A stretch of DNA of 64,000 nucleotides from Serratia liquefaciens (GTDB taxonomy: Bacteria > Pseudomonadota > Gammaproteobacteria > Enterobacterales > Enterobacteriaceae), in assembly GCA_012719855.1 (NCBI GenBank), contig JAAXZN010000050.1, positions 124,001 through 188,000 of the forward strand. Reading direction: 5' to 3'. Both the position numbers and the translations under genes were made by a program. The notes beneath the pieces were generated by a model. It had not been told where the DNA came from. It saw nothing but the letters and a program-made list of their open reading frames with translations, and ran no database searches. Within the stretch, counting starts at the first letter, position 1. Each line of letters begins with the position of its first letter. Of this stretch, positions 1 through 64,000 are shown piece after piece.

Positions 1-12
1 AGGGATGATTAT

Positions 13-1515
13 ATGAAGTTAAGAAAAAAACGACATAAACCGATGCATATTAATGACATCACCATCATCGATGACAGCAAGCTGAAAAAAGCCATTACCG
101 CAGCCGCTTTGGGTAACGCGATGGAATGGTTCGACTTCGGTGTATATGGCTTTGTGGCCTACGCCCTTGGGCAAGTATTTTTCCCTGGCGCCACCCCTGG
201 CGTGCAGATGATTGCCGCATTGGCGACCTTTTCCGTTCCCTTCCTGGTACGTCCGTTAGGCGGTATTTTCTTTGGCGCGATGGGCGATAAGTTCGGTCGC
301 CAGAAAGTGCTGTCCATCACCATTATTATCATGGCGGTGAGTACCTTCTGTATCGGCCTGATCCCCTCTTACGCCTCCATCGGCATCTGGGCACCGGTTC
401 TGCTGTTGCTGGCCAAACTGGCACAGGGCTTCTCGGTAGGTGGCGAATACTCCGGCGCGGCAATCTTCGTTGCCGAATACTCGCCGGACAGAAAGCGCGG
501 CTTTATGGGCAGCTGGCTTGATTTCGGCTCCATTGCCGGTTTCGTACTGGGTGCGGGCGTAGTGGTGCTGATTTCCAGTATCGTCGGTGAAACCAACTTC
601 CTCGACTGGGGCTGGCGTATTCCGTTCTTTATCGCGGCACCTCTGGGGCTGATCGGTTTGTACCTGCGTCATGCGCTGGAAGAAACCCCGGCGTTCCAGC
701 AGCACGTGGAAAAGATGGAGAAGGAAGATCGCAACGCCATCGAAAACCCGCCGAAGACCTCTTTTAAAGAGATCGCGGCCAAGCATTGGAAAAGCCTGTT
801 GGTCTGCGTCGGTATCGTGATTTCTACCAACGTGACCTATTACATGTTGCTGACCTACATGCCGAGCTACCTGTCGCATAACCTGCACTACTCGGAAGAT
901 CACGGTGTACTGATCATTATCGCCATCATGATCGGCATGTTGTTCGTACAACCGGTCATCGGTTTGGCCAGCGACCGCATCGGCCGTAAGCCGTTTATTA
1001 TCGGCGGTAGCGTCGGCCTGCTGGCACTGGCTATTCCGTGCTTTATTCTGATCAACAGTAATGTGATTGGTCTGATCTTCGTCGGCCTGTTGGTGCTGGC
1101 GGTGCTGCTGAACTCCTTCACCGGCGTGATGGCCTCCACCCTGCCGGCGATGTTCCCGACGCACATTCGTTACAGCGCGTTGGCGATTTCATTCAACATC
1201 TCGGTACTGGTTGCCGGTGCGACCCCAACGGTTGCTGCCTGGCTGGTCGAATCGACCGGGAACCTGTATATGCCGGCTTACTATCTGATGGTCGTCGCCG
1301 TCATCGGCCTGATCACCGGTCTGTACATGAAGGAAACGGCCAACAAACCGCTGCGCGGTGCCACCCCGGCCGCCTCGGATCGTTCGGAAGCCAAAGAGCT
1401 GCTGCAGGAAAACTACGACAACATCGAACAAAAAGTCGAAGACATCAATGAGCAGATCGCCGAGCTGGAAAAGAAAAAACAGACGTTGATCGACCAGCAT
1501 CCAAAACTGGACTAA
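13..1515 (+). CDS. proP: ProP, osmoprotectant/proton symporter (MFS)
   Basis: Inner-membrane symporter that takes up proline and glycine betaine with protons during hyperosmotic stress. The 500 residues match the usual ProP length. A basic N-terminus is followed by about twelve hydrophobic segments, with the MFS loop motif GDKFGRQK at residues 91-98 and NAMEWFDFGVYG near residue 40. From about residue 450 the tail becomes heptad-like (NIEQKVEDINEQIAELEKK), the coiled coil known in ProP to set the osmotic activation point. The ATG at 13 matches the ProP N-terminus; the sequence GGATGATT precedes it. The gene starts close to the window edge, so its promoter is mostly outside. A terminator follows directly. 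Confidence 0.97.
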   Translation: MKLRKKRHKPMHINDITIIDDSKLKKAITAAALGNAMEWFDFGVYGFVAYALGQVFFPGATPGVQMIAALATFSVPFLVRPLGGIFFGAMGDKFGRQKVLSITIIIMAVSTFCIGLIPSYASIGIWAPVLLLLAKLAQGFSVGGEYSGAAIFVAEYSPDRKRGFMGSWLDFGSIAGFVLGAGVVVLISSIVGETNFLDWGWRIPFFIAAPLGLIGLYLRHALEETPAFQQHVEKMEKEDRNAIENPPKTSFKEIAAKHWKSLLVCVGIVISTNVTYYMLLTYMPSYLSHNLHYSEDHGVLIIIAIMIGMLFVQPVIGLASDRIGRKPFIIGGSVGLLALAIPCFILINSNVIGLIFVGLLVLAVLLNSFTGVMASTLPAMFPTHIRYSALAISFNISVLVAGATPTVAAWLVESTGNLYMPAYYLMVVAVIGLITGLYMKETANKPLRGATPAASDRSEAKELLQENYDNIEQKVEDINEQIAELEKKKQTLIDQHPKLD

Positions 1516-1533
1516 AACAACGTTCTCGCGACA

Positions 1534-1557
1534 AGCCACCTTCGGGTGGCTTTTTTA
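1534..1557 (+). terminator. Rho-independent terminator of proP
   Basis: Perfect 7-bp stem AGCCACC/GGTGGCT with a TTCG tetraloop, followed by six T residues, 19 bases after the proP stop codon. Confidence 0.93.
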
Positions 1558-1776
1558 TTGTCGTAATCCGCTCAACGTCCTAACGCAAATTTGTATAACC
1601 TTCCTTCTCAGCCTCGAGTACGAACGTCGTTTTTCACTGCCAGCAGTAATCGGAATAAAAACGGCCATAATACGATTTCGACAAACTGAATTTTGGCACT
1701 ATTAGCCTGATATTTTATCCTGACGACGATTGATGCTAGGCTTGAAATCAAGTTAACCCATTGAAGAAGATAGCCA

Positions 1777-1911
1777 ATGAGTAGAATGGATATGCCGATC
1801 GTTGTTGCCGTAGGCATCATGATTGCGATATGGATAGGCGCGTTATTTAACATTGGCGATATCGCACACACCCTGGCGCGCATCTTTCACTGGATAGAGA
1901 GCCTCCGCTAA
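1777..1911 (+). CDS. Small single-span membrane protein, 44 aa
   Basis: Short frame reading MSRMDMPIVVAVGIMIAIWI at the start, then GALFNIGDIAHTLARIFHWIESLR. Residues 7-24 form one hydrophobic span and the C-terminus is amphipathic and basic. A purine-rich ribosome site (GAAGAAG) lies about 8 bases upstream of the ATG. It sits alone between the proP terminator and the convergent eptB terminator. I do not recognise the family. It could be a membrane-embedded regulator of a transporter, but nothing in the sequence proves this. Confidence 0.6.
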   Translation: MSRMDMPIVVAVGIMIAIWIGALFNIGDIAHTLARIFHWIESLR

Positions 1912-1936
1912 AGCATTGCCCTCCCGGTTTAGCGCA

Positions 1937-1961
1937 TAAAAAAAACCGCCTTACGGCGGTT
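1937..1961 (-). terminator. Rho-independent terminator of eptB
   Basis: Read on the minus strand: stem AACCGCC/GGCGGTT with a 4-base loop, then a run of eight T. It lies 19 bases after the eptB stop. Confidence 0.9.
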
Positions 1962-1979
1962 GGTGGTGCGGTTTGGGAC

Positions 1980-3632
1980 TCAGTTGACCTGGCACCAGTT
2001 ACGCTGCTTCACAATCCCGCCGTCCGGCGAGGTATAGCCGATACAACCCAACACGCTGTCGAACAGCTTTTCATGAAACACCGGTGTTTTAGCCTGTTGC
2101 AGCGCCTTTAACTGGTTAAACGCCGCCTGGTGATCGGGCTGACTGAGGAATTTGTCAGATGCCCACACCATGATAGGCACGGTGCGTTGCTCTTTCGGCG
2201 CATGATCGCGCGGCGTACCGTGAAAATGCATATTTTCCGAGATCGACTCGCCGTGGTCAGATGCGTAAAACACGATAGCGTTGCGATTTCGCAACTGATT
2301 GAACACCTGCTCAAGAACATAGTCGGTGTACAACAGGCTGTTATCGTAAGAGTTGATCATCGATTCCGTTGAACAAGTGTCATCAATACCCTGGCACTCC
2401 GGCTGGTAGCGGGCGAAAGCCCGGGGATAGCGCTCGGTGTACATATAATGCGAGCCTTTGGTATGCAAAATGACCAAATGTTTGCCCTGCGGATGACGGT
2501 CCAGTGAATCCTTCAGTTCATCGATCAACGCAATATCATCAACGGGTTTGCCGGCATTGCGTTTTTCCGCCTGAATGCTTTCCCGAAGAGAATAGCTGTC
2601 CGCCTGGGTCTTATTATAAAACCAGGCTTCGCTTTGCATGGAAAACAACTCGGAGGAAAAACCCTGCTTTTTCAGCACCGAGAAAACGTTCATTTCCTTC
2701 AGTGTGCGCTGCGGCTCTTCCGAGGCTCCACCTTCTCTGACGAACATGCAACGCAGACTGAGCTTGGTCGATGTGTCGCAAGAATAACCTTGCAGCACCG
2801 CCAGGTTGGCTTCTTTGTCCAGATTCGGCGTATTGTCGCGCTGGTAGCCGTAGACTCCCATATGATCGCGCCTGGCGCTTTCGCCAATCACGAATACCAC
2901 ATAGAGATCGTTGACATCCTTTGGCGGCTGGTAGGTGAAATGCGCCGCCGGATCGTACAAATTACGGCTGTCTTCCGCCTGGCTGTACGAGCTGTAAGTC
3001 AACAAACCCAATGCCGAGAGCCAGTTGGACGGCGAATAACTGCCGGCCACTACCCCGCCATAGCTGGCCATCATCTGATTATTTTCACGATCGTGTTGAT
3101 CCTGCACCTGGCCCATCAGTTGAAGCGGTAGCCAGCAGAACAGCCCTGCGGCCAACATAATGCCGCCTTTTTTACCCCATGCCAGCCGATTACCGCGCTT
3201 GAATGCGGCTTCGTGCATGGGGGCCAGCCAGATCAGCAGCAGCGGCAACAGGCTCACCAGTACCATCCACACGCCAAAATGCCAGCCGACCGACTCTTTG
3301 GACAAATCAACGTCGGTGGTCATTACCGCCGCCAGAATGCCGTAACCGATATCAACGTGGAACAGCACCATGTAATAGCTGGCGGCAACCGAGCTTAGTA
3401 CCAGCAGCGAGGCCAAAACCCGAAACAAACGGCGCCCCAAAAACGAGATCAGCAAGGTAATAAAGCACACCAGACAAAAGGCAGCGACGACTTCAATGCC
3501 AATCGACAACAGGTTGTCGTTGTGGAGTTGTTGATAGCGTCGATAAAATATAGGGATATTGAGTAAAACACCGAGATAAAAAGCGATAAAGAAAGAGACC
3601 TGCAACTGGGTCCAACGTCGGAACTTCTGCAT
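1980..3632 (-). CDS. eptB: EptB, Kdo-lipid A phosphoethanolamine transferase
   Basis: Inner-membrane enzyme with a periplasmic catalytic domain that adds phosphoethanolamine to the outer Kdo of LPS, lowering surface negative charge. The N-terminal third has about five membrane spans. The rest is a sulfatase-fold hydrolase domain: GESARRDHMGVYGYQR, then CDTSTKLSLRCMF carrying the catalytic threonine region, and the metal-binding segment ASDHGES. The ending CIGYTSPDGGI is typical of EptB rather than EptA. I chose the ATG at 3632 (MQKFRRW), which matches EptB N-termini; a TTG seven codons upstream extends the frame but has no ribosome site. The gene has its own terminator. Confidence 0.92.
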   Translation of the reverse strand: MQKFRRWTQLQVSFFIAFYLGVLLNIPIFYRRYQQLHNDNLLSIGIEVVAAFCLVCFITLLISFLGRRLFRVLASLLVLSSVAASYYMVLFHVDIGYGILAAVMTTDVDLSKESVGWHFGVWMVLVSLLPLLLIWLAPMHEAAFKRGNRLAWGKKGGIMLAAGLFCWLPLQLMGQVQDQHDRENNQMMASYGGVVAGSYSPSNWLSALGLLTYSSYSQAEDSRNLYDPAAHFTYQPPKDVNDLYVVFVIGESARRDHMGVYGYQRDNTPNLDKEANLAVLQGYSCDTSTKLSLRCMFVREGGASEEPQRTLKEMNVFSVLKKQGFSSELFSMQSEAWFYNKTQADSYSLRESIQAEKRNAGKPVDDIALIDELKDSLDRHPQGKHLVILHTKGSHYMYTERYPRAFARYQPECQGIDDTCSTESMINSYDNSLLYTDYVLEQVFNQLRNRNAIVFYASDHGESISENMHFHGTPRDHAPKEQRTVPIMVWASDKFLSQPDHQAAFNQLKALQQAKTPVFHEKLFDSVLGCIGYTSPDGGIVKQRNWCQVN

Positions 3633-3812
3633 TTTTAATACCATTCCCGCCAAAGTGAGTTCATAGCCATCTGCCAGATACAGGTTGTTGTGAGAGTTTC
3701 TCTCCCCCTGCTGCTGGGTGGTTATCTGACAGGCAATTTAGGCAGGCGTTGCTAAGGAGGAGAAAAATAACGTTGTTATGATGTAACAATTCGTGTGTGA
3801 AGCGGTTTTTAT

Positions 3813-3851
3813 CCTTCCTGCGGCAGCAGTTATGCTCACTACCGCAGGAGG
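3813..3851. other. Inverted repeat downstream of the PTS IIC gene
   Basis: CCTTCCTGCGG and CCGCAGGAGG form an imperfect stem with an 18-base loop just past the IIC stop. No T-run follows on either strand, so this may be a transcript-stabilising stem rather than a classical terminator. Confidence 0.4.
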
Positions 3852-3863
3852 GGGCCTTTATCT

Positions 3864-5228
3864 TTACGGCGTCAGGGGTTGTTCACCGACCGCAGCGCTT
3901 GGTACTGATGCTGCGGCCTGATTTTCTTCGCGGTATTTCTGCTTATCCCAGGCACGGAAGAACGGGTAGTAAATCGCCATTGAAATCAGCAGATTGACCA
4001 CCTGGATCACGGTTCCCGAAATTTGGCCGCCGGTCGCCAGATAGCCACTGATGAAAATCGGCGTGGTAAATGGCAAGGCAATGCCCACCGGAGGCGTCAC
4101 CAAACCGGTTGCCATCGCGGTGTAGGTCACGATCACCAGCACCACCGGCGTCAAAATAAATGGCAGGAAGAAGTACGGGTTCATCACCAGCGGGATACCA
4201 AATACCATCGGCTCGCTGATATTAAACAGGCACCCCGGTGCGGCGATTTTCCCCAGCTGTTTCATCTGCGCGCTACGGCTGCGCACCAGCATGAAGATCA
4301 CCAACCCCAACAGGGCGCCGGTTCCGCCGGGCGCTATCCATAAGTCGTAAAATTGCTGGGTAATAATGTGCGGGATAGGCTGGTTGTTCTGAAAAGCCAC
4401 CAGATTTTCCGACATATTCGCCAACCACACCGGCTGAATGAACACCAGTACGATAGCATCGCCATGCAGCCCCAGCGTCCACAGCAGGCCAATCAGGATC
4501 ACCGAGAAAATCATCCCCGGCAGCGTTCCGCCCACGTGGTGCATCGGGATACCGATCAGCGTGGCGATCATGGTGTTGATATCGCCAAACGGCGTGGCTT
4601 CGACGATCAGGCGCAGCAGAAGGATCACTGCCAGCACGCAAAACCCCGGGATCAGCGCCAGGAAGGATTTCGCCACCGCCGGCGGTACCCCTTCAGGCAT
4701 GTTGATCACCAGATTGCGGTTATGCACGAACCGGTAGATTTCCGTCGACAACAGCGCCACCACTATCGCCACGAACAATCCCTGGCTGCCGATAAAATTC
4801 ATCGGCAGTACGCCTTTGACAATCTGCTCCGCAGCGCCCTTCACCGGCGCAAACAGCGTGTGCTGGGGAATGGTCATGATAAAGGCCACGAGCGAAACGG
4901 CACCGGTACTGAGCGGATCCATGCCGCGGTATTTTTCCGCCAGCCGGTAGGCAATGCCGAAGCTGGAGATAATCGCCATGATGTCGTAGGTCGCCTTGAC
5001 CGGATACAACAGCTTGTCTCGCCAGGCCGCACCGAATACCTCCCCCATCAGGTTGGCATAGCTCGGGATCGGCAAGTAGGCGAAGATCAGAAAAAATGAC
5101 CCGATCAACATAAACGGCATATTGAGAATGATGCCGTCTCGTACCGATAAAATGTGTTTTTGCCCGGCGATTTTTAACGCCGTCGGCAATACGTAACGTT
5201 CCAGAATGCTATTTAAACCCGCCATCAT
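3864..5228 (-). CDS. PTS system cellobiose/chitobiose-type transporter, IIC subunit
   Basis: Membrane permease subunit of a lactose/cellobiose-family phosphotransferase system, moving a beta-linked disaccharide across the inner membrane for phosphorylation by IIB. 454 residues with about ten hydrophobic spans and family segments LSVRDGIILNMPFMLIGSFF, APGGTGALLG and FNISEPMVFG. The last 25 residues are low-complexity. Two adjacent ATGs (5228, 5225) are possible. It is the last gene of the IIB-IIA-GH4-IIC operon. The exact sugar cannot be read from the sequence; cellobiose, chitobiose and aryl-beta-glucosides are all possible. Confidence 0.9.
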   Translation of the reverse strand: MMAGLNSILERYVLPTALKIAGQKHILSVRDGIILNMPFMLIGSFFLIFAYLPIPSYANLMGEVFGAAWRDKLLYPVKATYDIMAIISSFGIAYRLAEKYRGMDPLSTGAVSLVAFIMTIPQHTLFAPVKGAAEQIVKGVLPMNFIGSQGLFVAIVVALLSTEIYRFVHNRNLVINMPEGVPPAVAKSFLALIPGFCVLAVILLLRLIVEATPFGDINTMIATLIGIPMHHVGGTLPGMIFSVILIGLLWTLGLHGDAIVLVFIQPVWLANMSENLVAFQNNQPIPHIITQQFYDLWIAPGGTGALLGLVIFMLVRSRSAQMKQLGKIAAPGCLFNISEPMVFGIPLVMNPYFFLPFILTPVVLVIVTYTAMATGLVTPPVGIALPFTTPIFISGYLATGGQISGTVIQVVNLLISMAIYYPFFRAWDKQKYREENQAAASVPSAAVGEQPLTP

Positions 5229-5280
5229 TCCCCCTGCCCGGCCAAGCCGGCTAGCATGATTATTATTATGGAATATCGAC

Positions 5281-6582
5281 TTAGTTGAACTGCGACAAAT
5301 AGGCTTGGTTCAGGTTCAGCACCTCATCCAGCAAAGGTTGTGCGATACCGACGCCGCCAATCAGCGGATTCACCACCAGCGCCAACAGCGCACTCTGACG
5401 ATCGCCATGCACCGCGGCCTCAATGGTCAAGCGTTCGAAATCTTTTACCTGCTGAGTCAACCCGTTCATGGCCAGCGGCAGCGGTCCGAAGCTCAGCGGG
5501 TGAGCGCCCTGAGCGTCGATCACGCAGTTGGTTTCAATTACCGCATCTTCCGGCAAGCCCTGGATCGCGCCGTTATTGCGGGTGTTCACCACCAGCACCT
5601 TGCCGCTGTTATTGTGAATGGCGCGGATCAGTTCGACCGCAACTTCTGAATAGAAGGCACCGCCACGAAAGCTTAGCTGCTCCGGTTTTTTGTCCAGCGT
5701 CGGATCGGCATAGAGGGCAAATAACTCTGCCTCAACCTTCATCACCTGCTCAGCACGGGTTCCCTGCGCGGCGGCCGCTTCCAGCTCTTCGTCCAGCATG
5801 CTGGCCGTCTGATAAAAATAGCGGTGGTACGGGCAAGGGATCGCCCCCAGCGCCTGCAAAAATGCCGGCGGCCAAGGCAGATCCTTGATGTTGTTCATCG
5901 AGAGCGTTTCGCCATTGCTCAGCATCTCCAGCACCTGGGCGGTCACATCCTTGCCGCTTTGCGTAACCTGATGCACCCACACCATATGATTCAGCCCGGC
6001 AAAGCGCAGGTCCACCTGATCGTAGGGAGCCTTCAGCATGTCGGCGATCATGTGGTGCATGGTGATCGGCACGTTGCACAAACCGATAATTTTCGCCTTG
6101 CTGTAACGGGAGACCGCTTCCGTGACAATACCGGCCGGATTGGTGAAATTGATGATCCAGGCGTCCGGCGCCACCGTTTCTACGGTACGCGCCACTTCCA
6201 GCATGACAGGAATGGTGCGCAGTGCCTTGGCGAAACCACCGACACCGGTGGTCTCTTGCCCCAGGCGCTGGTATTTCAACCCCAGACGCTCATCGGCAGC
6301 ACGGGCGGCCAGTTGCCCGACCCGCAGCTGAGTCAGCACAAAGCTGGCACCACGAATGGCCGGTTCCAATGCGAAATGCACCGACACCACCACCTGCTCC
6401 AGCCCGTTGCGCTTGAGCATTCTTTTAGTCAGTTCGGCAATGATGCCCACTTTCTCGCGGCCGGACTCTACATCCACCAAGGCAAGTTCGGTTAATGGAA
6501 CATCCTGATAGTGGGCGATCAGCCCCTCGACCAACTCCGGCGTGTAGCTGCTGCCCCCGCCAATTACGGTTATCTTAGTCAT
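5281..6582 (-). CDS. 6-phospho-beta-glucosidase, glycoside hydrolase family 4
   Basis: Cytoplasmic NAD- and metal-dependent hydrolase (CelF/LicH type) that cleaves the phosphorylated disaccharide delivered by the PTS. The N-terminus has the GH4 dinucleotide motif GGGSSYTPELVEG. Then come NFTNPAG, CNVP (metal-ligand cysteine) and GLNHMVW. 433 residues is normal for the family. Its first codons overlap the end of the IIA gene by 8 bases, pointing to translational coupling. GH4 enzymes use a redox-elimination mechanism, so the neighbouring PTS products are the expected substrates. Confidence 0.93.
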   Translation of the reverse strand: MTKITVIGGGSSYTPELVEGLIAHYQDVPLTELALVDVESGREKVGIIAELTKRMLKRNGLEQVVVSVHFALEPAIRGASFVLTQLRVGQLAARAADERLGLKYQRLGQETTGVGGFAKALRTIPVMLEVARTVETVAPDAWIINFTNPAGIVTEAVSRYSKAKIIGLCNVPITMHHMIADMLKAPYDQVDLRFAGLNHMVWVHQVTQSGKDVTAQVLEMLSNGETLSMNNIKDLPWPPAFLQALGAIPCPYHRYFYQTASMLDEELEAAAAQGTRAEQVMKVEAELFALYADPTLDKKPEQLSFRGGAFYSEVAVELIRAIHNNSGKVLVVNTRNNGAIQGLPEDAVIETNCVIDAQGAHPLSFGPLPLAMNGLTQQVKDFERLTIEAAVHGDRQSALLALVVNPLIGGVGIAQPLLDEVLNLNQAYLSQFN

Positions 6583-6898
6583 TGCTTTGCCCCTGCGGTA
6601 AACGGCGATAAAGCTCGATCATGTCGGTGGCCAGATCTTGAATCAGCATGGCGTTCATCAAATGATCCTGCGCATGCACCAGAATCAGACTGACCGGTAT
6701 TTTCCCAACCCCTTCATCCATGCCAATCAGCTCCGTCTGCATGCCGTGCGCCCTCCCGATGCCGGCCTTTGCCTCTTCCAACTTAGCCTCTGCGGCCACG
6801 AACTCACCGCGACGTGCCAGTTGCAGCGCCGAAAGCAGCGAACTGCGCGCGCTACCGGCATGAACCAGCAACTCCATAACGCTAGTTTCCAAATCCAC
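6575..6898 (-). CDS. PTS lactose/cellobiose-type IIA subunit
   Basis: Cytoplasmic phosphocarrier passing phosphate from HPr to IIB. The 107-residue all-helical protein carries VHAQDHLM at about residues 74-81, with the phosphorylated histidine at about 75. The start is a GTG at 6898 with a strong GGGAGG ribosome site six bases away; no ATG in frame gives the normal length. It lies 113 bases after IIB and overlaps the GH4 gene by 8 bases. Confidence 0.92.
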   Translation of the reverse strand: MDLETSVMELLVHAGSARSSLLSALQLARRGEFVAAEAKLEEAKAGIGRAHGMQTELIGMDEGVGKIPVSLILVHAQDHLMNAMLIQDLATDMIELYRRLPQGQSND

Positions 6899-7011
6899 CT
6901 TCGCCTCCCCGGCCTGATTTCAGGCACAGTGATCCCGCCGAGAGTCATGAAATAACCCACGGTCGATGAATAAATAAAAGGATATAAGGGGCCAAGCCCC
7001 TCAGGGTGTTA

Positions 7012-7317
7012 TCAGGCCAGCAAGCCCAGCGCCTTGTCCAGCACCTTGTCTCCACGCATGGTGCCGTAGTCCATCATGTCGATCACCGCGACAGTTTTAC
7101 CCATTGGCGCAGCAAGTTCGCTAAGACGTGCATGTTCATATTTTACCTGCGGCCCGAGCAGCACAATATCCGCACGCTCGACGATGCGCTCAAAATCCGC
7201 CACCGGCACGGCCTCAATCACGATATCCAGCGCCCGTTTTTGCGCCTCGGCTTTCATTTTTTGCACCAGCATGCTGGTCGACATGCCTGCTGCGCAGCAT
7301 AAGACGATGGTTTGCAT
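7012..7317 (-). CDS. PTS cellobiose/chitobiose-type IIB subunit
   Basis: Cytoplasmic subunit that takes phosphate from IIA onto a cysteine and hands it to the sugar bound by IIC. 101 residues with the phosphorylation loop LCCAAGMSTSM at residues 6-16; Cys8 aligns with the active-site cysteine, and Cys7 is an extra neighbour. First gene of the operon, divergent from the RpiR regulator across a 400-base regulatory region. Confidence 0.92.
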   Translation of the reverse strand: MQTIVLCCAAGMSTSMLVQKMKAEAQKRALDIVIEAVPVADFERIVERADIVLLGPQVKYEHARLSELAAPMGKTVAVIDMMDYGTMRGDKVLDKALGLLA

Positions 7318-7719
7318 TTTCAGTATCCCGGTTGTTAGCCACTTGGCGATGCAAATATAAAACAGTTCTGTAACACGCTTGTAAATACCTTGATTCCATA
7401 TGATTTGATTATGACTTTTGGCTAATCGTTTAAAAACAATGCATTAAACAATTTCCGTCATGAAAATTTTTTTCAACACTGTGATCGACGATCTAATTTT
7501 TCATAACCATGAAATTTAAAAATGGCCTTTTATGTTTAAAAACATAGTGATAAATCACTGACCGATAAACAATGCGAAGAGTATCTCGTTTTAAATCTGT
7601 ACGGATTGAAAATTATTTTCATTGGCTTATTCTTCTGGTTATCGCTTTATGCCGTGTGAAAAACAGGCTAGTTTGAAGCACAGATCGCCGGTTGGCATTA
7701 CAGAAGGGACACTGCAGTC
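7318..7719. promoter_or_regulatory. Divergent control region between the PTS operon and rpiR-like gene
   Basis: AT-rich non-coding region with two contiguous palindromes: TATGTTTAAAAACATA at 7531-7546 and AGTGATAAATCACT at 7546-7559. The 11-base core GTTTAAAAACA of the first occurs again at 7428-7438. These are the best candidates for binding sites of the adjacent RpiR regulator. No convincing CRP site was found. Confidence 0.55.
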
Positions 7720-8862
7720 ATGGATCTCGTTTACCACATTCAGTTTCGCCAGGATCCGTTCAGCCGCCAGGAAGCAAAAGTTGCCCGCGCCATACTGGAC
7801 AACCCGGGGTTTACTTCAACAGCCACCATTGAGCAATTGGCAGAGCGCGCAGGTGTCAGCACCGATATCGTCGCTCATTTTGCCCAATCCCTTGGCTGTC
7901 AGGATCTTAACGACTTTATCGCGCTAATGCGCACCCAACCTGCGCTGGCAACCACCCCGACAGAGGTAGCCCAACCCGTGCTCGGCGGCATGGATATCGC
8001 CTTTGCCTCCGCTGCCGGCATCGGCAAACTGCCTGGCGTCAGCTCCGCCACCCTCAGCCGTTTTGCTAAATCCATCGGTTGTGAAGATATTGGCGACATC
8101 GTCTATCAGATCCGCGCACGGCAAAACCAGTTCAGTCAGCAGGAAGCCAAAGTCGCACAGACCATTTTGGACGATATCGCCTTCGCTTCCTCCGCCACCA
8201 TCGAATTGCTGGCCAGCCAGGCGGGGGTCAGCCCGGCCACCATTACCCGCTTTGCCAAAACCATTGGCTGCGACGATATTCGCGATCTGCGCATGAAACT
8301 GGCTCAGGCCAGCGTGAGCGGCTCACGCTATTTGACCGCCCAGACTACGCCTAATGGCCCACCACGGCTGTGGTTACAGCGCGTAAACGACGTGGAAACC
8401 ACTTTGCATCAACAGCTGCAGCAAGTAGAACATGCAGCGCTGATCGATGCTTGCCAGCAACTGAGCCAATCCAAAAGCGTGCATATTTTTGGCGTAAACA
8501 GCATGGCGCTTTATGCCAATGAGCTGCAACAACGCCTGGTGGGTCTGGGTTACCCCGCTTTTGTCTGCCAGGAGCCTGCGCTGATGCGCATGACGGCCTC
8601 CACGCTCAGCACGCAACAGTGCGTGATCCTGCTGTCGATGAGTGGGGAAAACAGCGATTTGCTTAACGCCGCCAAACTGGCCGGTGCCACCGGCGCGTAT
8701 CGTATCGCCCTGACCCCGGCCGGTACCACGCTGGCCGGGCTGGCGGATAAAGTGTTGCCGCTCAGCGGTGGCAGTACGGCACGCTATGGACTGATGCTGA
8801 CCCTAGACCTGCTGCTGGCACAGCTATTGCCTGAAAGCCTGGGGACACAAACGGAAGATTGA
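7720..8862 (+). CDS. RpiR/MurR-family regulator with repeated HTH domain
   Basis: Likely sugar-phosphate-responsive regulator of the divergent PTS operon. Normal RpiR proteins have one N-terminal HTH domain and a C-terminal SIS sugar-phosphate domain in about 280-300 residues. This one has 380. Residues 3-73 form one full HTH domain, 90-127 match the second half of that domain again, and 127-195 form another full copy. Copies share QEAKVA and FA(K/Q)S(L/I)GC segments. The SIS domain covers about 215-370 (HIFGVNSMALYANELQQRL, LLSMSGENSD). AAGGGA lies 10 bases before the ATG. The function follows from family and position; the repeat architecture is seen directly. Confidence 0.88.
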   Translation: MDLVYHIQFRQDPFSRQEAKVARAILDNPGFTSTATIEQLAERAGVSTDIVAHFAQSLGCQDLNDFIALMRTQPALATTPTEVAQPVLGGMDIAFASAAGIGKLPGVSSATLSRFAKSIGCEDIGDIVYQIRARQNQFSQQEAKVAQTILDDIAFASSATIELLASQAGVSPATITRFAKTIGCDDIRDLRMKLAQASVSGSRYLTAQTTPNGPPRLWLQRVNDVETTLHQQLQQVEHAALIDACQQLSQSKSVHIFGVNSMALYANELQQRLVGLGYPAFVCQEPALMRMTASTLSTQQCVILLSMSGENSDLLNAAKLAGATGAYRIALTPAGTTLAGLADKVLPLSGGSTARYGLMLTLDLLLAQLLPESLGTQTED

Positions 8863-9108
8863 GTCTCTGCCACTGCACCGGTTGCGAGGGCCTTCAACGG
8901 CAAACTCCGCCGCCGCTGCGGTGGCCTGAGGTTTTTCCTAATTCGCGGTCTGGGCTACCACTGCCTATTGATAGGAATATTCTTACTACGTTATCGTTAA
9001 CATTCCACTTAGCTATCAACCTAAGTGAAATTTGCACGACTTTATTTTTTTAATGGCTTCTCTGCCAGCTTCGGCTGGCACTTTAAATTTCACCAGCGGT
9101 AAAATTCT

Positions 9109-9339
9109 ATGATCGATTACTCCCTTTACGGTCTCCACGATAGAGATATCGAGACATACCGTGAACAAATATACAACCTGCTCGGCAAAGGCATTATTCA
9201 GGTGCTTTCCGCTAACAAACCCATCAGCAAGCAAAATATTCTCGCCTACCTCATCGCTGAAATCGAAAGGCAACCCGACGAGTACGGTCAGAAACTGCAC
9301 AGAGCAGCAATCGAGGTTATTGGAATCAACGCTCGCTAA
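9109..9339 (+). CDS. YmgB/AriR-like biofilm or stress connector protein
   Basis: 76-residue helical protein. The central pattern LGKGIIQVLSANKPISKQNI followed by LAYLIAEIE resembles the YmgB/AriR family, small dimeric regulators of biofilm and acid or two-component responses. The match is by eye and only moderately strong. A hairpin (TGCCAGC-TTCG-GCTGGCA, 9063-9080) lies in its leader without a T-run. A small membrane-protein gene follows 8 bases downstream and is probably co-transcribed. Confidence 0.65.
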   Translation: MIDYSLYGLHDRDIETYREQIYNLLGKGIIQVLSANKPISKQNILAYLIAEIERQPDEYGQKLHRAAIEVIGINAR

Positions 9340-9347
9340 GGAGAAGT

Positions 9348-9458
9348 ATGCGCAAATCGGATCTGTGCGCGATCATCTCCATCGCTGTCGTCGTGGCGGT
9401 GATGTGGGTGGCAAACTGCAGTGCGGATAGGCTTCCGCTACTGGGAAGCGGAGGCTAG
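9348..9458 (+). CDS. Small membrane protein, 36 aa
   Basis: The frame begins MRKSDLCAIISIAVVVAVMW and ends VANCSADRLPLLGSGG, with one hydrophobic span at about residues 8-22. TAAGGAGA, overlapping the stop region of the YmgB-like gene, gives a strong ribosome site 5 bases before the ATG, so translation is likely. The VANC motif looks a little like a lipobox but Asn before Cys is atypical, so I call it a membrane peptide, not a lipoprotein. Family unknown. Confidence 0.6.
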   Translation: MRKSDLCAIISIAVVVAVMWVANCSADRLPLLGSGG

Positions 9459-9593
9459 GCTCTAACGCCTGGAACAGGCAGTATCCGGCGATCGACACAG
9501 CGATCAAACAGCCGGATATGTCTTGATTGGGTTGCCAGCCATAGTTTCAGGCTGGCCGCAGGGTTTAGGCTGAAAAAAAGCCGACAATGCGAG

Positions 9594-9734
9594 CTAACGG
9601 CATTCGCCGGTGATCGCATTTTTCCCTTGAGGACAAACATCGGAGCTTTGCGGGATCACACCCAGAATCGATCCAAAAGACCCTGAACAACCAGACAGCA
9701 TGATAATTGCCAATAAAAATAATCCCCCTTTCAT
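9594..9734 (-). CDS. Small lipoprotein, 46 aa
   Basis: MKGGLFLLAIIMLSGC is a complete lipoprotein signal peptide with lipobox LSGC at residues 13-16. The mature part is about 30 residues with two more cysteines (DVCPQGK, GECR) that could form a disulphide. An AAGGAGT ribosome site lies 7 bases upstream of the ATG. It is monocistronic and followed by a T-run on its own strand. Function unknown. Confidence 0.7.
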   Translation of the reverse strand: MKGGLFLLAIIMLSGCSGSFGSILGVIPQSSDVCPQGKNAITGECR

Positions 9735-9878
9735 CCAACACTCCTTATCTATTGCACTCTTTGGTTATAGATCACTTCTTACCAAGCATCTTTAAAAATG
9801 GCCTTTGCCCGACAACAGGATAACAGTGATAGCAGAAGAATATTATGATGTGATATGACGAAATGGAATTTCAGGCAC

Positions 9879-9900
9879 AAAAAAACCGCCTTCCGGCGGT
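9879..9900 (-). terminator. Terminator of the pgsA-tRNA transcript
   Basis: On the minus strand: stem ACCGCC/GGCGGT with loop GGAA, then a run of seven T. It lies about 48 bases after the tRNA-Leu CCA end. Confidence 0.88.
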
Positions 9901-9947
9901 CACGACATTACTGCTTATTGCTTTGATTATTCTGGAATTTATTTCCC

Positions 9948-10033
9948 TGGTACCCGGGGCGGGACTTGAACCCGCACAGCCATAAGCCGAGGGATTTTAA
10001 ATCCCTTGTGTCTACCGATTTCACCACCCGGGC
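9948..10033 (-). tRNA. leuZ: tRNA-Leu (anticodon TAA)
   Basis: 86-base class II tRNA starting GCCCGGGTGG and ending in encoded CCA, with loop TTTAAAA giving anticodon TAA and a long variable arm. Third of the Gly-Cys-Leu tRNA cluster downstream of pgsA, the order known in enterics. Confidence 0.95.
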
Positions 10034-10043
10034 TCGGGAAAAT

Positions 10044-10117
10044 TGGAGGCGCGTTCCGGAGTCGAACCGGACTAGACGGATTTGCAATCCGCTACATAAC
10101 CGCTTTGTTAACGCGCC
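10044..10117 (-). tRNA. cysT: tRNA-Cys (anticodon GCA)
   Basis: 74-base cloverleaf, GGCGCGTTAAC start, anticodon GCA in GATTGCAAATC, T-arm GGTTCGACTCC, encoded CCA end. Ten bases upstream of tRNA-Leu in the same transcript. Confidence 0.96.
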
Positions 10118-10175
10118 TAAATTCTTGTTTGCCTTTATCAGGCTAAAGCTCGTGAAACACCAGCTTCATCAAATT

Positions 10176-10251
<76 letters not shown>

Positions 10252-10396
10252 ATTAATCAGAACTTACTGATTTTTTTGCTATCTTTCGGCAAATCACCGC
10301 TGCCGTCTGATGCGATGCATTCTACTTACCTGACGTAATGAGTCAATAAAATTGTTGTCTCATTACGTTCGTTTGACGATTTTTGCATCGCTTTGA

Positions 10397-10945
10397 TCAG
10401 GGTTCCAGCAAATCTTTCCGCGCAGCGTTCAAATATTGGAACATTGACCAGAAAGTCAGCACCGCCGCGATGTACAGCAAACCAAAAGACACGTACTCGA
10501 CGGTACGATCGGGACGCCACAGCAGCCCGACCAGCGACATCATTTGCGCCATGGTTTTGACTTTGCCAATCCAGGACACCGCCACGCTGCTGCGTTTACC
10601 GATCTCCGCCATCCACTCACGCAGCGACGAGATGATAATTTCACGGGCAATCATGGTTGCCGCAGGCAAGGTAATCCACCAGGTGTGATAGTGTTCCGCC
10701 ACCAGCACCAGCGCCACCGCCACCATCACTTTGTCCGCCACCGGGTCGAGGAACGCCCCGAAACGGGTCGTTTGCTTCCAGCGACGGGCCAGGAAGCCGT
10801 CAAACCAGTCGGTTATGGCAGCAAACACAAAGATGACGGCGCAAACCATCGGAGCCCAGGTGAACGGCAGGTAAAATGCCAGAACAAAGAATGGGATCAG
10901 AACTACGCGAAACAGAGTAAGCCAAGTCGGTATATTCAATTGCAT
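10397..10945 (-). CDS. pgsA: PgsA, CDP-diacylglycerol-glycerol-3-phosphate phosphatidyltransferase
   Basis: Inner-membrane enzyme making phosphatidylglycerol phosphate, the committed step to phosphatidylglycerol and cardiolipin. 182 residues, standard length. It carries the CDP-alcohol phosphotransferase motif D-x2-D-G-x2-A-R-x8-G-x3-D-x3-D as [10 protein letters not shown] then [10 protein letters not shown] at about residues 46-72, with hydrophobic helices around it. It sits 58 bases after uvrC in the conserved uvrY-uvrC-pgsA order and continues into the tRNA cluster. Confidence 0.97.
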
Positions 10946-11003
10946 AATGCTAAGGTAACTATCTGGCTGGAGTGGGAATTAAGAGTATGTTGCTACATTG
11001 CCC

Positions 11004-12836
11004 TCAGTGTTTCAATGCATTGTAGATCTTTTCTGCCAATGCTTGTGAAATACCCGGCACTTTTGCAATTTCCTCAACGCTGGCGTTCAATAATGGTTGA
11101 AGTCCGCCCATATACTTCAACAGCACCTGTCGCCGTTTTGGCCCAACGCCGTCGATCAGTTCCAACGCGCTGGTATTCTTTACTTTTGCCCTTCTCTGCC
11201 GATGCCCGGTGATCGCATGGTTATGCGAATCATCGCGGATATGCTGGATCACATGCAGCGCCGGTGAATCCGACGGCAAGGCAATGCCCTCACCTTCCGG
11301 CACAAAGAACAGCGTCTCCAACCCGGCTTTGCGGTCGGCGCCTTTGGCGATGCCAATCAGCAAGGGTTTGTTTTTATCCCAGGTCACGTTCAGCGAATTG
11401 AATACGTCAATCGCCATACCAAGCTGACCCTTACCGCCGTCGATAAAAATAACGTCGGGGATTTTTTTCTCTTCCAGGGCTTTGCCATAACGACGCTTCA
11501 ACACCTGCGCCATCGCGGCATAATCATCCCCAGGGGTAATACCGGTGATATTATAGCGCCGATATTCAGAACGTAGCGGACCATTCGAGTCAAATACCAC
11601 GCAGGAGGCCACAGTTTGCTCCCCCATGGTGTGGCTGATGTCGAAACATTCCATGCGGTTAATTTCGGTCAGATTGAGCACCTTCGCCAATTCTGCCAGC
11701 CGCTGATGGATCGTCGACTGCTGGGAAAGCTTGGTGGTTAGCGCCGTTGCCGCGTTGGTGCGAGCCAGTTTAAGGTAGCGCGCGCGATCCCCTCGCGGCT
11801 TGCTCTGGATCTGAATTTTCCGGCCGGCCAGTTCTGAAAGCGACTCGGCCAACAGGTCTTTTTCCGGCAGGGTAAAGTCCAACAGAATTTCCGCCGGCAA
11901 GGTGCGCATCTGGCTGCCCTGTAGATAGAACTGCCCGACAAAGGTTTGCACCACTTCGCTCATGTCGGTGCCGCCCGGCACTTTCGGGAAGTAACTGCGG
12001 CTGCCCAACACTTTCCCCTGACGGATAAACAGCACGTGCAGGCAAGCCATGCCGGACTCGAAAGCCACGCCAATCACATCCAGATCGTCGCTGTTGCCGG
12101 AAACGAACTGACGTTCGGTCACCCTGCGTACCGCCTGGATCTGGTCGCGGATACGCGCCGCTTCTTCAAAGTTCAATGCCTTGCTGGCGTTTTCCATCCT
12201 TTCGATCAATTGGTGCAGCACCTGCTGATCTTTACCGGACAGGAACAGACGCACGTAATCCACCTGCTGCCGGTATTCCTCCTCACTCACCAACCCGGCG
12301 ACGCAAGGCCCCAGGCAACGCCCAATCTGATATTGGAGGCAAGGACGCGAACGGTTGCGATACACGCTGTTCTCGCACTGGCGTATCGGGAACAATTTCT
12401 GCAACAGCGCCAGCGTTTCACGCACGGCATAAGAATTGGGGAAAGGCCCGAAATACTCCCCTTTGGCGTGTTTGGCGCCGCGATGAACCGCCAGACGTGG
12501 GTGGCTATCCGCGCTCAGGAAGATCAACGGGTAAGATTTATCGTCTCGCAAAAGAACATTATATCGTGGCTGGTATAACTTTATGTAGTTATGTTCCAGT
12601 AATAGCGCTTCTGTTTCGGTATGAGTAACAGTTACGTCTATTTGAGCGATATTTTTAACCAACGTCTCCGTTTTTCTGCTGCCAACCTGTTGGCGGAAGT
12701 AACTGGCGAGGCGTTTTTTCAGGTCTTTGGCTTTACCGACGTAGATAACCGTGCCAGTAGCGTCATACATACGGTAGACGCCAGGCTGGCTGGTTACGGT
12801 ACTGAGAAATGCTTTGGCATCAAAACGGTCACTCAC
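11004..12836 (-). CDS. uvrC: UvrC, excinuclease ABC subunit C
   Basis: Nuclease of nucleotide-excision repair making both incisions around lesions marked by UvrAB. 610 residues, full length. N-terminal GIY-YIG domain at about 16-94 ([21 protein letters not shown]), a cysteine-rich stretch near 155, UVR motif at about 205-240 that binds UvrB, RNase H-like endonuclease around IDGGKGQLG, and helix-hairpin-helix repeats at the C-terminus ([17 protein letters not shown]). Its start overlaps the uvrY stop by 8 bases, so the two are translationally coupled. Confidence 0.98.
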
Positions 12837-13485
12837 TGCTTAACAACGTCTCCGCATTGAACAATCCGTGTCGGATAGCCAGGTGTGTCAATTCGACGTC
12901 ACCGCTGATATTCAGCTTGCTGAACATGCGGTAACGGTAACTGTTCACCGTTTTCGGGCTGAGACTCAGCTGTTCCGAGATCTCGTTAACTTTTTTGCCT
13001 TTGGTGATCATCAGCATGATCTGCAGCTCGCGCTCAGACAGGCAGCTGAACGGGGTTTCCGTCTGTGGCTCCAACTGGCTCAACGCCATCTGTTGTGCGA
13101 TATCGGACGCGATATAACGCTGCCCGGCCTGCACCGTACGAATGGCATTCACCACATCCTGCGGCGCCGCACCCTTGCTGAGATAACCTGCGGCTCCGGC
13201 CTGCATCACCTTAGCCGGCAAGGGATTTTCAGTGTGAATAGTCAGCATGATGACTTTAACGTCGGGCGCATAGCGTACAATTTTGCGCGTGGCTTCCAGC
13301 CCGCCAATACCCGGCATGTTCATATCCATAAGAACGATATCTACAGCATTGCCACGGCACCATTTCACGGCGTCTTCACCGCACTGGGCCTCCCCGACAA
13401 CTTTTATACCTTTGATATCTTCAAGAATGCGTCGTATCCCTGCGCGCACCAGTTCGTGGTCATCAACAAGAAGAACGCTAATCAA
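12829..13485 (-). CDS. uvrY: UvrY, response regulator of the BarA/UvrY system
   Basis: NarL-type response regulator that, phosphorylated by BarA, activates the CsrB/C small RNAs and so carbon storage and motility switching. Receiver domain with acidic pocket DDHE near residue 8 and the phospho-Asp in VLMDMNMPG at about 54. LuxR-type HTH at about 145-200 ([21 protein letters not shown]). I chose the TTG at 13485 (Leu-Ile-Ser-Val), which has GGAGA 8 bases upstream and gives the family length of 218; an upstream ATG would add 11 unrelated residues. Confidence 0.95.
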
Positions 13486-14262
13486 GGAAAAATCTCCAAA
13501 AAGAAGGGAGTAACGCAATCAGCCTTTGTTATAGCCTGCGATATTACTTGTTTTTCTGCCAAGAATGAACACAGATTAATACTTACTTCCGATTAACTTT
13601 GCGCAGTGGGCCAGATTTTTGAATTTTAGTCACTCAGGTCGCCTGATAAAACCCTTGTTTGCAGATAAAAAGCCATCGATGTCAATATTACCCCTAGTGA
13701 ACCGGGCCACATGGGACTGCGACAATCCCGAAGCGAAGGTAAAATCAGTGTAAGCAATCGCAACACGGATAATATTAACACTAACACAACAAGATTGTAA
13801 TCCATTGAAATAGAACAATATAGCAGATTGGTTTTTATCTTCTTCTGTAAGAGTCATTGCGCAAAGAAATTACTTGCTCCAGACGTCTGTGAGACGCCAG
13901 GGTTGATGATTTAAATAACCCTGACAAGTTAACAATAACCCGACAGGCAAATACTTATTAACTCGTAAAAAATAACTTGGCTATTATTCCTCGGCGGCTC
14001 CGGTACCAAACTACCAACAGTCTATTCAATAATCACTAGTCAGTATGCACTATAATGTGGAAGTTGATAAAACCGCGATCGATGCCGCGTTAGCCATACC
14101 TACACGGATATCGCGCTATCGGTACAGATGGATATCTGCATACTATGCTATACTCCGCGCCCAGTTAAATACGCATCTGCACGTCTGGTTGAATGAAACC
14201 GGTGCGGGTGCGCATCACAAAGCACATTGTTTCAGGCTTCGGCCTCAAAATCAGGAGAGAAA
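13486..14262. other. Intergenic region between uvrY and yecF
   Basis: Divergent promoter region of 777 bases, AT-rich in its central part. Two frames inside (13630-13857 minus; 14045-14266 plus) lack ribosome sites and recognisable domains, and I do not call them. CTATGCTATACT near 14143-14154 could be a -10 region for yecF. Confidence 0.5.
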
Positions 14263-14487
14263 ATGAGCAACGTTGACTTTACTACGTCTGCAAACCCGGA
14301 AACGCTGGCGACAGAAGTCGCCTGTCTTAAAGCCACGCTGACGCTGATCCTGAAATCGATCGGCCAGGCCGACGCCGGGAAAGTCATTATCAACATGGAA
14401 CGCTTTATCGCGCAGATTGAAGATCCGACCCAGGCCGAAATCTTTAAAAACAGCATTCAGCAGATTAAGCACGCCTACCGCCAATAA
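14263..14487 (+). CDS. yecF: YecF, DUF2594 family protein
   Basis: 74-residue soluble helical protein of unknown function, closely resembling enterobacterial YecF, which also neighbours uvrY in E. coli. Family-typical segments are EVACLKATLTLILKSIGQAD and the ending IKHAYRQ. AGGAGA lies 6 bases before the ATG at 14263; an upstream in-frame ATG at 14227 has no ribosome site. Confidence 0.9.
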   Translation: MSNVDFTTSANPETLATEVACLKATLTLILKSIGQADAGKVIINMERFIAQIEDPTQAEIFKNSIQQIKHAYRQ

Positions 14488-14599
14488 GCTATTCCCTTCC
14501 GGCCTGCCGTCACCGCGGGCCCGTTTCCCTCCAGCCTCCTGGTGATTGATCACCCTGGTTATTTCAGGCAATGTGCTTTTATTTACGCCAGAGAGACAT

Positions 14600-14941
14600 A
14601 TGGGCATCGTGGTAAAAGCGCTGATTGGCGCACTGGTGGTGGTACTCATTGGCCTGCTTGCCAAAAGCCGCAGCTACTATATCGCCGGTCTGGTGCCGTT
14701 GTTCCCGACCTTCGCACTGATTGCCCATTACATCGTCGGCAGCGAACGCTCAATCGAAGCGTTGAGAACCACGCTGATTTTCGGCATGTGGGCCGTTTTA
14801 CCCTATCTGGTGTATCTGATTTCGCTGTATTTCTTTATCAACAGCATGAGATTGTCCTGGGCGCTGGCCGCAGCGGTACTGTGTTGGATCGCGGCGGCCT
14901 GGCTTTTGATTACCCTGTGGGGATGGTGGCAGGGGCGTTGA
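14600..14941 (+). CDS. ydgC: YdgC/GlpM family inner-membrane protein
   Basis: 113 residues with about four hydrophobic spans and the conserved stretch SRSYYIAGLVPLFPTFALIA, which defines the YdgC/GlpM family. GlpM was linked to alginate in Pseudomonas; in enterics the role is unknown. Start at 14600 (MGIVVKAL) matches the family. A longer frame from 14546 adds an unrelated leader. It converges with the lipoprotein gene at 14956. Confidence 0.88.
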   Translation: MGIVVKALIGALVVVLIGLLAKSRSYYIAGLVPLFPTFALIAHYIVGSERSIEALRTTLIFGMWAVLPYLVYLISLYFFINSMRLSWALAAAVLCWIAAAWLLITLWGWWQGR

Positions 14942-14955
14942 GTGCCCCACCAGAC

Positions 14956-15387
14956 TTACGGCCTGCCGGCCTGCAGAACAAACCCGCGCTGCATATCTCC
15001 CGCCACGCGGAAATAGCGGCTTTCGCCGGCACGCAACGTCATCGGTAACCGGCCGCTGGTATCGCGCCAGATACACAGACTGTTTTCGATCATATCCTGC
15101 CCAATGCTGATTTCATTATTGCCGACCGGCACCCGGAATTCGGCCTTTTCTTTCGCCGCCAGCGACGCAGCAAACTCCCCGTTGATATAAACCCCGGTTC
15201 GGCAACTGCCAGCCAACATCCCACTGTCACGTACCACCACTATCGTGGCAAAAGGGGTCTGCGGCATATTCTGATAAAGCAACAGCCGGCTAGGAGGCGC
15301 TAATTCGGCCTGTTGTAGCGGAACAGACTGCGTGGCGCAGCCAGACAACAGCACGGTGGTAACAAGTAACGCGGCGTAACGCTTCAT
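14956..15387 (-). CDS. Hypothetical lipoprotein, 143 aa
   Basis: Signal peptide MKRYAALLVTTVLLSGC with lipobox LSGC, so the mature protein is lipid-anchored at about residue 17. The rest is beta-rich with a central ICWRDTSGR-type loop and two cysteines that may pair. AGGAG lies 8 bases before the ATG. The segment on surface-exposed ligand or tissue-type DUF2846-like lipoproteins is similar in style, but I cannot assign a family firmly. Single gene. Confidence 0.8.
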   Translation of the reverse strand: MKRYAALLVTTVLLSGCATQSVPLQQAELAPPSRLLLYQNMPQTPFATIVVVRDSGMLAGSCRTGVYINGEFAASLAAKEKAEFRVPVGNNEISIGQDMIENSLCIWRDTSGRLPMTLRAGESRYFRVAGDMQRGFVLQAGRP

Positions 15388-15618
15388 CCTGAGCTCCTGG
15401 GGAAAACCAACTTTTATAGTAGCAACACAATAGCCTGCGGCTATAGCGCCAGAGCATCATCAATGAAAAAATAGGATAACTTCCCGTATACTCAAGCTAA
15501 TCGTAAAGGCCATGCGCTTACCTTCACCGGCCGTGATGCTGTTCGGCCAAAACTGCCGGCTGACATAAGAAAATTCCGTAGTTAGAATACTGAAATGAAT
15601 AAGATTTTTATGATCCCT

Positions 15619-15933
15619 TTAAAGTTTGACCATACGTTTTTGAATGTCTTCGCGAAAGGCATCGCCCACAAAATTAAAACCATCCTCAGTCACATAAACG
15701 CGTGAGTAACCATTCTCTGATAACGTCGTCACCATGTAACCCGCACTGATCATCTCTGTAGAAGGCGCATTCATCAGCGTGAGAAAGCCGCGCCCCCGGC
15801 ACCATTGATAAAAACGAGTACGACCGTAACCAAATGAATCCCCGACATCGGAAAGGTTTCTTAACCTGTCACAATCTTCTGATAATGAAGGTAAATCAGC
15901 ACTGTCTTTAGGTACTTCAGATTTATTCGCCAA
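15619..15933 (-). CDS. Orphan protein resembling a phage antirepressor C-terminal (KilAC/ANT) domain
   Basis: 104 residues. The stretch FYQWCRGRGFLTLMNAPSTE, then ISAGYMVT, YSRVYVTEDGFNFV follows the pattern of phage antirepressor ANT/KilAC domains (short helix, fixed-sequence middle, T-x-x-G-x-x-x-(I/V) end). The start is a TTG at 15933 with AAGGGAG 8 bases upstream; no good ATG exists. It stands alone in AT-rich DNA with no phage genes next to it, so it may be a domesticated fragment. The domain call is by eye. Confidence 0.6.
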   Translation of the reverse strand: MANKSEVPKDSADLPSLSEDCDRLRNLSDVGDSFGYGRTRFYQWCRGRGFLTLMNAPSTEMISAGYMVTTLSENGYSRVYVTEDGFNFVGDAFREDIQKRMVKL

Positions 15934-16395
15934 AATAAAACTCCCTTTAACATCTTCATCATCATGACAACTGCTTCTCGATCCTGAATCTAAAAAATTT
16001 ACACATGAATTGCAATCGTATTACCGGCAAATTGAATAATAGTTTTATTTTCTATAATTCATAAAAAGCAATAGAAGAAACCCTATTCTAATTCATGACT
16101 CTTCAAATACCCTTGCGTTACCAATAATAAGAATTAATCTTTAGGTAAATATCTTAAAGAAATAGAATCAATACGCACCCAATGAAAGTTAGCAGGTACA
16201 TTATAACAATGGGTACTATTTCATTATTAGAAATGACGTTTTCAGCCCTGCACTGTCGGTATTACATCAACCTCGTCTAAACAATAACTATTATCATTTC
16301 CAATTTTAACATCAGTTTATTACACTCATGCCCTCTCTCGCCTAGGAAGATTCTTAGCGTGTGAATACAGGATGAAAGGAAGAGTTAGGGATACC
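15934..16395. other. AT-rich intergenic region
   Basis: About 460 bases much richer in A+T than the flanks. It presumably holds promoters for both flanking genes. I see no supported gene or RNA in it. Confidence 0.4.
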
Positions 16396-16752
16396 ATGAA
16401 GACGTTTAGTTTTTTGATTATATTGCCATTAATGACATTGACTGCCTGTACCCAGTGGGAAAAGCCTGGCGCAAGCAGCACCACTCGCGAGGCCGACTAT
16501 GCCGAATGCAAAGGGCGTGGTTATGAACGCTTTCCGCCCGATGTGGTGAGAGATTTTGAATTTAGCTACGAGAACCAATACCAGACCTGCGAGAAAAACA
16601 AGAAGGACTGCCCGGCAGGCTACCGTTACGATAAGCAGCCTTCGTTTAAAACAGTGCAGAACGATCGTAACGAAGATGCACGATCGGCAACCATTCAGGC
16701 ATGTATGTATGGGAAAGGCTGGCACGAAAAAACCTATTATTGGCCACAGTAG
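16396..16752 (+). CDS. Hypothetical lipoprotein, 118 aa
   Basis: Signal peptide MKTFSFLIILPLMTLTAC with lipobox LTAC. The mature part is rich in charged residues and has five cysteines (AECKGRGY, QTCEKNKKDC, QACMYGKGW), suggesting disulphides. I chose the ATG at 16396, after AGGG, over an in-frame ATG eight codons upstream because it starts directly with the signal peptide. Function unknown; monocistronic. Confidence 0.75.
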   Translation: MKTFSFLIILPLMTLTACTQWEKPGASSTTREADYAECKGRGYERFPPDVVRDFEFSYENQYQTCEKNKKDCPAGYRYDKQPSFKTVQNDRNEDARSATIQACMYGKGWHEKTYYWPQ

Positions 16753-16801
16753 CCGTAATAACAGCGGCGCGGCCGGCACATCGCCTCACGCGCCACTGAG
16801 T

Positions 16802-16957
16802 TCACTCATCATCACCGTGCGGCATGCCGGTCCTGGGTTTTCGCTTGTCCCCTTCCGGCTTTTTATCTTTTGCGGCCGATAGCGCCCGGCCAATCAACCA
16901 CAACAATAGCGGCATCAACAGCAGGCACAGCCCCAGCGTGATCAATGCATTCGTCAT
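16802..16957 (-). CDS. Small membrane protein, 51 aa
   Basis: Starts MTNALITLGLCLLLMPLLLW and continues LIGRALSAAKDKKPEGDKRK, then a charged tail ending GMPHGDDE. One long hydrophobic span (residues 4-22) plus a basic cytoplasmic tail. It begins 49 bases after the hydroxyproline dehydrogenase operon on the same strand, so it may be read from that transcript. No family recognised. Confidence 0.55.
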   Translation of the reverse strand: MTNALITLGLCLLLMPLLLWLIGRALSAAKDKKPEGDKRKPRTGMPHGDDE

Positions 16958-17005
16958 CCGTTATCCGCCCGATTTGTCCGGTCATCTTGCCTGAGTGTAG
17001 CAGGC

Positions 17006-18268
17006 TTATTGGTCAGTCTCGATGCCGTTCAATCGCGCCAGGGTTTCGACCCTTACCGGCGTCAGCGGTATCCGCGGAGCCGGTAGCGGCCAGCCAAGCA
17101 AATGACGCACCGCCGTCGCGCAAATCTTCCCCTGACAAGCCCCCATGCCACAACGACTGCTCAGCTTGGCCGTCGTCCAGTCAGGAAAGCCGCTTAGCTG
17201 GCTTAAGGAAACGTCTTCACAACGGCACACCAGGGTTTGCGGTTGCGCCAACGCTTTCAACGCGGGATCCAACGCAAAAGTCTGTGCCACGGCATCGGCG
17301 AATCGCCGCCATTTATCACGTTGCCGCATCAATCCCTTCGCCCGTTGTTGATTGCCGGTGGCGACATACCCGGCAATAGCCCCTTCCGTCAGCGCCAGCT
17401 CGCTGCCCCCTATTCCGGTACATTCACCGGCGGCATAAATTTTCGGCTGACTGGTCTGCTGGTTATCGTCCACGGTAACGGCGTCATCATAAAGGCGGCA
17501 GCCCAGCAGCATCGCCAGTTCGACGTTCGCTACCAGGCCAAAACCGCAGGCCAGGCGTTCACAGGCCAGCGTCGTCACTCGAGTGCCCGTTTGCAGCCGT
17601 ATCGCCGTCAACCGTTGATCACCTATTGCTTCCAGCACAAAGCTGCCAGGGCGGTAATGGCGGTTGATCAGGGTAAATGACTGGCGTAACTTGGCCGGCC
17701 AACGCCACAACCCACCGGCAAACGCCGTCAGGCGCGTGGCTGGTGCCTGTTCTGCCACCCTCACCACTTCTCCCCCGGCCTTGATCACGCTGTTGGCCAC
17801 CGCCAGCAGTAACGGGCCACTGCCGGCAATCACCACCCGCTCCCCTTTGATCGGTAATCCCTGTTTGATCTGTGCCTGCAACCCACCGGCACCGGTCACA
17901 CCAGGCAACGTCCAGCCGGGAAACGGCAACAGCAACTCACGCGCGCCACAGCACAAGATCAATGTTTGATAGTCCACCACTCCGCTGCCTGTCGCATCTT
18001 CGTAGAGCATTTTCTGCGGCCCACACTGAGCGATAATCTTCACCCCATTAAGCAAGGTCAGATTACTCGGGGCCTCCACGCCCTGCCGATACCGATGCGC
18101 CAACGCCGGTAGTACCACGTTGGGTCCGTCACGCCAGATCTGCCCGCCCGGCCGCAGGTTATCGTCAAGCACCAGCACTGACTGGCCACTTTCTGCCGCC
18201 GCCCCGGCCGCCGCCAGCCCGGCAGGGCCCGCACCGATAACCAGCACATCGCACACGAGGTCACTCAT
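17006..18268 (-). CDS. D-hydroxyproline dehydrogenase, FAD/NAD-binding subunit with BFD-like [2Fe-2S] domain
   Basis: Large flavoprotein subunit of a three-part dehydrogenase oxidising cis-4-hydroxy-D-proline to the cyclic imine. Rossmann motif GAGPAGLAAAGAAAESG at about residues 12-28 and a second dinucleotide site VIAGSGPLLLAVAN. The C-terminus has a BFD-like iron-sulfur domain with CRCEDVS and CGMGACQGKIC cysteines. Start at 18268 (MSDLVCDVLVIGAG) overlaps the small ferredoxin-like gene by 8 bases; the longer frame only adds out-of-context codons. Third subunit after the DAO-type and [2Fe-2S] subunits. The assignment rests on the epimerase neighbour and the known heteromeric enzyme family. 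Confidence 0.85.
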   Translation of the reverse strand: MSDLVCDVLVIGAGPAGLAAAGAAAESGQSVLVLDDNLRPGGQIWRDGPNVVLPALAHRYRQGVEAPSNLTLLNGVKIIAQCGPQKMLYEDATGSGVVDYQTLILCCGARELLLPFPGWTLPGVTGAGGLQAQIKQGLPIKGERVVIAGSGPLLLAVANSVIKAGGEVVRVAEQAPATRLTAFAGGLWRWPAKLRQSFTLINRHYRPGSFVLEAIGDQRLTAIRLQTGTRVTTLACERLACGFGLVANVELAMLLGCRLYDDAVTVDDNQQTSQPKIYAAGECTGIGGSELALTEGAIAGYVATGNQQRAKGLMRQRDKWRRFADAVAQTFALDPALKALAQPQTLVCRCEDVSLSQLSGFPDWTTAKLSSRCGMGACQGKICATAVRHLLGWPLPAPRIPLTPVRVETLARLNGIETDQ

Positions 18269-18521
18269 TCTCCGTCCTCTCAATCTGCATTCCCGGCTGA
18301 CAGAGCGTCTGGCATGCCAGTCGCCGCAAGCCATTTACGGTCACGCGGCACTCCTGGCAAACCCCCATGCCGCAAAACGGCGTGCGCGCTTGTCCGCTGA
18401 CCGAAACACGACAGCTGTCCGCACCACTCAGACTGAGCGCCGCCGCCACGCTAACCCCTTCCGGAACCCAGAGGCTTTCACCGTTAAGGGTCACCCTCAG
18501 TTGATTCTGTTTTTGGCTCAT
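18261..18521 (-). CDS. D-hydroxyproline dehydrogenase, small [2Fe-2S] subunit
   Basis: 86-residue ferredoxin-like protein with the iron-sulfur ligands in FCGMGVCQECRV and ACQTLC, like the N-terminal domain of heteromeric sarcosine oxidase alpha subunits. It likely passes electrons between the two flavin subunits. ATGA overlap with the DAO gene (18518-18521) and an 8-base overlap with the next gene show a tightly coupled operon. Confidence 0.86.
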   Translation of the reverse strand: MSQKQNQLRVTLNGESLWVPEGVSVAAALSLSGADSCRVSVSGQARTPFCGMGVCQECRVTVNGLRRLACQTLCQPGMQIERTENE

Positions 18522-19642
18522 ACCGCTAACGCCTCCGTACTGAACATGCGTGCAGCCAAATAAGGCGCGTCGTCAATCGCCGGGCGATGATGGAGGATCT
18601 GCGCAGCAATCAGCTCAGCACTGCCCAACGCGGTGGTGACGCCTAACCCTTCGTGCCCCAGCGCCAGCCACAGCCAGCGGTGTTGCGGATGCGGGCCCAA
18701 CAGCGGCAAACCGTCGGCGGAGGCGGCACGCTGGCCGGTCCAACAGCGAATGACGTTCATCTGTGCCAGCGTGGGCAGAAAAGCGTTGGCACGCGCCAAC
18801 ATTGCGGCCAGCAACGGCAAATCGATGTCACTGTCGGGAGCATCAAACTGGCGAGAAGAGCCGATCAGCAACTGGCCCGTTGGGCGCGCCTGAACGTTAA
18901 ACGCCACCGAAGTCCCGTCGCTGGCGTGGGCGCTGGCCCCATAACCCAATTCAACCAACTGATGATGAACTCTGTGCGGATAGCGATCGGTAATCGCCAA
19001 CTGCCCTTTCTTGGCCCGCAGTAGGGGCTGTTTCAGCAACCTGTTGGCCTGCAGACCGCAGGCCAACACCACTACAGGTGCCGTCAGACATTCACCGCTC
19101 GCCAGCACGACGGCCCGATCTTCCAACGCACAAGCCTCCCCGGTAATGATTCTGATTGCCGATCCGGCGTCGCTCACCAGCCAGCGGGCCACATTAGGCG
19201 CATAAACAATGCCATCGCCCGGCACTCGCAGTCCGCCCGCCAAACCGGGGCGTAGCATAGGTTCCAGGCCCGCCACCTGTGCGGCGCTTTGCATTTCGCC
19301 GGTCACGCCATACTCCGCCATACGCTGGAGCTTGGCTTCGGCAATCGCCATTTCATCGTCCCGCTCTGCCAGCCACAGCGTACCGCAGCCACGCCAGGCG
19401 CAGTTTTCCGGCATTCGCGCCACCAGGCTGCGCCACAGCTGCAGCGAGTAGGCGCTTAAGGCCAGCTCGGCTGGGTTGTCGTCCATACACACCAGATGGC
19501 CCATGCCTGCGGCGGTCGCACCGGCGCGCTGATTATCCACCAGCAGCACCTGCAGCCCTTGTTGCGCCAGACGCCAGGCACAGGCGGCACCAATAATACC
19601 GGCCCCCACCACAATCGCTTCAGCAGGCCTTTCGGCAGCCAT
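18518..19642 (-). CDS. D-hydroxyproline dehydrogenase, DAO-type FAD subunit
   Basis: Catalytic amino-acid-oxidising flavoprotein of the D-amino-acid/glycine oxidase fold. GxGxxG motif VVGAGIIGAACAWRLAQQG near residue 11 and C-terminal segments CWTGQRAASADGLPLLG and GHEGLG that line the flavin. 374 residues from the ATG at 19642. That ATG shares one base with the epimerase stop (TGATG), so translation is coupled; the in-frame TTG upstream is less likely. Together with the next two genes it makes a heteromeric dehydrogenase feeding electrons to the respiratory chain. Confidence 0.86.
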   Translation of the reverse strand: MAAERPAEAIVVGAGIIGAACAWRLAQQGLQVLLVDNQRAGATAAGMGHLVCMDDNPAELALSAYSLQLWRSLVARMPENCAWRGCGTLWLAERDDEMAIAEAKLQRMAEYGVTGEMQSAAQVAGLEPMLRPGLAGGLRVPGDGIVYAPNVARWLVSDAGSAIRIITGEACALEDRAVVLASGECLTAPVVVLACGLQANRLLKQPLLRAKKGQLAITDRYPHRVHHQLVELGYGASAHASDGTSVAFNVQARPTGQLLIGSSRQFDAPDSDIDLPLLAAMLARANAFLPTLAQMNVIRCWTGQRAASADGLPLLGPHPQHRWLWLALGHEGLGVTTALGSAELIAAQILHHRPAIDDAPYLAARMFSTEALAV

Positions 19643-20589
19643 CAGCGGATACCCCAAACGAAAGGATCGCGCTCGTCCAACAGCAGTTGGCTGTCAGCGC
19701 ACACATAGGCTTGCCCACGGATAAACGGCGTCACGCGATCGCCGTTGCGTTGGTAATAACCACTGAACTGGCTGCCGATCACGCTCGCCTGACGCCAGAT
19801 CTCACCCGGTTGCAGCTTGCCGTCGGCCGCCAGACAGGCCAGTTTTGCGCTGGTGCCCGTCCCGCACGGCGAGCGGTCATAGGCTTTACCCGGGCAAAGC
19901 ACGAAGTTACGGCTGTCCGCCTGCGGATCGGCAGCGAACAGTTCAATATGGTCGATAACCCCGCCGTCTTCGCCATAAATCCCCGCAGACTCCAGCGCTA
20001 CCCGCGCCGCCCAACAAAAAGCGGTAAGCGCGTCCAGGTTTTGCGTATCGATCGCCAGCTGATGTTCACCGATAAGGAAAAACCAATTCCCGCCCCAGGC
20101 AATATCGCCCACCACCGGGCCATAACCACTCACCTCCACCCTTACCTGTCGGCGGTAGCGATAGGCCGGTACGTTTTCCACCGTCACGCTGCCATCCTCA
20201 TGCAGCCTGGCATTGACCGTGCCGACAGGCGTTTCAATCAGGTGATCCCCCACGCCAACTCGCCCCAGATAGGCCAATGAGGCCACCAGGCCAATGGTGC
20301 CGTGGCCGCACATGCCCAAATAGCCGGCGTTATTGAAAAAAATCACCCCGGCGGCGGCCTGTGGCGAACAGGGCTGGCAGAGTAGAGCCCCGACCAGGAC
20401 ATCATTGCCGCGCGGCTCCAGAATGATGGCACTGCGCCAGTAGTCATACTCTTGGGCGAATCGGATTTTGCGCTCCGCCATACTGCCGGTACCCAAATCG
20501 GGAAACCCATCGATGATCAACCGGGTGGGTTCACCGGCAGTATGGGAATCGATCGCCCGCAGCGCGGTGAAATGCGAAGAAAGTGCCAT
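19642..20589 (-). CDS. 4-hydroxyproline 2-epimerase
   Basis: Proline-racemase-fold enzyme that interconverts trans-4-hydroxy-L-proline and cis-4-hydroxy-D-proline, the first step of the pathway. 315 residues. Both catalytic cysteines are present: Cys94 in MCGHGTIG and Cys242 in [11 protein letters not shown]. This argues against trans-3-hydroxyproline dehydratase, which lacks the first cysteine. The ATG at 20589 has AGGAGG 7 bases upstream; 59 codons of open frame before it are not translated in my view. First gene of the minus-strand operon, divergent from the AraC-type regulator. Confidence 0.92.
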
Positions 20590-20977
20590 CGGAGCCTCCT
20601 GAGTTAATGAAATGTTACCGATGACATTAGCCTGACCGAATCTGCCGATCGCCGCTTGATGCATTTCGGCTCGGCGCATGCAGAAATCAGCACAGTCCTT
20701 AATTGGATATCCGGTTAGCGCCGAACAGAGAAAAGTGAGTAACCATAAGAATGAGTTATTTATCAATTTGTTACTTTCATGCTACCTCTAGACCGGTGCG
20801 AAAGAGGTCATTTTTTCTGTATGGAATACGTCACGGAAGGAAAAAGTTTGCGGTGATCCGCATAATTGAAGGCTCCGCTTGAAAAGTTATAGGAAAGTTA
20901 ATATTGATGAGGCGCGTTAAAGATGGCCGACCTGGCCACTCCAGATTCTGTGCCATTCAGCGGGAAAAGGTATTGCC
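20590..20977. promoter_or_regulatory. Divergent control region of the hydroxyproline locus
   Basis: 388 bases between the epimerase operon and the AraC-type gene, AT-rich in the centre. AGTAAC at 20738-20743 and GTTACT at 20770-20775 form a spaced inverted repeat that could be an activator site. The case is weak, and no clear -35/-10 pair was identified. Confidence 0.4.
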
Positions 20978-21823
20978 ATGCGATTAACTCAACACCACCA
21001 GGTTATCACTGACACCCGGCCCGCTTTCGATGAACAGGAAGATGATGCGTTCGCCGTTGAACAGCTTTCCCGCTGGTGTGATGGCCTGGCACAGCAACGG
21101 CCGAATACTCTGCGCGATCTGCTGAATTCACTGGCGTTGATCGCCCCGCTGCTCAATGCCATACCCAACGTGGTGTTCTTCATCAAAGACGTGCAAGCCC
21201 GTTATCTGTTCGCCAATCTGACGCTGGCCAAACGCTGTGGGTTTAAAACCGTCGCGCCGTTGCTGGGCAAAACCTCGGCGGACGTTTTCCCGGCCCAGCT
21301 CGGATCGGGGTATACCGAGCAGGATCTGCGCGTGCTGCGCCACGGGGAGCTGATCCAGGATCAACTGGAAATGCACTTGTATAACGGCCGCGAGACAGGT
21401 TGGTGTCTGACGCAAAAGCTGGCGCTGTACGACGCGCAGGGCAAAATCATCGGCATGGCCGGCATTTCGCACGATCTGCAGGAAGCCAAGGCCAATCACC
21501 CAGCCTATCAACGGCTGGCTGCCATCGATGTCTACATTCGCCAGCATTACGCCCGACCGATCGCACTTGAGGAACTGACGGCGCTCACGGCACTTTCTGT
21601 GGCGCAGATTGAACGTTACTGCAAACGTATTTTTCATCTCACCCCGCGCCAGATGATCCACAAGGTGCGGCTGGAAAAAGCCACCGAACTGCTGGCCGGT
21701 GATATGCCTATTACCGACATCGCCTTGCAGTGCGGCTACACCGATCACAGCGCATTCAGCCGCCAATTCAAAGCCATGACCGGCTCAACACCGCGCGATT
21801 TCCGCACCACCATCACTCTTTAA
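20978..21823 (+). CDS. PAS-domain AraC-family regulator of hydroxyproline catabolism
   Basis: 281-residue transcription factor. The N-terminal half has a PAS_4-type sensor domain (VVFFIKDVQARYLFANLTLA; DLQEA at its end). The C-terminus from about 185 has the two AraC helix-turn-helix motifs, ending ALQCGYTDHSAFSRQFKAMT-G-STPRDF. PAS-AraC regulators commonly sit beside hydroxyproline genes. Its divergent position suggests it activates the epimerase operon, and possibly the plus-strand genes after it, in response to the substrate. Confidence 0.85.
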   Translation: MRLTQHHQVITDTRPAFDEQEDDAFAVEQLSRWCDGLAQQRPNTLRDLLNSLALIAPLLNAIPNVVFFIKDVQARYLFANLTLAKRCGFKTVAPLLGKTSADVFPAQLGSGYTEQDLRVLRHGELIQDQLEMHLYNGRETGWCLTQKLALYDAQGKIIGMAGISHDLQEAKANHPAYQRLAAIDVYIRQHYARPIALEELTALTALSVAQIERYCKRIFHLTPRQMIHKVRLEKATELLAGDMPITDIALQCGYTDHSAFSRQFKAMTGSTPRDFRTTITL

Positions 21824-22030
21824 CGCGCTGATTTATATAATTAAAAAAATCGCCATGGTGCCTTGTGCATCAGGCTCCCTCTCGTCTGCAGTCCCGCCTT
21901 ACTGTGCCAATTTCGTCATGGCATTCGGCGAAAACCGTCAAGCCCCTGCGAACAATACAGGTCAATCTGTGATTGGATTTTACCAATAATTCACCATTGA
22001 TTAACAAACTTGGACGACAGGAAAAACACT

Positions 22031-22951
22031 ATGAGCCATAAAGCCATTAGCTGGAGCGGCGTATTCCCGGCGGTCAGCACCCAGTTCCGCAGCGATTTTT
22101 CTCTGGATCTCGACGCCACCCATACGGTGATCAAAAACCTGGTCAAAGACGGCGTTTCGGGCCTGGTGGTGTGCGGCACCGTGGGTGAGAACACCTCGCT
22201 GACCGTTCAGGAAAAACTGTCGGTGATTGAAGTGGCACGCGACGCAGCTCAGGGTCAGGTCCCGGTGATTGCCGGTATCGCCGAGTTCACCACCGCCTTT
22301 GCGCGCAATATGGCGCGCGATGCCCAAAAGGTCGGCGTCGACGGTATCATGGTAATGCCGGCGTTAGTCTATTCAGCCAAACCCCATGAAACCGCAACGC
22401 ATTTTCGCAGCGTCGCTACCGCCACCGATCTGCCGATCATGGTCTACAACAACCCGCCAATTTATAAAAACGACGTGACGCCGGACATCCTGACGTCATT
22501 GGTCGATTGCGAAAATATCGTCTGCTTCAAGGACTCCTCCGGCGACACCCGTCGCTTTATCGATTTGCGCAATGAAGTGGGCGATCGCTTTGTGCTGTTC
22601 GCCGGGTTGGATGACGTGGTGCTGGAAAGCATCGCCGTCGGCGCCGAAGGCTGGATCTCCGGCATGTCCAACGCCTTCCCGCGTGAAGGCGAAACCCTGT
22701 TCCGTCTGGCGAAGCAAAAACGCTTCGAGGAGGCGCTGGCGCTGTACAGCTGGTTTATGCCGCTGCTGCATTTGGATGCGCGTCCCGATCTGGTGCAGTG
22801 CATCAAGCTGTGTGAAGAGTTGGTGGGTCGCGGCAGCGCCATTACCCGCCCGCCACGCCTGGCATTGCAGGGCGATACCCTGGCCGAGGTCACAGCAGTG
22901 GTCAATAAAGCGCTGGCCAACCGCCCTGCGCTGCCGGATGTCGGCCTCTGA
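22031..22951 (+). CDS. 1-pyrroline-4-hydroxy-2-carboxylate deaminase (DHDPS/NAL fold)
   Basis: Class I aldolase-fold enzyme that opens and deaminates the cyclic imine from D-hydroxyproline to 2-oxoglutarate semialdehyde. 306 residues. Family motifs GVFPAVSTQF at the start, GTVGENTSL, PIMVYNNPP and the Schiff-base lysine in CFKDSSGD at about residue 163. By fold alone it could be a dihydrodipicolinate synthase paralogue; the position in this locus decides. ATG at 22031 with AGGA 8 bases upstream; a TTG seven codons earlier is less likely. Confidence 0.88.
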   Translation: MSHKAISWSGVFPAVSTQFRSDFSLDLDATHTVIKNLVKDGVSGLVVCGTVGENTSLTVQEKLSVIEVARDAAQGQVPVIAGIAEFTTAFARNMARDAQKVGVDGIMVMPALVYSAKPHETATHFRSVATATDLPIMVYNNPPIYKNDVTPDILTSLVDCENIVCFKDSSGDTRRFIDLRNEVGDRFVLFAGLDDVVLESIAVGAEGWISGMSNAFPREGETLFRLAKQKRFEEALALYSWFMPLLHLDARPDLVQCIKLCEELVGRGSAITRPPRLALQGDTLAEVTAVVNKALANRPALPDVGL

Positions 22952-23008
22952 TCGCCACTCACGCCCGGCGACCTGCCGGGCTATGTCACTGACCCAACGG
23001 GGGAACCC

Positions 23009-24619
23009 ATGCCCAACGCCCATACCATCAGCGGCCAACAGTTTATCGGCGGTCAACGCCGTGCCAGCGGCGAGGCCCAGCTTGTCAGCCTGCGCGCCGA
23101 CAACGGCCTGCCGACCGGCCACGTTTTTTTCTCGGCCAGTCACGAAGAAGCCGCCGCCGCCGCCGATGCCGCCGCACAAGCATTCACGGCCTATTCTCAG
23201 CTCAGCGCCGAGCGTCGAGCCGACTTTCTTGAGGCCATTGCCGAGCAATTAGACGCTCTGGATGAGGATTTCTTCGGCTACGCCATGCAGGAAACCGCCC
23301 TGCCGTTAGCCCGACTGAGCGGTGAACGGGCCAGAACCAGCGGCCAGATGCGACTGTTTGCCACCCTGCTGCGCCGTGGTGATGTGCATGGCGTGCGCAT
23401 AGACAGCGCATTACCTCAACGAACGCCGCTGCCCCGCCCGGATCTGCGGCAGTATCGCACCGCCCTAGGGCCAGTGGCGGTCTTTGGCGCCAGCAATTTC
23501 CCATTGGCATTCTCCACCGCCGGCGGAGACACCGCGGCCGCTTTGGCCGCAGGCTGTCCGGTGGTGTTCAAGGCGCACAGCGGCCATATGATCACGGCAG
23601 AACTGACCGCGCTGGCCATCGAACGGGCAAGAGAACAACAGCAGATCCCGGCAGGGGTTTTCAACATGATTTACGGAGAGCGCATTGGCGCGGAGCTGGT
23701 GCAGCATCCGGCCATTCAGGCGGTGGGTTTCACCGGATCGCTACGGGGCGGCCGGGCCTTGTTCGATTTGGCACAGCGGCGCGCCCAACCGATCCCGGTA
23801 TTTGCCGAGATGTCGAGCATCAACCCGCTGATCATTATGCCGCAGGCTTTAGCTCGCCGTGGGCAGCAGATCGCCCGCGAGCTGGTCGCATCCTTCACCC
23901 TAGGTTGCGGCCAGTTCTGCACCAAACCAGGGCTTATCATCGGGCAACGCGGCGAAGCATTCAGCGAATTTGTGCGCGAACTGAGCGCGCAGGTCAACGC
24001 CGCACCTGCGCAAGCCATGCTCAATGCCGGCTCGCTGGCTAATTATCGCCACGGGTTAGCCTCCCTTGATGAGCAAAACGGTATCCGTCACCTGGCCGGT
24101 CACCGCGAACAGCGCCCGCATTTAGCCACGGCGCAGCTATATCAAGCCGATATCGATTTGCTGCTCAGCGGAAACCCGCTGCTGCAAGAGGAAGTGTTTG
24201 GCCCGGCAGCCATTCTGGTGGCAGTGGAAGATCGTCAGCAGTTGGTCGCCGCACTGGACAGCCTGCAGGGGCAACTGACCGCCACGCTGCTGACAGAAAA
24301 CGAGGATCTGACTGATGCAGAACCGCTGGCCCAACGGCTGACCCAAAAAGCGGGACGGGTCTTGTTCAACGGCTATCCGACCGGGGTAGAGGTCTGCGAT
24401 GCCATGGTGCACGGCGGCCCTTATCCGGCCACCAGCGACGCACGCGGAACTTCGGTGGGTACGCTGGCTATTCAACGTTTTCTGCGCCCGGTCTGTTTGC
24501 AGAATTACCCTGCGGCGCTGCTGCCCCCGCAGCTGCAAGACAGCAATCCGCTGGGCCTGCTGCGGCTGGTTAACGGGATTTATACCCGTGATCCTCTTCG
24601 CTCACCTGCCAACGACTAA
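23009..24619 (+). CDS. 2-oxoglutarate semialdehyde (2,5-dioxovalerate) dehydrogenase
   Basis: Aldehyde dehydrogenase that turns the semialdehyde into 2-oxoglutarate, the end of the hydroxyproline route. 536 residues, longer than a typical ALDH and normal for this NADP-using group. Catalytic cysteine in LGCGQFCTKPG, general base in FAEMSSINP, cofactor contact GFTGSLRGG. It lies 57 bases after the deaminase gene with GGGGGA before the ATG, so it belongs to the same operon. Confidence 0.9.
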   Translation: MPNAHTISGQQFIGGQRRASGEAQLVSLRADNGLPTGHVFFSASHEEAAAAADAAAQAFTAYSQLSAERRADFLEAIAEQLDALDEDFFGYAMQETALPLARLSGERARTSGQMRLFATLLRRGDVHGVRIDSALPQRTPLPRPDLRQYRTALGPVAVFGASNFPLAFSTAGGDTAAALAAGCPVVFKAHSGHMITAELTALAIERAREQQQIPAGVFNMIYGERIGAELVQHPAIQAVGFTGSLRGGRALFDLAQRRAQPIPVFAEMSSINPLIIMPQALARRGQQIARELVASFTLGCGQFCTKPGLIIGQRGEAFSEFVRELSAQVNAAPAQAMLNAGSLANYRHGLASLDEQNGIRHLAGHREQRPHLATAQLYQADIDLLLSGNPLLQEEVFGPAAILVAVEDRQQLVAALDSLQGQLTATLLTENEDLTDAEPLAQRLTQKAGRVLFNGYPTGVEVCDAMVHGGPYPATSDARGTSVGTLAIQRFLRPVCLQNYPAALLPPQLQDSNPLGLLRLVNGIYTRDPLRSPAND

Positions 24620-24663
24620 CCAAATCGCATCTGTCTGCCACCTAATAACAAAAGGGTCATTCC

Positions 24664-26229
24664 ATGACAACCCAAGGCAAATTCAAGAAGCAGCTTACGC
24701 TCACCGATCTGACGTTTATCGGCCTGGGCGCAATCTTTGGTTCCGGCTGGCTGTTCGCCGCCAGCCACGTCTCTTCCATTGCCGGCCCGGCCGGTATTTA
24801 CTCCTGGCTGATCGGCGGTCTGGCCGTATTGCTGCTCGGCATTGTCTATTGTGAGCTGGGCGCAGCGCTGCCGCGCGCCGGCGGTATTATCCGCTACCCG
24901 GTGTTTTCCCACGGTGAACTGATGGGCTATCTACTGGGCTTTATTACCCTGATCGCGTTCTCCAGCCTGATCTCCATTGAGATCGTGGCCGCCCGCCAGT
25001 ACGCCGCCGCCTGGTTTCCTTTTTTGAGCCAACCGGGATCCGGCGATCCGACGCTGATCGGCTGGCTGGTCCAACTGTTGCTGCTGTGTTTTTTCTTTGC
25101 GCTGAACTACTACAGCGTCAAAACCTTTGCCAAGTCCAACAACCTGATCAGCGTGATTAAATTCGTGGTGCCGCTATTGGTGATCGTGGTGCTGTTCAGT
25201 TTCTTCAAACCCGAAAACTTCCATAGCCAGGGGTTTGCTCCCTTTGGCTCCGCCGGCGTCGAGGCCGCTATATCCGCCGGGGGGATTATTTTCGCCTACC
25301 TGGGCCTGACGCCGATTATCTCGGTTGCCAGCGAGGTGCAAAACCCGCAGCGTACCATTCCTATTGCGCTGATCCTGTCGGTTGTGTTGTCCACGCTCAT
25401 TTACGTGCTGCTGCAGGTGGCTTTCCTCGGCAGTATTCCCAGCGAGATGCTGAGCGGCGGCTGGGCCGGGATCAGCCAGCAATTCTCGCTGCCCTACCGT
25501 GATATCGCCATCACCCTGGGCATGGGCTGGCTGGCTTTTCTAGTGGTGAGCGATGCGATTATCTCGCCTAGCGGCACCGGCAACATTTATATGAACGCCA
25601 CACCACGGGTGGTATACGGTTGGGCGCGCGCCGGCACCTTCTTTAAAATTTTCACTCGCGTCGACGGCGAGTCCGGTATTCCGCGTCCTGCTCTCTGGCT
25701 GACTTTCGCCTTGTCGATCTTCTGGACGCTGCCCTTCCCTTCATGGGAGAAGCTGATCGGCGTGGTTTCCGCCGCGCTGGTACTGAGTTACGCGATTGCG
25801 CCCGTCACCGCCGCCGGCCTGCGCCGCAATGCCCCTGAGCTGCCGCGACCATTTTTCGTGCGCGGCTTCTGCGTACTCGGTCCGGTGTCATTTATCATCT
25901 CGGCGCTGATCGTCTACTGGTCCGGTTGGAACACCGTGTCCTGGCTGCTCGGCCTGCAAATTCTGATGTTCGTGGTTTATATCCTGTTCAAAAACAAGGT
26001 GCCGACCCACGCCGTCAGCCTCAGGCAGCAGGTTTGGTCTTCGCTGTGGCTGATTGCCTTCTATGCGCTGATTATCATCGCTTCCTACCTCGGCAGTTTT
26101 GGCGGTATCAACGCTATTGGTCACCCGTGGGACACCATAACCGTGGCGGTCATTGCGCTGGCGATTTACTACTGGGGCGCCTATACCTGTTTGCCTCGGG
26201 CAAATTTTGCCGGTGATGAAGAAGAGTAA
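24664..26229 (+). CDS. APC-superfamily amino acid permease, probable hydroxyproline importer
   Basis: Integral membrane protein of 521 residues with about twelve spans. The APC signature GLGAIFGSGWLFAASHVSSI lies in the first helix and a conserved YLGLTPIISVASEV in helix six. The operon position, between the semialdehyde dehydrogenase and the reductase, supports uptake of hydroxyproline or proline; the substrate is inferred. AAAAGGGT lies 8 bases before the ATG. Confidence 0.87.
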   Translation: MTTQGKFKKQLTLTDLTFIGLGAIFGSGWLFAASHVSSIAGPAGIYSWLIGGLAVLLLGIVYCELGAALPRAGGIIRYPVFSHGELMGYLLGFITLIAFSSLISIEIVAARQYAAAWFPFLSQPGSGDPTLIGWLVQLLLLCFFFALNYYSVKTFAKSNNLISVIKFVVPLLVIVVLFSFFKPENFHSQGFAPFGSAGVEAAISAGGIIFAYLGLTPIISVASEVQNPQRTIPIALILSVVLSTLIYVLLQVAFLGSIPSEMLSGGWAGISQQFSLPYRDIAITLGMGWLAFLVVSDAIISPSGTGNIYMNATPRVVYGWARAGTFFKIFTRVDGESGIPRPALWLTFALSIFWTLPFPSWEKLIGVVSAALVLSYAIAPVTAAGLRRNAPELPRPFFVRGFCVLGPVSFIISALIVYWSGWNTVSWLLGLQILMFVVYILFKNKVPTHAVSLRQQVWSSLWLIAFYALIIIASYLGSFGGINAIGHPWDTITVAVIALAIYYWGAYTCLPRANFAGDEEE

Positions 26230-26247
26230 ACCCAGAGGAGATATTCG

Positions 26248-27261
26248 ATGATGCCAACCCAGAGCCTGACGCTGGAGCAAGCCTATGAACTCGCGCTACG
26301 CGCATTACGCAGCAACGGTTTTAGCGTTGAGCACGCCGAAGCCGTCGCGCAGAATGTGACCGCCGGCGAACGCGATGGCTGCGCCTCGCACGGTTTGTAT
26401 CGGGTGCTTGGCTGCGTGCGTTCGCTGCTGGCGGGTAAAGTGTCCGCCGATGCCCGACCGACGCTACTCGATCAAGCCCCGGCGATTTTGCGGGTTGACG
26501 CCCACGGGGCCTTTTCGCTGTTGGCCTATCGCACGGCACTGCCGGCCTTTATCGAAAAGGTGCACACCAACGGCATCGCCGCGCTGGCCATTAATCATTG
26601 CGTGCATTACTCGGCATTATGGGCCGATATCGAACCTTTAACCGATCAAGGTCTGGTGGCGCTGGCCTGCACGCCCAGCCATGCCTGGGTCACGCCGGCA
26701 GGGGGAACCCGACCGCTGTTCGGCACTAACCCTATCGCCTTCGGCTGGCCACGACCACAGCGGCCCCCCTTTATTTTTGATATGGCCACCAGCGCCGCCG
26801 CGCGAGGCGAGATTGAACTGCATCGCCGTGCCGGTACCCCGCTGCCGCCAGGATGGGGCATCGACCGGCAAGGGCAACCCTCAACCGATGCCGAAAGCGT
26901 ATTGCAGGGCGCAATGCTGACTTTCGGCGGTCATAAGGGGTCAGCGCTGGCAGCAATGGTGGAACTGATTGCCGGGCCCCTGATCGGCGACATGACCAGC
27001 AAGGAGTCACTGGCCTACGATCGGCAGACCGGCTCCTCGCCCTACGGCGGCGAGCTGATCATCGCCATGGATCCCGAACGTTTTCTGGGGCCGGATAAAG
27101 CGATGCATTTGGCCAGGGCAGAAGCCCTGTTTGCTGATATGAGCGAACAAGGCGCGCGCATCCCGGGGGAACGGCGCTTTCAACAGCGGCAACACAGTGA
27201 GCAGCACGGCGTCACCCTACCGCAGACGCTGTATGAGGAGATTATGGCGCTGTGCCGCTAA
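26248..27261 (+). CDS. Ldh2/MDH2-family reductase, probable 1-pyrroline-2-carboxylate reductase
   Basis: 337-residue NAD(P)H-dependent oxidoreductase of the malate/L-lactate dehydrogenase type 2 fold. Signature segments NHCVHYSALWADIEP, FGTNPIAFGWPR and FGGHKGSALAAMVEL. Members beside hydroxyproline genes reduce 1-pyrroline- or 1-piperideine-2-carboxylate to L-proline or L-pipecolate, so it may clear an imine side-product or handle 3-hydroxyproline. AGAGGAGA lies 8 bases upstream; ATG at 26248 or 26251. Last gene of the operon. Confidence 0.83.
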   Translation: MMPTQSLTLEQAYELALRALRSNGFSVEHAEAVAQNVTAGERDGCASHGLYRVLGCVRSLLAGKVSADARPTLLDQAPAILRVDAHGAFSLLAYRTALPAFIEKVHTNGIAALAINHCVHYSALWADIEPLTDQGLVALACTPSHAWVTPAGGTRPLFGTNPIAFGWPRPQRPPFIFDMATSAAARGEIELHRRAGTPLPPGWGIDRQGQPSTDAESVLQGAMLTFGGHKGSALAAMVELIAGPLIGDMTSKESLAYDRQTGSSPYGGELIIAMDPERFLGPDKAMHLARAEALFADMSEQGARIPGERRFQQRQHSEQHGVTLPQTLYEEIMALCR

Positions 27262-27273
27262 AGCAAAATGAGG

Positions 27274-27302
27274 CAGGCCCGCAGCGTTAAACTGCGGGCC
27301 TG
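27274..27302. terminator. Shared terminator stem between the reductase gene and uspF
   Basis: Perfect 11-bp inverted repeat CAGGCCCGCAG/CTGCGGGCCTG with a 7-base loop between convergent genes. The trailing T content is low, so strength is uncertain. Confidence 0.7.
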
Positions 27303-27313
27303 ATTTGAAAGGA

Positions 27314-27742
27314 TTACCGAACGACCATCACCGAAATATTGGCATGGCGAACAATGGCCGCCGCATTGGAACCCAGCAGGTAGGTTTTCACGCTCGGGCG
27401 GCGCGAGCCGATGATGATCAGATCGGCTTCAATTTCCTGCGCCAGTTCCAGTACCTGATCGCGCGGTGAACCGAAGCTGACGGTGTAATCCAGCCGCTCC
27501 AGCGGAAGGTCGATTTCCGCCATGATCTGCTTAAGCTTATCCACCGCCTTCACTTCCGCCTTGTTCTCAAACTCTTTGATGCCAAAAGAGTAAGCGGTCA
27601 CGAATGCCGAGGCGTCCGGCAGCGCATGGAAAAAGTGCACTTTGGCACCGGACATTTTTGCCAGGTACACCACATGCTCCAGCGCATGCTCGGTCAACAG
27701 ATCTTCTTCAATATCTATCGGCACTAATATGGTCTTGTACAT
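27314..27742 (-). CDS. uspF: UspF-type universal stress protein
   Basis: 142-residue cytoplasmic protein of the nucleotide-binding Usp fold. MYKTILVPIDIEEDLL opens the first strand, and the ATP-loop region GSRRPSVKTYLLGSNAAAI matches UspF/UspG rather than UspA. Usp proteins help under starvation and envelope stress; the precise role is unknown. Monocistronic, converging with the hydroxyproline operon. Confidence 0.88.
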   Translation of the reverse strand: MYKTILVPIDIEEDLLTEHALEHVVYLAKMSGAKVHFFHALPDASAFVTAYSFGIKEFENKAEVKAVDKLKQIMAEIDLPLERLDYTVSFGSPRDQVLELAQEIEADLIIIGSRRPSVKTYLLGSNAAAIVRHANISVMVVR

Positions 27743-27919
27743 ATTACATCCCTTCTATGTAACCGTGGTGCCCACAGGGTACTGCCGGGAAGGATAAGGG
27801 TGAATCGCTTTATCGCGCTTTTGTGATCGGCGGTAAATACTGAGTGGGATATTTCCTTATTTAACAAAATATAAACACAACTTGTCTAACGGCTAGCCGA
27901 ATAATTATTTCAAAGTCGA

Positions 27920-28636
27920 TTAAATCAGCTGTAAATACACCGCTTTTGCGGTGGCGGCGGTTTTATTGGCCACCGACAGCTTTTTAATCGAGTTACCGAT
28001 GTGGAAATTTACGGTGCGCTCACTCAGCCCCATTAACAATGCCGTTTCTTCCGAAGTTTTGCCTTCGCTGCACCAGCGTAAAATATCTTTCTCACGCAGC
28101 GTCAGCACATCCTTTATCGCCTCGTCGTTTACCGATATTAATGCTTCGCGCAGCGTCTTGTGGGCGATCTGCGCCAGCCACAGAAAGAAAGTTTCGTTAC
28201 GAGCCCCGGCCTGCGGGGACTGAGCGGGGATACTCTTACCGGCAAAAGTAAGGATGCCCAGCCGACCGTAGCAATCCTTGACGGACTGTGACCATCCCTC
28301 GCGGATGCCGTACTGCGCCATGCGCCACCACAGCTCCGGTTTATCCCGGTAGAACGGCTCGTCCCAATAGAATTGCAGCGTAGAGTGATGGGCCTGTTCG
28401 ATCATCGGATCCTGCAGATAGATCCGCAGTTTGCGGCAATCTTCCAGATACTGCGCGGGATAATTACCCTCTATCAACATCTTGGGTCGGCTGGCCGGGT
28501 AGCAGGAAAAGACCGTATAAGAGAAGTACTCGAAACCCAGCGCCTGGGCGCAAGGTGCCAGACGGCTTAAAAAAAGGTCGCGGTCAGACAGGCTACTAAG
28601 CAGATCATCCATCAAAGGCTGAAAGTGAGTGTCCAT
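27920..28636 (-). CDS. LuxR-family solo regulator with autoinducer-binding domain
   Basis: 238 residues from the ATG at 28636 (GGAGAA upstream). The N-terminal domain (about 15-160) has the autoinducer-binding layout and the C-terminus (from about 175) a LuxR HTH (LTLREKDILRWCSEG, LSERTVNFHIGNSIKKL). In the ligand pocket, D76-P77, W91 and G114 are kept. The two aromatic residues that normally hold the acyl-homoserine lactone (W57 and Y61 in TraR) are Tyr63 and Cys67 here. No luxI-type gene is in the window. It is divergent from the CoA-enzyme/ALAS-like operon and is the obvious candidate regulator of it. Confidence 0.88.
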   Translation of the reverse strand: MDTHFQPLMDDLLSSLSDRDLFLSRLAPCAQALGFEYFSYTVFSCYPASRPKMLIEGNYPAQYLEDCRKLRIYLQDPMIEQAHHSTLQFYWDEPFYRDKPELWWRMAQYGIREGWSQSVKDCYGRLGILTFAGKSIPAQSPQAGARNETFFLWLAQIAHKTLREALISVNDEAIKDVLTLREKDILRWCSEGKTSEETALLMGLSERTVNFHIGNSIKKLSVANKTAATAKAVYLQLI

Positions 28637-28981
28637 AACACGGGTTCTCCAGAGCACAGCGCCGCAATCATTAAGTGAGGTTAACTATAGTGGAGGGCTC
28701 AGAACGACAACAGCCGTTTCATATAATAAAAAATACCATGGCTATAACAAAAACAGCTATTCCCCTGCCATTATTAATAAATAACGACTTTATATTTCAC
28801 CGGCGCCACGAATTACGCGAATAACATAAAGCCTATTTATTGTAAACCTGTCACTTCTACCGTTAGACAGTCACACCGCCGCCAATTACCTTCGCCATAG
28901 GCACCTGGTGCTTTTTAAAGCCGAATAAAATATAAGCATTTGCGAATTTTGCAAAGCAGAAGAATACTCACGGGGATTTTT
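28637..28981. promoter_or_regulatory. Divergent control region, luxR-like gene / acyl-CoA operon
   Basis: AT-rich 345-base region. CTGTC at 28848-28852 and GACAG at 28866-28870 make an inverted repeat, longer than the usual 20-bp lux box. GCACCTGGTGC at 28901-28911 is a perfect palindrome closer to the operon start. CATATAATAAAA near 28722 could be a -10 region. Site assignments are tentative. Confidence 0.45.
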
Positions 28982-30511
28982 ATGGCAGAGAATAATACGG
29001 CAATAAATTCGGTCGCCGTGATTGGCGCCGGAACCATGGGCAGAGGCATTGCCTATCTTTTGGCACTGAACGGCATACGAACCCTGCTTTATAATCGTAA
29101 CGGTAATCATCTTAACCAGGCTCGGGATTATATTGTCGGCGACCTGGATAAAAAAATCGACAACGGAAAAATAAGCCAACAGAAAAAGGGCGAGATCCTG
29201 GCCAATCTGGTTTTCTCGCCTGTTTTCGACGCCATTGCCGACAGTGACCTGGTGATTGAAACCATAGCGGAACATGAACCCACCAAGCATGAGATCCTCG
29301 CGGCCATTGCCGCCACGGTAAAAAAAGAGGCTATTATCGCCACCAATACCTCTTCGCTGTCGCTGAATAAACTGGCCGCAGGGATAGAAAACAACTCGCG
29401 CTTTATCGGCCTGCATTTCTTCAACCCGGCACCGCTGATGAAGCTGATCGAAATTATCCCGTCCTATTTTACCGCCCGGGCCACCACCTTACGCTGCCAG
29501 CAGTTGGTCACGGCGATAGGCAAAAAATTTGTGGTTTGCAAAGCCACGCCGGGCTTTATCGTCAATCGCATGGCGCGACCTTTTTATCTGGAAGGTTTTC
29601 GCCTGCTGGAGGAAAACGTGGCGCTGGCACCGCAAATCGACCGCGCACTGAAGGCCGGAGGCCACTTTCGCATGGGGCCTTTGGAGCTGACTGATTTTAT
29701 CGGTCAGGACATTAATTATCAGGTCAGCAGCCAGATTTGGCAGGACATGCAGTATGACCCCCGCTATACCCCCGGCCATTTGCAACGTTCGCTGGTGGAT
29801 GCCGGGCTGTTGGGGAAGAAAAACGGGCGCTCTTTTTTTTCCCCCTCGGCTGACGCAGCCAACCCACCGGCTACCGGCGGCGGTACGCTGAGCTCGCTGC
29901 ATTTTTTTGGCGAACACCCGCTGTTTGATCTGCTGCAACAGCACGCCTTCGCGACCTGGGCCCCCCTGGCAATAACACGTCAGCCGGAACACCCGGTTCT
30001 GGGCCGTTTTATCCAGGTGAATGACAGTCTGGCAGTCAAAATCACCGACGGGCGAACGGCCAATCAGCTTGCCGAGCTGGCGGGCCTCGATACCTTCGTG
30101 GTCGACGTTGCACTGAACTATGCCAACACCGCTTTTCTGGTGGCCGCCCACAGCCAACAGGCTACCGAGGCGAATAAAGCGCTGTTCCTCACGCTGCTGC
30201 AAACGGTGATCCCGCAGGTGGAGTTTGTTAAAGATTCCCCAGGCCTGATCGTCGCCCGGGTTCTGAGCAGCCTGATCAATGAGTCGGTGATCATGGTGGA
30301 GAGCGGAGTTTGTAGCCGAGAAGACATCGATATCGCCGCCGTGGCCGGCGTCAACTATGCCGACGGCATTTTTGCCTGGCTGGCGCAGCTCGGGCAGAAA
30401 AACGTGAAATCGACGCTGGATAATATGGCGCAACTGCTGCATTCCGCCCGCTATTACCCGCACTACTCGTTGCTCCACGCTACCAGGCCCGAGCTGGCCG
30501 TCGCGCCATGA
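28982..30511 (+). CDS. 3-hydroxyacyl-CoA dehydrogenase, PaaH-like, fused C-terminal domains
   Basis: NAD-dependent interconversion of 3-oxo- and 3-hydroxyacyl-CoA. 509 residues from the ATG at 28982. Rossmann motif VIGAGTMGRGIAYLLALNG at about residues 12-30. Catalytic region ATNTSSLSLNKLA and GLHFFNPAPLMKL (catalytic His). First C-terminal 3HCDH domain (GFIVNRMARPFYLEG) and a second one at about 385-500 (GLIVARVLSSLINESVIMVE). This two-lobed layout is that of PaaH/PaaC, the 3-hydroxyadipyl-CoA dehydrogenase. First gene of a five-gene operon; the thiolase follows after 9 bases. Confidence 0.9.
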   Translation: MAENNTAINSVAVIGAGTMGRGIAYLLALNGIRTLLYNRNGNHLNQARDYIVGDLDKKIDNGKISQQKKGEILANLVFSPVFDAIADSDLVIETIAEHEPTKHEILAAIAATVKKEAIIATNTSSLSLNKLAAGIENNSRFIGLHFFNPAPLMKLIEIIPSYFTARATTLRCQQLVTAIGKKFVVCKATPGFIVNRMARPFYLEGFRLLEENVALAPQIDRALKAGGHFRMGPLELTDFIGQDINYQVSSQIWQDMQYDPRYTPGHLQRSLVDAGLLGKKNGRSFFSPSADAANPPATGGGTLSSLHFFGEHPLFDLLQQHAFATWAPLAITRQPEHPVLGRFIQVNDSLAVKITDGRTANQLAELAGLDTFVVDVALNYANTAFLVAAHSQQATEANKALFLTLLQTVIPQVEFVKDSPGLIVARVLSSLINESVIMVESGVCSREDIDIAAVAGVNYADGIFAWLAQLGQKNVKSTLDNMAQLLHSARYYPHYSLLHATRPELAVAP

Positions 30512-30520
30512 GGAAAAATA

Positions 30521-31732
30521 ATGACGATTAAAGACGATGGGGTCTATCTGATCGACGGTACGCGCACGGCGATCGGTGCATATGGCGGCAGTCTGGCATT
30601 AACCCGTCCGGACGACATGGCGGCCTCGATTATTCGGGCGTTGCTGCAACGACACCCGGAAAGCGAGCCGGATATCGATGAGGTGGTGCTGGGCTGCGCC
30701 AATCAGGCCGGTGAAGACAACCGTAACGTCGCACGCATGGCGGCGTTGTTGTCCGGTTTGGATCAGGGAGTACCGGCGATTACCCTTAACCGGCTGTGCG
30801 CCTCCGGTCTGGACGCCGTGATTTATGCCGGCGCAAAAATCAAAAGCGGCCTTAGCGATCTGGTGTTGGCGGGCGGTGTCGAAAGCATGAGCCGCGCGCC
30901 CTATGTAATGGGCAAAAGCGAAACGCCTTTCGACAAGGGGATCAAACTGTTCGATACCACGCTGGGCTGGCGTTTTGTCAATCCGCAGTTGGCACAACGC
31001 TATGGCAGCGATCCATTGGGTATCACGGCCGAAAACGTCGCGCAGCAATACCGCATATCCCGCGAGGATCAGGATAATTTTGCCCTGGCGTCGCAGCAGA
31101 AGGCCTGGCGGGCTATCGAAAATGGCCGATTGGCCAGGGAGATCACCGCGCTGGATGTGCAGATCGATCGCAAAACTCGCCAATCCTTCGCTCAAGATGA
31201 GTTCCCGCGCCAGACCACGTTGCAAAAACTGCAGGCGCTGAAACCGGCCTTCACCGCCGAAGGCTCGGTCACCGCCGGCAATGCCTCCGGTATCAATGAC
31301 GGCGCCGCCGTGCTGTTGCTGGCCAGCGGTCGCTATGTCAAGCGCAAGTCACTCCAGCCGCTGGCGGAAATTGGCGACAGCGCCAGCGCCGGCGTTGCCC
31401 CCTCGTTGATGGGGATTGGGCCAATCGCCGCGACCGAGCGCCTGCTGACGCGAACCGGTTTTACGCTGAACGATTTCGACATCATTGAAATTAATGAGGC
31501 GTTTGCCGCGCAGGTGTTGGCGACGCTGCAAAGCTGGCACATCGACTTCGACGATGCGCGAGTCAATCCGAACGGCGGTGCCATCGCCCTCGGGCATCCG
31601 CTGGGCATGTCCGGCGCGCGACTGGTGCTTTCCAGCGCGCTGGAGTTACATACCCGGCAATTAAACAATGCGCTGGTGACAATGTGTGTCGGTGTCGGCC
31701 AGGGTGTTTCACTGGTGATTAAAGCCCTCTAA
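30521..31732 (+). CDS. PaaJ/PcaF-like 3-oxoadipyl-CoA thiolase
   Basis: Thiolase of 403 residues catalysing reversible Claisen condensation. GCANQAGEDNRNVARMA and GGVESMSRAPYVMGK are nearly the sequence of 3-oxoadipyl-CoA thiolases. The acyl-accepting cysteine is in LNRLCASGLD (about residue 92), the acid/base residues in GGAIALGHPLGMSG and MCVGVGQG. In degradation this enzyme yields succinyl-CoA and acetyl-CoA; here, without paa genes, it could run in the building direction. The 3-hydroxyacyl-CoA partner is directly upstream. Confidence 0.9.
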   Translation: MTIKDDGVYLIDGTRTAIGAYGGSLALTRPDDMAASIIRALLQRHPESEPDIDEVVLGCANQAGEDNRNVARMAALLSGLDQGVPAITLNRLCASGLDAVIYAGAKIKSGLSDLVLAGGVESMSRAPYVMGKSETPFDKGIKLFDTTLGWRFVNPQLAQRYGSDPLGITAENVAQQYRISREDQDNFALASQQKAWRAIENGRLAREITALDVQIDRKTRQSFAQDEFPRQTTLQKLQALKPAFTAEGSVTAGNASGINDGAAVLLLASGRYVKRKSLQPLAEIGDSASAGVAPSLMGIGPIAATERLLTRTGFTLNDFDIIEINEAFAAQVLATLQSWHIDFDDARVNPNGGAIALGHPLGMSGARLVLSSALELHTRQLNNALVTMCVGVGQGVSLVIKAL

Positions 31733-31747
31733 TGCAAGGAATTCCGT

Positions 31748-32959
31748 ATGAGCGTATTGAACATTCTTGAAGAAAAACTGGCCGAAACCAAAAAACAGGG
31801 CCGGTTCCGCGAGTTCCTCAACCTGGAACGCAGCGTACTGGATAAACCCTGGGCCACCAGCCACGGGCAACAGGGTGAGCGTCGTCTGAACGTCTGGTGC
31901 TCCAATGACTATCTGGCGATGAGCCATCACCCCAAGGTGATTCTGGCCACCACCGAGGCGGTAAACCGTGTCGGGCTGGGTACCTGCGGGGCACGCAGTA
32001 TTTCCGGCACTTCGATCTACCACAGCGAGTTGGAAACCTTGCTGGCCACGGCCTACGGCAAGGAGTCCGCGCTGTTGTTCACCACCGGCTTTGGGGCTAA
32101 TGACGCCACGCTCTCGACGCTGTGCGACGCCATTCCCAACCTGATCGTCTTTTCTGATGAGCTGAACCATGCTTCGATGATTTACGGCATTCGCTACAGC
32201 AAAGCGGAGAAGAAAATCTTTCGCCACAATGACGTTGCGCACCTGGCCGAGCTGCTGCAGGAAGCCGATCCGCAGCGTCCCAAGCTGATCGCCTTCGAAT
32301 CGCTCTATTCGATGGACGGCGACTTTGCCCCGCTGGCGCAGATTGTCGCGCTGGCGGAGAAACATCAGGCGCTGACTTATCTGGACGAAATCCACTCCGC
32401 CGGCGTTTACGGCCAGCGGGGCCTGGGCTATGCCGAACAACTGGGCCTGCTGGACAAGATCACCATCATTCAGGGGGGCTTTGGTAAGTCCTACGGCGCT
32501 GCCGGTGGCTATATCGCTGCGCCGCGCGTGGTGGTCGAAGCCGTGCGCAGTTGGGCACCGGCGTTCGTCTTCAGCACCTCCTCCCCCGCGCCGGTGGTGG
32601 CGGCGGCGCTGGCCAGCTTCAAATACAACCTGGAGCATGACAACCAACGCAAACATCTGCTGGCGATTATCGATCACCTGAAATCCGGCCTGCGCACCGC
32701 CGGTATTCCACTGGTCTCGGAGGACAGCCATATTCTGCCGATGCTGGTCGGCGATCCACACAGGAACAAACACATCAGCAAACAACTGCTCGATGAGTAC
32801 GATATTTACGTGCAACCGGTCAATGCCCCGACGGTGCCGGCCGGCAGCGAGCGTTTGCGGGTTACGCCGACCTCGGCCCATACTCATGAGGATGTGGAGT
32901 ATTTCCTGGTGGCGCTGAGCAAAGTCTGGGCCGCCAATACGTTACGGAGAGCGGGATGA
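31748..32959 (+). CDS. 5-aminolevulinate-synthase-like alpha-oxoamine synthase
   Basis: PLP enzyme (fold type I) condensing an acyl-CoA with an amino acid to an aminoketone. 403 residues, ALAS length and pattern: VWCSNDYLAMSHHPKV, GKESALLFTTGF, LNHASMI, YLDEIHSAGVYG, the PLP lysine in GGFGKSYG, and IYVQPVNAPTVPAGSERLR. In Rhodobacter ALAS, Arg21, Thr83 and Asn85 hold the succinyl carboxylate. Here Arg21 is kept but the others are Ala82 and Ser84 (GARSISG in place of GTRNISG), so the acyl donor is probably not succinyl-CoA. Enterics make haem from glutamyl-tRNA, so a haem role is unlikely. The stop overlaps the MFS start (ATGA). Confidence 0.9.
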   Translation: MSVLNILEEKLAETKKQGRFREFLNLERSVLDKPWATSHGQQGERRLNVWCSNDYLAMSHHPKVILATTEAVNRVGLGTCGARSISGTSIYHSELETLLATAYGKESALLFTTGFGANDATLSTLCDAIPNLIVFSDELNHASMIYGIRYSKAEKKIFRHNDVAHLAELLQEADPQRPKLIAFESLYSMDGDFAPLAQIVALAEKHQALTYLDEIHSAGVYGQRGLGYAEQLGLLDKITIIQGGFGKSYGAAGGYIAAPRVVVEAVRSWAPAFVFSTSSPAPVVAAALASFKYNLEHDNQRKHLLAIIDHLKSGLRTAGIPLVSEDSHILPMLVGDPHRNKHISKQLLDEYDIYVQPVNAPTVPAGSERLRVTPTSAHTHEDVEYFLVALSKVWAANTLRRAG

Positions 32960-34152
32960 AGTTGACGGACTATAACGGCCATTTTCTTACGCTGTGCCTG
33001 ATGGCTACCGGCACCTTTGCCATCGGTACCGATGCGTTTATCGTCGCCGGCATACTTGACGAGATTTCCGGCACCTTTGCCGTCAGCCCCGCGCAGGCGG
33101 GGCAGTTAATCTCGGTCTTCGCCCTGGCCTATATGGTGTTCGCTCCGCTGACCGCCTGGCTGCTGGGCAACCTCAACCGCAAACATATCTTGCAGCTGGC
33201 TCTGCTGTTGTTTATCGCCGGTAACCTGGTTTGCGCCTACGCCGACAGCTTTTTGCAAATCTCTGCCGGGCGCGTACTGGCGGCGCTGGGGGCGGCTTGC
33301 TACACGCCGCAGGCCGCCGCCGCCGCGGTAGGGTTGGTATCGGAAAAACGCCGCGGGCTGGCGATATCGATTGTGTATGGCGGCATGACGCTGGCTATCG
33401 CGCTGGGCATTCCCTTCGGCACCTTCCTGGCCAAGCTGATCGGCTGGCGGGAGATCTTCCTGCTGATCGCCCTGTTAGGTGCCGTTGCACTGCTGGGGCT
33501 TTCACTGGCGCTGAACGCCATCGCCGCGCCGGGGAAACATACGCTGAAAGAGCGGTTGGCCCCGCTACGGCAAAAGGCAGTGCTGACCACGCTGCTGATC
33601 ACTTTCTTCGCGGTCTGCTCCGAACATATTGTTTACAGCTATGTGAGCGTATTGCTGAAGAATACTCAGTTGGGCCCGGAGGCGATTTTGCCCATCGCGC
33701 TGCTGATCTTCGGTATTGGGGCCGTCATCGGCAATTTCGTTTCCGGTTTATTGACCGATACCTTCGGCAGTAAATTTGTCCTGCTGTTTTCCGTGTCGAT
33801 TCAAACCCTCTCGCTGTTCCTGCTGGCCTTTTACGTCACTTCCCCCTGGTGGGTGCTGGCAATATTTCTGGTGTGGGGGATTACCGGCTGGATGTATCTG
33901 GTACCTATTCAGCACCACTTGTTGTCGCTGTCCAAACGTTTTGGCGCGCTGACGGTGTCGCTGAACAGCTCGGTATTGTATGCCGGCATTGCGGCGGGGG
34001 GCATGCTCGGCGGCCTGACGCTGTATACCTTGCCTGCCTATTACCTGCCGCTGTTTTCATTGCCGCTGGGGGCCATCGCCCTGCTGCTGACGCTGGTGTT
34101 CTTCCAGGGAGAAAAAGCCCATGACGGACCTGCCGCCACCGGTGCTGTATGA
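32956..34152 (+). CDS. MFS transporter, DHA1-type exporter
   Basis: 398-residue membrane protein with twelve predicted spans, of the arabinose-efflux/drug:H+ antiporter-1 kind (TFAIGTDAFIVAGIL at the first helix, a YMVFAPL segment, NRKH in the 2-3 loop). It shares ATGA with the aminoketone synthase and overlaps the hydratase by 32 bases. That coupling suggests export of the operon product, or its uptake. Confidence 0.88.
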   Translation: MKLTDYNGHFLTLCLMATGTFAIGTDAFIVAGILDEISGTFAVSPAQAGQLISVFALAYMVFAPLTAWLLGNLNRKHILQLALLLFIAGNLVCAYADSFLQISAGRVLAALGAACYTPQAAAAAVGLVSEKRRGLAISIVYGGMTLAIALGIPFGTFLAKLIGWREIFLLIALLGAVALLGLSLALNAIAAPGKHTLKERLAPLRQKAVLTTLLITFFAVCSEHIVYSYVSVLLKNTQLGPEAILPIALLIFGIGAVIGNFVSGLLTDTFGSKFVLLFSVSIQTLSLFLLAFYVTSPWWVLAIFLVWGITGWMYLVPIQHHLLSLSKRFGALTVSLNSSVLYAGIAAGGMLGGLTLYTLPAYYLPLFSLPLGAIALLLTLVFFQGEKAHDGPAATGAV

Positions 34153-34840
34153 GCAACAGGACGGCATCGCCGTGATTACCCTGAACCGGCCGGAAAAAAA
34201 GAACGCCATCAATTTGGCGATGGCTCGCCTGATCCAACGCTATCTGCAACAGGCCGAGCAGGATGACAAGGTTCGGGTGATCCTGTTGACCGGGCAGCCA
34301 CAGGTGTTCTCTGCCGGGATGGACGTCAAAGCATTTCAACAGGGCGAACTTCCGGTGGTCGAGCCGGAAGGCTTTGCCGGCCTGGTGCATGCGCAGCTCA
34401 CCAAGGTGATTATCGCCGCCGTGGACGGTATCGCCTTCGGTGGAGGGTTTGAAATAGCGCTGGCCTGCGACCTGATCGTAGCCGGGCGAGATGCGCAATT
34501 CAGTTTCCCGGAGACCGGGCTGGGGCTGATTGCAGCACAAGGAGGATGTTCACGCCTGCCGGCGCGCATCTCCCCCTATATCGCCCTCGACTGGTTGCTG
34601 ACCGGCCGCTTGATAGGCGCGGAGGAGGCCTGGCGGCACGGGGTTTTTTCACGTATCAGTGAGGGAAGCGCTCTGGAGGACGCACGGCTGATCGCCCAGC
34701 AAATTGCCCAGAAAAACCCGTTGGCTACCCAGGCGGTAAAAGCCATAGTTCGTCATGGAATGGCGCAACATGAGGCCCCCAGCTTTGATTACCAACAAAG
34801 TTGGGTCGATCAGGTGCGGTTGGCGGCAAAAGGCTTTTAA
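34121..34840 (+). CDS. Enoyl-CoA hydratase/isomerase family protein
   Basis: 239-residue crotonase-fold enzyme. Oxyanion-hole segments SAGMDVKAF and DGIAFGGGFEIALACD; both hydratase glutamates are present (GGGFEIAL and QFSFPETGLG), so true hydratase/dehydratase activity is plausible. In this context it would interconvert 3-hydroxyacyl- and 2-enoyl-CoA. Last gene of the operon, starting inside the MFS gene and followed by a terminator. Confidence 0.9.
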   Translation: MTDLPPPVLYEQQDGIAVITLNRPEKKNAINLAMARLIQRYLQQAEQDDKVRVILLTGQPQVFSAGMDVKAFQQGELPVVEPEGFAGLVHAQLTKVIIAAVDGIAFGGGFEIALACDLIVAGRDAQFSFPETGLGLIAAQGGCSRLPARISPYIALDWLLTGRLIGAEEAWRHGVFSRISEGSALEDARLIAQQIAQKNPLATQAVKAIVRHGMAQHEAPSFDYQQSWVDQVRLAAKGF

Positions 34841-34916
34841 GAGCATTCTGAAGGAATGGCAATCATTCGCAGTCTAATTTTTAATCACTACAAGACCGTG
34901 TTTGAGAAGCCATTGA

Positions 34917-34939
34917 CCCCGCTGTGCGGGGATTTTTTT
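34917..34939 (+). terminator. Terminator of the acyl-CoA/aminoketone operon
   Basis: Stem CCCCGC/GCGGGG with loop TGT, then T7. Confidence 0.93.
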
Positions 34940-34945
34940 GCCTGG

Positions 34946-35245
34946 TTAACTTTTCTCTGAGGGAAAAGGCTGCATAAACAAAAAGGTACAAGGCTTGCTC
35001 TGATGCTGATTGATTAACGGCACCAGGCGTCTGAAATGTTCGGTTTGACAGTGCACGTCCAACGCCGCCCGGTCGGGCCACTCCTCGACGAAAATAAAAT
35101 GCCCCGGATCCTGATGGTCAATAAACAACTCATAAGAGAGGCAGAGTGCCTCCTGACGGGTTTTTTCTACCAATTCCTGATACAGCGGCATCACCGTTTC
35201 AATGCGGTCGTGCTTGATAAAATCTTCAGCAATCACCTTTAGCAT
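34946..35245 (-). CDS. ABM-family (YgiN-like) monooxygenase
   Basis: 99-residue protein of the antibiotic-biosynthesis-monooxygenase ferredoxin-like fold: MLKVIAEDFIKHDRIE, YELFIDHQDPGHFIFVEEW, HCQTEHF. Such proteins oxidise quinols or aromatic intermediates without cofactor, or act as small-molecule-binding partners. Convergent with the preceding operon, so a link to it is only positional. Confidence 0.85.
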   Translation of the reverse strand: MLKVIAEDFIKHDRIETVMPLYQELVEKTRQEALCLSYELFIDHQDPGHFIFVEEWPDRAALDVHCQTEHFRRLVPLINQHQSKPCTFLFMQPFPSEKS

Positions 35246-35643
35246 GGCGTCTTTTCCCTTTCAGTTTATCTGTCATCCAGGGCCACTCTACCTTTGAAGA
35301 ACAGACTTTGCCTTTATTAATCGTAGTGATAATTCAAAGTTTGTCATTCAGTGATTACGCGCACAGATATTCATCAGCAGGCTTGAATCACGACCGGCCA
35401 TGTGTGAATTTCAGGTTAACCAATTGTCAATTTTTGGTTTCTATCAACAGATTTACCGTGGCTGCATAGGCCAGGATGGCGTTCATCGCCGTTTTTTTTG
35501 CCATTAAAGGCCTGACCATTAGTCCTTTAGGCCTTTAGTGAAAGCCAAAACCGACGATGAATGTTCCGCAGTGGCAATGGGTGCAGGCAAACTGCCGGTA
35601 TTACGCCGGCCCCAGTCGTTCAACCTGTTTGAGAGGGTAACCC
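35246..35643. promoter_or_regulatory. Promoter region of the ABM and ACS-type MFS genes
   Basis: 398 non-coding bases. TAAAGGCCT (35505-35513) and AGGCCTTTA (35529-35537) are perfect 9-bp inverted arms separated by 15 bases, upstream of the MFS gene; a possible operator. Confidence 0.45.
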
Positions 35644-36957
35644 GTGAGTAATACGACCAACACCAGTTCCGCGCTCAATTCGGCGATTAAAAAAACGTGG
35701 CGCAGATTGATCCCCCTGATGTTCTCTCTGTATTTCGTCGCCTTTATCGATCGGGTAAACGTGGGCTTTGCCAAGGAGGCGATGTCGGTGGATATTGCCC
35801 TGTCGCAATCCGCCTTCGCATTGGGCGCTGGCATTTTCTTCGCGGCTTACGCCATCTTCGGGATCCCGGCCAATCTGATGATGAACAAGCTGGGGGCGAA
35901 AGTCTGGCTTAGCGCCACCACGGCAGTGTGGGGGGCCTTGTCCGCCTGCACCGGTTTCGTCAGCAACGAATATCAATTTATCGCCCTGCGCTTCCTGCTG
36001 GGATTGGCGGAGGCCGGCTTCTACCCCGGTATTCTGTTGCTGGCCTCCCTTTATTTCCCCAACAAGGTCCGGGCTTCGGTGATTGGTATTTTTGTGCTTG
36101 GCGTTCCCGCAGCCTTGACGCTCGGCTCGCCCATTTCGGGTGCGCTGCTCGAAATGCACGGTGTGCTGGGGCGGCCAGGCTGGTTCTGGATGTTTGTTCT
36201 GGAAGGCTTACCGGCCGTCGTGTTGGGGATCTTCGCCTATTTCTATCTTGACGACAGCCCGGCCAAGGCGCGATTTCTTAACCCGGAAGAGAAGCAGGCA
36301 TTGGTGGCACAGTTGGCCCTGGAGCAAAAAAATACCGAGGCCAGCAGCGTGAGAGAGGCGTTGAAAAATACCAAGGTTTGGCACCTGGCTTTTATTTACG
36401 GCACCATTCAGGTCGGCGTGTATGGCCTGTTGTTTTTTCTGCCCTCGCAGGTGGCCTCGCTGATGGGCACCACTATCGGGTTTAAGGCATCGCTGGTAGC
36501 GGCAATTCCCTGGGCCGTTTCTGCATTTGGGGTCTATTACATCCCGCGTTATGCCGACCGCAAAACCTCCCGCCGCTTGCCCATCGCTATCGGCTGCATG
36601 GTGATTGCCGCACTGGGTTTGGTTGTCTCGTCCTATGCCGGCCCGACTATTGCCATTATTGCGCTGTGCTTTTGCGCCGTCAGCTTCCTGGCGGTACAGC
36701 CGATATTCTGGACCTTACCGGCACAGATACTTTCAGGCCCGGCGCTGGCGGCCGGCATCGGTTTTTGCACCACGCTGGGCGCACTGTTCAGTTTCCTGGC
36801 ACCACTAATCCGCACCGAGGCAGAACTGCGCTTCGATAGCCCGCATGCCGGCCTGATCGTACTGGCGATTTTCTCTTTGCTGTGCGCCGCGCTGATTTTT
36901 GCACTCAAAGGGTGGGCTACGCAGAGCGCCGAACGTCAAGCTCAGGTTAGTGGATAA
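35644..36957 (+). CDS. MFS transporter, anion:cation symporter (ACS) type
   Basis: 437 residues with twelve spans. The opening LYFVAFIDRVNVGFAKEAM is characteristic of ACS-family carriers for organic anions such as 4-hydroxyphenylacetate, phthalate or tartrate. GTG start at 35644 with GAGGGTAA upstream. Alone in its transcript; the substrate is not readable. Confidence 0.88.
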   Translation: MSNTTNTSSALNSAIKKTWRRLIPLMFSLYFVAFIDRVNVGFAKEAMSVDIALSQSAFALGAGIFFAAYAIFGIPANLMMNKLGAKVWLSATTAVWGALSACTGFVSNEYQFIALRFLLGLAEAGFYPGILLLASLYFPNKVRASVIGIFVLGVPAALTLGSPISGALLEMHGVLGRPGWFWMFVLEGLPAVVLGIFAYFYLDDSPAKARFLNPEEKQALVAQLALEQKNTEASSVREALKNTKVWHLAFIYGTIQVGVYGLLFFLPSQVASLMGTTIGFKASLVAAIPWAVSAFGVYYIPRYADRKTSRRLPIAIGCMVIAALGLVVSSYAGPTIAIIALCFCAVSFLAVQPIFWTLPAQILSGPALAAGIGFCTTLGALFSFLAPLIRTEAELRFDSPHAGLIVLAIFSLLCAALIFALKGWATQSAERQAQVSG

Positions 36958-37038
36958 GCCTGGGCTGAAGCCCATTCGATTTAGCTTATATTGAAGCGGT
37001 GAATGAGACACTGACCCTACATTTTTTGAGGGTCATCC

Positions 37039-37533
37039 ATGGAGACATTAACCGCTATTATCACCCAATACGGCCCGGAGCCCGGCTTCCTGTTGCTGCT
37101 GATTTTTCTGTTTGCGTTGGGCAAGTCGGTCATTTTCGTTTCTTCGGTTCTGCCGCCCGCATCGGTGACGTTGATGCTGGGCATTGTCGCCGGCAAGCCG
37201 GTGCTGGCCGACGCTCATGTCTGGGCGGCGATAACCCTGGGTGCCCTGCTTGGCTCCGTTTTGTCTTTCCATTGCGGCGCATGGCTTCAAAAGCGCCAAA
37301 GCGGGAACTGGCTACCGGCCAGATACCACGGCGCATTAAACAAGGCGCAATCCGCGTTACACAACAACGGCATCCCGCTGCTGTTTATATCGCGCTTTCT
37401 GGCCGTGATGCGCTATACCGTGCCATTGGTTGCCGGCATGATCGCCCTGCCGCGCAAACAGGTCTATTGTGCCAGTGCGCTGTCTGCCGGGGTATGGGCC
37501 GTGGCCCTGATGTCCGTCGGTCAGCTGTTTTAA
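37039..37533 (+). CDS. DedA-family membrane protein (short)
   Basis: 164 residues, shorter than typical 190-250-residue DedA proteins. Conserved FVSSVLPPASVTLMLG, GALLGSVLSFHCGAWLQK and the arginine-proline-like SRFLAVMRYTVPLVAG region. DedA proteins are undecaprenyl-phosphate or lipid translocases needed for membrane homeostasis and cationic peptide resistance. Converges with the TolA-like lipoprotein gene. Confidence 0.82.
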   Translation: METLTAIITQYGPEPGFLLLLIFLFALGKSVIFVSSVLPPASVTLMLGIVAGKPVLADAHVWAAITLGALLGSVLSFHCGAWLQKRQSGNWLPARYHGALNKAQSALHNNGIPLLFISRFLAVMRYTVPLVAGMIALPRKQVYCASALSAGVWAVALMSVGQLF

Positions 37534-37546
37534 CGGCGGCTCCGGA

Positions 37547-37993
37547 TCATTGGGGACGAAATTCCAGCGCGGCATTCTTAACCACAGCGTAAACCGCCGG
37601 TGTCGGGGGTTTGGGAAAGCTGGCATTTGCGGTTGCCACTACAGCCGCACGGCAAAGCGCGGGGTCACCGCCTTCAGCCCGGACATCCAACAGCATGCCA
37701 TCCGGAGCCAACTTGAGTCGTAATGAGCATTCCTTGCCGGCGTAAACGCTGTCATAGTGAAAATGATTTTGTATAGCCGCTGTAATCTGCATGAGATATC
37801 GGTTGATCTCTTGCCCAGGTGCTGCTGGCGCCGTTTTACCTTCCAATCCAGCAAAAAGGTCATCGACTTCGCCTCCAGCTACCTCAGGTTTAGCCGCAGT
37901 GTCCATCCCCGAGCAGCCTGCTAACAACAGCGTTGCGATAACAAGCAATACTGCCGACAGGCGAGTTTCGGATCCTGAATGAATTTTTCTCAT
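37547..37993 (-). CDS. Lipoprotein with a TolA domain III
   Basis: 148 residues. Lipoprotein signal ending LLLAGC at about residue 27, a short linker, then a C-terminal domain at about 62-147 that follows the TolA C-terminal domain closely: INRYLMQITAAIQNHF, YAGKECSLRLKLAPDGMLLD, EGGDPALC, FPKPPTPAVYAVVKNA. Both domain cysteines are kept. TolA's transmembrane anchor and long helical domain II are missing. In TolA, domain III is the contact for TolB/Pal, group A colicins and filamentous phage g3p. GGAAGGGA lies before the ATG. Function here is unknown; a decoy or envelope factor is possible. Confidence 0.88.
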   Translation of the reverse strand: MRKIHSGSETRLSAVLLVIATLLLAGCSGMDTAAKPEVAGGEVDDLFAGLEGKTAPAAPGQEINRYLMQITAAIQNHFHYDSVYAGKECSLRLKLAPDGMLLDVRAEGGDPALCRAAVVATANASFPKPPTPAVYAVVKNAALEFRPQ

Positions 37994-38082
37994 GATTCCC
38001 TTCCTTTTAAAACAGACCTATTCGTTGATGGGGTATCGCAGGCGATACCAATCCGCTTGCCCGTAGCCTGTTCAGAATGCAA

Positions 38083-38104
38083 AAAGCCCACGCAAGTGGG
38101 CTTT
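38083..38104 (-). terminator. Terminator of lipoprotein copy A
   Basis: Minus-strand stem AAAGCCCAC/GTGGGCTTT with loop TTGC, followed by T residues; a near-twin stands after copy B at 53702-53724. Confidence 0.85.
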
Positions 38105-38112
38105 ATAGTAAA

Positions 38113-38313
38113 TCAGTTCTGGCGGGTTGCGCGCTTCATTTCCCGCTCGCCCGGCGTTTGTGTTTTGACGGACAAAGGCGCGACAAACTCCTTCCACTCT
38201 TTGCCGCCTGAAGGATCTGCAGAGGCTTTGTTACGCGACTCATAGTCGTCTTGTTGACCCGCACAGCCTGACAGTACCATCACACCCAGAGCCATTATTA
38301 GCGCTTTACGCAT
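38113..38313 (-). CDS. Small lipoprotein, copy A
   Basis: 66 residues, signal MRKALIMALGVMVLSGC with lipobox LSGC, then a hydrophilic mature part ending in KEWKEFVAPLSVKTQTPGE. Start at 38313 with AGGGAGA upstream. A second copy in the prophage (53733-53933) shares the C-terminal core NEWKEFVAPLSVKTQSPGD-type sequence and also promoter and terminator sequence. Function unknown; self-contained transcription unit like a phage moron. Confidence 0.82.
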   Translation of the reverse strand: MRKALIMALGVMVLSGCAGQQDDYESRNKASADPSGGKEWKEFVAPLSVKTQTPGEREMKRATRQN

Positions 38314-38462
38314 CTCTATCTCCCTATAGATAAAATTTTTGCAAATGATAACAAATCTCAACTCTTAGCGTTAGCCGAAAGCCGGGTGTGAATTATAATA
38401 AGAAAATATTATCATTGGCGTGATGCCCCACTTCCTTATAAGCCGTGAGTTTCTGATAGCCC

Positions 38463-39293
38463 ATGTATCAATACCCTGAACATCTGACCGGAGAGGTCGC
38501 CAACCTGCCGCAGAGCTGCGGGGTTTATTTTTTTCACGGCGACAACGGCGCCCATCCCCTCTACATAGGCAAGAGCGTCAACATTCGCCGCCGCGTTCAG
38601 TCTCATCTGCGCAATCCGCGCGAAGCTCGGTTGTTGGCCGCCACCCGCCGCATAACCTGCATCGAAACCGTGGGGGAGATTGGTGCGCTGCTGCTTGAAT
38701 CTTCCCTGGTTAAACAGCAAAGCCCGCTCTACAACAAGCGGCTGCGTAAAATCCGCCGGTTATGCGCGCTGCAGGTGCAGGACTCCCAAACGCGAATCGT
38801 ATACAGCGATGCGCTAGATTTTTCCCGAACGCCTAACTTATACGGCCTGTTCCTGCGGCGTGCGGCGGCCGTCGATTTTCTGATCGACATTGCCGATCGG
38901 GAACAGCTCTGCCTGACATACCTGGATATTGAAAAAGGACGCCCCGGACAACCCTGCTTTCGCCATCAATTAGGCAAATGCGCGGGCGTATGCTGTGGCA
39001 AAGAGACCCCGCAAGCGCACCAGAGCAGGCTGCTTGGCGCCCTGGAGCAGGCCCAGGTGCGGCACTGGCCATTCCCCGGCAGGATCGCCATCGAGGAACG
39101 ACAAGGCCAACTTAAAGCCTTCCACGTCATCAGCAACTGGTTTTACCTCGGTACTGCACCGTCGCTGTCTGCCGCCGAAAAGCTCAGTTTCCCGGCCGAT
39201 GAGTTCGACCGAGACTGTTACCGCATTCTTTGTCGAAGACTGTTCCATGAGAGCCGTGAGCACATTCACCTGATTGATCCCCCGGCCCCCTGA
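38463..39293 (+). CDS. cho: Cho, UvrC-like excinuclease
   Basis: 276-residue homologue of the N-terminal half of UvrC that makes the 3' incision in nucleotide-excision repair of bulky lesions. GIY-YIG motif GVYFFHG and LYIGKSVNIRRRV at about residues 20-43, catalytic glutamate in LLLESSLVKQQSPLYN, and a cysteine-rich segment CFRHQLGKCAGVCCG like UvrC. No clear LexA box in the 100 bases upstream, though E. coli cho is SOS-controlled. Ribosome site is weak. Confidence 0.92.
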   Translation: MYQYPEHLTGEVANLPQSCGVYFFHGDNGAHPLYIGKSVNIRRRVQSHLRNPREARLLAATRRITCIETVGEIGALLLESSLVKQQSPLYNKRLRKIRRLCALQVQDSQTRIVYSDALDFSRTPNLYGLFLRRAAAVDFLIDIADREQLCLTYLDIEKGRPGQPCFRHQLGKCAGVCCGKETPQAHQSRLLGALEQAQVRHWPFPGRIAIEERQGQLKAFHVISNWFYLGTAPSLSAAEKLSFPADEFDRDCYRILCRRLFHESREHIHLIDPPAP

Positions 39294-39637
39294 AAAAACA
39301 CGCTCACGCCTTGCATGACGTCAGTTTTCAAATTGCAAGCAAGTCCAAATAATTCATTGGCAAAGCTCTTAAATTCCTCACTAAATTGCCATGCAGTATC
39401 GACTGAGTCTGCCTCGCTGCCAGCCAATTGAAAGGTCGAGATCACTTTTTCATCTTAATGGTCCTACGGGTACCCGATACTGAATTGGCACCTGCAAACA
39501 TAATCAATGATAATCCCTTGCAATGAATGGTTTATTTCCATAATAAACAGCACGTTAATGATTGACATGCAGCCCCATTAGGGCTAATACTTGCTAAATA
39601 AACAGGCGTAAGAGCCGCCCACGGAAGGTAGAAAAAG
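39294..39637. other. AT-rich intergenic region
   Basis: 344 bases between cho and the AT-rich islet. Holds the promoter of the following genes; nothing else supported. Confidence 0.4.
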
Positions 39638-39808
39638 ATGATCACCCTGACCATCACCGAGTTTGAAAAGATTTACGTTGAAATTGCCAGGCTAATGGCC
39701 GAGACAGAAAATATGGAACTGAAAACAATGTAGTATACGGTAGCCATCGCAATGGGCCTGATTGGTATAATGTCTACGGTAACGTCCATCACCATCGAAA
39801 TTATTTAA
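39638..39808 (+). pseudogene. Small membrane peptide frame interrupted by an in-frame TAG
   Basis: ATG with GGAAGG 10 bases upstream opens a 31-codon frame (MITLTITEFEKIYVEIARLM...) that stops at TAG 39731-39733. In the same frame the next 24 codons encode a hydrophobic span (AIAMGLIGIMSTVTSITIEI) before TAA. Either the short peptide is the product or this is a broken or read-through 55-residue membrane protein. Confidence 0.45.
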
Positions 39809-39846
39809 CAAAAAGCCAATAAATGGCTTTTTTTGGCAGGAATGTA

Positions 39847-40110
39847 ATGAAATTGATAAGCGAATATACCCCACCTACCACAGAGGATTTAGAGCAGTTA
39901 AAAACTGCCTTGGGTTATACCGGTAACCAGATGGCCGATCTAGCGGGTATTGCCAGTAATAGTCAGTGGCGCAAATATACTGGTGGCGTAGAACCTCGTG
40001 CTATGTCACTTCATATCCTGTTTTTTATGTCGGCTCAACTGGTGCTAAGTAAGAACGAACTTGACTGTATTTTAACAAAAATGGTAGACATTGGGGCAGA
40101 TATTAAATGA
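39847..40110 (+). CDS. Small HTH (XRE-like) protein
   Basis: 87 residues from the ATG at 39847 with AGGA upstream. Residues about 17-50 (LEQLKTALGYTGNQMADLAG, SNSQWRKYTGG) look like a lambda-repressor-type helix-turn-helix. The stop overlaps the next start (ATGA), so it is coupled to the beta-propeller lipoprotein gene. AT-rich like its partner. Likely a DNA-binding regulator, inferred. Confidence 0.65.
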   Translation: MKLISEYTPPTTEDLEQLKTALGYTGNQMADLAGIASNSQWRKYTGGVEPRAMSLHILFFMSAQLVLSKNELDCILTKMVDIGADIK

Positions 40111-41057
40111 TAAAATATATAAAGCCTATTCTGTTGATTATTTCTTCGCTTGCTTTAATTTCGTGTAATGGTGTAAATGATGATAGTCTGCCATCAGTCC
40201 AACGATCTGTTTATAACAATCAACTTGGGCCGCTTTGTTGGCCAACTCAGCTCACTAAAGAACAAGGTAAATTCATAATTACCGATTACAAAAACAATCG
40301 TTTTTTGATACAAGAAAATGGAAAATGGGTGCAGTCAAAAATAAATATACATGGTGCTCACTCACTGGCCACCGACAAAAAAGGAAATTACATTATTGAT
40401 GATACAGAAAATAACAGAATTATAATAACAAATAAATTAGACAACTCATCTATCATTAAACAGATAACTTCAGTCAATGGAACAAATATAAATAGACCTC
40501 ATGCGGTGGCCGTTTCAAAAAATGGTGACATCTACATCATTGATTCATTAAGATTGCTCAAGGTTAGTAATGATTACGAAAAAATCTCGGAGCTTTGGTT
40601 TAAATCCGGCGTTCTAGGATATGCGCGTTCGTTAAAAATAATTGACAACGAATTATATGTAGTAAATTCAAGCAGTGGAAACCTGATTAAGATCATCGAT
40701 TTTGATAAAGGAATCTACAAAGAAATAAAAACATCAAGCCATAAAATAAATGATGGCGCTGGTTCATACGATAGAACTGGACCAATAATAAATGACATTG
40801 ATAAATTTAATGGTTGGTTTTATGCAAGCAACTACTTCACTAAATCCTGGGCTAATGGCACCCCTACTGAAGAGAAAAGACTGATCCGTTGGAAAAAATG
40901 GGAAGACTTCGAAAAAGGGAATTTTCAAGATGTCAGCTATCTCATCCCTTCGGGCCAATTACCTTATTTTATGGCAAACAAAGATGGTGAACTATTAATA
41001 ACAACATTCAACCATGAACATCCATGCCAAAACGAAAGTGCCTTAATAATTAAATAA
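40107..41057 (+). CDS. AT-rich lipoprotein with NHL-like beta-propeller
   Basis: 316 residues. Signal MIKYIKPILLIISSLALISC with lipobox LISC. The rest shows repeated short strands of the NHL/SMP-30 kind: HSLATDKKGNYIIDDTENNR, HAVAVSKNGDIYIIDSLR, ARSLKIIDNELYVVNSSSG. This implies a surface or periplasmic six-bladed propeller. Codon use and base composition are far more AT-rich than neighbours, a sign of transfer. Paired with the small HTH gene. Function unknown. Confidence 0.78.
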   Translation: MIKYIKPILLIISSLALISCNGVNDDSLPSVQRSVYNNQLGPLCWPTQLTKEQGKFIITDYKNNRFLIQENGKWVQSKINIHGAHSLATDKKGNYIIDDTENNRIIITNKLDNSSIIKQITSVNGTNINRPHAVAVSKNGDIYIIDSLRLLKVSNDYEKISELWFKSGVLGYARSLKIIDNELYVVNSSSGNLIKIIDFDKGIYKEIKTSSHKINDGAGSYDRTGPIINDIDKFNGWFYASNYFTKSWANGTPTEEKRLIRWKKWEDFEKGNFQDVSYLIPSGQLPYFMANKDGELLITTFNHEHPCQNESALIIK

Positions 41058-41220
41058 CATTACACACACTCATTAAATATTATGTGTCTGGCAGCATTTC
41101 TGCTGGATGCATAATATTTACCAGGAAAAGTAAATGATATAGGTATAAATGTATAAAGTCAGCCTTAAAAGAAATGAGCCTGTACTTTTCAGGGCGTATC
41201 CGCGCCATCGCTAACGGTGA

Positions 41221-41427
41221 GGATTCGATCAGGAAGGCTATCAGCTCATCCACAAAGATCCGCCCAAAATCTACCTCCCTAATAACCCGATAAGCTTATA
41301 TTTCTACATGAAGTATTCCGGTACAAAAGGTGCCGTTTCCGTCTTCACGCCTTGTGTTGCGCCTGAGCAAGCAGGTTCATCCCGTCAAGAGTCCCATTAT
41401 CAATTTTACGGGAAATTGGCGGGATGA
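41221..41427 (+). pseudogene. Truncated coding remnant next to the att site
   Basis: An open frame without start reads coherently (GYQLIHKDPPKIYLPNNPIS, then KYSGTKGAVSVFTPCVAPEQ) to a TGA at 41425. Upstream in-frame stops and the lack of any start suggest a 3' fragment of a gene. Family not recognised. Confidence 0.35.
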
Positions 41428-41582
41428 AGCCGAAAAAAACAGGCGGGGACGGACCCAGCTTGCGCCAGATCACTCAACTGAACATTCACACTAAATTGAT
41501 GCGTTTTTTGCGAAGCGCGTCTCAAATCTGTGCGTTTGAGAAAAACCGAAAAATAAAAATCACGGCTAACCGCATGATTTGT

Positions 41583-41628
41583 TGGTGGGTCGTACAGGGT
41601 TCGAACCTGTGACCAATTGATTAAGAGT
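41583..41628 (-). repeat. attachment site: 3' half of tRNA-Lys (anticodon CTT)
   Basis: On the minus strand, from the anticodon loop ACTCTTAATC through T-arm ACAGGTTCGAACCCTGT to acceptor ACGACCCACCA, the sequence is the 3' half of a tRNA-Lys. Beyond 41628 the match ends and phage DNA begins. This fits tRNA-targeted integration, with the intact tRNA expected at the far end of the prophage, outside the window. Confidence 0.82.
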
Positions 41629-41820
41629 TGTATGATTTAGCATTTATATCACCAACTTACCGCATCAGACCGCGCTCACACGTCCCAAGATGCAAAAAGT
41701 TAGAAAACCATACCAACAGATGTGAAAACATCCCTGTCCCAAGTTTGTCCCACCCCACCGACCACTTTTCCACTAAGCCCTGTGTTCTGCAGTGGCCGCA
41801 TCTACAAGCCCAATCTAAAA

Positions 41821-42744
41821 TCAGCCACGCTTCGAAATCAGTTCTGCTTGTGCTGGCGTTGCGTACGACAGACAGCGCAGACGAGTCAGGCCGCCGCGAG
41901 TGATATAACCAGATACCCATGCGCTCACGGCATTGTTCGTTGGTCCGATGTTGAATTGCATTGGCTCCGCTGTTGAGTCAACGAGAACGCCGCTACTTGA
42001 TACTGTAGTGTGAACCAGGGTGCCGTTTTCATAGCTCAACATCGTTCCGCTAACTGGATTAAGCAACATCGCATTTTTGATGTTTGCGACATAAGGCGTG
42101 CGGATATAGTTGATCCAGTTGGCTGTCACGGTTGCCGGATAGACCATCGCTGCGCTGTGTTGGAAGCCAATATCTGTAGGTGTGGGCTTATTCGTTGCGC
42201 GTTCAACAGTAATACCAGCCATCGAATTTACATGACCGGTTCTGCAAGCAACGATAGAAATTCCCGCCGCATCACTGGACTCAGTATCATCCATGATCGC
42301 CGAAAACAAGTACGGACTATTTTTTGAATATTGCGCAGTTACAAGTTTCTCAGCTCGCATTAGCGATCCACCGTCCCATACCCACATTTTAATTTTAGGC
42401 GGTGATACCGATGTATCTATCGTGATTGGGCGCTTCAAGGCTCGACCCACATCGTAAGAGATAAAATCTGTGGGCCCAAGTCCGTACATTTTTAAAACAC
42501 TGATTCCGTCCGTGTCGTATTTAATCCCCCATTCTGGGGAAGCATAGAACGTGACATATTCCCACATCCCCTCACCTACTAAGAATGTAATTTCATCCAG
42601 CAATGAACCCTCATTTAAAATAACCCCACCGTCTGCAATAACCCGCGCTTTATGTGCATTAAATATTGTCTGCGGGTTAAAGATAGTGAATGGTAATAAT
42701 GTACGATTACCTGTTGTTGGCCTTGATGATAGTAGCGCTGTCAT
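41821..42744 (-). CDS. Phage hypothetical protein after the tail fibre
   Basis: 307 residues, last phage gene before the att site. AAGGTAA precedes the ATG. The sequence is beta-rich with no motif I recognise; FNPQTIFNAHKARVIADGGV is a pattern seen at the start of phage structural adhesin-like proteins. By position a tail-fibre accessory protein or receptor-binding protein is likely. Confidence 0.75.
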   Translation of the reverse strand: MTALLSSRPTTGNRTLLPFTIFNPQTIFNAHKARVIADGGVILNEGSLLDEITFLVGEGMWEYVTFYASPEWGIKYDTDGISVLKMYGLGPTDFISYDVGRALKRPITIDTSVSPPKIKMWVWDGGSLMRAEKLVTAQYSKNSPYLFSAIMDDTESSDAAGISIVACRTGHVNSMAGITVERATNKPTPTDIGFQHSAAMVYPATVTANWINYIRTPYVANIKNAMLLNPVSGTMLSYENGTLVHTTVSSSGVLVDSTAEPMQFNIGPTNNAVSAWVSGYITRGGLTRLRCLSYATPAQAELISKRG

Positions 42745-42754
42745 TTTTATTACC

Positions 42755-44908
42755 TTAGTTAATAGCGATATGGGATAGGCTGCAGAAGTTTTCCATCACG
42801 AATGTTGGATCTGATTTACTGATACGTGCTGATGTATCGCTGATGCAAACCAGCGGGTAGTGAGAGTCTGTGGCGCTAAAGCCGAAACGCAGGTATTCCC
42901 CAGCGGCAGGCTCAGCGCTCAGTGTAAACCTGAACACAAAGTCACTCTGCTGGACGGCGCTGACGATGTTTGCTGAGCCATTTTCTAGATCGGCCCCAAG
43001 ATTTGGAGCCGTGCCAAATTTAGTGTTGGGCTTAAGGGGCAGCCCGAGCGGTGAAGAAAATGTCACATCGACGACCAGGCCGTTCTTGACCATGCTGATC
43101 GGCTGCACGGATTTCCATTTTTTATTTGTTCCCGCCAGCCGCTCTTTGTACATGAACGCCTCAGCTTGGCCTTGATACTCTCCCTTAATTGCGTAACCAA
43201 CGCCAAGCAGGTGAACCTGACCGGCGGTATTATCTAGTGGATATTTCCGGTTGAGATGATATGCAGGCCCAGTACAAACAACATCAGCACGCTCATTACT
43301 GATAGCCAACTGGTCGTACGCAATCCAGTCACCCCGATTGGATGCAGTTTTACCGATGCCTCCCATTTGGTCTACATAAGCGATCGCTTTATCGTCTTGA
43401 GTCACGCCATGGTCAGCAAGAATGGCCAATTGGTCAGTCTGGATATCAGTAATCCATTCATTCAGGTAACCCTTATATTGACCCAATGCAGTTACCAGTG
43501 CTGAGTCATTCTCTCCATGAACAGTAATAATTGAGTGTGATTTTGGAATCTTACCCTGGGCCAAGGTAAGTTCAACGAAGGTAGTGAATGATGTCAGCCC
43601 ATCGGTGTAAGCTTGCGTGCCTTTTTTCAAACCAGAGTAAGGGGTGCCTGACCGAGCATCAATACGAGATACGATGGCCGGTACCTTAAATTTGCTATAG
43701 CCGTAAAGGTTAACGAGGTCGCTTTGGAAACGTTGACCACCGGGGACAATACAGTTTTCGCGGAAGTCACCAATACTTTCAGCATCTTTAAATACGTTGA
43801 GAGCAGCTGCAGTTACCGGGCCTTCTGCGGTACCTGTACCGCCTGCACCGCGATCTCCACCAGCAGCAGTAAATACAAAATGTTGGCCCAAGAAGTTCTG
43901 GTCTACTTCAGTAACCCGGTTGCCACCACCTACGGCTAAACTCTGCCCGACACACAGGCGGAAACAGACCTCATTAACGAAGGAAGCAATAGGACGCTGC
44001 GTCCAGTTATTAGGCGTAACATTGAACACTGTATGCTCGATAAGGTTAATGGTACCTGTTTTCGTAACGCCTTCTTCATCATAAACCAGGCTTGCTCCAC
44101 CAACTGACAGCTTAGATACATAGGCTACAGGATTAACGGCATAAACAGGGGTTGTGCTCACAGCATCTTTAAAGACTGCAAGCTGTCCGTTATACGGCCT
44201 TAAGAGCGCAGAGCCACCACCTGCTTTGAGTTCATTTATTTCGTCCTGTACCGGTTTCTCAAGTCCTGCGAGCCAGAGCCCCCAGTCATCAGAAATTGCA
44301 AATCCAGATTTTTTTAACACATCCAATAGTACAAGGTGAAATCCGGCAATTCTGGCAGTAGTTTCGGTATCAGCTATGACTTTTAGCCTGTCCTGCACGG
44401 CGTCAGGCATTCCTGCAAGATGCCACCCACCATCAGTTTTAAATCCACCAAACAACCCCGTTTTTTCTGCATTGATAAATGAGAACGCCCATCCAGGTAT
44501 TGAATTAGAAAGATCCTTTGGTATGACAGTAAGAACAAAATTCATTAATGCGGCAAGTTCAGTGACGTAATTCCCATCAATGATAGATCGCCCAGTAAAA
44601 GTTGGCACACCATTAACGTTTTGATAAATATCTACGGCGTTGGCAATCGAGTCAGAAACAATCAAGAGAGTAGCATTGTTTGCTATTTTTCCAGAGTTAA
44701 TATCTGCTTGCGCAAGCTCTAATGTTGCATATGGTTTACCTAGCAATGCAGCGTTATTTGCTATTCCTGTAATGGTATATCTTTCATTCCCAAATCTATC
44801 AACGTACTTCTCGGCATCAGAGTTAACTACCTCATCGATTTTTTCAGCGTTGAACTTTAGGTCGATTACATCATTACTTGGGATTGATTTGGATGTTGGC
44901 GTTGTCAT
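42755..44908 (-). CDS. Tail fibre/spike with SGNH-esterase-like domain
   Basis: 717 residues. N-terminal part (about 1-60) with MTTPTSKSIPSNDVIDLKFN and YVDRFGNERYTI resembles virion-binding domains of tail spikes. From about 320 there is an esterase-like domain with blocks FRLCVGQSLAVGG (SGNH block I-like GQS), SIITVHGENDSA (GE-x-D-like) and VHLLGVGYAIKGEY (block V His). This resembles sialate/acetylxylan O-acetylesterase folds, suggesting deacetylation of surface polysaccharide. Its start abuts the TipJ stop. Confidence 0.82.
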   Translation of the reverse strand: MTTPTSKSIPSNDVIDLKFNAEKIDEVVNSDAEKYVDRFGNERYTITGIANNAALLGKPYATLELAQADINSGKIANNATLLIVSDSIANAVDIYQNVNGVPTFTGRSIIDGNYVTELAALMNFVLTVIPKDLSNSIPGWAFSFINAEKTGLFGGFKTDGGWHLAGMPDAVQDRLKVIADTETTARIAGFHLVLLDVLKKSGFAISDDWGLWLAGLEKPVQDEINELKAGGGSALLRPYNGQLAVFKDAVSTTPVYAVNPVAYVSKLSVGGASLVYDEEGVTKTGTINLIEHTVFNVTPNNWTQRPIASFVNEVCFRLCVGQSLAVGGGNRVTEVDQNFLGQHFVFTAAGGDRGAGGTGTAEGPVTAAALNVFKDAESIGDFRENCIVPGGQRFQSDLVNLYGYSKFKVPAIVSRIDARSGTPYSGLKKGTQAYTDGLTSFTTFVELTLAQGKIPKSHSIITVHGENDSALVTALGQYKGYLNEWITDIQTDQLAILADHGVTQDDKAIAYVDQMGGIGKTASNRGDWIAYDQLAISNERADVVCTGPAYHLNRKYPLDNTAGQVHLLGVGYAIKGEYQGQAEAFMYKERLAGTNKKWKSVQPISMVKNGLVVDVTFSSPLGLPLKPNTKFGTAPNLGADLENGSANIVSAVQQSDFVFRFTLSAEPAAGEYLRFGFSATDSHYPLVCISDTSARISKSDPTFVMENFCSLSHIAIN

Positions 44909-47401
44909 TTATTCGGCAACCTCATAATTATACATTTCGTCGTTATATTCAGACATGGTTAACGAGGTAGTCCCGTCGCCATTAGGTTTCTTTTCTGTGA
45001 TCGTCCACTTGGTCGCATCCATCTCCACTTGCGTGGCTATGACATACCTGGAGGGTGACTGCACGTTGTAGCCGTCAAAAATATTAAGGGTTATTGCTGG
45101 TACTGCTGCGGTGAATCCAAATATCGTGTCGCTACGAGGAAATGCCTGGATTCTCGCGGTTGGTGTACCATTAGCATCGGTGACGATGACAAACATGTCT
45201 CCTTGCCATTCAATGCGTTCGCTTGTGTCAAAATCGTTTCCATTCCTAGCAACAATATACCCGTCCTGCTGATTGGCATCGTAGATGTCAGGAACCTGCA
45301 CCATCTGTCCGACGTTTACCCACTCCCCATCTGACAAGGCCCTTATAGACATCGTTTGCCGGGAATAAAGTAACCGTTTAACCTCTTTCAGAGCCCTATC
45401 ACGCGCCTGATATGAGTTCCTGACATAAAGCATGTCGAACTTCTTCGCCTTGACTGGCTCCCCCTCCTCAATGGTTGAACCGGTGATCCGGTAACGAATG
45501 AACGCCTGCTTGTTTGTCGTGGGGTTCTTGTAAGTGACCTGCACTCCGTCAAATCCACCGGGCAGTGTCATGTCATACGAGAGGCTGTAATCCTCGGCCT
45601 TGGTGTTGGCGCGGTTAAAAACGGTCACAGCGTTAGGCTTGCGCTCATCACGGGTAAACGACAACACGCCGTCATCCCAGAATGCGGTAACAGTGGCCGC
45701 ATCACAAATCGTCTGAACCCTGGCACCAAGTGAGATATCTTCATCATCAAACGTGTAGTCGAAGTACCCCAGTCGCGGATCCGGCAATGAAGCTGCAATG
45801 GAATACAGTTCGTAAATGTCGATGCTGGACTCTGCCTGCCCGCCCATTTTTACCCAGGTGTGCAGCACGGCATCTGCAAACGAACGAGACGGCCTTTCGG
45901 AGTAATCGACAGTCTGGGTTGCCAGTTCATAACTAATGGTGTGACGCGTGATGAGGGCGTTGTATTTGCGGTCACGTGAGCTTGTCGCCTGCTCTGTCGC
46001 CTTAACGCTGACAGTGACGAGCGTGTCATTCGCATACGCGACGTTAACTCTCGTCCTGACAATATGAATGGCCTCAACCTTGAGCTTGCTTTCGGTATTG
46101 CTGTTTTCAAGCCGTTCAAGCTGCACAGCGTATCTACCATCGCCCGCTGCTGGGGTGATTTTCACTGTTTTATAGAAAGTGTCCGGATCTCTATCACCAC
46201 CAGGGAACCCCGCTTCCGTCTCTTGCCTTGTCCCTGGAATCAAAACGTTATCTTCATCCACCTGCCAAAATGTAATTCGGCAGTTTGCATACTGCTCATC
46301 ACCCAGCTGCGCCTGCAAATGCACCCATAGCTGAGTGCCTGAGACAGGTGCGAATGTTGGCCCAACAACAAAGGGTTCGTTGTCATTTATCGTCAGAATT
46401 GATGTGTTGATGATCGTGTCTGCAGGAAGTGAAGAAACGTCACTGCCGGAGAGATTGTTAAAAACGAAGGTGTAGAAATATACAGGGCTTGTTGGCGAAC
46501 CGTCATCTGTCGTTTCAGATGAAATAATATCCCCGAATATCGTAACGTCACGGGTTACTGGCCCTGATACTGTGTTGTAAGTAACGTTGATAATGAAAGA
46601 AACAGAGTGCGGAAATGACAGATCATAGAAATAGTCGAAGTCACTATTTTTAATTATCTTCACCGATATTTCGCCATTGGCGAAAGTACCTGAAATCACA
46701 GCCGAGGTTGTCGCTGTCTCTGCTGGAAACTCTTCGTTTTCATTCGGCCCTGGTAACGTCTGCCCGTCAATATCGTCAAACGCAAAGCCTTCGTTGATCA
46801 GCGGTATGTTTTGCCCAGGCTGGTAGATCTGATAAGACGCCCCCGCCAATGCGCCGAGATTTGACTCTGAGTAACGAACTGACGTGACGTCATACTTACC
46901 GAGCCCGAAGTTCATCCACTCAGTCACGTACTTCACATTCTCCGAATACTCGAAAAGAGACTCCTGGATCAGGTCTGGAAACGCCCTCACCTGGCCGTAG
47001 TTATCCGGTTTAGCCTCACCGTTGCGGGCTATATTGGTTTGCCCTTTCAGGCTGTTATTCGGTGAAGTCTTGGAGTTGTTTGTGGCCGCATTTGCGCTGG
47101 GCTGCCTGATGAGTGACGAAAGGATTTTTTGAGTAAACTTAATTGGGTTGAAGTGTTCAAGCGGGTTCAAGATCGTGCCAAGTGCACCGTCCTTTGGCTG
47201 GTCAAACACGCTGATGATGTCGCCCTGGTTTAGCGGAAAGTTAAGTTCATCATCAGGTTTAAGCTTTACTCCGTTCCTCAGTATCTCAACATTACAATGC
47301 AGGTTGGCTTTTTTCAGCCAGGGGTAAAACATGCTGCCGGCTGCGAGGTTATGTCGCTCTTTCGGTATCCCCGGCACGCGCTGAACTTCGATCAACGGCA
47401 T
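44909..47401 (-). CDS. Host-specificity/tail-tip protein (TipJ/gpJ type)
   Basis: 830 residues. The N-terminus (GIPKERHNLAAGSMFYPWLKK, then VKLKPDDELNFPLNQGDIISVFDQP) is that of the TipJ-type hub proteins that form the tail tip. The middle region has the baseplate-hub pattern YLYSRQTMSIRAL-like (LLYSRQTMSIRALSDGEWVN). It overlaps the end of the NlpC/P60 gene by 53 bases. Forms the central tip contacting the host and passing DNA. Confidence 0.87.
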   Translation of the reverse strand: MPLIEVQRVPGIPKERHNLAAGSMFYPWLKKANLHCNVEILRNGVKLKPDDELNFPLNQGDIISVFDQPKDGALGTILNPLEHFNPIKFTQKILSSLIRQPSANAATNNSKTSPNNSLKGQTNIARNGEAKPDNYGQVRAFPDLIQESLFEYSENVKYVTEWMNFGLGKYDVTSVRYSESNLGALAGASYQIYQPGQNIPLINEGFAFDDIDGQTLPGPNENEEFPAETATTSAVISGTFANGEISVKIIKNSDFDYFYDLSFPHSVSFIINVTYNTVSGPVTRDVTIFGDIISSETTDDGSPTSPVYFYTFVFNNLSGSDVSSLPADTIINTSILTINDNEPFVVGPTFAPVSGTQLWVHLQAQLGDEQYANCRITFWQVDEDNVLIPGTRQETEAGFPGGDRDPDTFYKTVKITPAAGDGRYAVQLERLENSNTESKLKVEAIHIVRTRVNVAYANDTLVTVSVKATEQATSSRDRKYNALITRHTISYELATQTVDYSERPSRSFADAVLHTWVKMGGQAESSIDIYELYSIAASLPDPRLGYFDYTFDDEDISLGARVQTICDAATVTAFWDDGVLSFTRDERKPNAVTVFNRANTKAEDYSLSYDMTLPGGFDGVQVTYKNPTTNKQAFIRYRITGSTIEEGEPVKAKKFDMLYVRNSYQARDRALKEVKRLLYSRQTMSIRALSDGEWVNVGQMVQVPDIYDANQQDGYIVARNGNDFDTSERIEWQGDMFVIVTDANGTPTARIQAFPRSDTIFGFTAAVPAITLNIFDGYNVQSPSRYVIATQVEMDATKWTITEKKPNGDGTTSLTMSEYNDEMYNYEVAE

Positions 47402-47780
47402 AGTCGTAAAACTCCACTTTGGTGAACACTTTTTCTAACGTCCGAAGCTTGTCGAAACGCACCTGGCCAGACTCGCCACGGCTATGGAATGCTTGCCCAT
47501 CGACCACCAAGCCAACATGCCTTGGCTCATCGCCGTAATAGGCGATAAATATGCGACCATCGGCGGACTTTGCGGCCCGCTGCCAGAACACAACATCACC
47601 CTCAAAACACGTCAGGAAGTCGCTACCGGCTTCGTAGTCCGGTGTTTGGTGTATCTCAATGCCCAACACATGCCGGTAATACAAAACGACGAGGCCCCAG
47701 CAATCAGCTGCCTGAAACGAACACGCCCGATCGCGCCACGGCTTACCCTCCATAGCGGTCACAAAGTCAGCTTTATGCAT
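47349..47780 (-). CDS. NlpC/P60 tail assembly endopeptidase
   Basis: 143 residues with the catalytic cysteine in AADCWGLVVLYY and the histidine in EPRHVGLVVDG, as in lambda gpK-like tail proteins that cut peptidoglycan or act in tail assembly. Start overlaps the DUF1833 gene stop by 8 bases. Confidence 0.88.
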   Translation of the reverse strand: MHKADFVTAMEGKPWRDRACSFQAADCWGLVVLYYRHVLGIEIHQTPDYEAGSDFLTCFEGDVVFWQRAAKSADGRIFIAYYGDEPRHVGLVVDGQAFHSRGESGQVRFDKLRTLEKVFTKVEFYDYAVDRSSARAGDTERAT

Positions 47781-48243
47781 TGGCTAGTCCTGGGAAGTCG
47801 GTTGTGTTGTAGAGGAAGGCGATGTTGTTATTCAGCGGGTTCTGTAGCGTCAGTGAGCACGTGACGTCGCTCTCATCCATCGATACGTCTTTCACGTAGA
47901 GCGTCCACGGCTTTAGCGGCGTGTTCATGTCGGCGGCATCAAAGCGCTGATAGGTGGCAGATATTGGCGTTATCCGCGAGTAGGTGCGCCACAATTTCAA
48001 CTGCTGCTTAAAGTCCTGTGCCAGGCGGCCAAACTTCACCGTGGCGTTGATTACCGGCGTGTTGCTCTGCTGACTCTCTGATACCTCCATCCGGCATGGG
48101 GTGTAGACCTGCCCAGCAAACGGCTTGGGGGAAATCTGACGATTCACCAGGCGGATATAGCCGAAGGTCGAGTGATAAAACGTCATGGTGTCGTACAGAA
48201 TGCGGTTAGGCCGCTGAGACTGAAATTCGCGTAACGTTGGCAT
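47773..48243 (-). CDS. DUF1833 minor tail protein
   Basis: 156 residues with family-like MPTLREFQSQRPNRILYDTM and beta-rich segments. DUF1833 proteins occupy the gpL-like slot between gpM-like and NlpC proteins. Start directly after the previous stop (TAA-ATG). Confidence 0.8.
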   Translation of the reverse strand: MPTLREFQSQRPNRILYDTMTFYHSTFGYIRLVNRQISPKPFAGQVYTPCRMEVSESQQSNTPVINATVKFGRLAQDFKQQLKLWRTYSRITPISATYQRFDAADMNTPLKPWTLYVKDVSMDESDVTCSLTLQNPLNNNIAFLYNTTDFPGLANA

Positions 48244-48711
48244 TTAAAACTCCGGTAAATCGCGGTTAACCACCTCATCAATGATCCCCCACTGGTTTGG
48301 CGGCAGCTCAACAATGACGTCTGAGAATTCATCATCCGGGTTGTAAACCTTCCGGGTAATGACGTTGCCCGTCCAGGTCGTCGTGTTGCCGTTGATACTT
48401 GTCTGTACCGGTGGGGCCACAAAATGCAGCTCCTGCATCTGCAGACCAGAGCCACCCAGATTGCACAGCATGGTGAACCACTGGTTGCCGTTATCGAGAT
48501 AGCGCGGGCTGCGATACCACTGCTCAAATGCTCGGTCTTCCTGCAGCGTGAAAATCCAGTTCAGTGACCAGGTGGTTTTGAGGTCATCGGTCAGCCGCTG
48601 GAAGATAGGTGCACCCACTGCCGGTTGATCGGTACGAAACCCGGTATCAATCGTGCGGCTCTTGTTGGGCTTCTGAGGAAGGGATAGCCAGTCGGGATAA
48701 GGTATTGCCAC
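48244..48711 (-). CDS. Phage minor tail protein (gpM-like position)
   Basis: 155 residues, starting MAIPYPDWLSLPQKPNKSRT, a tail protein pattern common in lambdoid-like siphoviruses. Function inferred from order: between the tape measure and the gpL-like protein. Confidence 0.78.
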   Translation of the reverse strand: MAIPYPDWLSLPQKPNKSRTIDTGFRTDQPAVGAPIFQRLTDDLKTTWSLNWIFTLQEDRAFEQWYRSPRYLDNGNQWFTMLCNLGGSGLQMQELHFVAPPVQTSINGNTTTWTGNVITRKVYNPDDEFSDVIVELPPNQWGIIDEVVNRDLPEF

Positions 48712-48726
48712 GGTTTTCTCCCGGTA

Positions 48727-48750
48727 ATAAAAAACCCGCCGTAGCGGGTT
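48727..48750 (-). terminator. Terminator after the bactofilin-like gene
   Basis: Minus-strand stem AACCCGC/GCGGGTT with a 4-base loop, then T6. It lies inside the tail operon, 30 bases past the bactofilin-like stop. Confidence 0.85.
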
Positions 48751-48779
48751 GTTATCATGATAATAAGATCAGTTTTATT

Positions 48780-49085
48780 CTATTTTCGGACGCTGTTTAC
48801 AATGCAGCCACGATGTTCGATCGTTGTCCCACTACTTATGATAGAAGAGCCGGAAATGACGCCATAGATTTCCGCATGCCCACCTTCATTTACAAGGTTT
48901 TTACAGACAGTCCCCCGAACTGTTAATCTCCCACCTGCTTTAAGATAAACATTTTCGCACACCATACCCGACAGCAATACTTTCACACCACTTGGAATGG
49001 TGAGAGAGCCAGTGATCATTCCATTTATTGTTAAATCACTATTTGCAGTGACATCACCTTCTTGCTTCCCAGAAAAAACTGTCAT
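48780..49085 (-). CDS. Bactofilin-like beta-helical protein
   Basis: 101 residues from the ATG at 49085 (AGAGGG upstream). Repeated short strands of the bactofilin type: SDLTINGMITGSLTIPSGVK, LKAGGRLTVRGTVCKNL, IYGVISGSSIISSG. Bactofilins polymerise in bacteria; a short copy with its own terminator inside a tail operon is unusual. Could be a surface-modifying or superinfection factor. Function unknown. Confidence 0.78.
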   Translation of the reverse strand: MTVFSGKQEGDVTANSDLTINGMITGSLTIPSGVKVLLSGMVCENVYLKAGGRLTVRGTVCKNLVNEGGHAEIYGVISGSSIISSGTTIEHRGCIVNSVRK

Positions 49086-49165
49086 ATGTAACCCTCTTTG
49101 TCTGCAATTCATAACAACGGTATCACCACTTTCCCTAATGTTATGTGATTAAATGCTGATTCTAT

Positions 49166-51859
49166 TTATTCTGTTGCACGACGTGGAGCCTGATGATTCC
49201 TGGCAACTGATTGACTCATTGGCCCACCGTTATCCATGTCTGCCATGAAAGCATCAACGGTTAGCGTATTGCCTGACTGTGATGCTTGGTAATCATAAGT
49301 ATGCGAGCCTGATGAATAATCATTGAAGTTAACCACGACATTCATTCCTCCGCCCTGCATGTCCTTATTGCTGATCACCTTCCCGTTATCACCAGGGATC
49401 ATGTACTGGCTGCCGTTCGATGCCTGGTAGATTTCAGGCATACCACCTTCACCTACCTGATACATGCTTCCAGCAGAAACGGGGCCGCCATTCTTGCGCT
49501 TTCCTGATAACGTCTTGGACAACGCAAACGCCCCTACCAAAGCAGCACCACCGATGATTGCTGCCGCGCCGAATGAGCCAACAGAAGCTACCAGCGCCGC
49601 CGGTAACCATGCTGCCATTGTCGTGCCTGCTGATGTGACGCTTGCTGCTGTAGTTGTTCCTAAAGCCCCTAATTGAGTTGCAGTAGTGGCGGCAATGGCA
49701 GATTGCTGAACTGTAGCCCCCATAATTGCAGACTTGGCTTGCTGCATTCCCATATCAACAAATGATTGCAGTGCGCTGCTCAGGACTGTGTTTGCAAGGT
49801 TTTGAGCTGCGTCAGAGGCTGACTGCGTCTTAGTTATTACCCCTGCAAGCGCAGAGCCCGCCCCGCTCCCAAAGGAGTCAACAGCAGCGCCCAAAGCCTC
49901 ATAACCAATGCTCTGCTGGGTGAACAGCGCCCATTGAGCATTAACACGGTCAGACTCATACTGCCGATCTGCAGCGGCACGCAAAGCTATAGCCTGATCA
50001 TGCGACAACGTTCCGGCAGTCTCAAACTGCTGAATAAGCGCTAATTTCTTGGCATTTTCATTTGCTAACGTCTGGACAGGATCAACCGAACCAGCGGCCT
50101 CCTGCTGTGGTGTAACAGCCTGACCTGCGCGAATCTGCGCCAAAGCAACTTGATGCTCTTGCTCCAATTGTTCTGACTGTTGGTTGTATTGCTTTTGTGA
50201 AATGAGCAAGTTGCCCTGGTCATCCTTGGCAGCTTTCAGCATTTCCAGTTGAGATTTCTTATTAGCGTAATCGGCGTTTTCTTTAAGCTCAGGAACAGTA
50301 TTCTGTGCCTTCAAAGCTGCCGCTGTATCCCAGATCTCCGCTCTATATTGACCAGCAAGCCTGATTTGCTCCTGCGTCGCACCTTTTCCTAATGACTGTT
50401 GAGCAACAAGAATCGCCTGTTCACGCGTTAATTCCTGGGTAGAGCCTGCAGCCAGTTCAGATTGCTGTTTAAGGTTCGCCAGCTTCTGGGCGGCACTTTC
50501 CGCTTGGCTGGCAGATTTCTTACCTTCCGCATTGTTTTCTTTCTGGGCTTTAGTATTCCGCTCAATCTCTGCATACTGATCTTGGAGCATCTTCACTCGT
50601 GGATCATTCTTAGATATGCCAGCATCTTCAGCGTCATATACTGCCTGTAGCCTGGCCCTTGCTTCCCCTTCAAGTTTCGATAGCTCTATGCGTCGCTGAG
50701 AACGTTTCACCAATGCATCTTGCTTAGGGTTTGCAGTGCCAGAGTTATTGAAATTAATCGTACCATTGGCCGCGTTTTCTGAAGCTTTTGCCACCGAATT
50801 CATGTCGCCGATCAGCGTGGCAGCTTTGTTGCTGAGAGCCGCTAACGCCTGATTTTGTTCTGACCAGCCATCAAGGCCAAGCCATGACCACGTTCTTGCT
50901 CTTCGTGCATACATTTCTCCGGTTGACGTGAGATCTGCAATCTTCTGTGATGCCGTCTCTGTTTTGCCACTCAGCCTATCTATTGCTGCGCTGATGGAGT
51001 CAATAACCTTCACCATAGTTGCGCTAGCGCCCATGGCTTCGTTCATTTTCCCTATTAGGTTTTGAAGGGAAATTGTAAGGGAGTTGCTCGCTTGATCCAT
51101 CGTTCTTGGGAGCTTAGAGAATTCATCGTTAACTGCCGATGACTGCTTCATGATTGCATTAAGTGCATCCTGAGCACTCAACTTCCCTTCGAGCATTGCT
51201 TGCCGCAACTGCCCCATTGATAGCCCCATACCAGCGCCAATCTGCCTTGCAAGTTCAGGCATTTGTTCAAGGATGGAGTTAAATTCTTCGGCTCTTACCG
51301 TGCCCGAAGAAATAGACTGTCCGAATTGTCTTAGCGCATTTGCCATCTCTTCTGTAGATGAACCGCCAACCCTGCCTATTTTCTGAAGCGTATCTGTTAA
51401 TGCCAGTATTTGGGTGTTTGTTGCTCCTGTCCCTTTTAGCGCAGAGGTCATTGCCTCCCATAGCTTGGCCGTATCCCTGAGGCTAGCGCCGGTAGTCGAT
51501 GCTATGGCCGTTAACGTTTCAAACGTAGACATTGCTGTTGCTGCGTCAGTTGATAGCCTGGTGATCCGTGACTGGAGTTGCGTGATATTATCGGCAACTG
51601 TCAAAAATGCCTTGCCGTAATCAATTATCAAAGCAACTGATATCGCGCTTGCAACACCGCTTAACACTGATTTAAACCCAGACATAGACCGACCAACACT
51701 ATCAGCAGAGGAAGTCAGCCCATCGACTGCTTTAGATGAACGATTGGCTTGTTTTTCCATCTCCCCCAAAACAACAGCTGCTTGACGGCTACCTGTGACC
51801 ATCTTTGCAGTTTCAATATCAACTTGGTAAACCAAGCTCCCACCGTCCTGCTCCGCCAT
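49166..51859 (-). CDS. Tail tape measure protein
   Basis: 897 residues. N-terminal MVTGSRQAAVVLGEMEKQAN, long helical and coiled-coil-rich middle with TMP signature region (EEFNSILEQMPELARQIGAG; MRQAMLEGKLSAQ), hydrophobic stretches near 690-770, and the ending KNGGPVSAGSMYQVGEGG common in TMPs. Sets tail length. Confidence 0.93.
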   Translation of the reverse strand: MAEQDGGSLVYQVDIETAKMVTGSRQAAVVLGEMEKQANRSSKAVDGLTSSADSVGRSMSGFKSVLSGVASAISVALIIDYGKAFLTVADNITQLQSRITRLSTDAATAMSTFETLTAIASTTGASLRDTAKLWEAMTSALKGTGATNTQILALTDTLQKIGRVGGSSTEEMANALRQFGQSISSGTVRAEEFNSILEQMPELARQIGAGMGLSMGQLRQAMLEGKLSAQDALNAIMKQSSAVNDEFSKLPRTMDQASNSLTISLQNLIGKMNEAMGASATMVKVIDSISAAIDRLSGKTETASQKIADLTSTGEMYARRARTWSWLGLDGWSEQNQALAALSNKAATLIGDMNSVAKASENAANGTINFNNSGTANPKQDALVKRSQRRIELSKLEGEARARLQAVYDAEDAGISKNDPRVKMLQDQYAEIERNTKAQKENNAEGKKSASQAESAAQKLANLKQQSELAAGSTQELTREQAILVAQQSLGKGATQEQIRLAGQYRAEIWDTAAALKAQNTVPELKENADYANKKSQLEMLKAAKDDQGNLLISQKQYNQQSEQLEQEHQVALAQIRAGQAVTPQQEAAGSVDPVQTLANENAKKLALIQQFETAGTLSHDQAIALRAAADRQYESDRVNAQWALFTQQSIGYEALGAAVDSFGSGAGSALAGVITKTQSASDAAQNLANTVLSSALQSFVDMGMQQAKSAIMGATVQQSAIAATTATQLGALGTTTAASVTSAGTTMAAWLPAALVASVGSFGAAAIIGGAALVGAFALSKTLSGKRKNGGPVSAGSMYQVGEGGMPEIYQASNGSQYMIPGDNGKVISNKDMQGGGMNVVVNFNDYSSGSHTYDYQASQSGNTLTVDAFMADMDNGGPMSQSVARNHQAPRRATE

Positions 51860-51875
51860 TTACTGATCTCCGGGC

Positions 51876-51903
51876 ATAAAAAAACCCCGGCTAAGCGGGG
51901 TTT
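51876..51903 (-). terminator. Terminator after the periplasmic protein gene
   Basis: CCCCG/CGGGG stem extended by A/T pairs, followed by a T-run on the minus strand. Confidence 0.8.
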
Positions 51904-51923
51904 ATTTTCTTATGGTTAATATT

Positions 51924-52256
51924 TTACTTGCAGGCTTCATTACCTACATAATCGGCTATTGATTCTGGCACTATATCGCTCATATTCTGATCTGCGAGGG
52001 ATGACTTCATTTGCTCCAGAGTCTCGCCATCACCCAAGTACTTTACTGTGCGATTAACGCAGTCATAAGCACGTTCAGAGTATGACACCCCGGAGCTACC
52101 CTCTCGCTTAGTAATAATGGTTTTCAGACCATCATGCTCTCCCTTGCCTAACACTGTATACACAGCTTTGGAATCGGTAGGTATTGAAATTTTATACTCT
52201 GCCGACATGGCTAATGGAGAAACAAACAATGCAAGTAAAAATAAATTCTTTTTCAT
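51924..52256 (-). CDS. Prophage-encoded periplasmic protein
   Basis: 110 residues with a Sec signal MKKNLFLLALFVSPLAMSA (cleavage after about residue 19). Mature part of about 91 residues with two cysteines (YDCVNR, NEACK). Own terminator. A lysogenic-conversion gene is likely. Confidence 0.75.
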   Translation of the reverse strand: MKKNLFLLALFVSPLAMSAEYKISIPTDSKAVYTVLGKGEHDGLKTIITKREGSSGVSYSERAYDCVNRTVKYLGDGETLEQMKSSLADQNMSDIVPESIADYVGNEACK

Positions 52257-52268
52257 AGATACCCCATA

Positions 52269-52646
52269 TCAACCAGCCCAACCTTCCAACTTTCTCTTCG
52301 CCTCTATCTGCGCAAGCTTATCAAAGTCTTTTTGACGGCGCAGTATAACTGCGTACTGGCGGTACCCATGATGTGCTGGGTTGAAGAACTGTGGCCTTGG
52401 ATGAGGCTTCCCCATCACAGAGCGATATTCTTCCACGTCTGCTTGATGTTTTGCCTTTAACGCTTTTAACACCCATGGAGCAAGTGCAATCTGTTGCTCG
52501 CACAATGCTATAGCTTTTTTAAGATGTTTGTCGTCAGCTCGAAGCTTGTAGTGCTTCTTAATCTGCTCCTGCAACCCGAAATGCACCTGAATGATCTTAT
52601 CATTCGACAGATGCCGCAGGCCATCCAGCCACTCGTCCTCCGTCAT
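52269..52646 (-). CDS. Phage hypothetical protein
   Basis: 125 residues from the ATG at 52646, with GGGAG before it; an upstream 32-codon extension has no support. Helical, charged (YRQYAVILRRQKDFDKLAQ). No motif recognised. Confidence 0.65.
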   Translation of the reverse strand: MTEDEWLDGLRHLSNDKIIQVHFGLQEQIKKHYKLRADDKHLKKAIALCEQQIALAPWVLKALKAKHQADVEEYRSVMGKPHPRPQFFNPAHHGYRQYAVILRRQKDFDKLAQIEAKRKLEGWAG

Positions 52647-52792
52647 GTCCCTACTCCCATCAATTAAAGATGGTGAAATCGTAGCAGAGGGTGCGGCGCT
52701 AGCAACGAAAAAGCCACAAGTTGCGTAGCATGAAGTCTTCAATCAAAAACGCTAAGCTATCCGAGAATTACTCACCTACCAGGAGAACGACA

Positions 52793-53143
52793 ATGACAGT
52801 AAGTGCTGAGGATTTACGGAATGGCTGCCAATGGCTAGCCAGGGAGCTAACCAGAATAGAGCAGTTGAACCGACCATTAACTATCGATGAGTTTTTCAAG
52901 CTGTCTGAGGATGGGGCATTTATCAAAACCATTTTCAAAAAATATGGCCACTTCACGATGGGCATCCATATGCTCAATCCAGTGCATGAGTATTGCAACA
53001 AGGAGTTGTTGATGTATATGGAGGATGCGCTGGCTCGTCACTCTAACGTTATAAAAAGCGAAACCTATGGTGTAGTGGATAACGCCTATCTTCTTGCTAT
53101 CAACGTACTCTTTTCCATATCACGTGAAGCAGACGATTTCTAA
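52793..53143 (+). CDS. Phage accessory protein, plus strand
   Basis: 116 residues from ATG 52793 with AGGAGA upstream. The plus strand opposes the late operon. Helical; segment HFTMGIHMLNPVHEYCNKEL. Family unknown; forms a pair with the next plus-strand gene. Confidence 0.7.
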   Translation: MTVSAEDLRNGCQWLARELTRIEQLNRPLTIDEFFKLSEDGAFIKTIFKKYGHFTMGIHMLNPVHEYCNKELLMYMEDALARHSNVIKSETYGVVDNAYLLAINVLFSISREADDF

Positions 53144-53184
53144 GCAAAAAGTCCTCATGAATGCGATAACCCGAGGTTAGGCAC

Positions 53185-53658
53185 ATGGATAAATTTGACC
53201 GAACCGTTCAGAGAGAGCTATTGCAGTATCTCTGCGACATCTACCCAGAAACACCAGACAGTAATTTAATGGGTGAGTTTGCCAATAAATTCGGCAGCAT
53301 AAACATCTTAGCCGCCAACATTCTGTATCTTGCAGATCACGGGCTTCTTGAGGCAAGAGTAAGTAATGAATTAGGTAGCCGCTCTCCCAAAATCGTCTAT
53401 GCATTCACAAAAATAACCAGCAAAGGCATTGATTTCATTCGAAATGATGGTGGACTAGGAGCAATTCTTAACGTCCAGACTATAAGACTTCATCGCGATT
53501 CTGTTGTTGTCCTCGAAGACCTAATCGCAATATCTAACATGAGCGATGCGGAGAAGGATAAAGCTAAATCTACCCTTGGTGCGATGTCGACGGAAGCGCT
53601 CAAGACGGTGGTTCAAACGGTAACGGCTGCTGGCATTTCTGCCTTACTGGTAAAGTGA
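53185..53658 (+). CDS. Phage accessory protein, possible winged-helix
   Basis: 157 residues. A helix-rich N-terminus with ILYLADHGLLEARV and TSKGIDFIRNDGG is typical of winged-helix restriction/regulator modules, and the C-terminus is a small hydrophobic helix (TVTAAGISALLV). Likely a moron with regulatory or defence role; not assigned further. Confidence 0.68.
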   Translation: MDKFDRTVQRELLQYLCDIYPETPDSNLMGEFANKFGSINILAANILYLADHGLLEARVSNELGSRSPKIVYAFTKITSKGIDFIRNDGGLGAILNVQTIRLHRDSVVVLEDLIAISNMSDAEKDKAKSTLGAMSTEALKTVVQTVTAAGISALLVK

Positions 53659-53701
53659 CAAATCGGCAAATAAAACGCCACAGCATTTCGCGCCAAAAAG
53701 C

Positions 53702-53724
53702 AAAAAGCCCACTCGAGTGGGCTT
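53702..53724 (-). terminator. Terminator of lipoprotein copy B
   Basis: Palindrome AAGCCCACTCGAGTGGGCTT, minus-strand T-run beyond it; nearly the same as the one after copy A. Confidence 0.85.
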
Positions 53725-53732
53725 GTTCACAC

Positions 53733-53933
53733 TTAGTACTGTCTCTCTGCGCGCTTCATCATTCTGTCACCGGGTGATTGTGTTTTGACAGACAGGGGAG
53801 CGACAAACTCCTTCCACTCGTTACTACCTGGTTGCTCAGCCACTGGCTTGCTGTTCAACTGATAGTCATCATTCTTGCTGGCGCAGCCTGAAAGGGCAAT
53901 CACGCCCAGAGCAATCAATAGCGACTTACGCAT
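53733..53933 (-). CDS. Small lipoprotein, copy B (prophage)
   Basis: 66 residues, signal MRKSLLIALGVIALSGC. C-terminal core EWKEFVAPLSVKTQSPGD is shared with copy A. Upstream, 18 bases (AAATGATAACAAATCTCA, 53963-53980) are identical to those upstream of copy A (38343-38360). A self-contained moron. Confidence 0.82.
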   Translation of the reverse strand: MRKSLLIALGVIALSGCASKNDDYQLNSKPVAEQPGSNEWKEFVAPLSVKTQSPGDRMMKRAERQY

Positions 53934-54033
53934 TTCTATATCCCTATAGGTAATAATTCGCTAAATGATAACAAATCTCACTTGAGGGATAAAGTCTGGT
54001 AGCCAGGAAGCAAAAACCCACCTGTTGGGCGAG

Positions 54034-54450
54034 CTAAGCCGTGAAGTGCTCAAGCCTATCGAGATCTTCATCAGAGAGCTCTATAAAGGTATTTTCGGCT
54101 AGGTCGATAAGACGAGGTAGCATTGCATCGATTCGCTGATGCGCATCAGGAGATACTAACGCTAGTATCTGGAAGTAGTCATCATCATAGAAGTGTCTGG
54201 CAAAGACGAGAAAGTTATTGCTTGTCCGTCTATTTATCGGGACATGTGATGGCCATGGGATATCATCAGGCATTCTGATATGAAACTTCTCAATCCCCGC
54301 TGCCATGGCATTTGCATTTCTTTCAAATCCACCACGACAACCAAGGAGTGCCGACGTTGGTAAATTAGAAAGGCACCTTGCAACAATCTGTGCAAAGTGC
54401 CTAGCAGTTGGATCAGTACATAAATCTGCAGTGATGCTAACTTTGATCAT
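54034..54450 (-). CDS. YafO-family toxin (probable ribosome-dependent RNase)
   Basis: 138 residues from the ATG at 54450. The C-terminal half has the YafO layout: a WPSHVP segment, NRRTSNNFLVFARHF, then LALVSPDAHQRIDAMLPRLI like the end of E. coli YafO. YafO toxins cut mRNA on the ribosome. The start lies one base after the stop of the 54452-55030 gene (TAG-A-ATG), so the two are coupled, and the upstream gene is the presumed antitoxin. It does not resemble YafN. Confidence 0.68.
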   Translation of the reverse strand: MIKVSITADLCTDPTARHFAQIVARCLSNLPTSALLGCRGGFERNANAMAAGIEKFHIRMPDDIPWPSHVPINRRTSNNFLVFARHFYDDDYFQILALVSPDAHQRIDAMLPRLIDLAENTFIELSDEDLDRLEHFTA

Positions 54451-54451
54451 T

Positions 54452-55030
54452 CTATGACCAGCGAGGGGTGTCCACCCCAAGCATCATATGAGATTTGTTG
54501 ATGAGACGAATTACATCGTCATTTGTAGTGTTATCAGCCAGCAATTGGGAGTTATCAACAACAGTATTTGCCTGACGAATCTCCGTGGCAATCTGACTAG
54601 CGCTGCTTCTTAACAGAGCCAAACTGCGCATCATTTGCTTTTTGGCAGGCTTTAGCATTGCATAATTACCTGACCAAGCCTCTGAGCTTTCGGCTATATC
54701 AAACATGTCACGAGTAAGGTTTATGCAGTTTGTTGCAGCTACTGCCAGTGTATCCAGCGTTGCGTCATAACCAGCAGGGAAGTCACGTGCATCGATTTCT
54801 CCATCTCGCACTGAAGCAAGATGTTCCATGCCTTTCTCTGCTATCTGTTGCAGCTTGTTTGCGTGTTGCTGTACCTTTTGGCATCGCTGAAATGCGTCGA
54901 CTGCAGAAAGCACTTTAGCTTTTTTGCATTCCGCCGCAACCAAAGGCATAAAAGCACCATGAACCTCGACTTGCGCCTCGGTTAGCAAAGGTGCAAACGC
55001 TGCTGCCATTGCTGTGATGCTAAGAATCAT
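54452..55030 (-). CDS. Presumed partner/antitoxin of the YafO-like toxin
   Basis: 192 residues from the ATG at 55030 with GGAGA 7 bases upstream. A hydrophobic N-terminal stretch (MILSITAMAAAFAPLL) could be a short membrane anchor or signal. The rest is alpha-helical (QKVQQHANKLQQIAEKGMEH). No match to YafN or other known antitoxins by eye. Antitoxin role is inferred only from position. Confidence 0.55.
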   Translation of the reverse strand: MILSITAMAAAFAPLLTEAQVEVHGAFMPLVAAECKKAKVLSAVDAFQRCQKVQQHANKLQQIAEKGMEHLASVRDGEIDARDFPAGYDATLDTLAVAATNCINLTRDMFDIAESSEAWSGNYAMLKPAKKQMMRSLALLRSSASQIATEIRQANTVVDNSQLLADNTTNDDVIRLINKSHMMLGVDTPRWS

Positions 55031-55043
55031 AATTATCTCCGAT

Positions 55044-55075
55044 AAAAAAACCACCGAGAAGAACTGCGTCGGTGG
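55044..55075 (-). terminator. Terminator hairpin just upstream of the toxin-pair start
   Basis: Minus strand: CCACCGA/TCGGTGG perfect 7-bp stem with an 11-base loop, T7, then the ribosome site GGAGA and ATG at 55030. It would stop late-operon transcripts before the pair, or act as an attenuator. Confidence 0.75.
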
Positions 55076-55194
55076 TGATAACCGCAGCTATCTAAAACGG
55101 AGTGTATTACCTTAATGGTGATCTTTCAATGTCGACAAGCGGATTCGTTTACCTTGGATTGCCCTAAATCGCTCTGAATTGCGTTGTAGTGACT

Positions 55195-55213
55195 TGTACA
55201 GCGCCACTGTACA
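55195..55213. promoter_or_regulatory. TGTACAG dyad upstream of the toxin pair
   Basis: TGTACAG-CGCCA-CTGTACA, perfect 7-bp inverted arms, in the 212 bases between the tail chaperone and the toxin-pair leader. A plausible operator; the binding protein is unknown. Confidence 0.5.
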
Positions 55214-55266
55214 CCGACATTAGCGAAAAATGCGTTATCTGATTCGTTTTACACTTCGTTTAAAGG

Positions 55267-55947
55267 CTATGAATTTTTTTGTGTTTTCATCATCGCCTGC
55301 CAGCGTTTGTCATCTTCGTCCATGACCTGGTCATATTCTTCACGTGTGAAGCCTTTCTGCTCAGGATACTTGGCGGCAAGTAGTTGCTGAAACTCGGTCA
55401 TCGTGAGCTGCTCCGCTTCGGCGCGTGGCATGTTGAAGTGGTTCCGTGCGGCGCTGATATACTCAAACGCGTTGAACTCGTTCACGTAGCTGTTTGACTC
55501 ATGACGCTGCAGCTTTCGCACCTTTGCCTTACCGATGATACCGTGAGTGATGAGAGCCTGCCCGAGTACGATAATATCGCTGGGCGGCATCTTACCGCGG
55601 AGATACACAAATGCTCGCCTTCCTCTTTTGCTTGGACGCAGTTCACCCACCAGCGCACTGATATCATCATCACAGCATGCTTGCATGACTATCATTCCGG
55701 CATAGATGGCATCGCTACTGAATGAGGGTGCATTGATGTATTCAAGTAGCCACGCAGGGATCGCGCCATATGCTTCTATGGCGGCTTCAAGCAACCTCGG
55801 TGCATCACTGGTATGAAGTTCGGCAAATCGCTCTACAATCGCCGCTGGCGAACCTATGCGGGACATGTTGGCGAATGATGGCCTGAAGAAGTAGTCGCGG
55901 TCTGCATCAGAGATCAGCATCTCGCCAATTTCGGTGAACGGTATCAT
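55267..55947 (-). CDS. Tail assembly chaperone-like protein (DUF6246)
   Basis: 226 residues, order between tail tube and tape measure. Family-like MIPFTEIGEMLISDADRDYF and AIPAWLLEYINAPSF; helical. Likely binds the tape measure during assembly. Confidence 0.8.
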   Translation of the reverse strand: MIPFTEIGEMLISDADRDYFFRPSFANMSRIGSPAAIVERFAELHTSDAPRLLEAAIEAYGAIPAWLLEYINAPSFSSDAIYAGMIVMQACCDDDISALVGELRPSKRGRRAFVYLRGKMPPSDIIVLGQALITHGIIGKAKVRKLQRHESNSYVNEFNAFEYISAARNHFNMPRAEAEQLTMTEFQQLLAAKYPEQKGFTREEYDQVMDEDDKRWQAMMKTQKNS

Positions 55948-56001
55948 TGATTAAACCTCGAATAATTATCATCAAGGGCACATGCATGCCCTTTGTGATA
56001 G

Positions 56002-56751
56002 TTACGCGGTGATAGTGATCGCGCTGCTCGATGTCTTAGCACCATCGTTAGAGGTGAAAGTGATAATCGCCGACCCTGCGGAAACCCCGGTGACCAGACC
56101 TGATTGGTTAACCGTAGCCTTGCCGGTTGCGGAAGATGACCAGGTACCGGTTTTATCACTTGCATCAGCAGGTAGAATCGTAGGAGTTAGTTGCTGGGTG
56201 GCCCCTACGGCAATGCTTGCGGTTGCCGGGGTAACAGTTACGCCGGTAACCGGAATATCATCACCAACTTCAAACACCACCGTATCGGCATCAGCTACTT
56301 TCCACTCACCAGAGAAAGTGGAAATATCAGTGCCGCCGAAATCACCAGACCAGGATGTAGTGTTGAAATACCCCATGATGTAAGTGCCAGAATCTTCGCC
56401 AACGAAGTCGAAACGAAGCCATAAGGTTGGCTGCCGTCCCGCCTGCACTTCATCAAAAATGTATTTGGAGATATGAATCGCGCCGATCTCCGTGGTTTTG
56501 TCCTTCTTACGGAACTCACCTTCCCCGGAAATGGTGAAATCCATATTTGTGACAAGGCTCTCCACAAGCCCTTTGGTGTCGTCTGCCTCCGACGTCACCG
56601 TATTAGGGGAGAAGTCGAACCCTTTAGTTGTCAGCGCGCCAAGGCGCTTCCAGTCACTAAGGGCTGGCAGTGCGTCAGCACAACCGAATGCAGCACGAAG
56701 AACGGCAACTTTACCGATCAGCTTGCCGGTGTCATTTGGACAACCTTGCAT
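56002..56751 (-). CDS. Major tail tube protein with C-terminal Ig-like (BIG2) domain
   Basis: 249 residues. The N-terminal part (about 1-165) follows siphovirus tail tube proteins (GFDFSPNTVTSEADDTKGLV). The C-terminal 80 residues are a bacterial Ig-like BIG2 domain (VTPATASIAVGATQQLTPTI, SAGSAIITFTS) that would decorate the outside of the tail. Confidence 0.87.
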   Translation of the reverse strand: MQGCPNDTGKLIGKVAVLRAAFGCADALPALSDWKRLGALTTKGFDFSPNTVTSEADDTKGLVESLVTNMDFTISGEGEFRKKDKTTEIGAIHISKYIFDEVQAGRQPTLWLRFDFVGEDSGTYIMGYFNTTSWSGDFGGTDISTFSGEWKVADADTVVFEVGDDIPVTGVTVTPATASIAVGATQQLTPTILPADASDKTGTWSSSATGKATVNQSGLVTGVSAGSAIITFTSNDGAKTSSSAITITA

Positions 56752-56812
56752 GTGTTACCTCTTCAAATAAAAAAGGCCGCCCGGAGGCAGCCTGATGGAT
56801 AGATATGTGCGG

Positions 56813-57196
56813 TTATTCGCCGTAGGTGCAGCAGACCAGCAGTCGGTAAATGATACGGCCTTCTGCCGACACAATAGGTGCAGGGAGCCCACCAAGTAAC
56901 CTCATGGCCCCAACACAACTATCAGCACCTTCCTGGTCACTGATGAAATCAGCAATTCTGTTCGCTGCAGCATCTGCTTCAGCGTTCTTGCCTTTCGCGC
57001 CAACTACATCGACCATCACGAAAAAATCACCACCACGGTCATGCTGAACGTCAGATCCACCGCCTGAGCGGAACACAATGAAGGCATCGGATGGCTTACC
57101 TGTGTCATTCCACATCAGAATTTGGATGGTGAAGCCAGCAGTCAGCCCTGCATCTTCGAAGTGGTCGCGGAGGCGGCGATACATTGGAGGGGTCAC
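56813..57196 (-). CDS. Tail terminator-like protein
   Basis: 127 residues in gpU-like position after the gp10-like gene; the start overlaps its stop by 4 bases. Beta-rich with a FFVMVDVVGAKGK segment. Caps the tail, inferred from order. Confidence 0.72.
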   Translation of the reverse strand: MTPPMYRRLRDHFEDAGLTAGFTIQILMWNDTGKPSDAFIVFRSGGGSDVQHDRGGDFFVMVDVVGAKGKNAEADAAANRIADFISDQEGADSCVGAMRLLGGLPAPIVSAEGRIIYRLLVCCTYGE

Positions 57197-57591
57197 AGCT
57201 TCATCTCCTTCCGGATTATGTCATCCACCTGGCGTCGAGTTCTCTCAGCTGCTTTTGTAAGAAATTTGGGTTCGCCAGACGGATCCCAATAATTACCTCG
57301 GTTTTTTGGCCGAGGCAGTCCCTTCATGATGCCACTGGCGTTGTGAACGTAGACGGCATAGTTAGCGGAGTACCCAATGCGGCCAGTAATGCGCGTACCG
57401 TTTATCATGGTTTCTTGGAACTGAGAATTCACCAGGGTGCCGGTATCCATCGGTGTCATCAGTGCTGACTCAGCACCGATAATGAACATTGCGGATTTGA
57501 TTGCCCTAACCGCTTTACGTGTCCGAACATCCTCTACGACAGCATCCAAGCGTCGCTGTGCCGCCTTGATGCCCTTTATCTTTACACCCAT
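57193..57591 (-). CDS. HK97 gp10-like neck/tail completion protein
   Basis: 132 residues. TPMDTGTLVNSQFQ and GRIGYSANYAVYVHN follow the HK97 gp10 family pattern. Joins head and tail. Confidence 0.82.
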   Translation of the reverse strand: MGVKIKGIKAAQRRLDAVVEDVRTRKAVRAIKSAMFIIGAESALMTPMDTGTLVNSQFQETMINGTRITGRIGYSANYAVYVHNASGIMKGLPRPKNRGNYWDPSGEPKFLTKAAERTRRQVDDIIRKEMKL

Positions 57592-57593
57592 GG

Positions 57594-57941
57594 TTAGGCT
57601 CCAGTAAGGATGGCGATGTCTTCAGCGAGGCGCTCAAACGTGTCTGCATACCGTACTACCTGTATCACCTCATCAGCACCTGCAGCGATTGGGTCTACAG
57701 CTGTAGACTTTCCAATTAGGAGGTAGTCGCCAGCCTTAGTCCCTGTGAACTCAGTCCAGACGGTGTTTTTTACCGTTATCTCCGAACCGATATTGCTCAG
57801 TTTTTTCGATAGCCCACCTTCGTAATCGCACATAATGATTTCAGGTGTAGCCCACCCGAGCGGATCCCCTGCTTCACTGATGCCAAGGCTCCGCCAGAAA
57901 GTGGCCTCCGCCGTATACGACCAATCAGCCACTGAAGACAT
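57594..57941 (-). CDS. Head-tail connector-region protein
   Basis: 115 residues from ATG 57941 with GGAGGGAG upstream (overlapping the DUF551-like gene end). Segment GDYLLIGKSTA typical of small connector proteins. Function by position. Confidence 0.7.
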   Translation of the reverse strand: MSSVADWSYTAEATFWRSLGISEAGDPLGWATPEIIMCDYEGGLSKKLSNIGSEITVKNTVWTEFTGTKAGDYLLIGKSTAVDPIAAGADEVIQVVRYADTFERLAEDIAILTGA

Positions 57942-57942
57942 A

Positions 57943-58113
57943 TCACTCCCTCCAACTAACCACTGCTGGATGTTCTGCTGCGATTCTTGGGCAGTTAATT
58001 GCCCATTCACCGCGGTTATTCACGAACCCCGTGGTTTGCTTATTGGTATCGGTTTTTATCCAGACTCGCTCAAACGGCTTGGGTAAACGCTCAACAACCG
58101 GCACCCACACCAT
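57943..58113 (-). CDS. DUF551-like small protein
   Basis: 56 residues reading MVWVPVVERLPKPFERVWIK, with the W-x-P-V-x-E-R-L-P motif of DUF551 and a tryptophan-rich end (VVSWRE). The start shares one base with the upstream stop (TGATG), and its stop precedes the next start by one base. DUF551 genes are usually found among early-region genes, so this position is odd. Too short for routine ORF lists. Confidence 0.75.
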   Translation of the reverse strand: MVWVPVVERLPKPFERVWIKTDTNKQTTGFVNNRGEWAINCPRIAAEHPAVVSWRE

Positions 58114-58511
58114 CACTTACCCCCACACATACAGCCGCCTTTCCCGATCCAGAGACCAGCGAAGGCTTTGTTTGTTGGGTCAGGTGGAGTTATCGATGTC
58201 GCACAACCGTATTTGTCGAGTCCGCGCAGCAGGTTAATCGCCCCCTTCCAGCGGTCGGAGAATGCTTGATAACGGAATGAACGTGACGCGCCACTTGGCG
58301 CTGTTTGCGAGCTGATGTATTTATCACCCTGGCCCAACCCCATCAGCGCCAAAAGGTAAAGTTGAATGAGCAACGCTGTCGATGCCGGGTAATGCTCGTC
58401 CAGACACGCCTGAATACTGTTAGCCTGATCCACCAGCTCGGACAGGACGAAATCAGGTAGAGTGATACCCTGTGACTGCAAGTATTCTTTGGCCTGTTCG
58501 ATAGTCACCAT
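58113..58511 (-). CDS. Head-tail adaptor-like protein
   Basis: 132 residues. MVTIEQAKEYLQSQGITLPD and a helical core, with a glycine/cysteine-rich end (GKGGCMCGGK). Order after the capsid genes suggests a connector/adaptor. Confidence 0.72.
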   Translation of the reverse strand: MVTIEQAKEYLQSQGITLPDFVLSELVDQANSIQACLDEHYPASTALLIQLYLLALMGLGQGDKYISSQTAPSGASRSFRYQAFSDRWKGAINLLRGLDKYGCATSITPPDPTNKAFAGLWIGKGGCMCGGK

Positions 58512-58551
58512 GGCTGATTCCTGAAAGAGTTACCCCGCCGAAACGGGGCAT

Positions 58552-58574
58552 AAAAAAACCGCCTTTAGCGGCGG
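58552..58574 (-). terminator. Terminator after the HeH-domain gene
   Basis: CCGCC/GGCGG stem with a 6-base loop and minus-strand T7 directly after the HeH-domain gene stop at 58578. Confidence 0.75.
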
Positions 58575-58577
58575 CTG

Positions 58578-58871
58578 TTATTCAGCAGGGAACAATTTTT
58601 CAAGTTCACCATCAGGCAGCAACTCGGCAAGCCGATCCGCACCAAGGTTACCCTTGAATTCGATACCCAGCTCAGTCAGCCGGTTCGCAATAGTCTCTTT
58701 CCGAGACTTGGTTTCGTTACCCGCTTCAGGGGTTGCCGGTGTCAATTCACCACCAGCCTCACCAAGCATCGGCCGAACGTTGGATTTCAATGCTGGATGC
58801 AGTTTTTCCAGCTCCAACACATCACCGACTTTCACGCCATTCCAGGGGCGAATTACTTCGTACTTAGCCAT
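58578..58871 (-). CDS. HeH/LEM-domain phage protein
   Basis: 97 residues from ATG 58871 (GAGGTGAG upstream; a GTG two codons earlier is less likely). C-terminal helices RKETIANRLTELGIEFKGNL are HeH/LEM-like, often in capsid-adjacent proteins. Confidence 0.75.
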   Translation of the reverse strand: MAKYEVIRPWNGVKVGDVLELEKLHPALKSNVRPMLGEAGGELTPATPEAGNETKSRKETIANRLTELGIEFKGNLGADRLAELLPDGELEKLFPAE

Positions 58872-58880
58872 GCTCACCTC

Positions 58881-59957
58881 TTACGCCAGATCGGCACCGT
58901 AGACAACACCGGACAGGCCCTGATCATCTGCGGTGATTTGCAGACCTTCAGCGGACATGATCTGGAAGTTATAGTTAACGTTCGGCAGTGGGCGCGGCAA
59001 AGGAATAACCCCCTGAGCCATACCAACCAGAGGTGAGATCACGTCTTTGCGGCGGACATAGGCGATGAACTCATTACCTTTAAGTGCAAACGTAGGACGG
59101 ATTTCTTTTACTGACGCAAACGGTAGAACAGCTTGCAAAACGTTGCCGCTAATCACGCCGTTGACGACATAAGGTTGTGCAAGATTCGCCCAGATTTCGT
59201 CACTAACCCACATAACGTCATACTTGGAAACCTTGTTCGCACGTGCGTTGGAACCAAACGCGCCTTTACCAAAGAATTCAATCCATTGCACAGCATTAGC
59301 CGAGGTGAGGTCGATATTGGCTCCACCCGCCCCTGCACCAAGGTTAATCTTCTTGGTGTTGCGATGGTTCTTCATACCCTGGGCCTTGTAGCCCTGAACT
59401 TGGATTTTTTCATCGCCGCTCAGGTAGTAGGCAACCCGGCGTTTATTAACTTTACGCAACTTAGCCGACTGAGAATCTAGCACCAGATCGACACCTACAG
59501 AATTAAGACCTGCAGCATGTCTCCAGTTGACTCCGTAACCGGAAGTGAACACAGGAATTGGGTCGCCGTCGCTATCGTAGTCAGTATGATCGAATGAGAA
59601 CGGAGCCTGACCGTCAATGCTTACTGATACATCATCAGCAATATCGCCGACAACGTTATAAAGCTTTGCAGTTTTACCAACAGAAAGAACCGTCTGGATA
59701 CCCATCAAATCGTTGATGATTTCCATGCCGTCTTCCTGGTCGCGCAACTGCAAGATCTGGTTATCGATCTCAGCCCAGAATTCGCGAGCGAAGCCACCGA
59801 CCGCATTACACGCCAACATTTCCTGCGTCATATGCGCACGGTTTGCAGCAATCATGGCATTGTGCTGAGAATTCCAGATATTTCGGTTAGCCCACAGCTC
59901 ATTCCAGTGACCACCGAGGCGGCTGTTTGCAGCCAATGTTTCTTTGGAGAAATACAT
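58881..59957 (-). CDS. Major capsid protein
   Basis: 358 residues in the capsid slot. MYFSKETLAANSRLGGHWNE and a DUF6260-like body. Two genes away from the scaffold/protease; probably not N-terminally cleaved like HK97, but this cannot be read here. Confidence 0.87.
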   Translation of the reverse strand: MYFSKETLAANSRLGGHWNELWANRNIWNSQHNAMIAANRAHMTQEMLACNAVGGFAREFWAEIDNQILQLRDQEDGMEIINDLMGIQTVLSVGKTAKLYNVVGDIADDVSVSIDGQAPFSFDHTDYDSDGDPIPVFTSGYGVNWRHAAGLNSVGVDLVLDSQSAKLRKVNKRRVAYYLSGDEKIQVQGYKAQGMKNHRNTKKINLGAGAGGANIDLTSANAVQWIEFFGKGAFGSNARANKVSKYDVMWVSDEIWANLAQPYVVNGVISGNVLQAVLPFASVKEIRPTFALKGNEFIAYVRRKDVISPLVGMAQGVIPLPRPLPNVNYNFQIMSAEGLQITADDQGLSGVVYGADLA

Positions 59958-59968
59958 ATTTTTTCCTT

Positions 59969-60421
59969 TTACGGTGCAGACGCTGCTGCGACGGTGCCAA
60001 CGCGCATACGTACGCGAATGAAATCGGTAGTGCTGGCCGCAATGGTTGCTTCATCCTGGCTATAGCCGATTACTGAGTCAGTATCAGCGGTTGCCAGCGT
60101 GAATTGACCATTTGCGCCGAGCTTGATCGGGCTGTCCTTTTTATACGCACCAGGTACACACAGCAGAGCCAGTTCACGGCCTTCTTCCACGTAGTTACCT
60201 ACTGCAGAGTCACCGGCAGGGACAGCTTCCGTGATTTTCAGGCCCTGGTGATAAGCAACGTCGATGATGTAGATACGGCCTTTAAGCGCGGATGCCTGAG
60301 CAAACTCATCGCTGGCGTTGATGACAGCAGCAGTGCCTGGCAGAAGTGCCGCGGCAGTGGAGCGGGTTTCGGTCTTGTACAGAGACTGACCGTCGATGTT
60401 TACGCGACGATAACGTGGCAT
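59969..60421 (-). CDS. Capsid decoration/cement-like protein
   Basis: 150 residues, MPRYRRVNIDGQSLYKTETR; beta-rich with a hydrophobic AAASAP end. Between protease/scaffold and capsid. Confidence 0.75.
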   Translation of the reverse strand: MPRYRRVNIDGQSLYKTETRSTAAALLPGTAAVINASDEFAQASALKGRIYIIDVAYHQGLKITEAVPAGDSAVGNYVEEGRELALLCVPGAYKKDSPIKLGANGQFTLATADTDSVIGYSQDEATIAASTTDFIRVRMRVGTVAAASAP

Positions 60422-60433
60422 TGGATAGCCCCC

Positions 60434-61699
60434 TTATTTGAAGTATGCATCGGCAGCAGGCGCGCCGGTTTCTTGCTGCTGCTGGCCGGAGTTACCTGCC
60501 AGAGGAGCGGCTTCGCCTAGAGACTTGAACATTACGTCCAGAGCGTCACCTTTGAGCGCGTTGGCTACGACATCGCCATGAACCTTCGCAACAGCTTCAC
60601 GCTTGGTTTTCTCCTCAGCGCGAGAGTTGGCGGTGAGTGTTTCGGCCAGTTGGTTATGGTTGGTCTGCAGCGCATCAACTTTGTCAGTGATTGGCTTTAG
60701 CGCCTCGGCGAAGTTGGCAGCCAGGCCTTTGCCGATTTCGGTGATCAGCTCTTGTTTCTCTTCAGTGGTTAAAGGCATGTCGCCCTCCGTTTGGTGGTTT
60801 GGTGCAGGTTGTCCCTGCGGAGTAAATAAGGATTTAACTTTGTTGGCGACGACCGTCACCCAGGACTCTTGGCGCGCTACCGGTGTGCCTGTATCGTCAA
60901 AGGTGATCTTCCCGCCGTCAGAGGAATAACCGTAAACCTGCGCGGTTCCGCCATTACGCATGATTACGACTTGCGAATCGGTAAAGTCAGCAACCCACGC
61001 GTACTCATTTTCACCAGGCGCAAATTTTGCTTTCGCGGCCCTATCAAGCCGCAATTCGCGATCACGATAAGACTCACCCACCAACGCACCAGAATTAGCC
61101 TTGAGCGGCGTCGCAAGGTCGGCGTTAACCATCAGACCAACGCCCTGCTCAGGAGTCGCTGCACCTACCTCATGCAACAGAATGGCGTCGTGATCCATGC
61201 CGTGAATTTTCGCTACCCATTTGGCACCGGTAGACTTCTGCTGCTCGTTTGGCTCCAACTGGTCAAGGAATACCGCTACGCTTGTATGAATCGGGGGAAC
61301 GTCTTCACCACGCTCAATTGCAGCGACACGTTCGATCAGTTCCCTGCCGCCTTCGCTTTGATTGGCGGTCTGGGTATCCACCCATTTTTCCAGGTAAATT
61401 CGGTTGCCTGATTTTTTAACGTTCCTGTTCCAAGCGCCGATATGGCCCTGGTTGATACCTTCAGGAGAAAAGGCGGAGATGAACGCGCCGTTGAGTTGCG
61501 GATGCCCTAATGGTGCCAGGGTGCCTTCCAGCCCTGCGTAATGAGCATCTATTTCGCTTGCCGTATAGAGACCGTCATTCATGACGACGTTTGCCGGTAG
61601 CGTGTAGCTTGGCAAAATAAGATGTTCGCGCCCGTTGTACGTCTCACGACGGATAGCCTGACTGTTTACCTTGGTGGTTACGTTAACTTGAACTTTCAT
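60434..61699 (-). CDS. Prohead protease-scaffold fusion (DUF2213)
   Basis: 421 residues. The N-terminal half (1-210) has the DUF2213 protease layout (GHPQLNGAFISAFSPEGINQ, SVAVFLDQLEP), ending with a linker at about 295-307. The C-terminal part is a helical scaffold with coiled-coil-like repeats (KPITDKVDALQTNHNQLAET). An in-frame internal start at 60778 could make the scaffold alone. Confidence 0.86.
   Translation of the reverse strand: MKVQVNVTTKVNSQAIRRETYNGREHLILPSYTLPANVVMNDGLYTASEIDAHYAGLEGTLAPLGHPQLNGAFISAFSPEGINQGHIGAWNRNVKKSGNRIYLEKWVDTQTANQSEGGRELIERVAAIERGEDVPPIHTSVAVFLDQLEPNEQQKSTGAKWVAKIHGMDHDAILLHEVGAATPEQGVGLMVNADLATPLKANSGALVGESYRDRELRLDRAAKAKFAPGENEYAWVADFTDSQVVIMRNGGTAQVYGYSSDGGKITFDDTGTPVARQESWVTVVANKVKSLFTPQGQPAPNHQTEGDMPLTTEEKQELITEIGKGLAANFAEALKPITDKVDALQTNHNQLAETLTANSRAEEKTKREAVAKVHGDVVANALKGDALDVMFKSLGEAAPLAGNSGQQQQETGAPAADAYFK
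60776..60788 (-). promoter_or_regulatory. Internal ribosome site and start for a separate scaffold protein
   Basis: Within the protease-scaffold gene, minus-strand GGAGGGCGACATG gives a strong site 4 bases before an in-frame ATG (60778), encoding the last 114 residues from MPLTTEEKQELITEI. This is the lambda C/Nu3 arrangement. Confidence 0.75.
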
Positions 61700-61702
61700 G
61701 GA

Positions 61703-62629
61703 TTAACCCTCTGCCCATTTGTAGCCTCTCTCCTTCATGTCACTTAGCGTCTGCTTGGCTTTATCGATGACAGAAGGGGTGAGAGGATTCCCTTTTTCAT
61801 CCACCAGCACGGAAATCTGAGAGCACTTGCAGTTGATGGCGTTGCCGTTTTTGGTGTACCACTCCCTAACCTCATCTTGTGTGTACAGATGAGCATGCCT
61901 GGCGGCGTGTGTGGCGCGGGTCGTGGGGCTTAGTGCAGAGATGTGCATCAGCTTTGTTTTGATGCCGTAGCGGTCTTGAGCGTCTTGTGCTTCGTCCCAG
62001 CGAGCGCGCCGGAGTGCGGTGGTGATTTCCGTTCTGGCGATACGATTAGCACGCCGGGTTTCAATGCCGGTTTGCTCGTTCAGGTTTTTAGCTACGTCCC
62101 GCGGATTGAGCCCCCTGGCAATGCCATCTGTCAGAATGCGTGCCATATCGCTTTTAACCTGAGCACTGAGCCCTTTCATCTCTTCGAACTCACGCGCTCT
62201 AACCAGAATCAGGCGAAGTTGATATGGCTCGCTCAACAGGATATTGGGAACATCCTGCTGACCGGCAGCATAAGCAGAGGATTGCTGGGAAAGGTTGTAA
62301 TATTCCTGAGCGGTGCCACGCTGGTATGCCACGGAAACGTAGCGCCCAAAGAACCAGAGGTTAAACTCCCCGCCTTCCAACAAAATGTCATCCACCAGCG
62401 CCTCTCCGTTCTGCAGCAACATTGAGAGAAGGCCCTGATCAAGTCGGAAGGTATAACGTTCGTTGACTACTGGTTCTGAGGGGATCCGGTGAAGAATATC
62501 GATGTAGCCTTTCGTTATCAGCTTCATGCGTTTTGCAAACTCACGCATGGCACCTCGCTCAAGCTTATCGACTCCAGTGGGGTCTTTGATGTTACTCGGC
62601 AGTATTGGAGGCTTAGGTTTCCTCGTCAT
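61703..62629 (-). CDS. Phage head morphogenesis (MuF/SPP1 gp7-like) protein
   Basis: 308 residues from ATG 62629. The C-terminal MuF pattern RIARTEITTALRRARWDEAQ, THAARHAHLYTQDEVREWYT, INCKCSQISV. Often injected or needed for head assembly. The start overlaps the portal stop by 17 bases. Confidence 0.85.
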   Translation of the reverse strand: MTRKPKPPILPSNIKDPTGVDKLERGAMREFAKRMKLITKGYIDILHRIPSEPVVNERYTFRLDQGLLSMLLQNGEALVDDILLEGGEFNLWFFGRYVSVAYQRGTAQEYYNLSQQSSAYAAGQQDVPNILLSEPYQLRLILVRAREFEEMKGLSAQVKSDMARILTDGIARGLNPRDVAKNLNEQTGIETRRANRIARTEITTALRRARWDEAQDAQDRYGIKTKLMHISALSPTTRATHAARHAHLYTQDEVREWYTKNGNAINCKCSQISVLVDEKGNPLTPSVIDKAKQTLSDMKERGYKWAEG

Positions 62630-63941
62630 CCCCTGTTTCTCCAAGCGGATTACCGCTTTCGGTCTCGAATCCTGCAGCAGTTCGAACTTCGTCACCACTG
62701 AATGGGGCCACGTCTCCACTTTCCACCATGGCCTTGTTCACCTCAGCCATAGTTTTGGAGTCTGCCAGGCGTTCAGCGCGCGTCTGCTGATTGAGGTCAT
62801 CCCAGATAACCGTCTTCTGTCCAACTGAATCGATAATGTTCAGGTCAATCAGCTTGTCGCAGAAGTCCTCAATTTCGAACGACAGATCGCCGCGGCGGCT
62901 CTGGCAGCGACCGTTCATATACTTCTGGTCTTCTGTGCTTGAGCGCTCAGCCTGTTGGTTCCCAACCAGTATCCGCGTCGGGATATCAACGCCAGCAGAG
63001 GCCGTCTGCAGGTTTACGTTATAGGTCGGGCTGGGATCTGATACCGGGGAAACCAGAGAGGTTACACTGGCACCTTGAAGACTCATCAACACGTCGTTGC
63101 CGCGGTTCATCTCACGAGCTGCTTCGTTGAACTTGTCCTGCAACTCATCAACACTTACGCCATACATTGACGCGAGACTGCCAAAGTCGATCTCTTTGTC
63201 GAAGCTAAGAGCAAGCTGGCGCGCTGCGTTCTTCAGGAATGACTCGCCAGATCCGCCTTCTACTTTCTCCAGGCTGACGAAAGCGTTATACGCAGGCTCC
63301 AGGAAGCCAATAGCATCGTCGGTGTAGTCACCGAGGATAAATATTCGGTCAGGATGAATATCAACACGGCGGGTCGAACCATTCGACAGGCGTTCGGTGT
63401 ACTGCCACATCTTCGGCTTGCCATAGGTTTTCGAGTTGAGCCCACCATCCCATTCGCTAACATTCAGCGAACCCGCCCAGGCCACCGTAACTTTTTCAAG
63501 CCCGCGGCCTTTCGTTACTTCGATGTTCCATGGCTTGTCGTCGCGAATATGCAACAGAATGCCAGAGTAACGACCTACAAGGCGTCTACGGTCAGCATCC
63601 GAAAAAGCTCTCCACAGCCGATTCGAGAACACCTGTTTGAGTTTTTTCTCCCAGGCTGTTTCCTCGCGTTTCTCGTCTGACTTATCACCCTCAATAATTT
63701 CCGGGTTGGTTTGCCAGCACTTCCCCACCAGCTTTTCTACTGCGCCATGAGCAATGCCGCCACGGCGATAAAGCGAATAGAGGTTTTCATAAGTGATCTG
63801 GTCAGGAAAACCGTATTCACACCATGCTGAACCGCGCTTGTTATCCAGGCCCATCGATGGCCCCAGCATCCCCATACGGGCACGCTCAATCCTGGCGTCG
63901 TTCAACGCGTGGTTGACGGCCAGTTGGAGGTTTTTATTCAT
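62613..63941 (-). CDS. Portal protein (DUF1073)
   Basis: 442 residues, DUF1073 pattern: YENLYSLYRRGGIAHGAVEK, VGKCWQTNPEII. Dodecameric ring for DNA entry. Family length for this portal class. Confidence 0.88.
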   Translation of the reverse strand: MNKNLQLAVNHALNDARIERARMGMLGPSMGLDNKRGSAWCEYGFPDQITYENLYSLYRRGGIAHGAVEKLVGKCWQTNPEIIEGDKSDEKREETAWEKKLKQVFSNRLWRAFSDADRRRLVGRYSGILLHIRDDKPWNIEVTKGRGLEKVTVAWAGSLNVSEWDGGLNSKTYGKPKMWQYTERLSNGSTRRVDIHPDRIFILGDYTDDAIGFLEPAYNAFVSLEKVEGGSGESFLKNAARQLALSFDKEIDFGSLASMYGVSVDELQDKFNEAAREMNRGNDVLMSLQGASVTSLVSPVSDPSPTYNVNLQTASAGVDIPTRILVGNQQAERSSTEDQKYMNGRCQSRRGDLSFEIEDFCDKLIDLNIIDSVGQKTVIWDDLNQQTRAERLADSKTMAEVNKAMVESGDVAPFSGDEVRTAAGFETESGNPLGETGDDEET

Positions 63942-63962
63942 GTTGATTCCGTTGTGGGGTTA

Positions 63963-64000
63963 TTACCGGAGGCGTTTAGGGAGCATCATTCCCATACTCT
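63963..64000 (-). CDS. Upstream gene C-terminus (probable terminase large subunit, partial)
   Basis: Only the last codons are in the window: a minus-strand frame ends with Met-Met-Leu-Pro-Lys-Arg-Leu-Arg at TAA 63963-63965, 21 bases before the portal start. Terminase is expected here by phage gene order. Very little to support it. Confidence 0.3.
   Translation of the reverse strand, partial: SMGMMLPKRLR

Follow-up and report, generated by a model that had tools for sequence, protein, structure and literature searches.

What does a LuxR solo regulator control when a pump gene, three acyl-CoA enzyme genes and a gene resembling that of 5-aminolevulinate synthase (ALAS) are arranged divergently from it? 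The locus lies in the window, by which we mean the whole 64-kb stretch of the Serratia liquefaciens contig JAAXZN010000050.1 that was analysed. Open reading frames were confirmed for all six genes at the coordinates proposed in a sequence-only reading (Table 1), and the gaps of 9 and 15 nt and overlaps of 4 and 32 nt given there between the operon genes agree with them. The start of the 3-hydroxyacyl-CoA dehydrogenase (HAD) gene was taken as the ATG at 28982, the mechanical ORF list having used a TTG at 28940. The Pfam domains in gene order are Autoind_bind and GerE, 3HCDH, thiolase, Aminotran_1_2, MFS_1 and ECH_1. A terminator had also been proposed after the enoyl-CoA hydratase (ECH) gene, and there a consensus scan picked out a stem-loop rich in G+C and with a T run. 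The scan returned 17 terminator-like sites as compared to 8.7 expected; promoter-like sites in the same scan showed no excess over chance, 5 against 5.3. The next MFS gene 3' of the operon (35644-36957) gives weak HpaX-type matches, 239 bits with a cut-off of 615.

Table 1. Features of the luxR-operon locus, in window positions.
Feature	Position	Strand	Basis
LuxR-type solo regulator (autoinducer-binding + GerE)	27920..28657	-	open frame, Pfam, alignment
Divergent promoter region between luxR and operon	28658..28981	.	position
Candidate LuxR operator AACCTGTCACTTCTACCGTTAGACAG, CTGTC-N13-GACAG	28845..28870	+	position and conservation
PaaH-like 3-hydroxyacyl-CoA dehydrogenase (HAD)	28982..30511	+	open frame, NCBIfam, Pfam, motifs
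PcaF/PaaJ-like 3-oxoacyl-CoA thiolase	30521..31732	+	open frame, NCBIfam, Pfam, motifs
ALAS-like alpha-oxoamine synthase	31748..32959	+	NCBIfam, residue alignment
MFS pump	32956..34152	+	NCBIfam, Pfam, retention in non-producers
Enoyl-CoA hydratase (ECH), both catalytic Glu	34121..34840	+	open frame, NCBIfam, Pfam, motifs
Terminator-like stem-loop and T run	34917..34931	+	consensus scan only

The operon is real and conserved. The ALAS-like gene was found in 18 of 30 Serratia genomes, and in all 18 the order is intact, with luxR divergent from HAD-thiolase-ALAS-like-MFS-ECH. The median dN/dS of the six genes, from pairs with dS 0.1-0.8, is 0.044-0.126, well below 1; the ALAS-like gene with 0.044 and the pump with 0.068 have the lowest values. 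The unbroken order together with these values implies that the operon is not a chance array. The neighbourhood, for which the sequence-only reading had proposed a database search, also recurs outside the genus; the Rhizobium gallicum plasmid pRgalIE4872c carries HAD-thiolase-ALAS-like-MFS in the same order, with 42, 64, 68 and 51% identity. R. etli Mim1 has a decayed version of the operon, and in a genome of another genus (G145) a decayed copy has retained LuxR and MFS.

LuxR and the MFS pump are present in the same 24 of the 30 Serratia genomes. The remaining six, G298 and G303 (5.1-5.3 Mb) and G316-G319 (1.5-3.6 Mb), are without LuxR, MFS and ALAS-like gene alike, which means that the pump is not retained everywhere. 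In all six genomes with LuxR and no ALAS-like gene, here called non-producers, LuxR and pump are still adjacent, and the four enzyme genes that would flank the pump on either side are absent or reduced to remnants. These genomes fall at four places in the tree, and their LuxR and pump genes still form open frames whose dN/dS is below 1. The pump evolves faster in non-producers (dN/dS 0.16-0.19 among L145-L147, 0.11 for L143 against the window, 0.09 for L144 against L122 and 0.30 for L148 against L123) than in producers, where five pairs gave 0.026-0.079. An alternative to loss is that the enzyme genes were gained repeatedly next to an old LuxR-MFS pair. Against this, L143 and L144 bear scars, which counts for only two of the four tree places. 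In some relatives without the making enzymes, regulator and export pump look as if retained for protection, and from this retention after enzyme loss we infer that the pump gives immunity. In NCBIfam the pump comes closest to the Cmx/CmrA efflux model and to PRK03545 without reaching the cut-off of either, and with 196.6 bits against 400 it falls outside chloramphenicol-type efflux as defined by the Cmx/CmrA model (NF033135).

The regulator has the features of unknown group 11 in a survey of 2015 (PMC4338825), namely the neighbourhood hadH - luxR solo - uspG in Serratia and W57Y; there, the group 11 luxR is described as adjoining a five-gene operon labelled 'fatty acid metabolism'. With AHL-site positions numbered as in TraR after alignment with QscR and SdiA, the 24 LuxR have Y (22, the window's included) or F (2) in place of W57. 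Y61 is retained in 23 and is C in the window genome, and D70, P71, W85 and G113 are unchanged in all 24, so that the set of six AHL-binding residues is incomplete. In the left half of the candidate operator, all 25 aligned loci, those of non-producers among them, share the bases AA.CTGT.A. With up to 3 mismatches allowed, the 24-base core has a single occurrence in the genome. By eye, the operator does not fit CT-N12-AG. Judged from position and conservation, LuxR would control both pump and enzymes via the operator, and its ligand might perhaps be the product or a related compound.

The sequence-only reading had gone further and supposed a closed circuit, in which the aminoketone made by the operon is the autoinducer for the LuxR solo. 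We consider this unlikely. The divergent LuxR in all 18 producers and its changed W57 are in line with a circuit, and its retention in non-producers could mean eavesdropping, but non-producers keep the pump besides LuxR, which points to efflux, and with the residues D70, P71, W85 and G113 (24/24) and Y61 (23/24) retained LuxR may still sense AHLs. Furthermore, no LuxR match at E<=1e-15 was found in the 25-kb stretches surrounding the two Rhizobium clusters. That LuxR and pump outlive the enzymes in six Serratia is better explained by immunity or eavesdropping than by self-signalling, and an antimetabolite with pump immunity is more likely than a pure signal. We know of no alpha-aminoketone ligand for an AHL-type LuxR. 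It is less probable again that the LuxR-pump pair serves as a defence against foreign compounds, with the enzymes as a dispensable side operon. The pair is more widespread than the ALAS-like gene (24 against 18 of 30 genomes), but the MFS gene overlaps its neighbours within the operon by 4 and 32 nt, and in R. gallicum it travels with the enzymes and without LuxR.

In its residues, the ALAS-like enzyme departs from an ordinary ALAS. It scores above the cut-off of the 5-aminolevulinate synthase model TIGR01821 (NCBIfam, 506.9 against 338.55 bits), is 46-52% identical to the 74 alphaproteobacterial ALAS compared, and retains R21, S137, K156, K248, T365 and R374. Its A82, S84 and G244, however, occupy the positions of T83, N85 and T245 in Rhodobacter capsulatus ALAS, which are constant in 74, 74 and 73 of the 74 ALAS, and A, S and G are found in all 27 clade rows (25 from the 18 Serratia genomes and 2 from Rhizobium). 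Ten positions that are at least 95% constant among the 74 ALAS, T83A included, have a different residue in every clade row. In a FastTree phylogeny, with eukaryotic and actinobacterial ALAS unsampled, the clade (support 1.0) appears as sister to ALAS and S83 enzymes (parent node 0.93). PMC4525017 assigns T83 a role in placing the carboxyl of the succinyl group and in determining which amino acid is accepted. In ThAOS, where V79 is the same position, small residues broaden the amino acid choice; V79A still took glycine, better than wild type, and V79T took L-Ala only (PMC11906848), which implies that the residue acts in context. By analogy, Ala83 would allow, and not demand, an amino acid other than glycine. 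The accessible parts of PMC7272653 and PMC8892079 contain nothing on the substrate-site residues in question.

The Rhizobium relatives of the synthase carry the annotation hemA. In the Serratia genome a C5-route HemA is encoded elsewhere, in line with the statement in the sequence-only reading that enterics do not need ALAS for haem; with the altered substrate site it makes a plain haem role unlikely, and identity as a haem ALAS was considered less likely, if not rejected. An ordinary ALAS that provides extra 5-aminolevulinate for export is also improbable. The TIGR01821 score, the retained R21 and T365, the catalytic Lys and most of the substrate site agree with the enzyme of the Shemin pathway, but A83/S85/G245 in 27 of 27 rows, the apparent sister position and the HemA gene set it apart, and the HAD, thiolase and ECH of its operon would be left without explanation.

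The genome-contig scan requires an exact 8-residue stretch first and would miss relatives without one. At class level, a threshold of E<=1e-95 left 4 of 369 genomes: the one that holds the window, and three others with 45-47% identity and T83 or S83, N85 and T245. Among 20,395 E. coli records there was no DNA match. The Phyllobacterium locus L077 belongs to genome G321; in the family of that genome 0 of 394 genomes matched at E<=1e-150, a search that had no known match as control, so that the empty result is uninformative.

The companion enzymes have catalytic motifs: CASGL, GHPLGMSG and CVGVGQG in the thiolase, GAGTMG, HFFNP and NTSS in the HAD, and both Glu in the ECH. The thiolase is above the cut-off of the generic acetyl-CoA acyltransferase model in NCBIfam (429.1 against 240.55 bits); its best match, 3-oxoadipyl-CoA thiolase, is below (554 against 605), as are those of the HAD to PaaH (373 against 669) and 3-hydroxyacyl-CoA dehydrogenase (422.5 against 508) and of the ECH to crotonase (237.8 against 282). 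As the sequence-only reading had stated, no phenylacetate genes are found among the six, and phenylacetate catabolism was considered less likely or rejected; nor did NCBIfam find ring- or dicarboxylate-activation genes of the phenylacetate/beta-ketoadipate route in the six genes or four scanned neighbours. The least probable alternative is a catabolic route in which HAD, ECH and thiolase break down a C6-dicarboxyl-CoA, and of the resulting succinyl-CoA and acetyl-CoA the former is drained by the ALAS-like enzyme. The PcaF- and PaaH-type best matches and the weak HpaX-type matches of the downstream MFS would suit it, but CoA ligase, CoA transferase and acyl-CoA dehydrogenase are all absent among the six genes, two further thiolases with 53-55% identity to this one are encoded in the genome, an irreversible ALAS-type step fits poorly, and the enzymes are lost where the efflux-type pump is kept.

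The exported alpha-aminoketone proposed in the sequence-only reading is the best explanation, with a probability of roughly 0.6 that the operon is biosynthetic for such a compound. The basis for the chemistry is the altered substrate site, the catalytic motifs of HAD, thiolase and ECH, the catalytic Lys of the synthase, and conservation as a unit in a recurring neighbourhood. The thiolase would condense an acyl-CoA, by family succinyl-CoA, with acetyl-CoA to a 3-oxoacyl-CoA, which the HAD would reduce and the ECH dehydrate. The synthase would then join the dehydrated acyl-CoA, or alternatively plain succinyl-CoA, to an amino acid, perhaps larger than glycine, in a decarboxylative condensation, and the MFS pump would export the product and give immunity. 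More tentatively, and possible at most, the product is a LuxR-controlled antimetabolite, perhaps ALA-like and made from a larger amino acid and an unsaturated or hydroxylated C6-dicarboxyl-CoA; LuxR would sense it and induce the immunity pump, and former producers would keep both.

The CqsA/LqsA alpha-hydroxyketone autoinducer synthases likewise use the alpha-oxoamine synthase family for a diffusible molecule, but the match is weak (168.7 bits, cut-off 428), no sensor kinase is among the six genes, and a CqsA-type synthase was considered less likely. Alaremycin is similar in that an ALAS-like enzyme probably yields an exported ALA mimic. We take its pathway to include an N-acetyltransferase and a reductase of a kind lacking in this operon, which has thiolase, HAD and ECH instead, and with the acetyltransferase absent an alaremycin-type pathway was rejected or considered less likely. 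No further genes known from C5N pathways are among the six either. Alaremycin is an ALA-like porphobilinogen synthase inhibitor according to PMC12670364 and PMC13402209. The cyclizing ALAS (cALAS) of C5N antibiotics is also ALAS-derived, serves secondary metabolism and has T83 changed, but it is defined by T83S and T365S (PMC4525017); here T83A is combined with a retained T365, and cALAS/C5N was set aside.

The operon had been called a candidate for an undescribed system. This holds in part: LuxR and its five-gene neighbour operon are already group 11 of PMC4338825, whose accessible part names no biosynthetic role, ALAS-like enzyme or pump retention, and no paper treating the operon as biosynthetic was among those listed in searches of open-licence PMC. 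An operon widespread in Serratia probably makes and exports an undescribed aminoketone, a small-molecule pathway, probably uncharted, in common Serratia that the survey filed under 'fatty acid metabolism'. The changed active site is a direct handle on the choice of amino acid and acyl-CoA, and the six Serratia genomes that lost the enzymes but retain regulator and pump offer natural non-producers in which immunity could be examined. The operon may also supply the ligand for a LuxR group that was left unknown in the 2015 survey.

The gene set described in the sequence-only reading, a LuxR solo facing a PaaH-like 3-hydroxyacyl-CoA dehydrogenase (HAD), a thiolase, an ALAS-like synthase, an MFS pump and an enoyl-CoA hydratase (ECH), was borne out by the reading frames and profile matches, and catalytic motifs were found in all three of the window's thiolase, HAD and ECH.

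Operon genes and candidate operator in the window
Feature	Position	Strand or placement	Basis
LuxR-type solo	27920-28657	-	open frame and profile matches
Candidate operator AACCTGTCACTTCTACCGTTAGACAG	28845-28870	luxR-HAD gap	position and conservation
HAD	28982-30511	divergent from LuxR	open frame and profile matches
Thiolase	30521-31732	divergent from LuxR	open frame and profile matches
ALAS-like alpha-oxoamine synthase	31748-32959	divergent from LuxR	open frame and profile matches
MFS	32956-34152	divergent from LuxR	open frame and profile matches
ECH	34121-34840	divergent from LuxR	open frame and profile matches

The synthase gene is present in 18 of 30 Serratia genomes, and all 18 (the window, L115-L130 and L021) keep the order luxR, HAD, thiolase, synthase, MFS, ECH between Ldh/Usp genes on one side and ABM/DedA genes on the other, so that the proposed neighbourhood does recur. 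Among the best 80 of 455 confirmed relatives, eight Serratia loci, from S. plymuthica, S. proteamaculans (2), S. quinivorans, S. ureilytica, S. bockelmannii, S. marcescens and S. nevei, were 92-96% identical to the window synthase, and the remaining 72 were at most 52% identical. The family draw gave synthase matches at E<=1e-90 in 6 of 295 genomes, of which two belong to the genus, one (G145) has a decayed copy and three have matches at 44-46% in other gene neighbourhoods. Plasmid records gave 176 matches at E<=1e-60, two of them over 60% identity. On R. gallicum pRgalIE4872c the identities to the window are 42% for HAD, 64% for thiolase, 68% for synthase and 51% for MFS, which is followed by an AhpD/CMD-type protein and an ECH-HAD fusion. 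The R. etli Mim1 cluster (L012 8547-16556, plasmid pRetMIM1e) is broken; it has synthase, MFS, a peroxidase-related protein and ECH, no HAD, a 48-residue piece of thiolase and a transposase gene annotated upstream. Genes for type III secretion and for nodulation are close by. The 25-kb stretches around these two clusters held no LuxR match at E<=1e-15.

Judged from its sequence, the synthase is no ordinary ALAS. In 74 alphaproteobacterial ALAS (L013, L014, L023-L094) ten positions reach at least 95% constancy at which all 27 rows of operon-type synthases carry another residue, T83A, N85S and T245G (R. capsulatus numbering) among them; the rows are 25 from Serratia (18 genomes, with 7 rows that repeat a genome already included) and 2 from Rhizobium, with the G145 fragment left out. 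R21, S137, K156, K248, T365 and R374, which like N85 and T245 have functional roles in ALAS, are kept in the alignment to ALAS. A FastTree tree, sampled without eukaryotic and actinobacterial ALAS, placed the synthase clade (support 1.0) as sister to ALAS (parent 0.93). The genome also has a C5-route HemA, scoring over the cut-off, and haem therefore need not depend on the synthase gene, in agreement with the earlier claim that the host does not need ALAS for it. According to PMC4525017, T83 places the succinyl carboxyl and steers amino acid specificity in ALAS, and PMC11906848 shows that in ThAOS, where V79 is the matching position, small residues there broaden the amino acid choice, glycine still being used by V79A.

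Other ALAS-like enzymes were also observed. In two other genera of the family (L111 7086-11393, G184; L112 7066-11373, G282) such an enzyme, with S83 and S365, adjoins an MFS gene; in L111 genes for a GNAT acetyltransferase and an oxidoreductase of the Gfo/Idh type come next, an ArsR-type regulator is divergent, and the ORFs of L112 indicate the same layout, which is reminiscent of the alaremycin gene content. L113 (52-8546, G291) is another small cluster, where the genes after an enzyme with S83, N85, G245 and S365 encode a ScoE-like dioxygenase, a FabH-like ketosynthase and a protein whose matches, of argininosuccinate-lyase/ATP-grasp type, are weak. Two further gammaproteobacterial enzymes (L164, G876; L165, G817) have S83 and N85.

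A LuxR with the same neighbourhood, hadH - luxR - uspG, is listed as unknown group 11 in PMC4338825, from S. marcescens, S. liquefaciens and S. plymuthica. The best solved relatives of the window LuxR are RhlR variants, QscR and SdiA. Of six AHL-site residues taken from PMC10134790, in which the words aminolevulin and thiolase are absent, D70, P71, W85 and G113 are kept in 24 of 24 Serratia LuxR and Y61 in 23, so LuxR may still sense an AHL; W57 is replaced by Y in 22 of them and by F in 2. The exception at Y61 is the window, with Cys as compared to Tyr in the same-species L116. In the candidate operator AA.CTGT.A is identical in all 25 aligned loci, 24 from Serratia plus G145, including those lacking the synthase. 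With up to 3 mismatches allowed, the genome has a single copy of the operator's 24-base core. A CT-N12-AG pattern did not fit the operator.

The regulator and the pump outlive the enzymes. LuxR is found in 24 of the 30 Serratia genomes and MFS in the same 24; in the six without a synthase match (L143-L148) both are open frames that still face each other, and the genes for HAD, thiolase, synthase and ECH are absent or remnants. The L143 alignment stops at window position 28990 and resumes in MFS, and L144 retains a short start of HAD, the end of synthase and part of ECH. In a tree built from five flanking genes and rooted at its midpoint, the six fall at four places among the producers: L145-L147 form one group (support 0.997) next to producer L126, L148 groups with L123 (1.000), L143 joins the group of the window (1.000) and L144 pairs with L122 (0.950). 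Since MFS lies between HAD-thiolase-synthase and ECH, its retention at four places while both sides go is not expected from plain deletion. The MFS dN/dS was 0.09-0.30 in pairs involving these six, as compared to 0.026-0.079 in five producer pairs, which implies that selection is looser but present. In the other six genomes (G298, G303, G316-G319) LuxR, MFS and synthase all lacked matches at the thresholds used, possibly through loss of the whole locus. The decayed operon of G145, in another genus (L114 4561-7914), keeps LuxR (96%) and MFS (97%) with an in-frame HAD-synthase deletion fusion between them. Putative transposase-like ORFs lie nearby.

In the literature, mainly outside subscription journals, we found no paper treating the operon as biosynthetic. 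We infer that thiolase, HAD and ECH would work in the synthetic direction and build an acyl-CoA, which the synthase would join to an amino acid, and that the resulting alpha-aminoketone would be exported by MFS. The diffusible-signal circuit proposed earlier is, as a pure signal, the less favoured role for this product, because LuxR and MFS are retained after the enzymes are lost. Alaremycin, which resembles ALA and inhibits porphobilinogen synthase (PMC12670364, PMC13402209), is a precedent for an ALA-mimicking antibiotic. It is more likely that the alpha-aminoketone is an antimetabolite, with the pump conferring immunity.
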